NCBI GenBank assembly: GCA_902516395.1
Contig: CABXYN010000001.1
Location: 1-64,000, forward strand
Source of the DNA: an uncultured Pelagibacteraceae bacterium
GTDB taxonomy: Bacteria > Pseudomonadota > Alphaproteobacteria > Pelagibacterales > Pelagibacteraceae
Length of the DNA stretch: 64,000 nt
Direction of reading: 5' to 3'
Below the pieces are notes generated by a model. The model saw nothing but the letters and a program-made list of their open reading frames with translations. It was not told where the DNA came from and did not search any database. The position numbers and the translations under genes were made by a program. Below, piece after piece: positions 1-64,000 of the stretch (position 1 is its first letter; each line of letters starts with the position of its first letter).

Positions 1-101
1 TTAAAACAACCAGAGGAAAGAAAGTTAGAGTTAAAGGATTTAAAAAAGCAATAATAACACTTAAAAAAGGTCAAAATATTGATCTGACAACTGGAATTTA
101 A
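1..101 (+). CDS. rplW: 50S ribosomal protein L23, C-terminal fragment (truncated by window start)
   Basis: Frame 3 reads KTTRGKKVRVKGFKKAIITLKKGQNIDLTTGI* immediately before rplB; position and sequence fit the L23 C-terminus. Confidence 0.8.
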   Translation, partial: KTTRGKKVRVKGFKKAIITLKKGQNIDLTTGI

Positions 102-102
102 T

Positions 103-933
103 ATGGCATTAAAAACATTCAAACCTTACACAAAATCTACAAGAGGAACTATTCTCACAAGTAGAGAAGGCCTTTGGAAGGGTAAACCATTCAAACCATT
201 GACATCTGCAAATTATTCATCCAAAGGACGGAATAATTACGGAAGAATAACTTCAAGAAATCATGGCGGTGGTCACAAACATAAATATAGACAAGTTGAT
301 TTTTATAGAAAAAAATTTGAAATTGAAGCAGAGGTTCTAAGGGTAGAATATGATCCCAACAGATCATGTCATATAATGTTAGTAAAATTTGCAGATGGTG
401 ATCATTTTTATTATTTAGCGCCAAAGGATATAAAAATCGGGGATAAAGTAATGAATGGTTCTACTGCAGAGATAAAAGTTGGAAACTGCTTACCTCTAAA
501 AGATATACCTGTTGGAATAAATATACATAATGTAGAGATTAACCCAGGTGGTGGAGGTAAAATTGCTAGATCAGCTGGTACTTCAGTATCAATCTCAGGA
601 ATTGACGGAAATTACTCAATTATAAAAATGACTTCAGGAGAAGTGAGAAAAATTAATTCAAATTCGTTGGCTACAATTGGTGTGTTATCTAATCCTGATC
701 AAAAAAATATAAAAATTGGTAAAGCAGGAAGATCCAGATGGCTTGGTATAAGACCACATACAAGAGGTGTTGTTAAGAACCCAGTGGATCACCCACATGG
801 TGGTGGAGAAGGTAAATCTGCTGGAGGTAGGCACCCAGTTTCTCCTACAGGTCAATCTGCTAAAGGGTTAAAAACTAGAGATAATAAAAGAACAGATAAA
901 TTTATAATAAGAAGAAGAAAGAAAAAGAGATAA
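103..933 (+). CDS. rplB: 50S ribosomal protein L2
   Basis: 276 aa; [25 protein letters not shown] motif. Confidence 0.98.
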
Positions 934-938
934 TAATT

Positions 939-1235
939 ATGGCTAGATCAGTATGGAAAGGACCGTTTGTTGAAGAAAGTTTGATTAAGAAAGTAGAAAA
1001 ACTTAAGAACGATCCTATAAAAAAACCTATAAAAACATGGTCAAGGAAATCAACAATTCTACCAGATTTTGTTGGCGTTAGTTTTTTAATATATAATGGA
1101 AAAAAATTTATACCAATTACTGTGTCTGAGGATATGGTAGGCCATAAATTAGGAGAGTTTGCGCCTACAAGACAATTTTTTGGTCATACACCAGCAGACA
1201 AGAAAGCAAAAGTAGAAGGTGGAGCTAAGAAATAA
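939..1235 (+). CDS. rpsS: 30S ribosomal protein S19
   Basis: [26 protein letters not shown]. Confidence 0.97.
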
Positions 1236-1630
1236 TGTCCAAATTAAAAAAACAAATAGATACAAAAACAGTTAAATCTATAAATAAAAACGTGAGATCT
1301 AGTACAAGAAAATTAAATCCAATCCTAAAATCAATTGTTGGAAAAAAAGTAGATGTAGCAATAAGAGATCTAACATTTTCTGAAAAAAGAATATCTAAAG
1401 ATATCAAAAAAACAATTTCTTCAGCAGTAGCTAATGCAGAAAATAATTATCAGTATGACATAGATAAATTAATTGTAAAAGAGGCGTATTGTGGAAAGCA
1501 AGTTGTAATGAAAAGATTTAGAGCAAGAGCTAAAGGAAGGGCTGCAGAAATAATGAAGCCTTATTCAAATTTAACAATAATTTTAACAGAACAAAAAAAA
1601 CAAATGGAGAAAGATGGGACAAAAAGTTAA
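1235..1630 (+). CDS. rplV: 50S ribosomal protein L22
   Basis: Operon position; [22 protein letters not shown]-terminus. Confidence 0.95.
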
Positions 1631-2273
1631 TCCAGTTGGTTTAAGACTTGGTATTAATAGAGGATGGGACTCTGTTTGGTATGCAAAGAAAAAAGATTAT
1701 GGAAATAATCTAATTGAAGACTTCCGGATAAGAGAATATATAAAAAAAAATGTGACAAATTCCGGTGTAGCTAAAGTAATGATAGAGAGAACAACAAAAA
1801 AATGCTTTGTAACTATTTACACTTCAAGACCTGGTTTTGTTATAGGAAAAAAAGGATCAGATATTGAAAAAATAAAAGGTAACTTGTCAAAATTGACATC
1901 AAACGAGGTGGTATTAAATATTAAAGAAGTAAAAAAACCCGAAACTAATAGCTATTTAGTTGCTGAAAATATAGCCCAGCAGTTAGTTAAAAGAGTTTCT
2001 TACAGAAGAGCAATGAAAAGAGCTATGCAATCAGCTTTAAGATTAGGTGCTAAAGGCATTAAAGTATCAATTAGTGGACGTTTAGGTGGAAACGAAATTG
2101 CAAGAACTGAATGGTTGAGAGAAGGAAGTATACCATCACATACATTGAGAGCAGATATTGATTATGCAGAAGCAGAAGCTCTGACAACTTACGGAATAAT
2201 TGGAATAAAAATATGGATATATAAAGGTGAGATTTTTACTAAAGAATTTAGCCAAGAAAGGAACAAAGCTTAA
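1614..2273 (+). CDS. rpsC: 30S ribosomal protein S3
   Basis: [22 protein letters not shown] domain [17 protein letters not shown]. Confidence 0.98.
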
Positions 2274-2275
2274 GC

Positions 2276-2683
2276 ATGTTACAACCAACTAGAACAAAAT
2301 TTAGAAAAGCTCACAAAGGCAGAATTCATGGCAATGCATCTCGATGTAATATAATGAATTATGGCTCATTCGGACTAAAAGCAATTCAACCGGAAAGAGT
2401 CATTTCAAGACAGATAGAGGCCGCAAGGGTAGCTTTAACTAGACACATGAAAAGGCAGGGCAGAGTTTGGACTAGAATGTTTCCCAATATCCCTGTCTCA
2501 AAAAAACCAACAGAAGTGAGAATGGGTAAAGGCAAAGGATCACCAGAATTTTGGGCGTGTAGGGTAAAGCCTGGAAGAATATTATTTGAAGTTGATGGTG
2601 TTTCTGAACAAATTGCAAAAGAAGCATTATATAAAGCTTCAGCTAAGCTACCTATTAAATGTAAATTTATAAAGAGAATTTAA
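2276..2683 (+). CDS. rplP: 50S ribosomal protein L16
   Basis: [39 protein letters not shown]. Confidence 0.98.
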
Positions 2684-2871
2684 TGAAAAAAAAAGAAATA
2701 AAAAAACTAACTAAAATTCAAATGAAGGAAAAGTTAGAAAAACTTAAGAAAGACCTATTTAACTTTAGGTTTCAAAAAGTAAATGGACAAGTAAAGAGTC
2801 CAGCAAAAATAACTGAAACAAAAAAAAATATAGCAAGGTTGAAAACATTAATTGAGGTTAAAAATGCCTAA
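2683..2871 (+). CDS. rpmC: 50S ribosomal protein L29
   Basis: 62 aa, operon position, [16 protein letters not shown]. Confidence 0.93.
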
Positions 2872-3097
2872 GAAAATTTTAAATGGAATAGTTGTAAGTG
2901 ACAAACCAAATAAAACCATAACTGTTTTAGTTGAAAGAAAATATCAGCATCCAGTTTTAAAGAAAGTTATGAAAGCTAGAAAAAAATATAACGCTCATGA
3001 TGAAGATAACAAATTTAAGATTGGAGATAAAGTATCAATTAGAGAAAGTCGACCATATTCAAAAAATAAGAAATTTGAGGTCATAGGAGATATATAA
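2864..3097 (+). CDS. rpsQ: 30S ribosomal protein S17
   Basis: [28 protein letters not shown] at 2864 preferred over the upstream TTG of the ORF track. Confidence 0.95.
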
Positions 3098-3465
3098 TGA
3101 TACAAGTTCAGACAGAATTATTAGTAGCAGACAATACAGGGGCAAAAGTAATTGAATGTATTAAAGTGCTGGGTGGTTCAAAAAGAAGATATGCAAGCAT
3201 CGGAGATACAATTGTTGTAGCTGTTAAAGAGGCAATACCAAGAGGTAAGGTAAAAAAAGGTGCAGTCCACAAAGCGGTAGTTGTAAGAGTTAAAAAAGGC
3301 ATACATAGAAATGATGGATCTAAAGTGCGATTTGACAATAATGCAGCAGTTTTGACTGATGATAAAGGCGAACCTATCGGAACCAGGATATTTGGACCTG
3401 TAACAAGAGAACTTAGAAATAGGGGACAAATGAAAATTATTTCACTAGCACCAGAGGTTTTATAA
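3097..3465 (+). CDS. rplN: 50S ribosomal protein L14
   Basis: [33 protein letters not shown]. Confidence 0.98.
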
Positions 3466-3704
3466 TGATTAAAAAAGGGATGAAAGTAAAAATAATTAGT
3501 GGAAAAGACAAAGGTAAAGATGGTGAAGTTATTGAAATAGACAGAAAAAATACAAGGGTGAAAGTAAAAGGAATTAATATCGTGAAAAAACACGTAAAAA
3601 CAACAAAAGAAAAAAAAGGAGGGATAATTTCTAAAGAAAACTTTATTCATCTCTCAAATTTAAAAAATATTGGCAGTGACAAAAAAATAGAGGCTAAAAA
3701 ATAA
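3465..3704 (+). CDS. rplX: 50S ribosomal protein L24
   Basis: KOW motif [15 protein letters not shown]; operon position; short (79 aa). Confidence 0.93.
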
Positions 3705-4258
3705 TGGAACCAAGATTAAAAGAGACAATAACAAAAGAAATTAATCCAAGTTTAAAAGAATTGTTTGGTTACAAAAGTTTATATATGGGTCCAAAAATAG
3801 AAAAAATAGTTCTTAACATGGGTCTAGGATTAGATGGAAATGACGCTAAAATCGTGAGCTCCTGCCAGGATGATCTTGCAAGTATAACAGGTCAAAAACC
3901 TATTGTTACAAAATTTAGAAAATCTATAGCAAATTTTAAAACAAGAAAGAATACGAATTCAGGATTAAAAGTAACATTAAGGAAAAATAAAATGTACGAA
4001 TTTATTGATAGATTAGTAAACATTGCTTTACCAAGAATTAAAGACTTTAGAGGACTTAACGCAAATGGATTTGATAAATTTGGGAATTATACTTTTGGAA
4101 TTAAAGAACAAATTATTTTCCCTGAGGTAAATTTTGATAAGGTAGATAAAATAAGAGGTTTAGATATAACAATTGTGATAAAGACTATGAAAAAAGAACA
4201 TAGTTTTGAACTTCTTAAAAGATTGAATTTTCCGTTTAAAGAAAAAGGGAGTAACTAA
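3704..4258 (+). CDS. rplE: 50S ribosomal protein L5
   Basis: [17 protein letters not shown]; operon position. Confidence 0.97.
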
Positions 4259-4563
4259 TGGCAAAACTGAGTGCAATAAATAAAAATAATAAAAGAATTA
4301 AACTATCTGATAAGTTTTTTAAAAAAAGACAACATCTGAAAAAGATAATAATGGATAAAAATCTTACACTAGAGGAAAGATTTAAAGCTCAACAAAAATT
4401 ATCAAAGTTACCAAGAAATTCAGCTAAAATAAGGGTTAGAAATAGATGTCAAATCACAGGTAGACCCCACGGAGTATATAGAAAATTAAAAATATCAAGA
4501 ATTGCTTTAAGACAATTAGGTCTTGAAGGTAAAATTCCAGGTATGGTAAAATCAAGTTGGTAG
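4258..4563 (+). CDS. rpsN: 30S ribosomal protein S14
   Basis: [27 protein letters not shown]. Confidence 0.97.
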
Positions 4564-4573
4564 AAAGGAAATT

Positions 4574-4969
4574 ATGAGTTTAAGTGACCCAATTGGAGAT
4601 ATGTTAGCAAGATTAAAAAATTCTCAAATTAGAAATCATAAGAAGTTAGAACTTCCATCGTCAAAATTTAAGACTAAAATAGCTGAAATATTGAAGTCAG
4701 AGGGTTATATTATTGATTATGAGGTAAAATCAGAGCAAAACAAAAGCAATCTATGTATAAGTTTAAAATACAGTTCAGGTAATCCAGTTATAAGTTCAAT
4801 AGAGAGGGTTTCAAAACCTGGAAGGAGAATTTTCTCAAGTGCCGAAAGCCTTCCAAAAGTAAACAATGGATTAGGTATAGCTATAATATCAACACCAAAA
4901 GGAGTTATGACAGATATCGATGCAAGAAAGCAAAAAGTTGGTGGTGAAATAATTTGTAAGGTTTTTTAA
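4574..4969 (+). CDS. rpsH: 30S ribosomal protein S8
   Basis: DPIGDMLARLKNSQ; GLGIAIISTPKGVMTDIDAR. Confidence 0.97.
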   Translation: MSLSDPIGDMLARLKNSQIRNHKKLELPSSKFKTKIAEILKSEGYIIDYEVKSEQNKSNLCISLKYSSGNPVISSIERVSKPGRRIFSSAESLPKVNNGLGIAIISTPKGVMTDIDARKQKVGGEIICKVF

Positions 4970-5508
4970 TGTCCAAAATAGGTAAAATAAACATATCAAT
5001 TCCTGAAAAAGTGAAAGTTATTTTAAGTGGTAATATGATTAATATAGAAGGCCCACTTGGAAAAAAATCATTGAATATTGATCTAGAAATTTTTGATTTA
5101 AATATAACTGAGGGAAAAGAAGTATCCATAAAACCTAAGAATAATAATCAGGAAACAAAGAGACTTTGGGGTATGAATAGAAGTTTAATAAATAATGCTA
5201 TTATTGGTACTTCAACTGGATATGAAAAAATACTTGAATTATCAGGGGTTGGATATCGTGCATCGTTAAAAGGTAATGCTCTAAATCTTCAGCTAGGCTT
5301 TAGTCACGATATAAATTTTGATATTCCTGAAGGTGTAAAAATACAAGTTGAAAAGCAAATTATTTTAAAAATTACTGGTAATGATAAACAACAAGTTGGT
5401 ATGGTAGCTTCTCAAATTAAGAGTTTAAGACCTCCAGAGCCTTACAAAGGCAAAGGTATTAAAGAACAAGGTCAATATATACTTAGAAAAGAAGGTAAGA
5501 AAAAGTAA
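4969..5508 (+). CDS. rplF: 50S ribosomal protein L6
   Basis: [25 protein letters not shown]. Confidence 0.97.
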
Positions 5509-5861
5509 TGAATTTATCCAAAATTAATAGAAAAAAATTTAGAGTAAGAAATAAACTTAAAAAAGTTTCATCAAGAGATCGTTTTAGGTTAAGTGTAAGC
5601 AGATCTAATAAAAATATAAGTGCACAAATAATTGATGATTTTAAAAAAAATACAATTATCTCGGCCTCATCCAACTCAAAAGAAATAAAGCTTCAAAATA
5701 AAAATAAAAAAGAGTTATCTGCATTAATAGCTCAATTGTTGGTAAAAAAAGCAAAAGAACATAATATTACTAAAATTTACTTTGACAGAGGTATTTATAA
5801 ATATCATGGAAGAGTAAAAATATTAGCAGAAGAACTTAGAAAAAATGGAATGGAATTTTAA
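5508..5861 (+). CDS. rplR: 50S ribosomal protein L18
   Basis: [46 protein letters not shown]. Confidence 0.96.
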
Positions 5862-5863
5862 AT

Positions 5864-6364
5864 ATGGAAAAAAATACTGAGTTTGTAGAAAAATTAGTTC
5901 ATATAAATAGGATAACTAAAGTTGTAAAAGGCGGAAGAAGATTTGGATTTTCGGCTTTAGTTGTTGTAGGAAATCAAAATGGAAAAATTGGAGTTGCTCA
6001 TGCTAAGGCAAAACAAGTTCCAGACGCAATTAAAAAAGCTAATGAATTAGCAAGAAGAAATCTTGTTCAAATACCTCTAAGAGAGGGTCGCACAATACAT
6101 CACGATATTTTTGGAAAAGATGGTGCAGGAAAAATTAAGCTTAGAGCAGCTCCTAAGGGTACAGGAATAATAGCAGGCGGAGCAGTTAGAGCTGTATGCG
6201 AGGTATTAGGAATCAAGGATATTGTTGCTAAATCTCTCGGAACAGCAAATCCACACAACGTTATAAGAGCATGCATGAAAGCGCTTAATAAACAAAATTC
6301 ACCAAAAAATATTTCTTTAATAAGAAACAAAAAAATTTCAGAAATTATTGAGAAAAGAGGGTAA
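5864..6364 (+). CDS. rpsE: 30S ribosomal protein S5
   Basis: [27 protein letters not shown]. Confidence 0.98.
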
Positions 6365-6822
6365 TGAATATTTTGAATAATAATATTAAAGTAAAAAGAC
6401 CAAAAAAAAGACTAGGTAGAGGTATTGGATCAGGTAAAGGTAAAACTTCGGGAAGAGGTGTTAAAGGTCAGAAATCAAGATCAGGTGTAGCTATAAAGAG
6501 TTTTGAAGGTGGACAAATGCCACTTTATAGAAGATTACCAAAAAGAGGCTTTAAACCGATAAATAAAACAAAAATTGCAAAGATTAATTTAGACCAACTA
6601 CAGGATTTTGTTGACAAGAAAAGAATTGATGTGGCAAGTGTAATTAATTTAGAAAGCTTAAAGAAAAATAATATAATAAATAAATCATACCTTAAGTTTA
6701 AGGTACTGGGAAATGGTATTCTTACCACTAAAATTGATATAGAAGTAGATTATTCGTCAATCTCAGCCAAAGAAAAGATAGAAAACCTCGGTGGAATATT
6801 AAAAATTAAAAATTCTAAGTAA
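6364..6822 (+). CDS. rplO: 50S ribosomal protein L15
   Basis: KRLGRGIGSGKGKTSGRGVKGQKSRSG. Confidence 0.97.
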   Translation: MNILNNNIKVKRPKKRLGRGIGSGKGKTSGRGVKGQKSRSGVAIKSFEGGQMPLYRRLPKRGFKPINKTKIAKINLDQLQDFVDKKRIDVASVINLESLKKNNIINKSYLKFKVLGNGILTTKIDIEVDYSSISAKEKIENLGGILKIKNSK

Positions 6823-6823
6823 A

Positions 6824-8104
6824 ATGAGTGAATCATCTCAAACAAATGATTTAAGAAACAGAATAGTATTTACAGTTCTTATTTTAGCAATATATAGATT
6901 AGGAACCTTTGTACCACTCCCTGGAATAGATCCTGAGCAACTTCAAGTTATGATGGATAGTAATCAAAAAGGATTACTGGGAATGTTTAATGTCTTTGCA
7001 GGTGGCGCTGTAAGCAGAATGGCTATATTTGCCCTAGGTATAATGCCTTATATCTCATCTTCCATTATAATACAGCTATTAACAGGAGTAACAGATTATT
7101 TTAAAAACCTTAAAGCCCAAGGCGAAATTGGAAGACAAAAAATTACTCAAATAACAAGATATGGAACTGTTTTATTAGCAACAGTTCAAGGTTATGGATT
7201 GGCTGTTGGATTAGAATCGTCTGCAGATTTGGTAATAAATCCAGGCATATTTTTTAAAATTTCAACTGTTACAACAATTGTTGCTGGGACTATTTTTTTA
7301 ATGTGGTTAGGAGAGCAAATAACGCAAAGAGGTATTGGTAACGGTATATCATTAATTATTTTTTCTGGAATTGTTGCAGAAATTCCAAGAGCACTTGTAA
7401 CAACATTTGAATTAGGTAGAACAGGAGCAATTTCAACACTAATGATAATTTTTATATTTATATTATTGGTTGTAACAATTTTATTTATTGTTTTTATGGA
7501 AAGAGCTTTAAGAAAAATTCTTATAAATTATCCAAAAAGACAAATGGGTAATAAGATGTACGGTGGTGAATCCTCACACTTGCCACTTAAAATAAATTCT
7601 GCTGGTGTAATACCTGCAATTTTTGCTTCAGCATTGTTATTATTGCCAGTTACATTTTCTAATTTTAATGTTTCGCAAAGTGAAACTTTTTTAAATATCT
7701 CATCATACTTTTCCCAAGGGCAGCCGCTTTACATGATTTTATACGCATCAGGTATTATATTTTTTACCTTTTTTTATACATCAATTACCTTTAACCCTAC
7801 TGAGACAGCAGAAAATTTAAGAAAGTACGGTGGATTTATTCCTGGAATAAGACCAGGTGAAAGTACTGCCGCTTATATAGATACAATTCTAACAAGATTA
7901 ACAACTATTGGTGCATTATATTTAACACTTGTATGTTTGATGCCAGAATTCTTAATTGCAAATTATCCAATACCTTTCTACTTAGGTGGAGCATCGGTAT
8001 TAATAGTTGTTGTTGTTGCAATAGACACAGTTACGCAAGTTCAAACTAGACTTATGAGTTCTCAATACGAACAATTAATTAAGAAAACTAAATTTGGAAG
8101 ATAA
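6824..8104 (+). CDS. secY: Preprotein translocase subunit SecY
   Basis: 426 aa multi-spanning; RLGTFVPLPGID; GIMPYISSSIIIQLL; GERITQRGIGNGIS-like. Confidence 0.98.
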   Translation: MSESSQTNDLRNRIVFTVLILAIYRLGTFVPLPGIDPEQLQVMMDSNQKGLLGMFNVFAGGAVSRMAIFALGIMPYISSSIIIQLLTGVTDYFKNLKAQGEIGRQKITQITRYGTVLLATVQGYGLAVGLESSADLVINPGIFFKISTVTTIVAGTIFLMWLGEQITQRGIGNGISLIIFSGIVAEIPRALVTTFELGRTGAISTLMIIFIFILLVVTILFIVFMERALRKILINYPKRQMGNKMYGGESSHLPLKINSAGVIPAIFASALLLLPVTFSNFNVSQSETFLNISSYFSQGQPLYMILYASGIIFFTFFYTSITFNPTETAENLRKYGGFIPGIRPGESTAAYIDTILTRLTTIGALYLTLVCLMPEFLIANYPIPFYLGGASVLIVVVVAIDTVTQVQTRLMSSQYEQLIKKTKFGR

Positions 8105-8109
8105 ATTTA

Positions 8110-8673
8110 GTGAATGTTATAATATTTGGACCACCAGGAGCTGGCAAAGGAACTCAAGCAAATAATATTGTTAAAAAATTCAATTTGTACCAAGTTTCTA
8201 CTGGAGATCTTTTAAGAGAAGAGGTCAAAAACCAAACTCAAATTGGTAAAGATATTGAAAATATTATTTCAAAGGGAGATTTTGCAACCGATGAAATTGT
8301 TAATGAGTTAATTAAAAATATTGTTTTTGACCCAATAAAAAAAAACAAATTAATATTTGATGGTTATCCTAGATCATTAAGTCAAGCAGAAAACCTAGAA
8401 GGATTATTATCCAGTTCAAATCAAAAAATAGATTTTATTTTTTTTTTAGATGTAAAAAAAGAAACAATAATTAAAAGATTAGAGAAAAGAAAAATTTTAG
8501 AGAAAAGATCTGATGATACTATTATTACAATTTTAAAAAGATATGATACCTACATGGAAACAACCAAACCTGTTCTAGATTTCTATTCAAAAAAACCTAG
8601 TTTTTTTAAAATCAATGGTGATGTAAAAATAGATGAAATATCAGGTAAAATTGAGCAAATTCTATCTGTTTAA
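8110..8673 (+). CDS. adk: Adenylate kinase (short LID form, GTG start)
   Basis: IIFGPPGAGKGTQA; FDGYPRSLSQAE. Confidence 0.96.
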   Translation: MNVIIFGPPGAGKGTQANNIVKKFNLYQVSTGDLLREEVKNQTQIGKDIENIISKGDFATDEIVNELIKNIVFDPIKKNKLIFDGYPRSLSQAENLEGLLSSSNQKIDFIFFLDVKKETIIKRLEKRKILEKRSDDTIITILKRYDTYMETTKPVLDFYSKKPSFFKINGDVKIDEISGKIEQILSV

Positions 8674-8728
8674 GACATTGACTTTGAAATAACTTCTTAT
8701 ATAAAAGGCTAAATTTTATCTCATTATT

Positions 8729-9112
8729 ATGGCTCGTATAGCAGGTGTAAACATCCCACAAAATAAATTAGTTCGTATTGGTCTAACATATATATTTGGA
8801 ATTGGTGAAAAAAATTCTAAGGATATTTGTACATCTTTAAATATACCGAACACAAAAAGAGTAAATGAACTCACAGACGACGAAATTTTAAAAATAAGAG
8901 AATTTATAGATCAAAAATTTACAGTAGAAGGTGATCTTAGACGAGATACTTCATTAAATATTAAAAGATTAATTGATCTAGCATCATATCGTGGTTCAAG
9001 ACATAGAAAAAAACTACCTGTTAGAGGTCAAAGAACCAGATGTAACGCAAGAACAAGAAAAGGTAAAGCTATCGCAATTGCAGGTAAAAAATTAACCCCT
9101 TTAAAAAAATAA
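8729..9112 (+). CDS. rpsM: 30S ribosomal protein S13
   Basis: [38 protein letters not shown]. Confidence 0.98.
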
Positions 9113-9113
9113 T

Positions 9114-9557
9114 ATGGCAAAAGATAAAAAAGAAAATATTGATCAAACACAAGACAATGTCACAAAATCAAAAAAAAGTTCTTATTCTAAAAAGAAAAAA
9201 AATAAGAAAAATATTTCAAATGGTATAGCTTATGTTCAATCTACATTTAACAATACAATAGTTTCAATTGCAGATACTAACGGTAACGTTATCTCATGGG
9301 CTTCAGCTGGACAGAAAGGTTTTAAAGGCTCAAGAAAATCAACACCTTATGCAGCACAAGTAGCAGCAGACTCAGCTGCAGCTAAAGCTTTAGAGGTCGG
9401 AATGAAAGTTCTATCCGTAGAAGTTAAAGGACCTGGATCAGGAAGAGAAACTGCTCTTAGAGCACTACAAGCTAGAGGTTTTAAAATCATTTCGATTAAA
9501 GATACAACACCAATGCCACACAATGGTTCAAGACCGCCAAAAAAAAGGAGAGTTTAA
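9114..9557 (+). CDS. rpsK: 30S ribosomal protein S11 (Lys-rich N-terminal extension)
   Basis: [43 protein letters not shown]. Confidence 0.98.
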
Positions 9558-10586
9558 ATGGATACAACAGAAGTAAATATAAAAAATTGGAAGTCACTAA
9601 TTAAACCACCTAAACTTGATGTAAATCTTAGTGAAGATAAGTCTTACGCAAAAATTGTTGCTGAACCATTAGAGAAAGGATATGGGCTTACATTAGGAAA
9701 CTCTTTAAGAAGAATTCTATTATCATCTATTAGAGGGACAGCTGTTACTGCAATACAGATAGACGGGGTGTTGCATGAATTCACGTCAATTAAAGGCGTA
9801 AGAGAAGATGTGACAGATATAGTTTTGAATGTAAAATCACTTGCACTAAAAAGTAACTCAGAGACTTCTACTAAATTAATACTAGATGCAAAGGGACCAG
9901 GTGAAATTAAGGCATCAAACATAACTACTTCAGGAGATATTGAAATTTTAAACCCTGATTTAGTTATATGTAATTTAGACGAAAATACTAATTTCCATAT
10001 GGAAATGACAGTTAACAATGGAAAAGGTTACGTATCTGCCGACATGAATAAACCAGATGAACCACCTCTTGGCTTAATATCAATAGACTCTCTTTTCAGT
10101 CCAGTAAAAAAGGTTTCATATACTATTAGTACAGCGAGAGAAGGTAAGGCGCTAGATTACGATAAATTAACAATGGAAGTTGAAACAAATGGCTCAATAT
10201 CAGCGGAAGATGCAGTAGCTTATTCAGCAAGAATATTTCAGGATCAACTTGGTATGTTTGTTAATTTTGATGAACCGCAAGAAGTTATAGTAAGAGAACA
10301 ACCTGCAGAGCCTGCATTTAACAAGAATCTGTTAAGAAAAGTTGATGAATTAGAACTTTCTGTTAGATCAATGAATTGTCTTAAAAATGATAACATTATT
10401 TATATTGGTGATCTTGTACAAAAATCTGAAGGCGAAATGTTAAGAACACCTAACTTTGGAAGAAAATCTTTAAATGAGATAAAAGAAGTTTTAACTGGTA
10501 TGTCGCTCTACTTAGGTATGGAGATACCAAACTGGCCGCCAGATAATATAGCAGAGCTGTCTAAAAAACTTGAGGAAGCTATTTAA
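9558..10586 (+). CDS. rpoA: DNA-directed RNA polymerase subunit alpha
   Basis: [25 protein letters not shown]-terminal domain [18 protein letters not shown]. Confidence 0.98.
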
Positions 10587-11032
10587 TGAGACATAAAATG
10601 GGCTATAAAAAGCTCAATAGAACTTCTGAGCATAGGAAGGCATTAATAAAAAATATGCTCAATTCTCTTGTTAAGTATGAACAAATTAAAACAACACTTC
10701 CAAAAGCTAAAGTTTTAAAACCTCAGGCTGACAAATTAATTACTTTAGGTAAAAAAGATACACTTCAAACTACGCGAACCTTGATTACTAAACTTCAAGA
10801 TGAAGCATCAGCAAGTAAAATTAAAAAAACACTGTCTAAAAGATATGAAAATAGAAAAGGTGGATACACAAGAATAATTAAAGCTGGCTTCAGATACGGG
10901 GATAATGCACCTATGGCAATAATTGAATTTGTAGATCGTGACACAGAAGCAAAAAAAATAGATAAAATAAAAACAGAAAAATCTAAGGTAAACGATAATA
11001 AAGTAGAATCACCTGAAGAAACTACAGCCTAA
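10586..11032 (+). CDS. rplQ: 50S ribosomal protein L17
   Basis: [28 protein letters not shown]. Confidence 0.97.
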   Translation: MRHKMGYKKLNRTSEHRKALIKNMLNSLVKYEQIKTTLPKAKVLKPQADKLITLGKKDTLQTTRTLITKLQDEASASKIKKTLSKRYENRKGGYTRIIKAGFRYGDNAPMAIIEFVDRDTEAKKIDKIKTEKSKVNDNKVESPEETTA

Positions 11033-11044
11033 ATAACATTCATT

Positions 11045-11950
11045 ATGAAAAAAAATATCAACGTAGATGCTACGTATGTCGGTATGCGTATTGATAGATT
11101 TCTTCGTAAACATTTCGATAACATTCCTCAAAGTTTAATAGAGAGAGGTCTTAGAAGTGGGAAAATTAAACTTAATAAAAAAAAAATAAAAAGTTCTGCT
11201 AAGCTTCAAATTAACGATTTAATTGAACTCCACAATTTTGAAATTAAAAATAAAATTAAAATAAAAAAGGTAAAATTTAAACCTTCAGAAACTATAATCA
11301 AGGAAAATGAGGATTTTATAATTGAAAATAACGACGACTTTATTGTTATTAATAAGCAAGCAGGTATATCTGTCCAGGGTGGAACAAAATCTAAAAAAAA
11401 TCTCATAGATATTTTTGCAAATAGTGAAATTTTCAAAGATGATAAGCCATATTCAGTTCATAGATTAGACAAAGAAACCTCAGGCGTTTTTTTAATAGCA
11501 AAAAATAGGCCTACTGCACAACTACTCACAACTTTGTTTAGATTAAGAAAGGTTTATAAAACCTATATCGCAATATGCTATGGAGAAATAACTATTAAGG
11601 ATAAAGGTTCAATAAAAAATAATCTTATAAGATATAATGAAACAAAAAAAATAGTTGAGAATGCTGAGACATATTATGAAATACTCGATAAAAATAATAA
11701 TTCTACTTTTATTGAATTGAAACCAATCACGGGAAGAAAACATCAGTTAAGGAAGCAATTATTTGATTTAGGTCACTCAATTATAGGTGATAAAAAATAT
11801 AATTCTTATAAAATACAAAAAAATAATAAAAACCTTATGCTTCATTCTTATGAAATTAAATTTAAAATGAATGAAAAAAAATACACATTTAGAGCTACAC
11901 CACCTGAATATTTTAGAAATATGTTAAAAGCAAAAAGACTTAATTTTTAA
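11045..11950 (+). CDS. rluC: RluA/RluC-family 23S rRNA pseudouridine synthase
   Basis: S4-like N-terminus; catalytic [16 protein letters not shown]. Confidence 0.85.
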
Positions 11951-12572
11951 TTTCTTTCAAAAATTTTTCAATTAATATGTCTGATATATAGTTGTATCTT
12001 TGTTTTTTAATATTAATGAGGTTTGTAATTTCTTTATCTTTAATACCACAAGGAATTATTTTTTTATAAGCATCTAAGTTATTTGAAATATTTAATGCAA
12101 AACCATGGTAAGCAATCCACTTCTTAACTTTAATACCTATGGCTGCAACTTTTTCAATTTTAATTTTATTATTAAGTTTTCTTTTATGCCAAATACCTAC
12201 ATTTTTTCTATCTGCAAAGACCTTAATATTAAATTCTTTTAAAGTATTAATTATAGTGTTTTCTACTGAAGAAATAAGTTTTCTAATATTTTTTTCTCTT
12301 TTATTTAAATCAATAACAAAATAAAAAACTAACTGTCCAGGTCCATGGTATGTGATTTTTCCACCTCTATTTGTTTTGATTAAGTCTATTGATTTATCTA
12401 ATAATTCATTATCTCTATAATTAGTTCCTGCCGTATAAACATCTTTATGTTCTAAAATCCATATCAATTCATCTCTTTTTTTTGTGTGAATTTCATCTAA
12501 TCTTTTTTCTAAAAATGAAATAGCATTTTCATATTTTATTGGTTTTATTGACTTTTTAATCTCTATTATCAT
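11940..12572 (-). CDS. lipB: Octanoyltransferase (lipoate biosynthesis)
   Basis: [39 protein letters not shown]. Confidence 0.95.
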
Positions 12573-12632
12573 TATAAATTTGTAATATTAATATTTTGTA
12601 TTAATAGTGCCAACTAAATTATAGATAAAATT

Positions 12633-14006
12633 ATGACTTTAGTAAAAAAAATTAAAGATAAAAAAGTCAACTTTGAATTCAATAAAGAATTTATAAAGGT
12701 AGTGACTGATAAGATTTCGTCAAATGATGCAGAATTTATCACTAATTCATTTAATGATATGCACCCCGCTGATGCTGCAGATATTATTGAACACTTAAAT
12801 GAAAACGATAGAGAAAGTTTAATTAAATTAAATAATTTTAAAGTTGATCCAGAAGTATTTGTTGAACTTAATGAGTCAATACAATCTGAACTGATTGCCT
12901 ATTTATCCTCTGAATCGATAGTGAATATATTAAAAAACTTAGAATCTGATGATGCAATTAAAATTTTAGAAAATGTTGATGAAAAAGATAAGAATGCTAT
13001 TTTAGGATCCCTCCCACCTAAAGACCGGTTTGCTTTATTAGAAAGCTTAAGCTACCCAGAGGACTCAGCTGCACGAATAATGCAAAGAGAATTTACTGCT
13101 ATCCCTAGCAATTGGTCAGTTGGTCAGACAATAGACTATTTAAGGGAAAATAAAGATTTACCAGAAGAGTTTCTTGAAATTTTTATAGTAGATGAAAACT
13201 TTAAACCAATTGGAACTGTACCTTCCTCAAAAGTACTGAGAACTCCAAGAGAAGCAAAAATGATGTCGATAATGTCTGAGTCTCAACTTTTAATACCTGT
13301 TGATATGGATAAAGAAGAAGTTGGAAATCTTTTTGAAAATTATAATTTAAGCTCAGCTGCAGTCACTGATAAAAATGATAAATTGGTGGGTATGATAGCT
13401 TATGATGATGTTTTAACTGTACTTAAAGAAGAAGCTGAGGAAGACGCATTAAGACTTGCTGGAGTAGGAGATGAAGAAATAACAGATGGTGTAATTACAA
13501 AAACCAAGCGAAGATTTAATTGGCTTTTATTAAATTTATTTACAGCATTCTTAGCCACTTATTGTATTAGTCTATTTGGTGCAACTATTGAGCAAATGGT
13601 TGTTTTGGCTTTTTTAATGCCTATCGTTGCATCAATGGGTGGTAATGCTGGTATGCAAACATTAGCCGTAACTGTAAGATCTTTAGCTACGCAAGATTTA
13701 ACAAAAAATAATTTTACTAATAATATAATTAAAGAATTTAACATAGGTGTTTTAAATGGAATTATCTTTGCAATAATAAGTTCTGTAATTGTTTATTTCT
13801 GGTTTAATGACATTCAACTTGCATTAATAATATCAATATCAATGGTTTTAACAATGATAGTTGCTGGTCTTTTTGGAATTTTAATACCTGTAACTCTAAA
13901 AAAAATGAATATAGATCCAGCTATTTCATCAAGTGTTTTTGTTACTACAATAACTGATGTTATAGGTTTTGTTTCTTTCTTAGGTGTAGGCGCTTATTTT
14001 TTATAA
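12633..14006 (+). CDS. mgtE: Magnesium transporter MgtE
   Basis: MgtE N domain, CBS region and C-terminal membrane domain PIVASMGGNAGMQTLAVTVR. Confidence 0.95.
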   Translation: MTLVKKIKDKKVNFEFNKEFIKVVTDKISSNDAEFITNSFNDMHPADAADIIEHLNENDRESLIKLNNFKVDPEVFVELNESIQSELIAYLSSESIVNILKNLESDDAIKILENVDEKDKNAILGSLPPKDRFALLESLSYPEDSAARIMQREFTAIPSNWSVGQTIDYLRENKDLPEEFLEIFIVDENFKPIGTVPSSKVLRTPREAKMMSIMSESQLLIPVDMDKEEVGNLFENYNLSSAAVTDKNDKLVGMIAYDDVLTVLKEEAEEDALRLAGVGDEEITDGVITKTKRRFNWLLLNLFTAFLATYCISLFGATIEQMVVLAFLMPIVASMGGNAGMQTLAVTVRSLATQDLTKNNFTNNIIKEFNIGVLNGIIFAIISSVIVYFWFNDIQLALIISISMVLTMIVAGLFGILIPVTLKKMNIDPAISSSVFVTTITDVIGFVSFLGVGAYFL

Positions 14007-14819
14007 CTAATAATTATCAATTAATCTAACATTGTCTATCGCATAAGCCACAAAAAGCCTATATTTATTTTTAAAATTACTAAGCTTTAAACTTTTTTCA
14101 TCTCTAAATTCTAAATAATCTATTTTAATATTATATTTTTTTTCTAATTTTTTTTTATAAACAGGTAAATTAAAAGCTAGTCTTGAATCTTGTAATTTTG
14201 ATTTATTCTTTATTTTTTTTAAAAATGATGCAATTTCCGAAGCTTTTTTAAGGGAATTTGCTTTTAATAATTTATTACGTGTAGATAATGCTAAATTTCT
14301 CTTTAATCTGATAGTAGGGCATGAATTAACTCTGACCTTAAACTTTTTTGACAGGTATTTTTTTATTAAATATAGTTGCTGGAAATCTTTTTCACCCATG
14401 TACAAATCTTTAGATTTTATAATAGCCATTAGTGTATTCATTACATTTAAAACACCCTCGAAATGTCCACTTCTGAATTTAGCACACAATATTTTGTCTT
14501 TTTTTTTTAGATTAAATTTTTCATCTTTGAATTTGTATATATCCCTGCTATTTGGCGCAAACAAATATTCGACATTCAATTGTTTTAATATTGCAATATC
14601 TCGCTTAATATTTCTTGGGTATTTTTTGTAGTCATCTTTTTTGTTGAATTGGGTAGGATTTACAAAAATACTTACAATTGTTTTACTTTTTTTATCTTGT
14701 GAAGCTTTTATTAAAGATTTATGACCGGCATGTATTCCACCCATAGTGGGTACAAATCCTATATTTTTGTAGTCTTTAATCTCTTTATTTAAATCAAAAA
14801 TACTTGTAATTATTTTCAT
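14007..14819 (-). CDS. panC: Pantoate--beta-alanine ligase
   Basis: GFVPTMGGIHAGHKSLI; SIFVNPTQFN. Confidence 0.93.
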   Translation of the reverse strand: MKIITSIFDLNKEIKDYKNIGFVPTMGGIHAGHKSLIKASQDKKSKTIVSIFVNPTQFNKKDDYKKYPRNIKRDIAILKQLNVEYLFAPNSRDIYKFKDEKFNLKKKDKILCAKFRSGHFEGVLNVMNTLMAIIKSKDLYMGEKDFQQLYLIKKYLSKKFKVRVNSCPTIRLKRNLALSTRNKLLKANSLKKASEIASFLKKIKNKSKLQDSRLAFNLPVYKKKLEKKYNIKIDYLEFRDEKSLKLSNFKNKYRLFVAYAIDNVRLIDNY

Positions 14820-14853
14820 TTTTTAAAAATATGTTTATAAATAAATTATCTTT

Positions 14854-15669
14854 ATGATTAAACAAGCCATTATTCCACTTGCTGGATTGGGGACAAGACT
14901 TTTGCCTTTAACTAGTGTTTTTGCTAAAGAGCTATTACCAATAAATGGAAAGCCTGGAATTGAATATATTCTTGATGAATGCATTGAAGCAGGAATTACA
15001 GAAATAATTTTCATTATTTCCAAAAAAAAGGAAATGATAAAGAATTATTTTTATAATGATAAATTTTATATATCATTAATTAAAAAGAAAAAAGACCCAC
15101 GTATAATTAAAGAATACAAAAAAATTTTAAAGTATAAAAAAAAAATTAAATTTGTTTATCAAAATAAACCATTAGGTACTGGCGATGCTGTCTTAAAAAC
15201 TAAAAAATTTATTAAAAATAAATATTTTTTAATGCTTCTTCCGGATGATTTAATAATGAAAAGAAACTGCTCTAAGGATATGATCAAATTACATAATAAA
15301 TATAAAGCCTCTATAATGGCTAGTATGACTGTAAAAAAAAAAAATGTAGATCGCTGGGGAATATATTCAATATCAAAAAAACTCAATAAACAAAACTTTG
15401 TAATATCCAATGTTATTGAAAAACCAAGTACAAAAGATGCCCCATCAAACAATGCAGTAATTGGAAGATATATTTTGAGTAAGAATATATTTAAAATTTT
15501 AAAAATGCAAAAAAAAGGAAAGGGTGGTGAGATACATATTACTGACTCAATTAAAACAATGATTGATAATAAATCTTTATTTATTGGTCATAAGTTTTCA
15601 GGAAAATATTTAGATTGTGGTTCAATGAGTGGATACATTAATTCTACATTAGAAATTGCAAAATTATGA
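14854..15669 (+). CDS. galU: UTP--glucose-1-phosphate uridylyltransferase
   Basis: KQAIIPLAGLGTRLLPLTSVFAKELLPINGKPGIEYI. Confidence 0.95.
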   Translation: MIKQAIIPLAGLGTRLLPLTSVFAKELLPINGKPGIEYILDECIEAGITEIIFIISKKKEMIKNYFYNDKFYISLIKKKKDPRIIKEYKKILKYKKKIKFVYQNKPLGTGDAVLKTKKFIKNKYFLMLLPDDLIMKRNCSKDMIKLHNKYKASIMASMTVKKKNVDRWGIYSISKKLNKQNFVISNVIEKPSTKDAPSNNAVIGRYILSKNIFKILKMQKKGKGGEIHITDSIKTMIDNKSLFIGHKFSGKYLDCGSMSGYINSTLEIAKL

Positions 15670-16961
15670 AAATATGTGTTATAGGATCAGGCTACGTGGG
15701 ATTGGTTAGTGGATCATGTTTTGCTGAACTTGGAAACGATGTTACTTGTGTAGACAGTAACTTAAATAAAATAACTAATCTAAAGAATGGAGTAATTCCT
15801 ATTTATGAGCCAGGTTTAGAAGAATTAATTACGAGAAACTTAAAGCAAAAAAGACTTTTATTTACAACAAATATATCAGCATCAATTAAAAAAGCAGATC
15901 TAATATTTATATGTGTTGGTACTCCAACTAAAACTAAATCTAATGAAGCAGATCTAAAATATGTATTTCAAGTTATAAAAGATATAAAAAATAATTTAAA
16001 TAAATATAAAGTAATCGTTACTAAATCTACAGTACCAGTAACAACTGGTGATAAAATTCATAAACTATTAACAACTAAAAAAAATAAAAAACTATTTGAT
16101 GTAGTATCTAATCCAGAATTTCTAAGGGAAGGCGAGGCTATCAGAGATTTTATGTTTCCTGATAGGGTTGTAGTTGGTACAAATAGTAAAAAAGCAAATA
16201 ATATTTTAAAAAATTTATATTCTCCAATAATTAAAAAAAAAGGTAGATATCTCAATACATCTAGACGAGCCGCCGAGGTTATAAAGTATGCTTCAAATGC
16301 ATTTCTAGCAACAAAGATCACATTTATTAATGAAATTTCAAATTTATGTGAAAAACTTAATGTAGACGTTACTGATGTTTCAGTAGGAATCGGGGCCGAT
16401 GAAAGAATTGGAGCAAGATTTTTAAGAGCTGGACCAGGTTATGGCGGCTCATGTTTTCCAAAAGATACACGTGCTTTAGTATCAACCTCAAAAAAATTTA
16501 AAACTAATTTATCTATTGTTAATTCAACAATTTATTCTAATGACACTAGGTACAAATATTTATTAACTAAAATTAAAGAAATATTAAATAATAAACTGAA
16601 AAGTCAGAAAATTACTTTCTTAGGTGTTACTTTTAAGGCTGGCACTGATGACATGAGGGATGCAGCATCTCTAAAATTAATTCCATATTTGATCAAAAAG
16701 GGTTCAAAAGTTTCATATTATGAACCTACGGGCTTTAAAAATGTTTTTGATAAAAAAAAAGTAACTTATTTTAATAATATCAAAGATGCATGTAAAAATA
16801 GTGACCTTTTAATTATTCATACAGAGTGGAATGAGTTTAAGCAGCTAAACTTTAAAAGGCTGAATAATAAAAAGAAATTTAAGATTTATGATTTAAGAAA
16901 TTTATATTCACCCTCAAAAATGAAAAATAAAAATATCGAATACTTTAGTATAGGTAGATAA
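15666..16961 (+). CDS. ugd: UDP-glucose 6-dehydrogenase
   Basis: MKICVIGSGYVGLVSGSCFAELGNDV; GPGYGGSCFPKDTRAL. Confidence 0.96.
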   Translation: MKICVIGSGYVGLVSGSCFAELGNDVTCVDSNLNKITNLKNGVIPIYEPGLEELITRNLKQKRLLFTTNISASIKKADLIFICVGTPTKTKSNEADLKYVFQVIKDIKNNLNKYKVIVTKSTVPVTTGDKIHKLLTTKKNKKLFDVVSNPEFLREGEAIRDFMFPDRVVVGTNSKKANNILKNLYSPIIKKKGRYLNTSRRAAEVIKYASNAFLATKITFINEISNLCEKLNVDVTDVSVGIGADERIGARFLRAGPGYGGSCFPKDTRALVSTSKKFKTNLSIVNSTIYSNDTRYKYLLTKIKEILNNKLKSQKITFLGVTFKAGTDDMRDAASLKLIPYLIKKGSKVSYYEPTGFKNVFDKKKVTYFNNIKDACKNSDLLIIHTEWNEFKQLNFKRLNNKKKFKIYDLRNLYSPSKMKNKNIEYFSIGR

Positions 16962-16964
16962 CTA

Positions 16965-17423
16965 TTAAATCTCGAATATTGCGTCAACTTCAACAGCCAC
17001 ACCTAAAGGCAAACTATTAGTACTCACAGCAGCGCGTGTATGTGCACCTTTATCACCAAAGAGTTCTTTAATTAAATCTGATGCACCATTAATTACTTTT
17101 GGTTGTTCAATAAAGTCATCTGTAGAATTAACAAAACCTGTTAATTTAACGCATGATTTAATTTTTGATAAATCATTTGAACATGCCTTTTTAGCTTGAG
17201 CAATTATATTTAATGCACATCTTTGTGCAGCTTTGTAAGCTTCCTCCGTATTATAGTCTTTTCCAACTTTTCCTTTAATTAATTGTCCATTAGCATCGAT
17301 TGATATTTGTCCTGAAATATAAAGTAAATTGCCAGAAATTTTTGTGGCAACATATGAACCAACTGGATCAGTTGCTTTTGGTAGAACTAAACCCATTTCA
17401 TTTATTTTTGTATCAATAGACAT
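16965..17423 (-). CDS. RidA/YjgF-family protein
   Basis: GNLLYISGQISIDANGQLIKGKVG...; RidA fold with conserved C-terminal VEVDAIFEI. Confidence 0.9.
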   Translation of the reverse strand: MSIDTKINEMGLVLPKATDPVGSYVATKISGNLLYISGQISIDANGQLIKGKVGKDYNTEEAYKAAQRCALNIIAQAKKACSNDLSKIKSCVKLTGFVNSTDDFIEQPKVINGASDLIKELFGDKGAHTRAAVSTNSLPLGVAVEVDAIFEI

Positions 17424-19984
17424 TATTTACCTTTCTTTTTCTTTTTATTCTTATCGTACTCTTTTCTTTTCTCAATTAAAATAAGAGCTTCATCCATTGT
17501 TAATTCAATCGGGTCTTTTTCTTCAGGTATAGTAGCGTTTAGTGATTTGTATTTTATATATGGCCCATATTGACCTTTCATAATCCTTACTGGTTTTTTA
17601 TCTTCAGGGTGTTCACCGAGATCTTTAATTAAAGATGATGAAATTCTTCCAGGTTTTGCCTCAGCTATTAAAGTAATAGCTCTGTTTAGGCCTATGCTAA
17701 ATATTTCTTCAACATTTTCTAAACGTGCAGATTTATTTTCACACTTTAAATAAGGTCCAAAACGACCAACATTTACAGTTATATCTTTGTCATTCTCAGG
17801 ATTTTTACCTAGACTAATTGGAAGTGAGCATAAATACTTGGCTCTATCTAAATCTATGCTTTTAATATCAATTCCTTTCGGTATAGAAACATTTTTCATA
17901 CTATTTTCCTCTTTTTTTAATTTTTTCTTTTTCTTTTTAGTTTTTTCTACATCATTAATTTCTTTTTCATATTGAAGATAAGGACCAAATCTTCCATTTT
18001 TTAAATATATGTCTTTACCACTATCATTTTGACCAATTAATTTTGGTTCTGCTAAAGTCAATTGTTGAGCTGCTTTAGACTTTGAAAGAGGTCGTGTAAA
18101 TTTACAATCTGGATAATTTGAACATCCAATAAAAGCACCACCACGAAAACTATTTTTTAAACTTAATTGACCGCTATCACAAAGATTACATTTTCTATTA
18201 ATTTTTCCATCTTTGTCGACTTCAAATATTAATGAGCCTAAACTTTCGTTAAGCATATCCAAGACTTCTCTAGTACGTTTTTCTTTAACGTCTAATACAT
18301 TTAAATTAAAATCTCTCCAAAATTCCTCTAAGACTTTAATCCAATCCTCTTTGCCAGCTGTTATATCGTCTAATTGATTTTCCAATTTTGCAGTAAAATC
18401 ATAATCCACATATTTAGAAAATAATTTTTCAAGAAAAGCAGAGAGCAACTTACCTCTATCTGTAGGAAAAAATCTTTTATTTTCTATATCTGCATAACCT
18501 CTATTTGAAATAACTGATATGATACTTGCATATGTTGAAGGTCTTCCGATTCCTAATTCTTCTAATTTTTTAACAAGACTTGCTTCCGAATATCTTGGTG
18601 GTGGTTGAGTGAAATGTTGTTCATCTGAAAAATCTTTAAATTCTACTACACCTTTAACAACATCAGGTAATATGTTCTCATCATCTTTATTTTCATCTAA
18701 TCTTGAAACCTTTAAAAAACCATCAAATTTTAAAGTTGATCCACTAGCCTTACATATATTTTTATTATCTTCGGATGTTATTGTTATAGTTTTTCTATCA
18801 AATTTTGCCGACTCCATTTGTGAGGATAATGATCTTGACCATATTAAGTTGTAAAGTTTGTATTGATCTGTGCTTAAATATTTTTTCATATCTTCAGGTA
18901 CTCTACTAATTTCCGTTGGTCTTATAGCCTCATGTGCCTCTTGCGCATTTTTTGCCTTTTTACCTGAATAGTTTAAAGGGGAAGGCGGCAAATATGTTTC
19001 ACCATAATTCTGAGTAATGAAATTTCTAAAAGTTGACACAGCGTCCTTTGATATATTAGTTCCATCTGTACGCATATAAGTGATTAATCCAACGGTTTCT
19101 CCATCAATATCAATACCCTGATATAGTCTTTGAGCAATTTGCATTGTCCTAGAGGCTCCAAAACCCAGTTTACTAGATGATGCTTGTTGTAAGGTAGAAG
19201 TTGTAAAAGGACCTGATGGGTTCCTTCTGTAAATTTTAGAGGTTATATCTGTAATATTATATTTTTTATTTTTGATTGCGACTAATGCGGTATTAATATC
19301 TTCTTTATTTTTAAATGAAAATTTTTCAATTTTTTTCCCATCTAATTGAGTAATAGATGTGTTTATATTTAACTTTTCCTTCGTTAAGAAATTTAGATTT
19401 AGTGTCCAAAATTCTTCTGGTTTAAAAACTTCTATTTCATGTTCTCTTTCAGTTAATAATCTAAGAGCAACAGATTGCACTCTTCCTGCTGATTTAGATC
19501 CTGGTAATTTTGTCCATAGAATTGGTGATATATTAAAACCTACTAAATAGTCCAGTGCTCTTCTTGCCATGTAGGCATCTACAAGTTCATTTTCTATATT
19601 TCTTGGATTATCTATTCCATTTGTTACAGCTTTTTTTGTTATTTCGTTAAAAACTACACGTTCTACTTTTTTATCTTTAAGAAGTTTTTTTTCATTTAAA
19701 AACTCTTTGACATGCCAAGCAATTGCTTCACCTTCACGATCTGGGTCAGTAGCTAAAATAATCTTTTTGGAATTTTTAGCTGTATCGGCAATTTCTTTTA
19801 AATATTTTTTTGAGAAGCTGTCTACTTCCCAAATCATTTTAAAAGAATTTTCTGGATCAACAGAACCATTTTTTGAGGGAAGGTCTCTAATATGACCATA
19901 GCTTGCTAACACAGTGTAATCTGAACCTAGATATTTATTAATAGTTTTGGCTTTTGCAGGACTTTCAACAATTACAAGATTCAT
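17423..19984 (-). CDS. topA: DNA topoisomerase I
   Basis: MNLVIVESPAKAKTINKYLG; LITYMRTDGTNIS; zinc-ribbon C-terminal repeats. Confidence 0.98.
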   Translation of the reverse strand: MNLVIVESPAKAKTINKYLGSDYTVLASYGHIRDLPSKNGSVDPENSFKMIWEVDSFSKKYLKEIADTAKNSKKIILATDPDREGEAIAWHVKEFLNEKKLLKDKKVERVVFNEITKKAVTNGIDNPRNIENELVDAYMARRALDYLVGFNISPILWTKLPGSKSAGRVQSVALRLLTEREHEIEVFKPEEFWTLNLNFLTKEKLNINTSITQLDGKKIEKFSFKNKEDINTALVAIKNKKYNITDITSKIYRRNPSGPFTTSTLQQASSSKLGFGASRTMQIAQRLYQGIDIDGETVGLITYMRTDGTNISKDAVSTFRNFITQNYGETYLPPSPLNYSGKKAKNAQEAHEAIRPTEISRVPEDMKKYLSTDQYKLYNLIWSRSLSSQMESAKFDRKTITITSEDNKNICKASGSTLKFDGFLKVSRLDENKDDENILPDVVKGVVEFKDFSDEQHFTQPPPRYSEASLVKKLEELGIGRPSTYASIISVISNRGYADIENKRFFPTDRGKLLSAFLEKLFSKYVDYDFTAKLENQLDDITAGKEDWIKVLEEFWRDFNLNVLDVKEKRTREVLDMLNESLGSLIFEVDKDGKINRKCNLCDSGQLSLKNSFRGGAFIGCSNYPDCKFTRPLSKSKAAQQLTLAEPKLIGQNDSGKDIYLKNGRFGPYLQYEKEINDVEKTKKKKKKLKKEENSMKNVSIPKGIDIKSIDLDRAKYLCSLPISLGKNPENDKDITVNVGRFGPYLKCENKSARLENVEEIFSIGLNRAITLIAEAKPGRISSSLIKDLGEHPEDKKPVRIMKGQYGPYIKYKSLNATIPEEKDPIELTMDEALILIEKRKEYDKNKKKKKGK

Positions 19985-20021
19985 AATTAGTCAAACTACT
20001 TATAACTATTAAAGTGTCAAA

Positions 20022-20597
20022 TTAATAAATTTTACTCTTGGTTTCTACTTTGTTTATTAATCTTTTAATATTTTCTCTATGTGTATAAAAAATCAAAACA
20101 AACATAATTATAAAAAAAATTATGTTACCCTGATTAATGATTAATAAGTATATCGGTATTGAAATAGATGCAAATAAAGAGGATAGAGATGAATATTTTG
20201 ATATGATAAAAGTTAAAATCCAAACAATCCCAAAAACTAATGCATAATAAATATTAATTGAAATCAAAATCCCAACAAAAGTGGCTACTCCTTTGCCACC
20301 TTTAAATTTTAGCCAAACTGGGAACAAATGCCCCAAAAATGCACAAAGTGCTGATATATAGATTAGATCAGGATAATTGAATTTTATGTAGACAACAGGC
20401 ACAACAGCTTTTGCAATATCTAAAAAAAGAGTTAAATAAGCCAATGACTTATTTCCTGTTCTTAAAACATTTGTAGCACCAATATTCCCTGATCCAACAT
20501 CTCTAATATCTTTTTTAAGTAAAAGTTTTGTAAATAAATATCCAAAAGGAATAGAACCAAATAGATAAGATACCAAAGCTGTTATTATATAATCCAT
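20022..20597 (-). CDS. plsY: Glycerol-3-phosphate acyltransferase PlsY
   Basis: YLFGSIPFGYL; GSGNIGATNVLRTGNK; KFKGGKGVAT. Confidence 0.96.
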   Translation of the reverse strand: MDYIITALVSYLFGSIPFGYLFTKLLLKKDIRDVGSGNIGATNVLRTGNKSLAYLTLFLDIAKAVVPVVYIKFNYPDLIYISALCAFLGHLFPVWLKFKGGKGVATFVGILISINIYYALVFGIVWILTFIISKYSSLSSLFASISIPIYLLIINQGNIIFFIIMFVLIFYTHRENIKRLINKVETKSKIY

Positions 20598-21886
20598 TAT
20601 TCAGATTTAAATAATTCTTCACCATTAACAAATGTACTTATTACTTTACCTTGAAGTCTTTTATCTTCAATAGGAGTATTTTTTGATTTGGATATCAATT
20701 TCTCTTTTCTAACTACCCAAGGTTTATTTATATCTACGATACAAAAATCAGCATCATTTCCTGTCGATAAGTTACCTTTATTTATTTTAAGTATTTCTGC
20801 TGGTTTTGATGTTAAAGCTTTTATTACAGTTTCCAACTCAACGGAACCATTATGATATAATTCTAAGCTTAACGGTAATAAAGTTTCAATTCCAGATGCA
20901 CCAGTTTCTGCTTGAGCAAAAGTTAATCTTTTATTTTCTTCATCTTCTGGTTTATGATCAGAAACAATAACATCAATTGTTTCATCATTTAATCCTTGAA
21001 CTAAAGCATTTCTATCAGCTTCTGTTCTTAAAGGAGGTGATAATTTTAAAAAAGTTTTGAAATCACCAATGTCATTTTCATTTAATGATAAATTGTTTAT
21101 CGAAACACCACAGCTGAAGTTTACTTTATTTTTTCTTTCTCTGATTATATCTACAGAATTTGCAGATGAAATTTGAGAAATATGATACCTACAACTATTA
21201 TATTCTAGTAATGTTAAGTCTCTTTCTATAATTAACAATTCAGCACTTATTGGAATTCCTTGGAGACCGAGTTTTGTTGCTATGATGCCATCATTAATCA
21301 TTCCATCTTTTGATAATTCTGCATCTTCTGCATGTTGTATTATTAAGGATTTTAAATCTGATGCTGAATTCATAATCCTATTCATAATTCTAGGATTTTG
21401 AATTGTTTTTACTCCATCTGTGAAACCAATTATTCCTTTGCTCTGTAATAAACCAAATTCAGTCATATTTTCTCCTTCTGCTTTTACCGTTAATGCAGCC
21501 GTTGGATAAATATTAATTTTTGACTTATCTCTTCCTCTTCTTTTAAGAAAATCAACTATTGAAACATTATCAATTACTGGGTTTGTATTAGGCATTGTAA
21601 CAACAGTTGTTACACCACCTGATAAAGCAGCTTCACTAAGTGTTCTAAAATTCTCTTTATATTCATATCCTGGTTCACCAACAAAAACTCGCATATCTAC
21701 AATGCCTGGAAATATGTATTTTCCATTTAAATCTATTACTTTTTCTCTTGATGGAATATTGTTGGTATTTACTTTTTTCCCGACAGCTTCAATTTTTCCA
21801 TTTTCTCCAATTATTATTCCTCCAATTTCATTAAGGGAATTATAAGGGTCAATTATATTTGCATTTATAAAGTATTTTTTTTTCAT
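20597..21886 (-). CDS. Dihydroorotase-like protein, probably non-catalytic (PyrC'/PyrX type)
   Basis: Amidohydrolase/DHOase homology adjacent to pyrB; the DxHxH metal motif reads DMRVF. Confidence 0.9.
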   Translation of the reverse strand: MKKKYFINANIIDPYNSLNEIGGIIIGENGKIEAVGKKVNTNNIPSREKVIDLNGKYIFPGIVDMRVFVGEPGYEYKENFRTLSEAALSGGVTTVVTMPNTNPVIDNVSIVDFLKRRGRDKSKINIYPTAALTVKAEGENMTEFGLLQSKGIIGFTDGVKTIQNPRIMNRIMNSASDLKSLIIQHAEDAELSKDGMINDGIIATKLGLQGIPISAELLIIERDLTLLEYNSCRYHISQISSANSVDIIRERKNKVNFSCGVSINNLSLNENDIGDFKTFLKLSPPLRTEADRNALVQGLNDETIDVIVSDHKPEDEENKRLTFAQAETGASGIETLLPLSLELYHNGSVELETVIKALTSKPAEILKINKGNLSTGNDADFCIVDINKPWVVRKEKLISKSKNTPIEDKRLQGKVISTFVNGEELFKSE

Positions 21887-22828
21887 TTATTCACAAAAAA
21901 TCTTTAAGCAGGCCATTCTTACTGCTACGCCCAATTCAACTTGTTCTTTTATTACACTTTTGTTTATATCGTCTGCTAAGTTTGTATCAATTTCAATTCC
22001 TCTATTCATTGGTCCTGGATGCATTATTAAAGCATCCTCTTTAGCATATTGAATTTTATCAGGTGTTAGCCCATAATACTCATAGTATTCTCTGTTAGAT
22101 GATAGAAAGGAGCTTGACATTCTTTCATTCTGTAATCTTAACATCATTACTATGTCGCAATCTTTAACTCCTTTTTTCATATCAGAAAAAATATTTACAC
22201 CAAATTTTTCAATTTCATTTGGCATCAAATTTGTAGGAGCCACTATATTCACTTCTGCACCCAACATGTTTAGAAGATAAATATTTGATCTTGCTACTCT
22301 TGAATGTAGTATATCCCCACATATTGCAATTTTAAGACCTTCTATTTTTTTTCTTCTATTTATAATTGTTAAAGCATCCAATAATGCTTGAGTTGGATGT
22401 TCTCTTCTACCATCACCTGCATTTAGTACTGCACAATTAACTTTTTGAGATAGAAGGTTACAAGCTCCTGAGTCTTGATGTCTTATTACAATAATATCTG
22501 GGTGCATTGCATTTAAGGTCATTGCTGTATCAATTAACGTCTCACCTTTTTTGATAGCAGAATTTGTAATATTCATTGACATTACATCTGCTCCTAATCT
22601 TTTTCCTGCTAATTCAAATGAACTTTGAGTTCTCGTAGATGGTTCAAAAAATAAGTTTATTTGAGTTTTTCCTTTTAAAATATCCAATTTTTTATTTTTA
22701 CTTTTATTTAATTCTATAAATTTTGAGGCCTCAATAAGAATTGTATTAACATCGCTGACAGATAAATCTTGGATACCTAATAAATGTTTTTGAGAAATTT
22801 TAATAGCTTTTTTGGATTTAGTTGCCAT
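21887..22828 (-). CDS. pyrB: Aspartate carbamoyltransferase catalytic subunit
   Basis: [46 protein letters not shown]. Confidence 0.97.
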
Positions 22829-22870
22829 TAAAATTAACTCTATAACTATATAGTATTAACTATGCAACCA

Positions 22871-23326
22871 TTAATTTTGAATAAAATCTAAAGCACCTTG
22901 TAAAATAAAAGCTGCTGCAAACTTATCAATATCTTTCTCTCTTTTACTGACATTTATATCTAATTCACTTGATAAATTGAAAGCACCAACAGTAGATAAT
23001 CTTTCATCCCACAAAGACACAGGAATATCAATTTTATTCGAAATATTGATTGCTATATCTTTTGCTGATTGTGAAGATTTTCCGTAAGTGCCATCCATAT
23101 TTATTGGATTGCCTATAATAATTCCTTTTATGTCATTTTCTGAAATAATACTTTCTAGTTCATCAATTAATTTCCCTTGTTTAGATTTATCTAAAGTTTG
23201 GAGAGGAGTTGCAATTTTTTGATTATAATCACTAATGGCAATCCCAATCCTTTTTGTACCTAAATCTATACCCAATATTCTTGAACCACTTGATAATTTG
23301 TTTTTGAATTCATCAATTGTGATCAT
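22871..23326 (-). CDS. ruvX: Putative Holliday junction resolvase / pre-16S rRNA nuclease YqgF
   Basis: ILGIDLGTKRIGIAISD; GNPINMDG; LWDERLST. Confidence 0.93.
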   Translation of the reverse strand: MITIDEFKNKLSSGSRILGIDLGTKRIGIAISDYNQKIATPLQTLDKSKQGKLIDELESIISENDIKGIIIGNPINMDGTYGKSSQSAKDIAINISNKIDIPVSLWDERLSTVGAFNLSSELDINVSKREKDIDKFAAAFILQGALDFIQN

Positions 23327-23376
23327 ATTGTATATTTTTAACTTAAGTGGTAGTTTGCGACATTATTTTTTACCAT

Positions 23377-23664
23377 ATGACGATAGATCTTAAAACAGTA
23401 AAACACATATCAAAATTAGCAAGGATCTCACTTGAAGAGAAAAAAGCTGAAAAATTAGCAAATGACATGAATTCTATATTTGAATTTATTGAAAAATTAA
23501 ACGAGCTTAAAACAGAAAATGTTGAACCATTAACCTCTATAGCTGAAACAACTTTAAGATTCAGAGAAGATAAAATAACTAGCGATAATATAAGAGAAAA
23601 GATTCTTAAAAATTCTCCTGAAAAAAATGATGATTTTTTTGTTGTTCCGAAAGTAGTTGAGTAA
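23377..23664 (+). CDS. gatC: Asp-tRNA(Asn)/Glu-tRNA(Gln) amidotransferase subunit C
   Basis: MTIDLKTVKHISKLARISLEEKKAEKLANDMNSIFEFIEKLNEL; internal ATG preferred. Confidence 0.95.
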   Translation: MTIDLKTVKHISKLARISLEEKKAEKLANDMNSIFEFIEKLNELKTENVEPLTSIAETTLRFREDKITSDNIREKILKNSPEKNDDFFVVPKVVE

Positions 23665-25121
23665 TGACAGAAATAACATCTTTAAGTCTTTTTGAATTAA
23701 TTAAAAATATAAAAGAAAAGAAAATATCATCAAATGAAGCTGCAAAATCTTTTGTTGATAGATCTGAAAAGTCAAAAAAACTAAATGCTTATGTAACTGA
23801 AAATTTTGAAAATTGTCTTCAACTTTCAAAAGAGTTTGATAACAAACCAAATTTTGATTTAAAACTTCCAGGCATTCCAATTGCTGTAAAAGATCTATTT
23901 TGTACAAATGAGGTAAGAACAACAGCAGGAAGCAATATCTTAAATAATTTTGTTCCCAGCTATGAATCTACTGTAACACAAAATATATGGAACGAAGGTG
24001 GTATCTTGCTCGGCAAACTTAATTGTGACGAATTTGCAATGGGCTCATCTAATGAAACAAGTTTTTTTGGTAATGTTCAAAACCCAATTGCAAAAGATTT
24101 AGTTCCAGGTGGATCATCAGGTGGTTCCTCATCGGCTTTAGCAGCTAATTTAACACCAGTAACAATAGGAACTGATACAGGTGGATCTATTAGGCAGCCA
24201 GCCTCCTTTACTGGAACTGTTGGTCTAAAACCTACTTATGGAAGCTGTTCAAGATATGGAATTGTTGCCTTTGCATCATCTCTAGATCAAGCAGGTCCGA
24301 TGAGTAAAGATGTCGAAGATTGCTCTATTCTTTTAGAAGTGATCTCATCATTTGATAAAAAAGATTCAACTTCAATAGATTTTAAAAGAAATAATTATTC
24401 ATCAGAACTAACTAGAAATATTAAAGGTATAAAAATTGGTATCCCAAAAGAATACAGAGTTGATGGGATGCCAGAAGAAATTGAGAATCTATGGAAAAAA
24501 GGTATTGAATATGCAAAAGATTGTGGTGCAGAAATAATTGATATTTCTTTACCTCACACAAGTTATGCTTTACCTACTTATTATATTGTAGCCCCAGCCG
24601 AAGCATCATCTAATTTAGCAAGATATGATGGTGTTAAATATGGTCTAAGATCTTCTGGAGAAAGTTTAATTGATATGTATGAAAAAACTAGATCAGAGGG
24701 TTTTGGTGAAGAAGTAAAGAGAAGGATAATGATAGGCACCTATGTTCTATCTTCTGGATATTATGATGCTTACTATCTTAAAGCTCAAAAGGTTAGACAA
24801 TTAATTAAACAAGATTTTGATCAAGCTTATAATAAAGTCGATGCAATTTTGACACCTTCAACACCTAGTTCTGCATTTAAAATTGGAGAAAAATCTAATG
24901 ATCCAGTTTCAATGTATTTAAATGATATATTTACTGTTCCAGTAAACCTTGCAGGTTTACCTGCAATTTCAATACCAGCAGGTACAGATAAAAATAATTA
25001 TCCATTAGGTTTACAAATAATAGGTAAACCGTTTGATGAACAAACAGTTTTAAATATTGCTTATTCAATGGAGGAAAAAATCAATTATAAAAATAATATA
25101 ATTGATTGGTGGATGGAATAA
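23664..25121 (+). CDS. gatA: Asp-tRNA(Asn)/Glu-tRNA(Gln) amidotransferase subunit A
   Basis: Amidase signature [34 protein letters not shown]. Confidence 0.98.
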
Positions 25122-26596
25122 TGTCTAAAAATAATTCAGTATATCTAATAGAAAGAAATGATAATGTCTATGAAGTTGTTATAGGACTTGAGGTTCATGC
25201 TCAAGTAACATCAAATTCAAAACTTTTTTCATCCTCTTCTACAAAATTTGGTGCTGAACCTAACACACAAGTAAGTTTAGTTGATGCAGCATTTCCAGGA
25301 ATGCTTCCAGTAATTAATGAATATTGTGTTAAACAGGCTATTAAAACTGGTATTGGTTTAAAAGCTAAGATCAATAATAAGTCTGTTTTTGATAGAAAGA
25401 ATTATTTTTATGCTGATTTACCTCAGGGGTATCAAATTTCACAATATAAATACCCAATTGTGGGTGAGGGCAATGTTACTTTGGAAATGCCCGAAGGTCA
25501 AAAACAAGTTGGAATAGAAAGATTACATTTAGAGCAGGATGCAGGAAAAAGTATTCATGATGTTGATCCAAGTAACACTCTAGTTGATCTAAATAGATCG
25601 GGTGTAGCTTTAATGGAGATTGTTAGTAAGCCTGACTTAAGATCACCAGATGAAGTGAATGCTTATATAAAAAAACTTAGATCTATTATGAGATATTTAG
25701 GAACTTGCGATGGGAATATGCAAGAAGGATCATTGAGAGCTGATGTTAATGTGTCTGTAAGAATAAAAGGCTCAACAGATTTAGGAACAAGATGTGAAAT
25801 AAAAAATGTTAATTCTATAAAGTTTATGCAAATGGCAATTATTTATGAAGCAAATAGACAAGTTGATTTATTAGAAGAAGGTGAGGAAATAGATCAAGAA
25901 ACAAGACTCTTTGATACAAAAAAAAATGAAACAAGGTCGATGAGGTCAAAAGAAGATGCTCATGATTATAGATATTTTCCAGATCCAGATTTACTTCCAC
26001 TAGAAATTACGGATAAATTTATTGATCAACTGAAATCTGAAATCCCTGAATTACCAGATGAAAAAAAGAAAAGGTTTATTGATGAGTTTAAAATTTCTCC
26101 TTATGAAGCAACTATACTAGTCTCTGATATTGATACAGCTAAATATTTTGAAGAAGTTGTTGCTAAAATGGGTAAAAACCGTGATATGAAACTAGCTGTG
26201 AATTGGATTACAGGGGAATTATTTGCTGTTTTAAATAATAAAAACATTGAAATTGCTCAAAGTCCAATAAGTGCAAAAAATTTAGCAAAATTGATTAATT
26301 TAATTAAAAACGGAACTATTTCAGGTAAAATTGCTAAGACAATATTTGAATTAATGCTGGATGGTGACTTAGATCCACAAATAATTGTTGAGGAAAAAGG
26401 GTTGAAGCAACAAAGTGATCCAAAAGCTCTAGAGGCATTAATTGATAAAATAATCAACGATAACAGAGAAAAAGCCATTGAATATAAACAGGGAAAAGAA
26501 AAGCTATTTGGTTTTTTTGTGGGGCAAGCAATGAAAGCTTCTGGTGGAAAAGCCAACCCTAAATTAATTAATGAAATATTAAAGAAGAAACTTTAA
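25121..26596 (+). CDS. gatB: Asp-tRNA(Asn)/Glu-tRNA(Gln) amidotransferase subunit B
   Basis: [46 protein letters not shown] at 25121 preferred. Confidence 0.98.
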
Positions 26597-26633
26597 TTTT
26601 AACATAACCTACAGTCATTATATAATTAAAAAT

Positions 26634-27284
26634 ATGGGTAAGAACATTGAGATTTCTGAAAAAATTGAAAAATATATAAATAATTTTAGTTTTAAACTAA
26701 GCCAAGTTCAAAAAGAAATCATAGATTATAATAATTCTCTTGGAAATGAAAAGAGAATGCAAGTAGCAATATCCCAATGTCATTTCCTCCATTTAATAAT
26801 AAAAATATCTAATATAAAAAATGTGCTTGAGATTGGAACATTTACTGGTTTAAGCGCACTTTCTATTGCTCTTGCACTTCCTGATGATGGAAAACTTACA
26901 GCACTTGATAAAGATAAAGTTACAAGTAAGATTGCAGTAAGTTTTTTTAAGAAAGCTAAACAAGATAAAAAAATTCAAACGATTATAAAACCTGCACTAG
27001 ATAGTTTAGATGAATTAAAAAATCAAAAATATGATATGGTTTTTATTGATGCTGATAAGCTCAACTATAAAGAATATTATGAAAAATCTTTTAAGATGAT
27101 AAATAAAGGTGGTTTGATCATCATTGATAATGTTTTATGGCATGGTGAAGTCGTAGATGAAGATAAAATGGATAAATATACATTAAATATTAGAAAATTA
27201 AACGAGCATATTTCACGTGATGAAAGGGTAGAACAAATAATTATCCCATTAGGAGATGGAATGACTGTTTGTAGAATCTTATAA
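26634..27284 (+). CDS. O-methyltransferase (caffeoyl-CoA O-methyltransferase-like, SAM-dependent)
   Basis: VLEIGTFTGLSALSIALALPDDGKLTALDKD; MVFIDADKLNYKEYYE. Confidence 0.88.
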   Translation: MGKNIEISEKIEKYINNFSFKLSQVQKEIIDYNNSLGNEKRMQVAISQCHFLHLIIKISNIKNVLEIGTFTGLSALSIALALPDDGKLTALDKDKVTSKIAVSFFKKAKQDKKIQTIIKPALDSLDELKNQKYDMVFIDADKLNYKEYYEKSFKMINKGGLIIIDNVLWHGEVVDEDKMDKYTLNIRKLNEHISRDERVEQIIIPLGDGMTVCRIL

Positions 27285-28186
27285 TGTTTAATATTTTTGG
27301 TTTTTATAAATTTAAAAAACTTAGTAATTTAAAAAAATTAAAAAATAGATTAGAGAATAATCTTAAAGACTATGAAATTTGTGGAACAATAATAATTTCA
27401 TCAGAGGGTGTTAATGGAACGATTTCAGCTAAAAAAGATAATCTTTTAAAATTCAATAAACTTTTAAAAAAAATATTATATATAAAAAAATTTAATTCAG
27501 AAAATAATTCAAATAGTAAATTTAATCCATTTCATAAACCTAAAGTAAAAATTAAAAAGGAAGTTGTTCCTATGGGTTTTAAAGTTAGAAACTACAACTA
27601 TCCCAGCAACAACCTAAATCCAAGTCAATGGAATAAAATAATTAAAAAAAAGGATACAGTTTTGATAGATGCACGGAAATCTTTTGAGTATGATGTGGGA
27701 ACTTTTAAAAAATCTTTAAATCCAAATATAGAAAACTTTCGTCAATTTCCTAAATATTTAAATCAATTTAAAAATAGTGAAAATATAGCAATGTTTTGTA
27801 CAGGTGGCATCAGATGTGAAAAAGCAAATATTTATTTGAAAAAAAAAGGATTTAAAAATGTATATGTTTTAAAAGGTGGAATTATTAATTATCTGAATAA
27901 TATTGATAAAAAAAATAGTCAATGGAATGGTGAATGTTTTGTTTTTGATAATAGAGTTTCAATAAAACATGGCTTGAAGCAGGGCAGTTATTCAATTTGT
28001 AGTGGTTGCAGAAAACCTCTTTCTATCAAAGAAAAAAAATCTTCTAAATATTTAGAAGGCATTCATTGTCCAAAATGTCACGATTATTTAACAGATGATC
28101 AAAAATCAAGATTTGCAATGAGACAAAAGCAAATAATACTTGCAAAAAAAACTGGCAAGAGACATATCTTTAAAAAAGATTATTAA
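27284..28186 (+). CDS. trhO: Rhodanese-family tRNA uridine(34) hydroxylase
   Basis: GVNGTISAKKDN; rhodanese loop MFCTGGIRCEKA; Cys-rich CSGCRKPL...HCPKCHD. Confidence 0.9.
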   Translation: MFNIFGFYKFKKLSNLKKLKNRLENNLKDYEICGTIIISSEGVNGTISAKKDNLLKFNKLLKKILYIKKFNSENNSNSKFNPFHKPKVKIKKEVVPMGFKVRNYNYPSNNLNPSQWNKIIKKKDTVLIDARKSFEYDVGTFKKSLNPNIENFRQFPKYLNQFKNSENIAMFCTGGIRCEKANIYLKKKGFKNVYVLKGGIINYLNNIDKKNSQWNGECFVFDNRVSIKHGLKQGSYSICSGCRKPLSIKEKKSSKYLEGIHCPKCHDYLTDDQKSRFAMRQKQIILAKKTGKRHIFKKDY

Positions 28187-28202
28187 TTAAATTATTATTT
28201 TT

Positions 28203-29564
28203 ATGGATTTGCTTAAAGAAAATATACCTTTACTTGTTAGAAAACTTGCAATACCAGCTAGTGTTGGTACACTTTTTCAAACCTTATACAATATTGTTGA
28301 TACTTTTTATTCAGGATTAATCTCACCTGAAGCGCTTTCTGCGCTCAGTAAATCATTTCCAATATATTTTATTATTGTAGCAACCTCAATTGGTGTAACA
28401 GTTGCGGGAACTTCCTTGATAGGGAATAGTATTGGAGAAAAAAATGAAAAAAATGCCTCTTATTATTTTACCCATATTATTATCTATGGTTTCATCATAT
28501 CAGTTTTTATTACATGCATAGGTTTATATTTTGCTGAAAAAGTTTTTAATATAATGGGTTCAACTGAAGAAATTACAAATTTAGGACTTCAATATACAAA
28601 TATTATGTTTTATGGATCATTTCTTTTTTTCCTTGTTGTATCACTTAACTCTTTATTGCATGCAGAGGGAGATACAAAAACATACAGAAATGTTTTGGTT
28701 TTAAGTTTTCTACTAAATATAATTTTAAATCCTATTCTAATATTTGGTTTTCTATTCATACCTGCTTTAGGTATGATGGGTATAGGTCTATCAACAATTA
28801 TAGCTCAATTTATAGCTTTTGCGATTATTTTATATAAGGTCTTGCAAAATCCAAGGGTGAAAAAAATTACCAAGGAATTTTTTAAAATTAAATTAACATT
28901 TTTAAAAAATATATTTTTTCAATCAATGCCAATATCAATTGCTATATGTGGATATGCAGTTGCTGCTACATTTATATTTACTTATGTTGGTCAAACTAGT
29001 GAATTGGCTGTAGCTGGTTATGGTGCAGCTACGAGAATTGAGCAAGTTGTTTTACTTCCTATATTAGGAATAAATACTGCAATTATCTCAATTATAGCTC
29101 AAAATTATGGTGCAAATCATTTCGATAGAGTGAAAGAGACTTATTTTATATCTGTCAAATATGGCTTTTTATTAATGTTTTTCTCTGGAATATTTGTTTA
29201 TTTCACGGCAGATATAATACCAAGACTTTTCTCCAATGATGAAACTGTTCTAGAATATGGACGTAGATACTTAAAAATTGCAGCATTTATTTTACCTGCA
29301 TATCCAATTTTCTTTTTATCAAACGGTTTTTTTATGGGTTTAAAAAAATCTAATTATGCAATGATAAATAATATGTTGCGAAATGTTCTTGTTCCTATTT
29401 GTGTTTTTTACTTAGCCAAATATCTATCTGCAGATTATGATAGTTTTTTCTGGTTGTGGTTTATTTTTCAATGGTCACTTTCGATACTATTATTTAGTTA
29501 TGTGAGTTATTATATAAAAAAAAAATTAGATAAACCTAGCGCTATCCTTAATCCACAACCATAA
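28203..29564 (+). CDS. MATE-family efflux transporter
   Basis: 453 aa, 12 TM-like; IPASVGTLFQTLYNIVDTFYSG; GYGAATRIEQ. Confidence 0.92.
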   Translation: MDLLKENIPLLVRKLAIPASVGTLFQTLYNIVDTFYSGLISPEALSALSKSFPIYFIIVATSIGVTVAGTSLIGNSIGEKNEKNASYYFTHIIIYGFIISVFITCIGLYFAEKVFNIMGSTEEITNLGLQYTNIMFYGSFLFFLVVSLNSLLHAEGDTKTYRNVLVLSFLLNIILNPILIFGFLFIPALGMMGIGLSTIIAQFIAFAIILYKVLQNPRVKKITKEFFKIKLTFLKNIFFQSMPISIAICGYAVAATFIFTYVGQTSELAVAGYGAATRIEQVVLLPILGINTAIISIIAQNYGANHFDRVKETYFISVKYGFLLMFFSGIFVYFTADIIPRLFSNDETVLEYGRRYLKIAAFILPAYPIFFLSNGFFMGLKKSNYAMINNMLRNVLVPICVFYLAKYLSADYDSFFWLWFIFQWSLSILLFSYVSYYIKKKLDKPSAILNPQP

Positions 29565-30071
29565 ATCTTCTGAGAATGATCTTCTCACAAAAAGATTTAT
29601 TTCGTTTATTTCAGTATGGTGAATAATTACATCTGTATGATTGAGCAATGTTTGCGTTACAGAATTTTTAGTATTTTTAAAATTATTGAAATTAAAAGGA
29701 GATCCCGATGAAAGTAGATCAAAAGTCTTTTTACCCTTTATATTAATACATATCCATTGATTGGAAACATCAACTATTGAGCCAAAATTTAATTTAGAAA
29801 TTTCGTTATAAAGACCATCATAAACATTATTATTATCTTCATCAAAATATACTAACCATTCATCTGGACTTAGCCATAGAGCATTAAATTGTTGATTTGA
29901 GGAACCCGTATTTGGTTCAATTGGTAATATGATTGATAAAATCTTTCCTGCTTTTGTAAAAAATTCCTTTTTTTTCCCTCGAATATTTATTTTTTTAATT
30001 GGTTCAGATAACTTTAATTCTAGTCCATCTAATGATTTTTTTTCGAAGTTAGGATATTCTAAATTAAGCAT
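29526..30071 (-). CDS. soxG: Sarcosine oxidase gamma subunit
   Basis: Operon position; QFNALWLSPDEWLVYFDED; RRSFSEDLWLWI. Confidence 0.9.
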   Translation of the reverse strand: MLNLEYPNFEKKSLDGLELKLSEPIKKINIRGKKKEFFTKAGKILSIILPIEPNTGSSNQQFNALWLSPDEWLVYFDEDNNNVYDGLYNEISKLNFGSIVDVSNQWICINIKGKKTFDLLSSGSPFNFNNFKNTKNSVTQTLLNHTDVIIHHTEINEINLFVRRSFSEDLWLWIKDSARFI

Positions 30072-33066
30072 TGATCCTCTTGTTTTCTTTATCTAAAAAA
30101 ATAAAATCTGAAACTGTTACATTGATATTTTTATTTTCCATAGGTACAAAAAGTTTTTGACCATTCATCTTTTTTCCACCTTTAACAACTGCTAGTGCAA
30201 TTGATTTATTTAAATTAGGGCTAAAATAACTTGATGTTACATGTCCAATCATTTCAACCGGTTTCTTATTTAATTCAGAGACTATCTGAGCACCTTCTTC
30301 TAATATTTCATTAGGGTCATCCGTAAGCAATCCAACAAGCTGTTTTCTGTCCTCTCTCATTGTATCACTTCTATAAAGTGATCTTTTACCTATAAAGTCA
30401 TATTTTTTTTTACTAACTATCCAATCCATCTGAAGATCAATAGGTGTCATAGTTCCATCTGTATCCTGGCCAACAATAATAAATCCCTTTTCAGCTCTTA
30501 ATAAATGCATTGTTTCTGTTCCATAAGGAGTAATTTTGTATTCTTCTCCAGCTGCAATGCAGTTTTCCCATAATGATTTACCATATTTTGACTCTACATT
30601 AATTTCATAACTAAGCTCTCCTGTGAAACTTATTCTCATTATTCTACATTCAATTTTGTCAATTATTGCATCTTGGTAAGACATGTGAGGAAACGCTTCA
30701 TCACTAAAATCTTTATTAGGAAATAATTTTTTCAATATTTTTTTTGAATTTGGACCACAAATACTTGCTGTAGAATAGTGATCAGTAACAGAGGTTAAAT
30801 AAACATCTAATTCTGGCCATTCTGTTTGTAAATAGTCTTCAAGTTTAGAAAGCACATTTGCTGCGCCACCAGTTGTTGTGGTCATTAAATAATGATTTTC
30901 ACCCAATCTTGTGGTTACACCATCATCATAAACCATACCATCTTCATTTAACATTAAACCATATCGGCATTTCCCAATTCCTAATTTTGACCAAGCATTT
31001 GTATAAACTCTGTTTAAAAATTCAGAAGCATCAGATCCCTGTATATCTATTTTTCCTAATGTAGAAGCATCCAAAATTCCAGCACTATCTCTTGCAGCTT
31101 TACTTTCTCTTTGAACTGCTAAATGAAGATTTTCATTACTAATTGGGTAATACCATGGTCTTTTCCATTGACCAACATTTTCAAATTTTGCATTATTTTG
31201 AACGTGCCATTCATGAATTGAGGTTTTTCTAACAATATCAAAAAATTTTCCAACACTTCTTCCTACAATTGCTCCAAAAGTTAATGGTGTAAATGGTGGT
31301 CTAAAAGTAGTTGTACCTAAAGTACCCATTTCTGCTCCGGCTGTGTCAGCAATAATCCCCAAGGCATGCATATTCGATAATTTACCTTGATCTGTAGCCA
31401 TTCCAGTTGTTGTATATCTCTTTACATGTTCTATCGATTTAAAACCTTCTCTAAGTGCTAACTTTATATCTTTCGCAGTCGAGTCATTTTGAAAATCTAT
31501 AAAAGATTTAGTCTTACTCTCTGAAATAGTATTTGGTAACAGCCATATGTTTTTCTTCTCTGACTCTTTTGAACATAAAACTGAAATTTTATCAAAACCG
31601 CCTTCATTAATGTTTAAAAATTTTTTAACTTTATTATTTGTATTTTTAACTATTTCTTCTAGTTCAAAATCACCGTTACATGATCCAACATTTATATGAT
31701 TTTCATTTTTTTCAGTTGGAACAAATACTTGATCTATTTCTCTAAAATCTAATTTTCCTCCTGATTGTGTATGCATATGTACCATAGGTGTCCAACCTCC
31801 ACTTATTGATAAACAATCACACTGAATTTTATGTTTATTTCCAGTAACATTCGATCCATCTTCTGATAAATTCATAATTTCTATTGATTTTATCTTTTTG
31901 TAGCCAAAAGTATTAACCACTGTAGAGTTCCAATATATTTTAATTCCTAGGTCTTCAGCATCTTTAACAATATTTGATGAAGATTTTTTTCTAATATCAA
32001 CAATCTTTACTGATATTCCCTTTTCAAATAACGACACTGCAGTTTCATAAGCACTATCGTTGTTAGTAAAAATAATATTATTTAATCCAGTGGATACACC
32101 ATAAAAATCTAAATATTTTTTGACAGAGTTAGCAAGTATAATTCCTGGTCTATCATTGTTGTTGAATATAAGAGGTCTTTCTATTGCACCAGCAGCAACA
32201 ATTACTTTATCTGCTCTTATTTTCCACAATCTCTGTCTTATACTGCCATTTTTTTTATCTAATGGTAAATGATCTGATATATTTTCTTTGGCCAAAAGGT
32301 AGTTATAACTATGAAAAGCTGCCAAACTTGTTCTAGTTTTTATTATTAAATTATCTAATTTTTCTAATTCTGATATTTCATTCATTAACCATTCATTTGA
32401 TTTTTGATTATCTATTATAAAATTTTTATTATTTTGATAAATTGTGGATCCACCAAGTATATTTTTATCTTCGATTAATATTGTCTTTAAATTATTTTTT
32501 GCTGCCATTTTAGCAGATATGATACCTGAAATCCCACCTCCAATAACTAATACATCACAATGTTCATGTTTATGGTCATAAATGTCTGGATCTGGTTGTG
32601 TAGGTGATTTGCCAAGGCCTGCAGACAATCTTATTAATGGTTCATAAATTTTTTTCCAAAAACTTTTAGGCCACATAAAAGTCTTATAATAAAAACCTGC
32701 TGGTATAAATGGTGATATTAAGTTATTAATTCCACCTATATCAAAGTTAAGACTTGGCCAACAATTTTGACTAGATGCTTTCAATCCTTCATAAAGTTCT
32801 ATTTCTGTAGCTCTTACATTAGGCTCTGTTAAATCAGTATTATCATTTATTTGGCATATTGCGTTTGGCTCTTCAGATCCACATGACATTATACCTCTTG
32901 GACGATGATACTTAAAACTTCTGCCAACTAAATGAATGCCATTTGAAAGAAGTGCTGAGGCTAAAGTATCACCCTCAAAACCATGATATTTTTTACCGTC
33001 AAAAGTAAATGAAACAGTTTTTGTTTGATCAACAAATTTTGTTTTATTAATTCTATATTTTGTCAT
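30064..33066 (-). CDS. soxA: Sarcosine oxidase alpha subunit
   Basis: 1000 aa; FGFEGDTLASALL-like N-terminus, SFKYHRPRGIMSCGSEEPNA, Rossmann VLVIGGGISG, C-terminal GcvT-like domain. Confidence 0.97.
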   Translation of the reverse strand: MTKYRINKTKFVDQTKTVSFTFDGKKYHGFEGDTLASALLSNGIHLVGRSFKYHRPRGIMSCGSEEPNAICQINDNTDLTEPNVRATEIELYEGLKASSQNCWPSLNFDIGGINNLISPFIPAGFYYKTFMWPKSFWKKIYEPLIRLSAGLGKSPTQPDPDIYDHKHEHCDVLVIGGGISGIISAKMAAKNNLKTILIEDKNILGGSTIYQNNKNFIIDNQKSNEWLMNEISELEKLDNLIIKTRTSLAAFHSYNYLLAKENISDHLPLDKKNGSIRQRLWKIRADKVIVAAGAIERPLIFNNNDRPGIILANSVKKYLDFYGVSTGLNNIIFTNNDSAYETAVSLFEKGISVKIVDIRKKSSSNIVKDAEDLGIKIYWNSTVVNTFGYKKIKSIEIMNLSEDGSNVTGNKHKIQCDCLSISGGWTPMVHMHTQSGGKLDFREIDQVFVPTEKNENHINVGSCNGDFELEEIVKNTNNKVKKFLNINEGGFDKISVLCSKESEKKNIWLLPNTISESKTKSFIDFQNDSTAKDIKLALREGFKSIEHVKRYTTTGMATDQGKLSNMHALGIIADTAGAEMGTLGTTTFRPPFTPLTFGAIVGRSVGKFFDIVRKTSIHEWHVQNNAKFENVGQWKRPWYYPISNENLHLAVQRESKAARDSAGILDASTLGKIDIQGSDASEFLNRVYTNAWSKLGIGKCRYGLMLNEDGMVYDDGVTTRLGENHYLMTTTTGGAANVLSKLEDYLQTEWPELDVYLTSVTDHYSTASICGPNSKKILKKLFPNKDFSDEAFPHMSYQDAIIDKIECRIMRISFTGELSYEINVESKYGKSLWENCIAAGEEYKITPYGTETMHLLRAEKGFIIVGQDTDGTMTPIDLQMDWIVSKKKYDFIGKRSLYRSDTMREDRKQLVGLLTDDPNEILEEGAQIVSELNKKPVEMIGHVTSSYFSPNLNKSIALAVVKGGKKMNGQKLFVPMENKNINVTVSDFIFLDKENKRINA

Positions 33067-33342
33067 TTAAATTACAGGAGGTTTTTCACCCATTTTGTAA
33101 ACTGCATGTATTTTGTCATTTGATGTATCCCTAACCATATTAAACCATTTTCTACATCCATGAGTATGGTTCCATCTTTCAAACTGAACACCTTTAATAT
33201 TCTTTCTCATAAATAAATATTCTGCCCATTCATCATCACTTAGCTCTGTAGGTTGTTTTGGTCTTACAATGTGTGCTTCGCCACCACATGAAAACTCACT
33301 CTGGTCTCTTTCTCCACAATATGGGCAATTTATAACAAACAT
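33067..33342 (-). CDS. soxD: Sarcosine oxidase delta subunit
   Basis: INCPYCGERDQSEFSCGGEAHIVRP; HTHGCRKWFNMVRDT. Confidence 0.97.
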   Translation of the reverse strand: MFVINCPYCGERDQSEFSCGGEAHIVRPKQPTELSDDEWAEYLFMRKNIKGVQFERWNHTHGCRKWFNMVRDTSNDKIHAVYKMGEKPPVI

Positions 33343-34595
33343 TAGTGTGCTACAGCAGCTGCACCATGTTCATCAACAAGATCTCCACTTACAAATCTGT
33401 TAAGATTAAATGCTGCATTTAATTTATGTGGCTCATCATTAGCAATTGTGTGAGCAAATAAATCACCAGATCCAGGCGTTGCTTTAAAACCTCCTGTTCC
33501 CCATCCACAGTTAAAATAAAGACCTTTTATATTTGTTTTGCTAATGATCGGACTTGCATCCGGGCAAATATCAACAATACCACCCCATTGTCTTAACATC
33601 TTCATTCTACTAAAAATAGGGTACAGCTCTAATATAGCTTTTAAGGTACCTTCTACTACATCATGACTTCCTCTTTGTGTATAAGATATGTAAGCATCTG
33701 TTCCAGCACCAATTACTAATTCACCTTTATCAGATTGACTAACATATGCATGGACAGCATTAGACATTACAACTGTATCTATTATTGGTTTGACTGGTTC
33801 TGAGACTAATGCCTGTAATGGTTTACTTTCAAGTGGTAATTTTAAGCCTGCCATATTAGCAATTACACTTGAATGACCTGCGGCTACTACACCAATTTTT
33901 TTTGTTTTGATAAATCCTTTTGTAGTATCAAGTCCTTCAACATGGTCTCCATTTCTTTTTATTCCTTTCACTTCACAATTTTGAATTATATCTACACCCA
34001 TTGCATCTGCACCTCTTGCATAACCCCATGCAACAGCATCATGTCTTGCAGTTCCAGCTCTTCTTTGTAAAGTTCCACCAAGTACAGGATATCTAATATC
34101 TTGAGAAATATTTATTATTGGACAAAATTCCTTAACTTGTTTTGTGTCTAACCAAACAGCATCAATTCCATTTAACCTATTTGCATGAGTTCTTCTTTTT
34201 AAATCTCTAACGTCTTGAAGGTTATGAGCTAAGTTCATAACTCCACGTTGACTAAACATTATATTATAATTTAACTCTTGAGATAAATTTTCCCAAATTT
34301 TTAAAGCATGGTCATATAATCCAGCGCTAGCATCCCATAAATAATTTGATCTTATGATTGTTGTATTTCTCCCGGTATTACCTCCACCAATCCAACCTTT
34401 TTCTAAAACCGCAATATTTTTCATGTTATGTTTTTTTGCAAGATAGTATGCCGTGGCTAGTCCATGCCCACCACCTCCAACAATTACTGCTTCATATTCT
34501 TTTTTAGGCTCAGGATTCCCCCAGGCTTGTTTCCAGTTTTCATGCTGCGAAAAAGCATTTTTTATCAGTGAAAAAATTGAATATTTGTTTTTCAT
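33342..34595 (-). CDS. soxB: Sarcosine oxidase beta subunit
   Basis: [55 protein letters not shown]. Confidence 0.97.
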
Positions 34596-34659
34596 ATTTG
34601 CAAGAAATTACTTGATTAATATTGAATATTCAATGATTTCAAGTTACACATGTATCAAC

Positions 34660-34750
34660 GGAAGAGTGGGTGAGTTGGCTTAAACCAGCAGTTTGCTAAA
34701 TTGCCGAAGGAGCAATCCTTCCAAGGGTTCGAATCCCTTCTCTTCCGCCA
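34660..34750 (+). tRNA. tRNA-Ser (anticodon GCU), CCA encoded
   Basis: GGAAGAG...CTCTTCC acceptor stem; anticodon arm GCAGT-TTGCTAA-ATTGC; long variable arm; T-arm AGGGTTCGAATCCCT; 3' GCCA. Confidence 0.95.
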
Positions 34751-34751
34751 T

Positions 34752-36938
34752 TTAATACATGCTCTGATTTTTAAAGAAATCTTTTAGATAAATTGGCTTT
34801 TGAGACAAAATATACCTGTAAACATTGTAATTTTCTAAAACTCTTTGTACATAATTTCTTGTTTCTTTAAATTTAATAAGCTCAATCCAATCAACATAGT
34901 CAATTTGTTTTTTTTGAGGATTTTTATTAATTTTTTTCCAATACTTTACTCTCTTAGGACCAGCATTGTAAGCGGCTGTAGCAAAAGGGTAGGATCCTTT
35001 ATACTGATTGATTAAGCCAGCAATATAATGAGATCCTAAATTAATATTATATTCTGGATCAGTTGTTAATTTAGACTTTGTGTATCCCAACTTAGCTTGT
35101 TTTGATACAGTCTTAGCCGTATAAGGCATAAGTTGCATTAATCCTTGAGCACCAACTCTACTCCTAGCAGAGGTATCAAATTCACTTTCTTGTCTGATAA
35201 TAGATAATATCAATGCTGGATCAGGAATTTTTCTTCCGCCAACAAATTTTGGTACGCTCATTATTGGATAATTAAATTGGTTGTGAAATCTTTTTTGATA
35301 TGAGGCAATTTTTGAAACCTGTATAGCAAAATCAAACCGTGATATATCAGATGCTAATTTAGCAGCTAAAGCTTCACTACCTTTTTCTACATTATCATTT
35401 GCTAAAAACCTTAAGATATGTTTTGTGTATTTGTCTTTATTTAAATAATCAAGCAAATCTACAATTGCGACAAGTTTTTTTGAATAAAACTCTTGTTCAT
35501 AATCATCTTCTATAAACATTAATTTATCTAGCTCAAATTTCTCTTGAGGTTTCACTTTCATGTGTGAGAGTTGACCATAATATGTTGTTAAATATTTCGA
35601 TCCTTCAAAGAACCATTTATTTGATTTTTCTTTATTGCCAATTTTTTCATAAGTTTTACCCAACCAATAAGCACCTCTAGACAAGCTAATTGGATAGCTA
35701 ACATTCTTGTAAAAATTTAAAAAATGTTTTTCTGCCTGTTGTGCATCGTTTAAAAAACTAAGTGCTATCCATCCACTCATCCACTCGGCTTCAGCATAGT
35801 CTGCACCTTCTGTCATTGCGTGATTTGAAATAATTCTATAAGCCGTTTTATATTTTTTTTTATAAATTAAAGATCTTCCAATTATTGACCTTTCTTTCCA
35901 CCATTTATCTGGTCTTACTAAATATTCATCACTGTTTTTTACTTTATTAAGAATTTCTAGTGAACTATCTACACGTCCTTTTTTTCTTCTCCATTTTAAT
36001 CGATCATAATTTAAACCAGCGTCATTCTTAAAGCTTTTGGGTACTTTTTTGATCGCTTCATCAACTCCATATCCTCTGCTTATTAATATTTGCCTTGCTG
36101 TATAAAGTAATTGATACTCATTAGGCAGATATCTAATAACTCTTTTAAGATCCCAATGTTTGCCCTCCCAAGCATAATAATCTGCTCTATTTATATAATC
36201 AGAAGTATCTAGAATATTTTTAAATTTTTTTCTAAAATATTTTAAATTATTTGTATTTAGATCTGCACTTATAAATCCCTCTTTTATTAATCTTATTCCA
36301 TCACCAGATTTTCCAGTTTTAATTAAACTCTCACCTAACATCATTTTACCATATCCACTTAATGGTTCATTACTTCCAAACCAATTAATTATTTCTGTAG
36401 GAGAATGGCTTTGTAAATTTATTTTGTGCTCAGCAAGATATTTAATTCTATCAAATCTTGGATAATCTTTAACTCTTTCGATAAACCTCTTATATTCAGA
36501 AAAGGTTACTTTATTCCCCGACGTAAGAAGATGCCTCCACTGTATAAAATCATATATTGATTGAGCTCTTGCTTTTTTTGCAGTATTTTTTGCATCTTTC
36601 CAATTAGACTTTTCCATAAATCTAATTGCTTGCTTTGCGAATTCAAAATCTCTTTCACTGTAATATCTAGTTTTTTTAACAGTTCTTAATGTTTGTTTTT
36701 TTACAATAAGTGGTTTTTTGGGGGGTAATAAAATTCCAAAAATCTCTTTAGGTAAATCTTTATCATCTTTTAAACTTTGTTTTTCATTAAATGTTCCTGG
36801 TTTAAGGGGAGGAACTACTATCTGACTTTTAAACGCAGGTTTTTTCTTAGGTATTATTATTTCATTTGAATATGATGATTGAAAAAAGGTTAAAAAAAAT
36901 ATAGTTGTTAGTAGTAATTTAGATTTTCTAAAAATCAT
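34752..36938 (-). CDS. slt: Soluble lytic murein transglycosylase (Slt family)
   Basis: Signal-like N-terminus; SLT domain ALILSIIRQESEFDTSARSRVGAQGLMQLMPYTA; ATAAYNAGP. Confidence 0.93.
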   Translation of the reverse strand: MIFRKSKLLLTTIFFLTFFQSSYSNEIIIPKKKPAFKSQIVVPPLKPGTFNEKQSLKDDKDLPKEIFGILLPPKKPLIVKKQTLRTVKKTRYYSERDFEFAKQAIRFMEKSNWKDAKNTAKKARAQSIYDFIQWRHLLTSGNKVTFSEYKRFIERVKDYPRFDRIKYLAEHKINLQSHSPTEIINWFGSNEPLSGYGKMMLGESLIKTGKSGDGIRLIKEGFISADLNTNNLKYFRKKFKNILDTSDYINRADYYAWEGKHWDLKRVIRYLPNEYQLLYTARQILISRGYGVDEAIKKVPKSFKNDAGLNYDRLKWRRKKGRVDSSLEILNKVKNSDEYLVRPDKWWKERSIIGRSLIYKKKYKTAYRIISNHAMTEGADYAEAEWMSGWIALSFLNDAQQAEKHFLNFYKNVSYPISLSRGAYWLGKTYEKIGNKEKSNKWFFEGSKYLTTYYGQLSHMKVKPQEKFELDKLMFIEDDYEQEFYSKKLVAIVDLLDYLNKDKYTKHILRFLANDNVEKGSEALAAKLASDISRFDFAIQVSKIASYQKRFHNQFNYPIMSVPKFVGGRKIPDPALILSIIRQESEFDTSARSRVGAQGLMQLMPYTAKTVSKQAKLGYTKSKLTTDPEYNINLGSHYIAGLINQYKGSYPFATAAYNAGPKRVKYWKKINKNPQKKQIDYVDWIELIKFKETRNYVQRVLENYNVYRYILSQKPIYLKDFFKNQSMY

Positions 36939-36965
36939 TTTTAATAACTTATGATATAAATATTT

Positions 36966-37853
36966 ATGTTTAAAGGTTCAAATGTAGCTTTAGTAACACC
37001 ATTTAAGGGCAATAGTCTTGATGAGGAAACTTATATAAAAATTATTAATTTTCATTTAGAAAATGGAACAAATGGACTCGTGCCAGCAGGTACAACAGGC
37101 GAGTCACCAACTCTTTCACATAAAGAACATGAAAAAGTTATAGAGTTATGCATTCAAGAAGCTAAAGGAAAAATTCCAGTAATTGCAGGCACAGGATCAA
37201 ATTCTACTTCAGAAGCTATATCACTTACTGAGCACGCAGAGAAAGCTGGAGCAGACGGCGCCTTGATAGTGACACCTTATTACAACAAACCCACTCAGGA
37301 GGGCTTATATCAGCATTACAAGGCTATAAATGATAAATGTGGCATACCAATCATAATTTATAATATTCCTGGAAGATCGGTTATTGATATGACGGTAGAT
37401 ACTATGGCAAGATTATTTGAGCTGAAAAACATAGTTGGAGTAAAAGATGCAACTGGTGATTTGAATAGAGTAGATGAGACCTTCAAAAAAATTGGAAATG
37501 AATTTATCCAACTAACTGGTGAGGACGGTCTTGCTTACGAATATAACAAAAGAGGCGGCATTGGGTGCATTTCTGTTACAGCCAATATAGCTCCTAAAAT
37601 GTGTTCTGATATGCAAAAATTTTCAAAATCTCAGGATAAAGATGAGCAAAAAAAGGCTGAAGAAATAGATAAAAAACTTCAACCTGTTCATAAATCTTTA
37701 TTTATTGAAAGCAATCCGTCACCAGTTAAATACGCAGCAAAATTGATAGGTATCTGCGATGATAATGTGAGATTACCCTTAGTAACAGTTTTAGACGAAA
37801 CCAAAGCCGAGGTAAAAAAAGCTCTTATATCTGCCAAATTAATTAATGAATAA
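36966..37853 (+). CDS. dapA: 4-hydroxy-tetrahydrodipicolinate synthase
   Basis: [40 protein letters not shown]. Confidence 0.97.
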
Positions 37854-38316
37854 AAAAACCATTCCTGGTTTAAAAATTATTACAATTAATAGAAAAGCAT
37901 CTTTTAATTATTTTTTTAAAGAGATATTTGAAGCAGGTATTGTTTTAAAGGGTTCTGAAATAAAATCTGTAAGATCAGGTAAAATTAATATAGCAGATTC
38001 TTACGCCGTGGATAGAAATGGAGAAATTTTTTTGATCAATTCTCATATACCTATTTATAAACAAGCCAGTTATTCAAATCATAATCCTTACTCTGAAAGA
38101 AAACTTTTATTGAATAAAAGAGAAATTAATAAAATTATTGGCAGAATTCATGAAGATGGTTTAACTATTGTACCAACAAAAATGTATTTTAAAAAAGGGA
38201 AGGCAAAACTAGAAATTGCAGTAGCCAAAGGTAAAAAACAATTTGATAAAAGACTGACAAAGAAAACAAGAGACTGGAACCGTGAAAAAGCAAGATATAT
38301 TAGAAAATCAAGTTAA
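37846..38316 (+). CDS. smpB: SsrA-binding protein SmpB
   Basis: [44 protein letters not shown]. Confidence 0.97.
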
Positions 38317-38812
38317 TTTTGTATATCTAGCATTAGGTTCTAATCTTGGAGACAAGAAGAATAATTTAAATAAAAGTATAGATTTAATCCATAAAGAGGG
38401 AATTTTTATAAAGAAAAGATCGAAATTTTATAGCACAAAATCTTGGCCAAATGAAAATTTTCCAAACTTTATTAATTCTATCATATTGATTGAGACAAAA
38501 TTAAATATAACTGAATTATTTTTAAAAATTAAAAAAATTGAAAAAAAATTAGGTAGAACTAGATCAAAAAGAAACCATCCAAGAATATGTGATATTGATA
38601 TAATTGATTATAATGGTGCAATAATTCATAGAAAACTTGGTAATCATAAACTCAATACACCGCATAAAAGAATGCATAATAGAAATTTTGTTCTGTTTCC
38701 TTTATATGAATTAGATAAAGATTGGGTTCACCCTAAACTTAAGAAAAATATAGTCATTTTAATGTCAAATTTAACCTCAGATCAGTTATTGGGTATTAAA
38801 ATTGCCCAATAA
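38282..38812 (+). CDS. folK: 2-amino-4-hydroxy-6-hydroxymethyldihydropteridine pyrophosphokinase (start uncertain, overlaps smpB)
   Basis: [47 protein letters not shown]. Confidence 0.92.
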
Positions 38813-38828
38813 AATGATATAAATAATA

Positions 38829-40571
38829 ATGCTTAAATCTGAAGAATTAATTAATAAGGTAAAAAATTATAACAAGTTTCTAAATCCAGAAACTTTATCA
38901 AAAGCCTATGATTTTGCTTTAAAGGCCCATGAAAAACAAAAAAGAGATGAGGGCTCACCTTATATTATTCACCCGATTGCAGTTGCAAATATTTTAACTG
39001 AGTTAAAGCTAGACAGTGCAACTATAGCGACTGGTTTACTTCATGATACAATAGAAGATACTCATGCAACTTATAATACAATAGAAGCAGAATTTGGAAA
39101 AGAGGTTGCTGATTTAGTTGATGGTGTTACAAAAATTTCTGAGTTTGAAAATCAGGCAATATCAAACTCTAAAGCAGAAAATTTTAGAAAATTAATACTA
39201 GCGACTTCAAAAGATATCCGAGTTTTACTAGTGAAACTTGCTGATAGACTACACAATATGCGAACCATTAAAGTTGTTGATAAAGAAAAGCAAATTAGAA
39301 AAGCAAAAGAAACAATGGAAATATATGCGCCACTTGCAGATAGAATGGGCATGCATCGTATAAGAGATGAATTAGAAGACCTTTCTTTTGAAGTTTTAAA
39401 TGAAGATGCAAGAAAATTAATAAAAGACAGATTAGATAAAATTAAAGAAAATAATCTAATTAACTTTAATAATATTTCTGATGAGTTTTTTGAAATACTT
39501 AAAAACAAAAATATAGAACCAAAAATAGTTGGTAGAGAGAAAACTCCTTTTTCAATTTGGAGAAAAATCCAAAAAAAAAGAACTTCTCTTGAACAGATAA
39601 CAGACATTATTGGTTTTAGAATTATTTTAGATAATATTGATGATTGTTATAAAGCTTTAGGAATTTTCCATAGTAAATGGAATTGTATACCAGGTAAATT
39701 TAAAGATTATATTTCATCACCTAAAATCAATAAATATCAATCATTACACACAGCTATTATTGGACCAAATAAAAGACCAATTGAAATCCAATTAAGAACA
39801 AAACAAATGCATGAGTTCGCAGAAAGAGGTATTGCTTCTCACTGGAAATATAAATCATCAGAAAAATTTAATTCCTTGACTTGGAAGGAATATGATTGGT
39901 TGGCTGATCTAGTTGAAATTATTGATAAAAACGAAAATCCAGATGACTCATATGAATATACAAAACTCCAAATGTTTCAAGAAAACGCTTTTTGTTTCAC
40001 ACCAAAAGGTTCAATTATAAAATTACCTAAAAATGCTACACCAATAGATTTTGCTTATGCTGTCCATACTCAAATTGGAGATGCCGCTGTTGGTTGCGAA
40101 ATAAATGGAAATGAAAGTGCTTTGCAATCAATATTACACAATGGCGATGTTGTTAAAATTATCACCTCAAAAAAAGCTTCTCCTTCATTACATTGGTTAA
40201 GCAGTACCAAAACAGGAAAAGCTCGTGCTGCAATTAGACGTTATTGGCAGTACCGCGAAAATAGCAAACCTATTAAGGAAAAACGATATAATACTACACT
40301 TTGGATTTCTCTTCCAGACGAACCTGGCAAAATGGGTGATGTAACTACTATGATTGGAGAAAACTTTGTTAATATTTCAAGCGTTGAAATGGTAGAAAAA
40401 CTCAATGGAAGGATTAATTTTAAATTTAATTTAATCATTCATGACCTTAAGAACTTTACAAAATTGATAAGTGAACTAAAACAAAAAGAATATAAATTTA
40501 AAATTATTAGACATAAAAATAAAAAATATGCTTTCTTTAAAAAACTCTTTAGCAGTTTTAAGAAAAACTAA
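38829..40571 (+). CDS. spoT: RelA/SpoT-family (p)ppGpp synthetase/hydrolase, compact form
   Basis: HD motif LLHDTIEDT; synthetase IEIQLRTKQMHEFAERGIASHWKYK; TGS; C-terminal ACT-like segment. Confidence 0.95.
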   Translation: MLKSEELINKVKNYNKFLNPETLSKAYDFALKAHEKQKRDEGSPYIIHPIAVANILTELKLDSATIATGLLHDTIEDTHATYNTIEAEFGKEVADLVDGVTKISEFENQAISNSKAENFRKLILATSKDIRVLLVKLADRLHNMRTIKVVDKEKQIRKAKETMEIYAPLADRMGMHRIRDELEDLSFEVLNEDARKLIKDRLDKIKENNLINFNNISDEFFEILKNKNIEPKIVGREKTPFSIWRKIQKKRTSLEQITDIIGFRIILDNIDDCYKALGIFHSKWNCIPGKFKDYISSPKINKYQSLHTAIIGPNKRPIEIQLRTKQMHEFAERGIASHWKYKSSEKFNSLTWKEYDWLADLVEIIDKNENPDDSYEYTKLQMFQENAFCFTPKGSIIKLPKNATPIDFAYAVHTQIGDAAVGCEINGNESALQSILHNGDVVKIITSKKASPSLHWLSSTKTGKARAAIRRYWQYRENSKPIKEKRYNTTLWISLPDEPGKMGDVTTMIGENFVNISSVEMVEKLNGRINFKFNLIIHDLKNFTKLISELKQKEYKFKIIRHKNKKYAFFKKLFSSFKKN

Positions 40572-41118
40572 TGCTTTGTTAGACGGACATTTTGTATTGT
40601 CATCTGGACTACATTCACCTTCTTATGTGCAGTGTGCAAAATTACTTAGCTTTCCAAACAAATCTGAAAAATTTACAAAATCACTAGCAAGTAAAATAAA
40701 AAAAAAATTTAAAAATATTGATATAATTATTTCGCCAGCAATGGGAGGAATTGTAATTGGCTATGAGATCGGCAGAATTTTAAGAAAAGAAACAATTTTT
40801 TGTGAGCGTGTTAATGGAAACTTTAAATTAAGAAGAGGTTTTAATGTAAAAAAAAAATCAAGAGTTTTAATTATTGAAGATGTCATAACGACAGGAAAAT
40901 CAAGTCTAGAGTGTGCTAAATTAATAAAAAAATCTGGTGCAATTTTGTTAGGATTTGCATGTTTAATTGATAGATCTAATATGCAAACTTTAAAAATAAA
41001 AAGAAAAAAAATTGTCTCACAAGTAAAATTAAAAATTCCAACTTATAAAGAAAAAAATATTCCTAAAAGTCTAAAAAAAATACCAATTACAAAACCGGGT
41101 AGTAGATTCTTAAAATGA
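40528..41118 (+). CDS. pyrE: Orotate phosphoribosyltransferase
   Basis: GHFVLSSGLHSPSYVQCAKLL; VLIIEDVITTGKSS. Confidence 0.95.
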   Translation: MLSLKNSLAVLRKTNALLDGHFVLSSGLHSPSYVQCAKLLSFPNKSEKFTKSLASKIKKKFKNIDIIISPAMGGIVIGYEIGRILRKETIFCERVNGNFKLRRGFNVKKKSRVLIIEDVITTGKSSLECAKLIKKSGAILLGFACLIDRSNMQTLKIKRKKIVSQVKLKIPTYKEKNIPKSLKKIPITKPGSRFLK

Positions 41119-41834
41119 AAAAGAGGCTAGGTGTAAACATTGACCATGTTGCAACTTTGAGAAATGCTAGAGGTGAAAAACATCCTGACCCCTATAGTGT
41201 AGCTTTAGATGTTCTAAAGGCTGGTGCAGACTCAATTACTGTTCACCTAAGAGAGGATAGGAGACACATTAAAGATATGGATTTAAAAATTCTCTCATCA
41301 AATAAATCAATCCCTATTAATTTGGAAATAGCTTCAGATCCAAAAATTGTTAATATTGCACTAAAAAACAAACCTTCATTTATCTGTCTTGTTCCTGAAA
41401 AAAGAAATGAAGTTACTACTGAAGGAGGATTAAATTTAAAAAAAAATAAAAATAAAATCAAAAAAATATTAGAAATCTTTAATAGAAATAATATTAGAAC
41501 TAGCTTATTTATAAATCCATCTCTTCAAGATATAAAATTATCAAAAACGTTAGGTAGTAAATGTATAGAAATACATACAGGAAAGATTTCTAACCAAATA
41601 AAACAAAAAAAAAATTATACTAAAGAACTAAATAAAATTAAAAAATGTGCCTTTTATGCAAGTAAAATAGGTTTAGAAGTTCACGCTGGTCATGGTATGG
41701 ACTATAAAACAACAAAAATACTAAATAAGATAAAACAAATTGAGGAATTTAATATAGGCCATTTTATAATTGGAGAATCTGTCTCCCATAGTATTTCAAA
41801 AGTAGTTAAACAATTTATTAAAATATTAAGATAA
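41115..41834 (+). CDS. pdxJ: Pyridoxine 5'-phosphate synthase
   Basis: RLGVNIDHVATLRNARGEKHPDPYSVA; GLEVHAGHGMDY. Confidence 0.97.
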   Translation: MKKRLGVNIDHVATLRNARGEKHPDPYSVALDVLKAGADSITVHLREDRRHIKDMDLKILSSNKSIPINLEIASDPKIVNIALKNKPSFICLVPEKRNEVTTEGGLNLKKNKNKIKKILEIFNRNNIRTSLFINPSLQDIKLSKTLGSKCIEIHTGKISNQIKQKKNYTKELNKIKKCAFYASKIGLEVHAGHGMDYKTTKILNKIKQIEEFNIGHFIIGESVSHSISKVVKQFIKILR

Positions 41835-42223
41835 TGCATATAATAGGTAACGGTGTTGATATTATTAAAAACAGTAGAATAAATAATTCATTAAAAATAA
41901 AAGGTTTTTTAAATAGAATTTTTACTAAAAAAGAAATCCAACAGGGAACAAAATTAAAAAATAAAATTAATTTTTACGCAAAAAGATTTGCTGCAAAAGA
42001 GGCTTTTGTTAAAGCAATTGGGACTGGTTTTAGATCAGATATAAATTTTATAGATATTGAAATTAAGAACTACAAGAATGGAAAGCCATATATTTCACTA
42101 TCAAAAAAGTTAAACAACTTTTTGCAAAATAAGTTTAAAATACAAAAATATAAAATCTTTTTATCTCTTTCTGATGAGAAAGATTATTCAATAGCGTTTG
42201 TAGTTATAGATAAAAAAATATGA
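41834..42223 (+). CDS. acpS: Holo-[acyl-carrier-protein] synthase
   Basis: IIGNGVDIIKNSRI; AKRFAAKEAFVKAIGTGFR. Confidence 0.95.
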   Translation: MHIIGNGVDIIKNSRINNSLKIKGFLNRIFTKKEIQQGTKLKNKINFYAKRFAAKEAFVKAIGTGFRSDINFIDIEIKNYKNGKPYISLSKKLNNFLQNKFKIQKYKIFLSLSDEKDYSIAFVVIDKKI

Positions 42224-42948
42224 AAAAAATAATAATTGAAAATCTTAAAACTATAATTTATGCTCTAATCATTGCTGTTTTAATCAGATCTATCTTGTTG
42301 CAGCCTTTTTATATCCCTTCATCGTCAATGGAACCAAATTTATTAGTTGGAGATAGACTTTTTGTAACTAAATTTACATATGGTTATAGCAAACATTCCT
42401 TTCCATTTAGTCCACCTATTTTTGAAAACCGTATTTTTACCAATAATCCTGAACGAGGTGACGTTGCTGTATTTAAAACACCAGCTGATAATAGAACCGA
42501 TTATATAAAGCGTGTTATTGGTTTACCAGGTGATACAATTCAGTTTATTAATGGTGATCTTTACCTTAATGATAATCAAATTTTAAAAACAATTAAATCA
42601 AAAAATATCACTAATTATTGTGGCAAATCAAAAATAAAAGTTAACACATTTGAGGAAAAACTTCCAAACGGTAAAGTTTATTTGGCATCATACAGAACAG
42701 ATATTACTTTTGCTAACACAGATAAATACCTAGTGCCAAAAGACCATTTATTTTTCTTAGGAGACAATAGGGATTGCTCAAAAGATAGTAGATTTTTATC
42801 TGAAGTTGGATATGTCCATAAAAATAATCTTGTGGGAAAAGCTCAAATCTTATTTTTTTCATCAGATCCATTTGTAGGAAGTATTGTTAAATTTTGGAAT
42901 TGGAATGAAATATTAAGGTTAAATAGATTTTTCAAATTGATTGATTAA
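42220..42948 (+). CDS. lepB: Signal peptidase I
   Basis: FYIPSSSMEPNLLVGDRLFV; YIKRVIGLPGD; FFLGDNRDCSKDSR. Confidence 0.97.
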   Translation: MKKIIIENLKTIIYALIIAVLIRSILLQPFYIPSSSMEPNLLVGDRLFVTKFTYGYSKHSFPFSPPIFENRIFTNNPERGDVAVFKTPADNRTDYIKRVIGLPGDTIQFINGDLYLNDNQILKTIKSKNITNYCGKSKIKVNTFEEKLPNGKVYLASYRTDITFANTDKYLVPKDHLFFLGDNRDCSKDSRFLSEVGYVHKNNLVGKAQILFFSSDPFVGSIVKFWNWNEILRLNRFFKLID

Positions 42949-42950
42949 TT

Positions 42951-43616
42951 ATGAACGCTATTAAAAGACTTCAAAAAAAAATTAAAATAGATTTCAAAAA
43001 TGAAAAAATACTTTTGCAAGCAATTACTCATAAAAGTTTTGATCCAAATAATAATTATGAAAATCTTGAATTTTTAGGTGATAGAGTACTAGGACTTGTT
43101 GTTTCAAAAAAATTATATGAACTTTATCCAAATGAAAAAGTAGGGTCTTTAGATAAAAAATTAGCGTCATTGGTTAATAAAAATAAATGTTTAGAAGTAG
43201 GTAATTCATTAAGCCTTAAAGAATTTGTAATTACAGGTAATTCTAAGTCGAGCAAAAACATTGTAGAAAATAAAATTATCTCAGATTGCTGCGAGGCAAT
43301 AATTGGAGCAATTTATTTAGATAAAGGATTAGAAGTTTCTAAAAGTTTTATTCTCAAACTATGGAAAGATTTAATAAACGATGCAGAAACTACATTTGTT
43401 GATGCCAAAACACAACTGCAGGAATACTCTTTAAAAAGTTTTAAAATATTGCCTATTTATAAATTAGTTTCTAACACAGGGCCTAGACATAAGCCAAATT
43501 TTAAAGTTGGGGTAAGACTTAAAAATAGTACGTATATTTATTCAATAGGATCTTCAAAGAAAAATGCAGAGCAATCTGCAGCCTTAGAACTTCTTAAAAA
43601 AATTAAGCAAAAATGA
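42951..43616 (+). CDS. rnc: Ribonuclease III
   Basis: NNNYENLEFLGDRVLGLVVS; dsRBD GSSKKNAEQSAALELLK. Confidence 0.97.
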   Translation: MNAIKRLQKKIKIDFKNEKILLQAITHKSFDPNNNYENLEFLGDRVLGLVVSKKLYELYPNEKVGSLDKKLASLVNKNKCLEVGNSLSLKEFVITGNSKSSKNIVENKIISDCCEAIIGAIYLDKGLEVSKSFILKLWKDLINDAETTFVDAKTQLQEYSLKSFKILPIYKLVSNTGPRHKPNFKVGVRLKNSTYIYSIGSSKKNAEQSAALELLKKIKQK

Positions 43617-44287
43617 ACTTGCAAGATAAAGGATATTTATTGTCTTTGAATAAATATAATGAAAATTCATCAATAGCCGAATTTTACACTGAAAATAATG
43701 GAAAAATAGTTGGTGTAATTTTTGGATCAACTTCAAAAAAGATTAAGAGTTATTTGCTAATAGGTAATAAATTTCACATAAATTCGAAACTAAGAGACGA
43801 TGGCAGACTTGGTTATTTAAAGGTTGAGATTGATGAAATCAAGACACCAGTTTATTTAGAAAATAAAAAAAAACTATTTTGTATTATATATTGTATGAAT
43901 TTGATTAAAATTCTCACGGCTGAAAATGAGAATAATATTGAAATATATAATCTTTTAGAAAAATTATTCAAAATAATTGAACTTGATAATTGGCTTGTTG
44001 AATTTTTATATTTAGAGCTAAATATACTAAAGTCTATTGGATATGATATAAATTTTAAAGATTACGTGGTCGATAAAAATATTAACGGCCAAACCAAATA
44101 TATTGTAGACTCAAGTCAAAAAATTATACCTAATTTTCTAATAGATAAAAATATTAGTCCTGAAAATTTAAAAGACATATATAGTGGCTTTTCCATAGTT
44201 GGAGATTTTTTGGATAAAACAATCATCAAACCTAACAATAAGAATTATCCTTCCTCAAGAAATGATTTCGTTAATTTGTTAAAATAA
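43613..44287 (+). CDS. recO: DNA repair protein RecO
   Basis: Alphaproteobacterial RecO-like pattern and location after rnc; diverged. Confidence 0.8.
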   Translation: MNLQDKGYLLSLNKYNENSSIAEFYTENNGKIVGVIFGSTSKKIKSYLLIGNKFHINSKLRDDGRLGYLKVEIDEIKTPVYLENKKKLFCIIYCMNLIKILTAENENNIEIYNLLEKLFKIIELDNWLVEFLYLELNILKSIGYDINFKDYVVDKNINGQTKYIVDSSQKIIPNFLIDKNISPENLKDIYSGFSIVGDFLDKTIIKPNNKNYPSSRNDFVNLLK

Positions 44288-45268
44288 TTAAAGATCTACC
44301 TGATCAGCAAAATAAGTTACAATACTATTTGCTCCAGCCCTTTTAAAAGAAATAAGAGACTCTTTTATTGAAGTTTTATCTATTAATTTTTTATTAATTC
44401 CACTCATTATTAAACTGTATTCACCAGAAACTTGATATGCAAATACTGGTATTTTGAAATTATCTTTTACTTTTTTTATTATATCAAGATAGGGCATGCC
44501 AGGTTTAACCATGACCATATCAGCACCTTCTTTTATATCTAATGAAACTTCTCTCAAAGACTCATCTGAATTTCTAAAATCCATTTGGTATGTTTTTTTA
44601 TCACCTTTTAATAATTTTTTTGATCCAACAGCGTCTCTAAATGGCCCATAAAAGCTAGATGAAAATTTTACTGCATATGACAATATCTGCACATCGTTTA
44701 AATTATTTTTATCTAGAGCTGATCTAATTTTACCAATTCTGCCGTCCATCATATCTGAAGGTGCGATAACATCACATCCCATTTTTGCTTGAAGTACAGC
44801 TTGTTTGGTGAGTATTTCTACAGTTTTATCATTTAGAATATTGTTTTTATTTAATAATCCATCATGGCCATGGGAAGTGTATGGATCTAGGGCTACATCG
44901 CACATAATGCCAATTTTATTCTTAAATTTTTTTTTAATAAACTTTATTCCTCTGCAAACCAAATTGTCTGGATTTAAAGCTTCAGATCCTTTTTCATCTT
45001 TCTTTGTAGGACTTGTGTATGGAAATAAAGCAACCATAGGTATTCCTTTTTTTATTGCTTTACCTACAACTGTATTTAGTTTATCTACACTATATCTAAA
45101 TACATTTGGCATAGATTTTATTGATTCTTTTTTATTTTTTCCTTCAATCAAGAAAATTGGCAGTATCAAATCACTGTAAGATAAAGAACTTTCTTGAACT
45201 AATTTTCTAGACCAAGCATATTTTCTTGATCTTCTAAGCCTTAAATTTGGGTATTTACCTGTAATCAT
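44288..45268 (-). CDS. hemB: Delta-aminolevulinic acid dehydratase (start at MITGKYP preferred; ORF extends to 45331)
   Basis: DLILPIFLIEG; DVALDPYTSHGHDGLL; MVKPGMPYLDII. Confidence 0.95.
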   Translation of the reverse strand: MITGKYPNLRLRRSRKYAWSRKLVQESSLSYSDLILPIFLIEGKNKKESIKSMPNVFRYSVDKLNTVVGKAIKKGIPMVALFPYTSPTKKDEKGSEALNPDNLVCRGIKFIKKKFKNKIGIMCDVALDPYTSHGHDGLLNKNNILNDKTVEILTKQAVLQAKMGCDVIAPSDMMDGRIGKIRSALDKNNLNDVQILSYAVKFSSSFYGPFRDAVGSKKLLKGDKKTYQMDFRNSDESLREVSLDIKEGADMVMVKPGMPYLDIIKKVKDNFKIPVFAYQVSGEYSLIMSGINKKLIDKTSIKESLISFKRAGANSIVTYFADQVDL

Positions 45269-45339
45269 ATTGTATTTTATTATGCGACAAAATCTATTAT
45301 ACAAATATATATATAAATGAGTAGAAAACAATCTTCATA

Positions 45340-45981
45340 ATGGACAATAAAAATAAAATTGTAAATCTAAACTTACATAATCAAACTGATAGAGTTTTGG
45401 ACTTTAGTGATTTTCAAAAACAAACTATACAATTTGATATTGTTAAGCTTCAAGATGCTTATAATCAAATCATACAAATTAAAAAATTTGATGATGGTGG
45501 CGGTGTAACTAATTTTGGTGCAATTTCATTAACACAAATACCAGGAGACCCGGACTCAATAAAAGGAAGTAAAGCTCGTGGCGTTTATTGGACTAAACCT
45601 GATAAATCTGGAAAAGAAGTTTCAAGAGATGTGGATATAGACGAGTCTAAATACAGTGAATTCATAAGAGATTATGAAAATACTTATTTTAAAGAAGTTT
45701 ATGATGTTCTTTCATCCAAATATAAATTAGGTAGAGTGAGAATTTTATTAAAAGAACCAAGATCAACATTAAGCTGGCATAGAGATCCAGAGCCTAGATT
45801 GCATATACCAATTATAACAAATCCAGGTTGCTTGATGGTTATTGATAATGTAGCTAAGCATATGCCTGCTGATGGATCAGTTTGGGTTACTAACAATACG
45901 AAATATCATAATGCATTTAATGGTGGAGAAGAAAACAGAATACACCTTGTTGCTTGTGTTTTAGATTATAAATTTAATTAA
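45340..45981 (+). CDS. Putative 2-oxoglutarate/Fe(II) aspartyl/asparaginyl beta-hydroxylase-like cupin-fold protein
   Basis: HxD...H pattern in LSWHRDPEPRLHIPIITNPGCLMVIDN...YHNAFNGGEENRIHLV. Confidence 0.65.
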   Translation: MDNKNKIVNLNLHNQTDRVLDFSDFQKQTIQFDIVKLQDAYNQIIQIKKFDDGGGVTNFGAISLTQIPGDPDSIKGSKARGVYWTKPDKSGKEVSRDVDIDESKYSEFIRDYENTYFKEVYDVLSSKYKLGRVRILLKEPRSTLSWHRDPEPRLHIPIITNPGCLMVIDNVAKHMPADGSVWVTNNTKYHNAFNGGEENRIHLVACVLDYKFN

Positions 45982-45982
45982 T

Positions 45983-46402
45983 TTGAAAAAAATCTTTATT
46001 GCATCAGATCACGCTGGTTTTAAATTAAAAGAAAGTATTAAAAAAAATTTTTCTACAAAGTTTGATGTTTCAGATTTAGGACCAAAAAATTCCAAAAAAT
46101 CAGTAAATTACCCAGATTATGCCCATAAATTATCAAAAAAGATAAAAAAAAAGAATGTTGGTATTTTAGTATGTGGTTCAGGTATGGGTATGGCAATAAC
46201 TGCTAATAAGCATAAAAATATAAGAGCGGCATTATGTTATTCAGTAAAAAACGCTAAATTATCTAGATTGCATAATGATGCAAATGTTATTACATTAGGA
46301 GAAAGGTTGATTAGTAAAAATTTAGCCTTTAAATGTATAAATGCATTCTTAAATACAAAGTTTGAAGGTGGGAGGCACTTAAAAAGAGTTAAAAAAATAT
46401 AA
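45983..46402 (+). CDS. rpiB: Ribose-5-phosphate isomerase B
   Basis: [28 protein letters not shown]; non-ATG (TTG) start. Confidence 0.94.
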
Positions 46403-46406
46403 ATTT

Positions 46407-47717
46407 ATGTCTAGTGAAACAAAATATTTAAACAGTGAGTATAAAGATTTTTTTGAAAAAAGCTTATTAGATAGCGATCCAGAAATTTATAAAGCTATTA
46501 ATGATGAGTTAGTAAGACAACAAAATCATATTGAACTAATTGCATCTGAAAATATTGTATCTCAAGCAGTTTTAGAAGCCCAAGGTTCAGTATTAACTAA
46601 TAAGTATGCTGAGGGATATCCCGGAAAAAGATATTATAATGGTTGTGAACATGTGGATGTTGCGGAACAATTAGCTATAGACAGACTTAAAGAATTATTT
46701 AACTGTAAATTTGCCAACGCACAACCTCACTCAGGGGCACAAGCAAACGGTGCTGTTTTTTTAGCTTTGTTAAAGCCTGGTGATACTTTTATGGGAATGA
46801 GCTTGAATTCAGGAGGTCATATTACTCATGGTTTAAAAATTTCTATGTCAGGAAAATGGTTTAATGCAATTGGATATGAAGTTGATAAAAAGTCTGAACT
46901 TATTGATTATGATAATGTTGAAAAACTTGCGCTTGAGCACAAACCTAAACTTATAATTGCTGGTGGTAGTGCTTATTCAAGGGTTATTGACTTTAAAAGA
47001 TTTAGAGAAATAGCTGATAAAGTTGGAGCATACCTAATGGTTGATATGGCTCATTTTTCTGGTTTGGTTGCTGGTAAGGGATATCCAAATCCATGCGACT
47101 ATGCTCATGTAGTCACATCTACTACTCATAAAGTTTTTAGAAGTGCGAGGGGTGGAATCATATTAACTAATCATGAAGACTTATCTAAAAAATTTAATAC
47201 AGCAGTTTTTCCTGGATACCAAGGAGGACCACTAATGCATATTATAGCTGCAAAAGCTGTTGGATTTAAAGAAGCATTAAAACCTGAATTTAAAGATTAT
47301 ATTAAAACTGTTTTGGCTAACGCAAAAATTTTAGCTGAAACGTTAAAAAATAATGGTTTTAAAATTTATTCAGGTGGTACAGATACACATCTTATGTTAG
47401 TTGACCTAAGACCTTTTAATGTAAAAGGTAACGTCGCTGCAGAAAGCCTTTCTAGAGCTAATATTACATGTAATAAAAATGGTATTCCGTTTGACAGTGA
47501 AAGCCCAATGATAACTTCTGGAATAAGACTTGGATCACAGGCTGCTACAACTCGCGGTTTTGGATTAAAAGAATTTCAAATAGTAGGTGATTTAATAACA
47601 AAAACTATAAAAGGGTTAGCTGAAAACCCTGAAGATAACTCTAAAACTGAAGATGAAGTAAGAAAAGAAGTTGTTAGCCTATGTTCAAATTTTCCTATAT
47701 ATAAGCACTTAGGTTAG
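46407..47717 (+). CDS. glyA: Serine hydroxymethyltransferase
   Basis: [51 protein letters not shown]. Confidence 0.98.
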
Positions 47718-47726
47718 ATTAAGCTT

Positions 47727-48185
47727 ATGATATGTCCTATATGTAAAAAAGGCGACACTTCAGTTGTCGACTCAAGACCTACAGAAGATGGTACAACTAT
47801 TAGAAGACGAAGACTTTGTACTTGTGGACAAAGATTTACTACTTTTGAAAGAGTACAATTTAGAGAATTAACTGTAATTAAAAAGAACGGAAGAAAGTCA
47901 ACTTTTGATAGGGAAAAACTTTCAAAATCTATCTATGTTGCTTTGAAGAAAAGACCTATTGATACAGAAACAACTGAAAAATTTATTTCTAAAATAAGTA
48001 GATCACTTGAGGAATTAGGTCAAAGTGAAATATTATCAAATACAATCGGTACAATGGTCATGGAGGGACTAAAAGAACTAGACCCTGTAGCATATGTCCG
48101 ATTTGCATCAGTCTATAGAAACTTCAGAGAAGAAAAAGACTTTGTTCAATTTGTGGATAGAATTGATGTCTTTAAAAAAAGATAA
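47727..48185 (+). CDS. nrdR: Transcriptional repressor NrdR
   Basis: [41 protein letters not shown] zinc ribbon; ATP-cone. Confidence 0.98.
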
Positions 48186-49263
48186 TTATAAATCATCAGA
48201 TAAAAAAATTATGAACTTTGCTATAAACTTAGCAGAGAATAATAAGTATTTAACTGGCACAAATCCATCAGTTGGATGTGTAATTGTAAAAAATAATAAA
48301 ATCTTATCTTTTGCAACGACTAATAATGGAGGAAGACCACATGCAGAAAGTATTGCCTTAAATAAAAATAGATACAATAAAGGAACATCGCTTTACTCGA
48401 CACTTGAGCCTTGTTCTCATCACGGGGTAACACCTCCTTGCACAAATGCAATAATAAAAAATAAAGTTAAGATAGTGTACTACTCAATTGAAGATAAAGA
48501 TTTACGTACATTTAATAAAACTAAAAAGATTTTAAAGTCTAAAAAAATAGTTGCGATATCAGGACTTCAAAAACAAAAAGTTAAGAACCTTTATAAAGAA
48601 TATAATTATGTAAGATCTAACAAAACCCCTTATGTAATTGGAAAAATTGCAAGCTCATCAAATTTGAATATTTTGAGAAACAATTCTTTTATAACGAATG
48701 AACATTCAAGAAGAGTTTCACATATTTTAAGATTTCAAAATCATGCAATATTAACTTCTTACAAAACAATTAATAAAGACAACCCTAAACTTAATTGTAG
48801 ATTGAATGGATTAGAGAAATATTCACCTACTGTAGTTGTAATAGATAAGAATTTAAAAATAAAAATTAACTCTTACGTGATTAAAAATTCAACAAAAAGC
48901 AAATTAATTATATTTCACTGTTCTAAAAATATCTCTAAAATTAAGTTTCTAAAAAAAAGAGGTGTTAAACTTATTTATCAAAAACTAGAAAATAAGACTA
49001 ACTTTGACCTTAGAAAAGTAACACAAACACTTTATAAACTTGGTCTACACAGGATTTTAATAGAAACCGGTAAGGATTTAATGACTAATTTCCTTAATGA
49101 AAATTTATTAAATGAATTCTATTTTTTTAAAAGCGACAAAATAATCTCTAATAGAGATAAAATTAATATATCTTCATTAGTGAAAATGATTAATAAAAAC
49201 TATAAAAATAAAAAAAAAATAAACACATATTTAGATAAAGATATACTTACTCACTACTATTAA
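48166..49263 (+). CDS. ribD: Bifunctional diaminohydroxyphosphoribosylaminopyrimidine deaminase / reductase
   Basis: [39 protein letters not shown]; internal ATG preferred. Confidence 0.94.
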
Positions 49264-49264
49264 A

Positions 49265-49858
49265 ATGTTTAATGGAATTATATTTAATAAAGGAATAATT
49301 AACGAAATCGAAAAAAGGACAAAGGGAGTTAATTTATTTATAAAATCTTCATTGAAAGTTTCGAATAAAAATCTTGGGATTTCAATTTCTTGTGATGGAG
49401 TTTGTCTTACTTTAGTTTCTTACAAGAATAAGACTTTAGAATTTTATCTATCAAATGAAACTTTGGCTAAATCAAAATTTAGAAATATTAAAATTGGAGA
49501 TGAAATTAATTTAGAAAAACCCTTAAAATTTGGTGATAATATTTCAGGACATATCTGCCAAGGTCATGTTGATACCGTTTGTTCTGTGAAAAGTATTAAA
49601 AAAATTGATAAATCAAATATTTTTGAATTTAAAATAACAAAATCACTTAAGAAGCAATTAGTAGAAAAAGCTTCTATATTAATAAATGGAGTATCACTAA
49701 CAATATCAAAAATAAAAAAGAATTCCTTTGAAATATGGATTATACCTCACACATTAAAATTAACTAACTTAATCTCACTTAAAAAAAATGATTTGGTCAA
49801 TGTTGAGATTGATATTATGTCAAAATATGTAAAAAAATTTATCAATGAAAAAAAATAA
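49265..49858 (+). CDS. ribE: Riboflavin synthase alpha subunit
   Basis: MFNGIIFNKGIINEI; SCDGVCLTLVS; GDNISGHICQGHVD. Confidence 0.95.
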   Translation: MFNGIIFNKGIINEIEKRTKGVNLFIKSSLKVSNKNLGISISCDGVCLTLVSYKNKTLEFYLSNETLAKSKFRNIKIGDEINLEKPLKFGDNISGHICQGHVDTVCSVKSIKKIDKSNIFEFKITKSLKKQLVEKASILINGVSLTISKIKKNSFEIWIIPHTLKLTNLISLKKNDLVNVEIDIMSKYVKKFINEKK

Positions 49859-50960
49859 TTTTAGCTCAATAGAAAGTATAATTAAGACAGTTAAGAAAAA
49901 TGGAATGTATATTCTTGTTGATGATGAGAGCAAACATGAAGAAATGGAAAATGAAGGTGATTTAGTAATTTCCACATCAGCTGTTAATCCTAATCATATT
50001 AATTTCATGGCCAAACATGCAAGGGGATTAATTTGTTTAGCAATGGATAATGTACAATCAAAAAAAATCGGATTGACTTTGGCTTCACCAATAAATCAAT
50101 CTAGAAGTAAAACTGCTTTCACTTACTCTATAGAAGCTAAAAAAGGTGTTACAACTGGTATATCAGCCTATGATCGTGCTAGAACAATTAAAGCTGCATC
50201 AAATAAAAATGCAAAAAAAAATGATATTGTATCTCCAGGACATGTGTTTCCAGTTATAGCAAGAGATGGGGGTGTCCTTGTTAGAGCAGGGCATACTGAA
50301 GCTTCAGTTGATATATCAAAACTTGCTAAAAAAAACAATTCAGCTGTAATTTGTGAAATTATGGCTGATGATGGAAAAATGGCTACAGGTAGAACATTAT
50401 TTAATTTTGCTAAAAAACATAAACTTAAAATAGGTAAGATTGAAGATTTAATTGCTTATAGGTTAAAGAGAGAGAAACTTGTTAAATTAAAAAAAACCTC
50501 TTCAATAATTGTTCAAAAACAAAAATTTAAAATAAAAGTATTTGAAAATGTACTTGATGGGTCAGAAAACTTTGCACTGATAAAAGGAACCTTAAAGAAA
50601 GGAGTTGTCCCTAGATTAAGAGTAATATCATCTAATGTAGTTCAAAATTATTTAATTAATCAAAAACTTCCAAATTCATTTGATAAAACAATCTCATATT
50701 TCAAAAAATATAATAATTGTGTTCTTGTATTTATAAGAGACCCAAATTTAAAATCAGTTACCCAAACACTTAAACAGTATAAAAGTAAAAATTTTTATAA
50801 AAAAGGACATGATAAATTGATTAGAAACTATGGTATAGGGGCTCAAATTATTAAATCTTTGAATATTAAAAATATGATACTTGTTACTAGATCAAAAAAA
50901 AAAGTGATTGGTTTAGAAGGTTATGGAATTAAAATTAAAAAACAGGAAATAATAAAGTGA
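49845..50960 (+). CDS. ribB: 3,4-dihydroxy-2-butanone-4-phosphate synthase with degenerate GTP cyclohydrolase II-like C-terminal domain
   Basis: RibB signature DDESKHEEMENEGDLV, GHVFPVIARDGGVLVRAGHTEAS; C-terminal half lacks the Cys-rich zinc motif. Confidence 0.92.
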   Translation: MKKNNFSSIESIIKTVKKNGMYILVDDESKHEEMENEGDLVISTSAVNPNHINFMAKHARGLICLAMDNVQSKKIGLTLASPINQSRSKTAFTYSIEAKKGVTTGISAYDRARTIKAASNKNAKKNDIVSPGHVFPVIARDGGVLVRAGHTEASVDISKLAKKNNSAVICEIMADDGKMATGRTLFNFAKKHKLKIGKIEDLIAYRLKREKLVKLKKTSSIIVQKQKFKIKVFENVLDGSENFALIKGTLKKGVVPRLRVISSNVVQNYLINQKLPNSFDKTISYFKKYNNCVLVFIRDPNLKSVTQTLKQYKSKNFYKKGHDKLIRNYGIGAQIIKSLNIKNMILVTRSKKKVIGLEGYGIKIKKQEIIK

Positions 50961-51343
50961 AAAAAAAAATTTTAATTATTGTTGCAGGTTATTATGAAAA
51001 TATTGCCAGATCTTTGTTAAAAAGTGCAAAAAATAAAATTAAAAATAGATGCAATATAAAAGTAATTAACGTACCTGGTGTATTTGAGATACCTGTTACT
51101 ATATCAAAAAATTTAAAAAAATTTGATGGTTTTATTGCTTTAGGTTGCGTGATTAAAGGTCAAACACCTCATTTTGATTTTATATCTAAATCAACTACTG
51201 ATGCTTTGATGACATTATCAATAACATCTAAGAAGCCTGTGGGTAACGGTGTAATTACCTGTTTAAGCAAAAAACAAGCTATTGCACGTGGTAGGAAAGG
51301 TACAGAGGCCGCAGAAGCAGTTTTATCTGTTTTATCTCAATAA
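50957..51343 (+). CDS. ribH: 6,7-dimethyl-8-ribityllumazine synthase
   Basis: VPGVFEIPVTISKN; ALGCVIKGQTPHFDFI; short, alphaproteobacterial type. Confidence 0.94.
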   Translation: MKKKILIIVAGYYENIARSLLKSAKNKIKNRCNIKVINVPGVFEIPVTISKNLKKFDGFIALGCVIKGQTPHFDFISKSTTDALMTLSITSKKPVGNGVITCLSKKQAIARGRKGTEAAEAVLSVLSQ

Positions 51344-51346
51344 ATT

Positions 51347-51751
51347 ATGACAGTTCAATTTTCACCACAAAGAAATCCTAGAGTAATAATAATACAAAAA
51401 CTCTATGGAAAACTTTTTAATAATGAGGAAAATATAACTTTTCCTAAGCATAGATTTAAAAAGTTTATAAAAGATATTGTGAATGGAACTATCGAGAGAG
51501 AAGAGTTAATAAATACAGAAATTAATAATCATTTAGAACAAGATTTAAAAATTAAAAATATGGACAAAGTTTTTCAAATTATAATTAAAAGTGCAATTTT
51601 TGAATTCCTATATAAACCAAATACTTCAATCAAAATTATTATTAATGAATATCTGAAAGCATCAAATTTTTTTATTGATGACTCACAAACTAAATACCTA
51701 AATGCTTTATTAGATAAAATTTCAAAAAAAATTAGAATAAGTAATGAATGA
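51347..51751 (+). CDS. nusB: Transcription antitermination factor NusB
   Basis: Location between ribH and thiL; IIINEYLKASNFFIDDSQTKYLNALLDKI. Confidence 0.85.
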   Translation: MTVQFSPQRNPRVIIIQKLYGKLFNNEENITFPKHRFKKFIKDIVNGTIEREELINTEINNHLEQDLKIKNMDKVFQIIIKSAIFEFLYKPNTSIKIIINEYLKASNFFIDDSQTKYLNALLDKISKKIRISNE

Positions 51752-52703
51752 GTTTGCTTTAATTCAAAAGTACTTTAAAAAATTAACCTATAACAATCCA
51801 TCAGCATTAGACTTAAATGATGATGTTTTTTTTGATAAAAAGCATAAAGTTGTTGTTTCTGCTGATACTTATGTAGAGGGCGTTCATTTTCTTAATTTTA
51901 AAAATCCTGATTTAGTAATTAAAAAAATTGTAAGATCTTCAATCTCAGACTTGTACTGCAAAGGTGTTACACCAAAATTTATTTTTATAGGTGCTAGTGG
52001 GAACAATAATTCTTTTTCAAAAAAAAATCTTAATATTATTTCTAAAAGTCTTAAAGAGGAACAAAAGAAATATGGTATTAAATTATCAGGTGGCGACACA
52101 ACTAAATCAAACAAAACAATCTTTACAATAATGTCGTTAGGTTATTCAAAAAGAATAGTGCAAAGAAATAAGTGTAAGAACGGTGATGATATATATGTAA
52201 CTGGAAACATGGGCGATAGCTATTTGGGACTACAAATTTTAAAAGGGAAAGTTTTATTAAATAAAAAAGAAAATAACTATTTTACTAAAAAATACTATTT
52301 ACCTAACTTACCTGTTAATATTTGCTCAAACCTTTTAAACTTTGCAAATTCCTCAATTGATATTTCAGATGGATTATTTGGAGATTTGAGCAAGTTAATT
52401 AATAAAAGTTTATTATTTTATAAAGTTGAACTAAATAAAATTCCAATTTCAATAAATTTGAGAAATTATCTTATAAATTCGAAAAAAAAGAAGATCAATT
52501 TCGTATCAAAAGGCGATGATTATCAAATTATATTTACATCCCCAAAAACGAAGAGAAGTTATATTAAAAAATTTTTTAAAAAGATGAATCAAAAAGTAAC
52601 TCTAATAGGTTATTTAAGTAAAGATGCAAAAAATAATGAGATTGTTGATGGTGATAAGCGATTAAAACATGAGAATAATGAGGGATATCAACATAATTTT
52701 TAA
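51744..52703 (+). CDS. thiL: Thiamine-monophosphate kinase
   Basis: DDVFFDKKHKVVVSADTYVEGVHF; GGDTTKSNK; IDISDGLFGDL. Confidence 0.94.
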   Translation: MNEFALIQKYFKKLTYNNPSALDLNDDVFFDKKHKVVVSADTYVEGVHFLNFKNPDLVIKKIVRSSISDLYCKGVTPKFIFIGASGNNNSFSKKNLNIISKSLKEEQKKYGIKLSGGDTTKSNKTIFTIMSLGYSKRIVQRNKCKNGDDIYVTGNMGDSYLGLQILKGKVLLNKKENNYFTKKYYLPNLPVNICSNLLNFANSSIDISDGLFGDLSKLINKSLLFYKVELNKIPISINLRNYLINSKKKKINFVSKGDDYQIIFTSPKTKRSYIKKFFKKMNQKVTLIGYLSKDAKNNEIVDGDKRLKHENNEGYQHNF

Positions 52704-52777
52704 AAAAGTTAAATATTGCGTTTTATATCATATTTTGTATTACATATTTTTCATAACTTTAATTAACAAGGAATTCA

Positions 52778-54883
52778 ATGAACACATCAACTGAAACAAT
52801 AATGTATTATATTATAGCGGCTGGATTATTATCCATCGTTTATGGTTTTATAACAGGTAGAAATATTTTAAATTCAAGCTCAGGTAATGCCAAAATGTTA
52901 GAAATTGCATCTGCAATTCAAGAAGGGGCAAGAGCATATTTAAACAGACAATATAAAACAATTGCAATAGTTGGTGTAGTGGTTCTGATAATTATAACTA
53001 TTTTATTTAGTCCATTGGTTGGTTTAGGCTATTTAATTGGTGCAACTTTATCTGGAATTGCAGGTTATGTTGGAATGCTTGTTTCTGTTCAGGCTAATGT
53101 AAGAACAGCTGAAGCTTCAAGGAAGAGCTTAGCGAGTGGTTTATCAATAGCATTTAAATCGGGTGCGGTAACTGGAATGTTGGTTGCTGGATTGGCATTA
53201 CTTTCAATTGCAGTTTATTATTATTATTTAGTAAAAGTTGGAATTGAGGAGAGAGAAATTGTTAATGCACTAGTTGCCTTAGGTTTTGGTGCATCACTTA
53301 TATCTATTTTTGCAAGACTTGGTGGAGGAATTTTTACAAAAGGTGCAGATGTTGGTGCAGATTTAGTTGGAAAAGTTGAAGCTGGTATCCCAGAGGATGA
53401 CCCAAGAAACCCTGCAGTAATTGCAGATAACGTTGGTGATAATGTTGGTGATTGTGCTGGTATGGCAGCTGATCTTTTTGAAACTTATGCAGTAACTATT
53501 GTTGCTACTATGGTTCTTTCGTCAATTTTCTTTGTAAATGATTTAAATATGATGATATATCCATTAGCAATTGGAGGTGCTTGTATATTAACATCCATTC
53601 TAGGAACTTTCTTTGTAACTCTTGGTAGTGATAAAAATATTATGAAAGCAATGTATAAAGGCTTTGTAATAACAGCAATAAGTTCTTTAATTATATTATT
53701 TCCAATTACTAAACACGTTATAGGATTTACAACTGAGTATGTGGCAAATGGAAAAACATTCAATGGCCTAAGTCTATATTTTTGTGGAATTATTGGTTTA
53801 ATAATCACAGGATTAATAATTTGGATTACAGAATATTATACAGGAACTGATTATAGACCTGTTAAAAGTGTTGCAAAATCCTCGACGACAGGTCATGGAA
53901 CGAACGTTATTCAAGGTCTAGCGGTATCCATGGAGGCAACGGCAGTTCCAGCCTTAATAATAGTTGGTGGAATTTTATGGACTAACCATATAGCAGGACT
54001 TTATGGGATAGCAATTGCAGTAACCACTATGTTAGCATTAGCTGGTATGGTTGTTGCTTTAGATGCTTATGGACCCGTCACAGATAATGCTGGTGGTATA
54101 GCCGAAATGTCAAATCTTCCGAAAAATGTACGTAAGACAACGGACGCTCTCGACGCAGTTGGTAATACAACCAAAGCTGTAACTAAAGGTTATGCAATAG
54201 GTTCTGCTGGCCTCGGTGCATTAGTTCTTTTCGCAGCATACACAGAAGATATCAAACATTTTTCAAAAGTTGCAGGTTCAAATTTAGAAGGTATATCAGT
54301 TACATTTGATCTATCTAACCCATATGTAGTAGTTGGTCTACTTATTGGTGGTATGTTACCATACCTTTTTGGATCTATGGGTATGCAAGCTGTTGGAAGA
54401 GCAGGTGGTGCAGTTGTTATTGAAGTTAGGCGTCAATTTAAAAAAATACCTGGTATAATGAAAAGAAAAGCAAAACCAGACTATGGAAAACTAGTTGATC
54501 TCTTAACGAAAGCTGCCATTAAAGAAATGGTTATTCCTTCGTTATTACCAATTTTATCCCCTATTATATTATATATAATAATTTATTTCATTGGTGGTCA
54601 GGTTGCAGCTTTATCTTCACTAGGTGCAATGCTACTAGGAGTTATTATAACTGGATTATTTGTTGCTGTTTCTATGACGGCAGGGGGTGGTGCCTGGGAC
54701 AACGCAAAAAAATATATCGAAGATGGCAAATTTGGTGGCAAAGGATCAGAAGCTCACAAAGCTGCTGTAACCGGTGACACAGTAGGTGATCCGTATAAAG
54801 ACACAGCTGGTCCTGCTGTTAACCCTATGATTAAAATTACAAATATTGTAGCTCTTTTACTATTGGCTGTAATTGCAGGATAA
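52778..54883 (+). CDS. hppA: Membrane-bound proton-translocating pyrophosphatase, K+-independent type
   Basis: 701 aa; [63 protein letters not shown]. Confidence 0.98.
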
Positions 54884-54884
54884 T

Positions 54885-55850
54885 TTATATTTTTTTATAT
54901 AAAGCAAAATTTTTATCCCAAGTAGATTTCCAATTTTCATGTATGGAAGGTACTGATCTTGATAAGTGATGACAAAGTGTATTAATTGGTGCTAGACAAT
55001 AGTATCTTTTATAAACTTGATGTAGAGGTTTTTCAAATGGTTCATTTATAGTATCACCAACTTTTCTTATCAATTGTCTATTGTTGATTAATATGTCCTT
55101 TGAAAATAAAATTGTTAATAGTGTTTCACGCACTACACGCCATTTATATTCCTTTCCAATAAATAATGATGTTTGAAATAATGTATCATAAAAAAAGGGA
55201 TAGTCGCTTGGACATAAGATAATGTCTTCCTTTAACAATGAAGAAATTTTAGAAAATGAAGATAAAATCTCATCTATACAATTTGGCTCAAATAAATAAT
55301 CATCTTCTACAAATAAAATTAAATCTTCTGATTTTTCTGCCTGGTCACAACATTCTAAATAAGAGCCTCTATTGCCATTAATTTTTGTATTGTGTTTTAT
55401 TACATTAAAACTATCTGATTTAAGAATGTTTATTATTTCATTGTCAAAACTCTCGCTAGAATTATCTGAAATTAAATGAAGATCAATTTCAACTTTATTT
55501 TGATTAGTAAAATTTATTATTGATTCACGTAAACTGATTAAACATACAGAAATTAATGTTTTTTTGTCTATATTAGGAACTATTCTTTTCCATCTTATAG
55601 TCGAATTCCAAAGATTATTATTAGGAGAGTATCTGAAAAAAATATCTAATTTTTTAATTTTTCTGGTTAAGTCAAGATATCCTTTAGAAAAATTGAATGA
55701 CTTATTATTAAAGTCAAATATATTTCCATTATTATTTTTATAATATGGGTTAATTATATTGAGAGTTTCCTTATCATATGCGTAAACATTAAGAAGTTTT
55801 AGCAATAATCTTTTAAATTTATTTTGTTTTTTTAAACTTCTTGAAAACAT
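54885..55850 (-). CDS. Putative glycosyltransferase (GT-A/GT2-like)
   Basis: DLHLISDNSSESFDNE; LILFVEDDYLFEPNCIDEIL (DxD-like acidic motif); neighbourhood. Confidence 0.65.
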   Translation of the reverse strand: MFSRSLKKQNKFKRLLLKLLNVYAYDKETLNIINPYYKNNNGNIFDFNNKSFNFSKGYLDLTRKIKKLDIFFRYSPNNNLWNSTIRWKRIVPNIDKKTLISVCLISLRESIINFTNQNKVEIDLHLISDNSSESFDNEIINILKSDSFNVIKHNTKINGNRGSYLECCDQAEKSEDLILFVEDDYLFEPNCIDEILSSFSKISSLLKEDIILCPSDYPFFYDTLFQTSLFIGKEYKWRVVRETLLTILFSKDILINNRQLIRKVGDTINEPFEKPLHQVYKRYYCLAPINTLCHHLSRSVPSIHENWKSTWDKNFALYKKI

Positions 55851-55919
55851 TTTAAATTTTATACAAAAATTCTATTTATTGATAATATATTAATTTTATT
55901 TATATGTTCATAATAGTAA

Positions 55920-56201
55920 ATGAATTTTTATGTTTATATAATAATAACTAAGAGAAAAAGTAGATTTATTACTTATGTTGGATACACAATTAATATTAAA
56001 AGACGATTATTAGCACATAATTCATCTAAAGGAGCAAAATTTACTAGAGGAAATAAATGGTTTGTAATTTACAAGAAATCTTATAGTTCAAAGGTTATTG
56101 CTATGAAAGAGGAATATAAATTAAAAAAAAATTACAACTTAAGATCTAGAATTAAAAAAAAATATTTAAAAAATGAAAGTATCAATACTATTACCTTATA
56201 A
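55920..56201 (+). CDS. GIY-YIG domain protein (UvrC-N-like small nuclease family)
   Basis: MNFYVYIIITKR...YVGYTINIKRRLLAHNSSKGAKFTRG...YKKSYSSKVIAMKEEYKLKK. Confidence 0.85.
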   Translation: MNFYVYIIITKRKSRFITYVGYTINIKRRLLAHNSSKGAKFTRGNKWFVIYKKSYSSKVIAMKEEYKLKKNYNLRSRIKKKYLKNESINTITL

Positions 56202-58287
56202 AGAAAACTTCTCACCAGAGTATGCTGGTGCTGTGTCATTATTTGTAAAAGATACTGTAAAGATTAGTAATTATAAAAAAAATATCACTGTATATGGTAA
56301 CACTTCTTACAAAAAAGGTTTTAAAATTAAATATAAAAATTTAAATTTAAAAAAGAAGTTTTTAAACAGTACAAGTAAAATATACGTAAAATCATTTCTT
56401 AACGAAGAATTAAAAAATAACTCAGATATAATTGAGATTCACAATAGACCTCTATATGTAAAACCAATTGTAGATGTAATAAATTCTAAAATAATACTTT
56501 ATTATCATAACGACCCTCTGTCGATGAGTGGCTCAGAATCTGATGATGATAGAATGTATTTATTGAAAAAATGTGAATATATAATTGTCATTAGTGAATG
56601 GATAAAAAAAAGATTATTAAAAAATCTTAATGTTGACAATACTTTGTTGCAAAAAATACATGTTATTCCTCATTCAACAAAAAAAATTAAAAATTCAAAT
56701 TTAATAAACTCAAAAGAAAAAATAATTATATTTGTTGGTAAATTGAATTCTCAAAAGGGTTACGATATATTTGGTAATGTTATCATTAAGATTTTGAACA
56801 AAAACAATTCATGGAAAAGTGTAGTTGTTGGAGATGAGGAAAGAGAAAAGCTTACATTTAATCACAATAGATTAAATATAATGGGTTTCATTGAGCATAA
56901 CAAAGTATTAAAATTATTTGAAAAATCAAGTATTGCCGTTGTTCCTTCCAGATGGCAAGAACCACTTGGAAGAACTGGTTTGGAGGCTTCGAGTAGGGGA
57001 TGCGCAACTATTGTTAGCAACCGCGGTGGTCTTCCAGAAACAATAACCGATGGAATAATAATTAATAAATTAAATGAAAAAGAACTTTTTAAACAAATAC
57101 AATTACTTATTGATAATAAAAAATTGAGAAATAAATTACAAAAGCAATCAATTTTAAATTTTAAACTAGATCATGGAGTTATCGCAAAAAAAATTGATTT
57201 TGTAAGAGGTAAAATCGAAAAGAAATTCTGTTTTAGTATTAACAAAAAAAGTAAGCTAAAAATTTTACATATAACAAACTTTAATCAGAGATATTTTGGT
57301 AGGTTGCATTTTAATACTGGAACAAGAATTAATAATGGATTAATAAGACTTGGCCATAATATATTAAGTCTTTCAGATAGAGATTTAATTAACTTTTCAA
57401 AAACTTTTACAGATTATTCAGGTTCAAAATATCTCAATGATTTAGTATCGAAGACAATTGATAATTTTAAACCTGATATGATAATTTTAGGTCATGCAGA
57501 TAAAATTAAAAATGAAATGTTAAGTGATATGAAAAATAAATTTAAAAATCTTTATATAGCACAATGGTTTTTAGACCCCTTGTCTAGAAGAGGCCCTGAT
57601 TATGAGAAAAATAGATCAAGAATTCTTGATAAAATTAATTCCATAGATGCTTCATTTATTACGACTGATCCAAATTCATTAGATTTTAAAATTAATAATT
57701 CTTTTTATATTCCCAATCCTTGCGATTCTTCATTAGATAATCTTCAAAATTTTAATGAAAACCCAATCTTTGATATTTTTTATGCTATAAGTCATGGTGT
57801 ACATAGAGGCATTTTAAGAAAAGGTAAAAGTGATGAGAGAGAAATTTTTGTTAAGAAACTCCAAAAAAATTGTAAAAACATTAAATTTGATGTTTTTGGA
57901 ATGTTTAATAGACAGCCTGTATGGGGTGAAGAATTTATTTCTTGCTTATCTAATTCTAAAATGGGTCTAAATCTCAGTAGAGGTAAACCAATAAAATATT
58001 ATAGCAGCGATCGTATAGCACAACTTATGGGTAACGGATTATTGACATTTATTGACAAGGAAACGAGATACGATGATTTTTTTAAAAATGATGAAATGGT
58101 TTTTTATAAAAATATTGATGACCTGTCGGAAAAGATTAAAAAGTACAGCAGAGATATAAAAAACGCTAAAAAAATAGCAAGAAACGGTTATCTAAAATAC
58201 CATAAATATTTTAATTCAACTTTAGTTGCAAAGTACATAATAGATAGAACTATTGGAAATAATTCAAGTTTTTACTGGGATAAATAA
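56173..58287 (+). CDS. Two-domain glycosyltransferase: N-terminal GT4-like, C-terminal CgeB/GT1-like
   Basis: GRTGLEASSRGCATIVSNRGGLPETITDG in the N-half; second Rossmann-like unit from KLKILHITNFNQRYFGRLHFNTGTRINNGLIRLGHNI with RIAQLMGNGLLTFIDKETRYDDFF. Confidence 0.78.
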   Translation: MKVSILLPYKENFSPEYAGAVSLFVKDTVKISNYKKNITVYGNTSYKKGFKIKYKNLNLKKKFLNSTSKIYVKSFLNEELKNNSDIIEIHNRPLYVKPIVDVINSKIILYYHNDPLSMSGSESDDDRMYLLKKCEYIIVISEWIKKRLLKNLNVDNTLLQKIHVIPHSTKKIKNSNLINSKEKIIIFVGKLNSQKGYDIFGNVIIKILNKNNSWKSVVVGDEEREKLTFNHNRLNIMGFIEHNKVLKLFEKSSIAVVPSRWQEPLGRTGLEASSRGCATIVSNRGGLPETITDGIIINKLNEKELFKQIQLLIDNKKLRNKLQKQSILNFKLDHGVIAKKIDFVRGKIEKKFCFSINKKSKLKILHITNFNQRYFGRLHFNTGTRINNGLIRLGHNILSLSDRDLINFSKTFTDYSGSKYLNDLVSKTIDNFKPDMIILGHADKIKNEMLSDMKNKFKNLYIAQWFLDPLSRRGPDYEKNRSRILDKINSIDASFITTDPNSLDFKINNSFYIPNPCDSSLDNLQNFNENPIFDIFYAISHGVHRGILRKGKSDEREIFVKKLQKNCKNIKFDVFGMFNRQPVWGEEFISCLSNSKMGLNLSRGKPIKYYSSDRIAQLMGNGLLTFIDKETRYDDFFKNDEMVFYKNIDDLSEKIKKYSRDIKNAKKIARNGYLKYHKYFNSTLVAKYIIDRTIGNNSSFYWDK

Positions 58288-59268
58288 ATGAAAATTTGTT
58301 TTATTGATAAAACAGAATTTTCATATTCTTTTAAAGATATAAACTCAAGTAAATTAAGAGGAGCAGAGTCAATTATTATTAATTTATCTAAAGAAGTTAG
58401 CAATTTAGGACATGAGGTATTTGTTTTTAATAATTGTGATTATGAATATAAATCAAAGAACTATACATGGTTACATATAGATAGGATTAATAAATTATTT
58501 AAATTTGATGTTGTGGTTGCAAACGGTGATTGTAATTTTTTTAATCTTACAGATTCAAAAAATAATATTTTAATATCACATAGCAATCAGCCATTAGAGC
58601 AATTTTTAAGAAAAAGACAGCTATTCTCTTATTTAAAATTCAGACCCAAAATATGGATGACGAGTAAATATCAGATTGAAAAAAGATCGTCATTAATTAA
58701 ATTATTTGGACAAATGTTTATACCATGGTCAGTAGATAAAATATTTCTAGAGTCGAAAATTGATAACAATATTAACTCTAATCAAGCCATTTTCTCATCA
58801 AGACCTGATAGGAACCTTAATACTTTAATTTATATGTGGGAAAATTTAATTAATCCTAAATTAAGAGGGAAGAAATTAATCATTTATGGACATAGTAAAA
58901 AAATAAATCAATCCAATATTATAAATAAAGGATTTGTTACACAAAATGAACTTGTGAATGATTTAAAAAGTTCAAGATTATTTCTAATTCCAGGGCATAA
59001 AGCTGAAACATTTTGTTTAGCCGCTGAAGAGGCTAAGGAGTTATGTATACCAATCGTAACTCTCGGGATAGGTTGTCTTTCTGAAAGAGTTGAGCATGGA
59101 ATAACTGGCTTTATTGCAAAAAATAAAAATGAGTTTAGTGATTATACAATCAAACTCTTTAATGATGATCAACTTTGGATGAATTTAAGAAAAAATTTGA
59201 TTAGAATTAGAGGTGAAAATAATTGGATAAAAATAGCAAATACTTTTATATCCAAAGTATATGAATAA
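58288..59268 (+). CDS. Glycosyltransferase (GT4-like)
   Basis: LRGAESIIINLSKEVSNLGHEVFVFNN; PGHKAETFCLAAEEAKELCIPIVTLGIGCLSERVEHGITGFI. Confidence 0.75.
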   Translation: MKICFIDKTEFSYSFKDINSSKLRGAESIIINLSKEVSNLGHEVFVFNNCDYEYKSKNYTWLHIDRINKLFKFDVVVANGDCNFFNLTDSKNNILISHSNQPLEQFLRKRQLFSYLKFRPKIWMTSKYQIEKRSSLIKLFGQMFIPWSVDKIFLESKIDNNINSNQAIFSSRPDRNLNTLIYMWENLINPKLRGKKLIIYGHSKKINQSNIINKGFVTQNELVNDLKSSRLFLIPGHKAETFCLAAEEAKELCIPIVTLGIGCLSERVEHGITGFIAKNKNEFSDYTIKLFNDDQLWMNLRKNLIRIRGENNWIKIANTFISKVYE

Positions 59269-60277
59269 AATTTTAATTTTAAAAAATGATAGGGCTGGTG
59301 ATTTAATGACATCCTTGAAATTAATATCTTCTCTGAATTATAATAATAAGCTGAAAATTTATTTATCAGAATTAAATAATGGGTTTTCTTTTTTTTTTAA
59401 AAATATCAATACTGAAAAGATTAATTTTAATTTAGATATAAAAGATAAAATCAAGATTTTTTTTGATTTGTATAAAAATTCTTATGATGAGGTATATATA
59501 TTAACTCCAAAAAGCTTCTACTTTTTTTTACCATTATTTTTTAGAAGAGTAAAATTCTACTCAATTGTATATAACAATAAAAGAAATAGACCTATTAACT
59601 GGTTAAGAAAGTTTTTATTCAAATATAGAATAATTTATAGAAATAAAATTAATATATCTAGCTACAGAGATATCCAGCTAGAATTATTAGATAAAAAGGA
59701 TAATATCGATAATGATTTTTCAAATATATGTGTACCAAAGATTTCGCGTAAATTATATAATATAATTCCAAAACAATTTCTTTTTTTTCAATTTAGATAC
59801 CTTTTTTTTTTAAAGCTAGGGTGGGGCTTGGATGAATTTAATTTATTAATGAATAAATTGCTCTCAAAATATGAAAATATCCTTTTTTCATCTGATAATG
59901 AGAAAAATGATGAAATATTGGAATTCAATAAGCATTTTGAAGAAAATTATTCTATAATAGATACGAATAAATATTTTAGTAAAATTAATAATACAAATAA
60001 GAAGATTTTTTATCTTAAGAATATAAATGCTGAAAATTTATTTCTTATTTGTAAAGAGTCTAAAATGAATCTAGCAAAAGAGGGTATAATTAGCCATATC
60101 TCTTATTTTCATAATGTTAAGTGTCATAATCTTTTTAATTTTCAAATTAATTCATTTGATGACTATAAGTTTCAAAAAATAAGTTATTCTGAATGGTCTA
60201 AAGGAATGAATATAAGTTTTTCGTTTTTAAATTCAAGTATTGAAAAATCAATAAAAAAAATTTTACGTAATGTATAA
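59261..60277 (+). CDS. Putative GT9 (heptosyltransferase)-like glycosyltransferase, diverged
   Basis: N-terminal MNKILILKNDRAGDLMTSLKLISSL resembles the GT9 (ADP-heptose:LPS heptosyltransferase) start; weak elsewhere. Confidence 0.5.
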   Translation: MNKILILKNDRAGDLMTSLKLISSLNYNNKLKIYLSELNNGFSFFFKNINTEKINFNLDIKDKIKIFFDLYKNSYDEVYILTPKSFYFFLPLFFRRVKFYSIVYNNKRNRPINWLRKFLFKYRIIYRNKINISSYRDIQLELLDKKDNIDNDFSNICVPKISRKLYNIIPKQFLFFQFRYLFFLKLGWGLDEFNLLMNKLLSKYENILFSSDNEKNDEILEFNKHFEENYSIIDTNKYFSKINNTNKKIFYLKNINAENLFLICKESKMNLAKEGIISHISYFHNVKCHNLFNFQINSFDDYKFQKISYSEWSKGMNISFSFLNSSIEKSIKKILRNV

Positions 60278-60279
60278 AT

Positions 60280-61029
60280 ATGAAAGATAAACTTTTAGAA
60301 CGAATTAATAGGATTTTAAGATTTTTAATGTCTGATGATTATAAAGGAAGTCATAAATATCAAAATAAAAATCAAATTACAAACCGATACATAATAACAA
60401 AATTACTTAAAGATAAAAGATTTATACCAAAAAATATTGTTGATGTTGGTTGTGGATATGGTGAATGGACAAAAGTTTTGTTAGATAAATTTCCATCATC
60501 AACATATTATTTGTTTGATGCAAACAAAAATAATGAAAAACATCTTAAGGACTTAACTAAAAACAAAGATAATTTACATTATAAAATATGTTTACTGTCT
60601 GATAAAATAAGCAATTATAAATTTTTCAGCATGGGGACAGGATCCTCAATTTACGAGGAAAATACCAATCATCCAAGGATAGTTATGGATATGACATCCT
60701 CAACCTTAAAAAAAGAGCTAAATTATGAACTTTCTAATTTTAAGAATAATTTAATAAAATTAGACGTTCAAGGTTCAGAATTAAAAGTTTTGGATGGTTT
60801 AGGTGATTTAATTGATAATTTTGAGGTAATAATTTTAGAAGTCTCTTTGCATGAATACAATAAAGGAGCTCCCTTATTCATTGATATTATTAATTATATG
60901 AAGGGAAAAAATTTTAAATTATATGATTTATTTGACTTTAAAAGATTAGGTCAAGAAAAATCATTCTTATTACAGTTTGATTGTATTTTTGTAAATCAAA
61001 AGTCTAATTTATTGAATGTTAATTTTTAA
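60280..61029 (+). CDS. FkbM-family SAM-dependent methyltransferase
   Basis: IVDVGCGYGEWTKVLLDKFPSSTYYLFDAN; LIKLDVQGSELKVLDGLGDLIDNFEVIILEVSL. Confidence 0.82.
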   Translation: MKDKLLERINRILRFLMSDDYKGSHKYQNKNQITNRYIITKLLKDKRFIPKNIVDVGCGYGEWTKVLLDKFPSSTYYLFDANKNNEKHLKDLTKNKDNLHYKICLLSDKISNYKFFSMGTGSSIYEENTNHPRIVMDMTSSTLKKELNYELSNFKNNLIKLDVQGSELKVLDGLGDLIDNFEVIILEVSLHEYNKGAPLFIDIINYMKGKNFKLYDLFDFKRLGQEKSFLLQFDCIFVNQKSNLLNVNF

Positions 61030-61046
61030 ATTTTTTTAAATAATTT

Positions 61047-62102
61047 ATGATTATAACTAATTTAATTAAAGTTATTTTTATCAATTTTTTAATTTTATTT
61101 ATAGGAATTTTTATCATTGAATTAATTTTTGGTAATTGGTTTAATAATAAAAATCTAAGTAATTTATTACTTAGTATTGATAAGCACAGATTGATATCGA
61201 ACCTACCATATAAATCTGATAAACCAGCCTTGTATACCACTGACTCCAATGGTTTTAGAGCCAATAAGCATGAGTTGTCTCAAATAGATATATTAATTAT
61301 AGGAGGCAGCACTACAGAGCAAAAACTTATAGATGATAATTTAATATGGACTAAAATCTTAGAAAAAAATTTAAATTCTGATAATTTTTCCTACACTTTA
61401 AATGCTGGTATTGGAGGTCAAACATCATTTGGTCATGTCAGAATATTTGATTTATGGCTTTCTAGGTTTGAGAAACTTAATCCCAAAATTATAATAATTT
61501 ATATTGGTATAAATGATGCACTTTTCATGATTGAAAATATTGATGATAACATTGATTATGATAAAGGAAGGTTAATGAGTAATAAAAATCGCGATTTTCT
61601 TGAAATTGAAAATAGAATTGAAAATTACTTTCAATTCCTTAAAAATAATAGTGCGATCATATTATTTTTTAAAATGATAAATGGAAATTTAATCTCCTTG
61701 AAATATGATTTTGGATACTTTAAAAAACCATTTATTTTTGAAACTCCAACAAAAACTATTGATACAATTGAACTAAAAGTTGATAATAAACAAATATTAA
61801 ACTATTTGAAAAAGTATCAAAATAATCTAATTGAATTAAATAAAATAATAGTTAAATCTAAAGCTGTACCTATATTTGTTACACAAAATGTTTCTTCAAA
61901 TCATTGGATAAAAAAATATTTATATATTATCAATAATGAGACGACAAATTACTGTAATTCAACAAATACTATTTGTTTTGATCTTGCTAGTGAACTTTAT
62001 TTAGATGATGAAGATTTTTATGATGGTATACATAATAATCCTTCAGGCTCAAAGAAGGTGGCAGATTATTTATATAAAAAACTTGAAAATTTGAATAATT
62101 AA
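61047..62102 (+). CDS. Membrane-anchored SGNH/GDSL-type hydrolase
   Basis: N-terminal TM; ILIIGGSTTEQ (block I-like), IIYIGINDALF (GxND), YDGIHNNPSGSKKVADYL (DxxH). Confidence 0.78.
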   Translation: MIITNLIKVIFINFLILFIGIFIIELIFGNWFNNKNLSNLLLSIDKHRLISNLPYKSDKPALYTTDSNGFRANKHELSQIDILIIGGSTTEQKLIDDNLIWTKILEKNLNSDNFSYTLNAGIGGQTSFGHVRIFDLWLSRFEKLNPKIIIIYIGINDALFMIENIDDNIDYDKGRLMSNKNRDFLEIENRIENYFQFLKNNSAIILFFKMINGNLISLKYDFGYFKKPFIFETPTKTIDTIELKVDNKQILNYLKKYQNNLIELNKIIVKSKAVPIFVTQNVSSNHWIKKYLYIINNETTNYCNSTNTICFDLASELYLDDEDFYDGIHNNPSGSKKVADYLYKKLENLNN

Positions 62103-62111
62103 TAGATATTA

Positions 62112-63029
62112 TTAAAATTTAATATTATTTAATGCATTATTTTTAAATAAATTTGCCTCTTGTATATATCTTCTAACCATTTGTGTTGTTTTGTGACCTG
62201 TCATAGCCATAATGTTACGCTCCTCTGCACCTGCCTCAGCTGCGGACGTAGCAAATCCTGATCTTAAACTATGGCCGCCATACATATTTGGATCTAAACC
62301 TGATAACGATGCATATTTTTTTATTATTAGTGAAACAGACTTATCAGATATATTAAAAATTTTTCCCTTATTTATTTTAAAATATTCTATCCATTCTTTA
62401 AGTTTAATTACTGGGCAATATTCTGAATTTTTAAAATAGGGGATGCCTTTTATGCTCCCTTCTCCAATTTGGTCTGTTTTTGACCTTTTTATAAATATTT
62501 TTAGCCCTTCGTTAACAAATTCTAGGTCTTCATATTCTATACTTACAAGTTCAGACCTTCTAAACCCGCCTGAAAATCCCAATAATAATAATGATTTATC
62601 TCTAATCTTTTTAAATTCTTTATTTTCATGCTTATCTATAGCTTTAAGAATTAATTTTAAACTATTGATTAATAATGGTTTTTTTGCAATTTGTCGCGAC
62701 CCATTAATTCGTTTTATTCCTAATAAATTTTCTATGATAATTGGATGTTTAGTGTCTAAATAATGCCCTTTTATTTTATGAACAACTTTTATTGAGGCTA
62801 TTCTTCTTTTTAATGTACTAAATTTACTTATTTTAGACATGTGCGTTAAGTATAAAGATAGAATTTTTGGCTCAGTAGGAAGAGCATTTAACCCATTTTT
62901 TATGCAAAATAATCTAAAATGTTTAAAGTCTGAGTCGTAGGCTCTAACAGTATTATTTGACTTAGAGTTTTTAAGATTTCTAATTGTCTCTAATTCAAGT
63001 GATTTTACATCTGTAACTATATCATTCAT
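62112..63029 (-). CDS. Tyrosine recombinase / site-specific integrase (ORF extends to ATG at 63047; ATG at 63029 also possible)
   Basis: Catalytic R in GFSGGFRRSELVSIEYEDL, HSLRSGF, GHKTTQMVRRYIQ; N-terminal SAM-like core-binding domain. Confidence 0.93.
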   Translation of the reverse strand: MNDIVTDVKSLELETIRNLKNSKSNNTVRAYDSDFKHFRLFCIKNGLNALPTEPKILSLYLTHMSKISKFSTLKRRIASIKVVHKIKGHYLDTKHPIIIENLLGIKRINGSRQIAKKPLLINSLKLILKAIDKHENKEFKKIRDKSLLLLGFSGGFRRSELVSIEYEDLEFVNEGLKIFIKRSKTDQIGEGSIKGIPYFKNSEYCPVIKLKEWIEYFKINKGKIFNISDKSVSLIIKKYASLSGLDPNMYGGHSLRSGFATSAAEAGAEERNIMAMTGHKTTQMVRRYIQEANLFKNNALNNIKF

Positions 63030-63065
63030 ATTATTTCCGATAACCATTAATTATCGGAAATAATA
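63029..63065. repeat. Perfect 15-bp inverted repeat, 7-bp spacer (TATTATTTCCGATAA CCATTAA TTATCGGAAATAATA); candidate recombinase core site or operator
   Basis: Read directly; left arm 63029-63043 is the exact reverse complement of right arm 63051-63065. Confidence 0.9.
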
Positions 63066-63112
63066 ATATAACACATTTTACAAGTCAAGCATTTAATGTA
63101 AAAAGAATCTTA

Positions 63113-63277
63113 ATGCCTAAATACGTATTAATCGGTCTGATTGTTGTTATTGGAACATTTCTAATAATGAATTACTGGCCGAAATTAAAAGAACAAACAA
63201 AAAATCGTATTTTAATGATTATTTTTGGCATTTTTTTTATAAGCATTTTTGTTCTGCTATTTTTATTAATGTTTTGA
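63113..63277 (+). CDS. Small hydrophobic protein, 54 aa, unknown function
   Basis: ATG...TGA reading MPKYVLIGLIVVIGTFLIMNYWPKLKEQTKNRILMIIFGIFFISIFVLLFLLMF; two TM-like segments; not in the supplied ORF track. Confidence 0.6.
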   Translation: MPKYVLIGLIVVIGTFLIMNYWPKLKEQTKNRILMIIFGIFFISIFVLLFLLMF

Positions 63278-63283
63278 GGTTAA

Positions 63284-63757
63284 TTGATAGATATTATTAG
63301 TATTTTAGTTGCTGGGATATTTTCATGCATAATTCTTGATATTCTTGGTTATTTGCTCAAATTAATGGGTATTCCAGAACCATCTTGGGGAATTGTTGGA
63401 AGATGGACTTATTATATGCTTAAAAATGCTACTTTTTATAACCCAAATGTTGTCCAAATGCCTAATTTTAGATATGAGGTTTTACTTGGATGGGTTTTTC
63501 ACTATTATGTGTCAATTTGTTGGGCCGTTATTTATTATTTTTGTTTTTTTATTATAGGTCTAAAAATGAGCTATTATTCTGGCTTTATTTTTGGAGCTCT
63601 TACAACTTTAGCTCCATTACTGATATTTCTGCCATTTACCGGACAAGGAGTATTTGCAAATAAGACTGAAATACCTTTTAAAACGTCAATTATGTTTTTG
63701 GTAAGACATTCAATTTATGGAATTGCAATGTATGAAGGTTTTAGATGGTTTACTTAA
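63284..63757 (+). CDS. DUF2938-like integral membrane protein (TTG start)
   Basis: 157 aa, several TM segments; GIVGRWTYYMLKN...; GALTTLAPLLIFLPFTGQGVFA...KTSIMFLVRHSIYGIAMY. Confidence 0.65.
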   Translation: MIDIISILVAGIFSCIILDILGYLLKLMGIPEPSWGIVGRWTYYMLKNATFYNPNVVQMPNFRYEVLLGWVFHYYVSICWAVIYYFCFFIIGLKMSYYSGFIFGALTTLAPLLIFLPFTGQGVFANKTEIPFKTSIMFLVRHSIYGIAMYEGFRWFT

Positions 63758-63864
63758 AGCTTTAGATTAACTTATCCCCACTATTCAACCCTGTGAAAAA
63801 CTAAGTATATTCAACGATAAAGTGATACATACAACCTACCCTATCTGATATTGTCTTAAATGAA

Positions 63865-64000
63865 TTAAGAGGCAACTCTTAACTGACCATCTGGGGAAAA
63901 ACCGAGAGGTTCAAGCCCAGAGGGCAGAAAGCCTTGCAGAGTAGCGCTAAAATTGTAGGGTGGAAGGCATGGCGGTAGCGCATACAACGACGTGCCAAAA
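63865..64000 (+). ncRNA. Putative structured RNA, family unidentified, truncated by the window end
   Basis: 63/120 G+C at 63881-64000 in an AT-rich context; hairpins TTAAGAG-GCAA-CTCTTAA (63865-63882), TCTGGG...CCCAGA (63890-63921) enclosing AACC-GAGA-GGTT (63900-63911), GGCATG...CGTGCC (63966-63996). Confidence 0.4.

Follow-up and report, generated by a model that had tools for sequence, protein, structure and literature searches.

The window analysed here, a stretch of 64,000 nucleotides from an uncultured Pelagibacteraceae bacterium, carries near its end a minus-strand tyrosine recombinase gene whose 5' end is overlapped by a long palindrome. The relatives of this window are single-cell genomes and isolates of the Pelagibacteraceae (SAR11). 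On one side of the gene lies a plus-strand block (56173-62102) of glycosyltransferase-like, FkbM methyltransferase and GDSL-lipase genes, which resembles a variable island and reaches right up to the recombinase, i.e. to the presumed replication terminus. An IMES-2 RNA (RF02035, 163 bits) occupies 63858-63998 of the plus strand, approximately 0.8 kb from the palindrome. Among 20 further loci the same motif accompanies the recombinase in 10, from 9 distinct genomes, each within the type A clade; IMES-2 is a marine RNA motif that is not known to have a function. The features at the recombinase locus are as follows.

62112-63029, minus strand: single Xer-like tyrosine recombinase of 305 aa when counted from the conserved start and 311 aa when counted from the ATG at 63047, with catalytic residues R157, K184, H253, R256, H279 and Y288
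63029-63065, no strand assigned: 15-7-15 palindrome, putative dif-type recombination core site, with arms at 63029-63043 and 63051-63065 and the spacer at 63044-63050
63035-63059, minus strand: conserved 25-bp core TTCCGATAA-TTAATGG-TTATCGGAA (9-7-9), almost unchanged among orthologous loci and present once per genome
63060-63065, minus strand: putative -10 box TATTAT, which overlaps the upstream arm at its outer edge
63083-63088, minus strand: putative -35 box of the recombinase gene, TTGACT here and TTGACA in most orthologues

The first-pass annotation of this DNA had described a perfect 15-7-15 palindrome over the recombinase start. Inspection of the sequence confirmed that TATTATTTCCGATAA-CCATTAA-TTATCGGAAATAATA is a perfect inverted repeat of this geometry occupying exactly 63029-63065. 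When a 27-bp core pattern was searched with up to three mismatches, it matched once in the window and never in 100 dinucleotide shuffles, and a single match was obtained in the whole assembly. The palindrome is thus real and far beyond chance expectation.

The window recombinase matches the Phage_integrase family at 3e-18, and its catalytic residues listed above are invariant in alignments A1 and A2. The XerD, XerC, XerA and XerS models of NCBIfam match the protein at low scores (XerD 73 bits against a cut-off of 329.6, XerC 69 against 335 and XerS 53 against 267). Because these scores fall far below the cut-offs, the enzyme is not an orthologue of XerC, XerD or XerS. An AlphaFold model of moderate confidence (mean pLDDT 73) has a predicted fold that matches Cre first and XerH bound to difH second. 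In a phylogenetic tree the SAR11 proteins stand apart from XerC and XerD and beside plasmid and alphaproteobacterial integrases; several branches of this tree are long and its details are unsure.

Orthologous loci, to which the first-pass annotation had pointed as a check, do keep the palindrome. It occurs at nearly the same place in approximately 90 of them (protein identity 70-84%), where the near-invariant core upstream of the gene reads TTCCGATAA-TTAATGG-TTATCGGAA on the gene strand. Across 100 distinct contexts, 21 of the 25 core positions show no variation and the remaining four are at least 96% conserved, with the asymmetric spacer included in this count, and the sequence flanking the core varies. 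Since the core is constant and the flanks vary among relatives, the long arms of this window represent the conserved 9-bp arm extended by AT-rich flank. The proposed tyrosine recombinase core-site geometry is therefore borne out, as a conserved 9-7-9 core that is lengthened to 15-7-15 here. A second clade of the same recombinase (approximately 65% identity, 325 aa) carries the site TTACTAAYGATAA-TTAATKG-TTATCAATAGTAA at the same place. Both outer arms have been altered together in this clade, with the inner GATAA/TTATC and the TTAAT-G spacer kept. Such a combination of joint change and retention is what one would expect of arms recognised by two recombinase protomers and of a spacer that serves as the strand-exchange region.

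The same alignments bear on the start of the gene. An ATG at 63047 does lie inside the spacer and an in-frame ATG at 63029 at the outer edge, as previously noted. The spacer ATG is not in the reading frame of the gene in the majority of orthologues, where it stands 19 nt before the conserved start as against 18 nt here. For this reason 63047 was rejected as the gene start, and the true start is probably 63029. The earlier idea that recombination might switch the promoter or start of the gene also finds no support, as the spacer ATG is not a conserved start and none of 397 genomes has two copies of the site.

Copy number and gene linkage were evaluated in 397 genomes of the order using the inner 17-mer GATAATTAATKGTTATC as the query. 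This 17-mer is present in 272 genomes, exactly once in each, with no match for the reversed control; the second copy for which a search of this and related genomes had been suggested was found neither in the assembly nor in any of the 397. The recombinase is present in 284 genomes, and all 272 site-bearing genomes are among them. Subtracting the 12 recombinase genomes that lack the exact 17-mer (G007, G072, G163, G164, G186, G255, G269, G300, G339, G382, G385 and G389) from 284 leaves 272, so no genome carries the site without the gene. One-base variants of the site occur in several of these 12. The site lies approximately 30 bp from the gene start. In one genome (G200:C4:50751-50767) the 17-mer is found on the opposite strand relative to the recombinase gene, i.e. 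with an inverted spacer, which is possibly the trace of a recombination event. Of 11 single-contig Pelagibacteraceae genomes, 8 encode no Phage_integrase-family protein other than this recombinase, and no other Xer genes were found in the closed genomes. The sister family in the order has neither the SAR11 recombinase nor the site and mostly encodes two strong Phage_integrase-family proteins per genome, of the XerC/XerD type. These results establish the recombinase as a clade-wide core gene rather than a mobile integrase. Gene and site are both missing from approximately 60 draft Pelagibacteraceae genomes, one of which, G032, has an estimated completeness of 99%; assembly gaps near a variable region and true loss both fit. 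High-completeness drafts such as G032, G054, G103 and G120 gave no Phage_integrase-family match at all, which may reflect an assembly gap at the terminus or genuine loss.

The position of the site on the chromosome was analysed through GC skew in five single-contig genomes, with 400 kb sampled in each and G009 sampled more densely. The half-chromosome skew difference is maximal 5-35 kb from the site in all five closed genomes; the discrimination is modest, with 1.7-4.8% of positions per genome scoring as well as the site. In G009, for which a contiguous 400 kb was available, the maximum of the cumulative GC skew falls 1,062 bp away from the site and the turning point of the T-A skew 927 bp away. 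The prevailing gene direction also reverses at the site, from 91% of genes running one way in the preceding 50 kb to 25% beyond it. Cumulative skew in the window is likewise highest at its end, near the site. A short 200-kb version of the skew test failed for G013. Fits to gene-wise GC3 skew in which origin and terminus were left free proved noisy, putting the terminus as much as 250 kb away in some genomes, whereas the plain half-chromosome difference was consistent across genomes. Skew shifts have served to recognise dif sites (PMC2731167). FtsK with a gamma domain is encoded in every closed Pelagibacteraceae genome tested, and a search for KOPS-like FtsK-orienting motifs returned nothing convincing. 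With a clade-wide core gene beside it and a location at the replication terminus, the site behaves as a dif.

These distributions also bear on the suggestion that the palindrome is the enzyme's own recombination or excision site. Its ownership by the adjacent recombinase is supported; a role in excision or at an island boundary is not. An attachment or excision site of a mobile island with its own integrase would agree with the relatives of the protein, which are plasmid or mobile-element integrases, and with the glycan-biosynthesis variable region that the gene abuts in this window. It does not agree with the occurrence of the gene in 284 of the 397 genomes, often with no other tyrosine recombinase beside it, with the lack of any genome bearing two copies or with the terminus location, and we regard this explanation as very improbable.

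The site overlaps what appears to be the recombinase's own promoter. A predicted TTGACA / TATAAT-like promoter is conserved at a fixed distance, and its -10 box touches or overlaps the outer edge of the upstream arm. Autoregulation is a natural and plausible reading of this arrangement: because of the overlap, recombinase bound at the site would probably also repress its own gene. The palindrome could in principle be purely an operator, at which a recombinase dimer represses the promoter with no recombination taking place there. The promoter overlap would be accounted for in this manner, yet the almost invariant asymmetric spacer, the terminus location, the single copy per genome and the published recombination of the same arms by IntA would all be left unexplained. 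An operator as the sole role is accordingly disfavoured and in our judgement unlikely; the operator function proposed earlier is probably a second role of the same site.

Folding of the palindrome region as RNA gave a strong predicted hairpin (z = -5.4), which raises the alternative of a terminator or translational attenuator. An intrinsic terminator, with a GC-rich stem followed by a U-run, was rejected after a terminator scan at the palindrome found no terminator-like site and no U-tract was present. The predicted promoter would moreover start transcription inside the palindrome, the spacer that would form the loop is conserved in sequence, and similar sites occur in viruses and plasmids beside unrelated genes. 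A function as an RNA hairpin is hardly credible against these observations.

We conclude that the palindrome is very probably a dif-type core site on the chromosome, belonging to an Xer-like system with a single recombinase by which the Pelagibacteraceae would resolve chromosome dimers at the terminus, a reading built on comparative sequence data. According to this model, one recombinase protomer would bind each 9-13 bp arm (...GATAA / TTATC...), and two sites on a dimeric chromosome would synapse and exchange strands across the 7-bp spacer, whose asymmetry would set the orientation of exchange. Through this exchange the dimer would be separated into monomers at the terminus of replication, with FtsK probably in control.

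SAR11 bacteria count among the sea's most abundant cell types and are a textbook case of genome streamlining. A 2009 survey reported Pelagibacter to be without a dif/Xer system, and this supposed loss was taken to mean that small free-living genomes can do without the system (PMC2731167). A recognisable SAR11 dif with its recombinase reverses that reading. The site additionally provides a marker for the SAR11 replication terminus, and the finding suggests how a plasmid-type recombinase replaced XerC/D. It also makes any exploitation of the host dimer-resolution enzyme by abundant pelagiphages directly testable.

Sites of this kind are frequent in viral sequences. The host-type 17-mer occurs in 29 IMG/VR contigs, about two-thirds of which have further dif-like arm sequence, and TTCCGATAA-N7-TTATCGGAA was detected in at least 120 viral stretches as against 2 for the reversed control. 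Among the matches listed, 13 of 117 viral contigs with this pattern encode a recombinase of this type, within approximately 120 bp of the site in 12 of the 13, and about 60 of the 117 encode an HTVC010P-type terminase, with the site mostly 300-600 bp upstream of it. A peptide-pattern search of viral contigs for the SAR11 recombinase itself returned none. The commonest viral spacers among the matches listed (TTAAACG, TTAAATG, TTAATCG and TTAATTG) are close to the host TTAATGG and TTAATTG. Type B sites were found in 23 viral stretches, often adjoining a type A site or half-site; at loci such as L370, L395, L433 and L397-L409, HTVC010P-type pelagiphages carry dif-like sites ahead of the large terminase gene, often as a pair made up of one type A and one type B site and mostly with no integrase. 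Dif-like palindromes precede the terminase by 330-450 bp in six of 12 phage isolates, and HTVC100P carries two at a greater distance upstream; HTVC203P and HTVC204P show a bare GATAA-N7-TTATC within this pre-terminase stretch. The spacers of the isolates differ from the host spacer. Phages related to HTVC010P have been classed as lytic for lacking an integrase (PMC6811365); among the twelve isolates a recognisable integrase was found only in HTVC028P, which has no dif-like site. We tentatively suggest that HTVC010P-type pelagiphages, which are abundant in the ocean, may carry mimics of the SAR11 dif shortly before the large terminase gene, often as type A and B pairs matching the two host recombinase types, and may use the host Xer to integrate at dif or to process their genomes. 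No pelagiphage integrated at dif was seen, and terminase-bearing stretches in seven SAR11 assemblies had no convincing dif-like site just upstream of the terminase.

Single-recombinase dif/Xer systems are a known kind, represented by XerS, XerH and XerL. Like the SAR11 system, XerS/difSL of streptococci and lactococci and XerH/difH of Helicobacter and Campylobacter combine one recombinase with a site beside its gene, a terminus location, inverted arms and a short central region (PMC5357621, PMC2731167). They differ in that the SAR11 arms are near-perfect palindromes of another sequence, the SAR11 site overlaps a promoter and the SAR11 proteins are shorter (approximately 305-325 aa versus approximately 355 aa), with the low XerS model score given above. 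XerL/dif of Legionellales was overlooked because neither XerC/D homologues nor a dif had been recognised (PMC9765430). As described, it resembles the SAR11 system in its single recombinase, its uninterrupted inverted arms and its exploitation by a mobile element, whereas gene and site are adjacent in SAR11 and separated by more than 400 kb in Legionella (PMC9765430). Cre/loxP is likewise a single recombinase with palindromic arms and an asymmetric spacer, and has the closest solved fold to the predicted model; it differs in its 13-8-13 site, its residence on the phage P1 plasmid prophage and its identity of approximately 17%.

The same arms are found in Rhizobium etli, where IntA recombines the 23-bp att site TCCGATAAGCATTACTTATCGGA in vivo and in vitro (PMC4928290). 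The attA and attD sites of p42a and p42d have the arms TCCGATAA / TTATCGGA around a 7-bp spacer, identical in arms and spacer length to the type A SAR11 site; a near-copy lies 127 bp upstream of intA, and the type A site likewise presents TCCGATAA-N7-TTATCGGA near its gene. IntA is a distant homologue of the SAR11 recombinase (23% identity, pairwise E = 1e-20). Unlike the SAR11 enzyme, a single-copy chromosomal gene product in most Pelagibacteraceae, IntA (382 aa) is plasmid-borne and mediates plasmid cointegration rather than acting at a chromosome terminus. GATAA-N6/7-TTATC palindromes also stand beside the genes of plasmid relatives in Niallia, Protochlamydia, Sporosarcina and Iodobacter and of several alphaproteobacterial relatives; the distant relatives with such palindromes extend to other phyla. 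Because IntA, these plasmid and alphaproteobacterial relatives and 12 of the 13 recombinase-encoding viral contigs pair gene with site, the palindrome goes with this type of recombinase. Plasmid or mobile-element recombinases of the IntA type are the probable source of the SAR11 gene-site module, which probably took the place of XerC/XerD.
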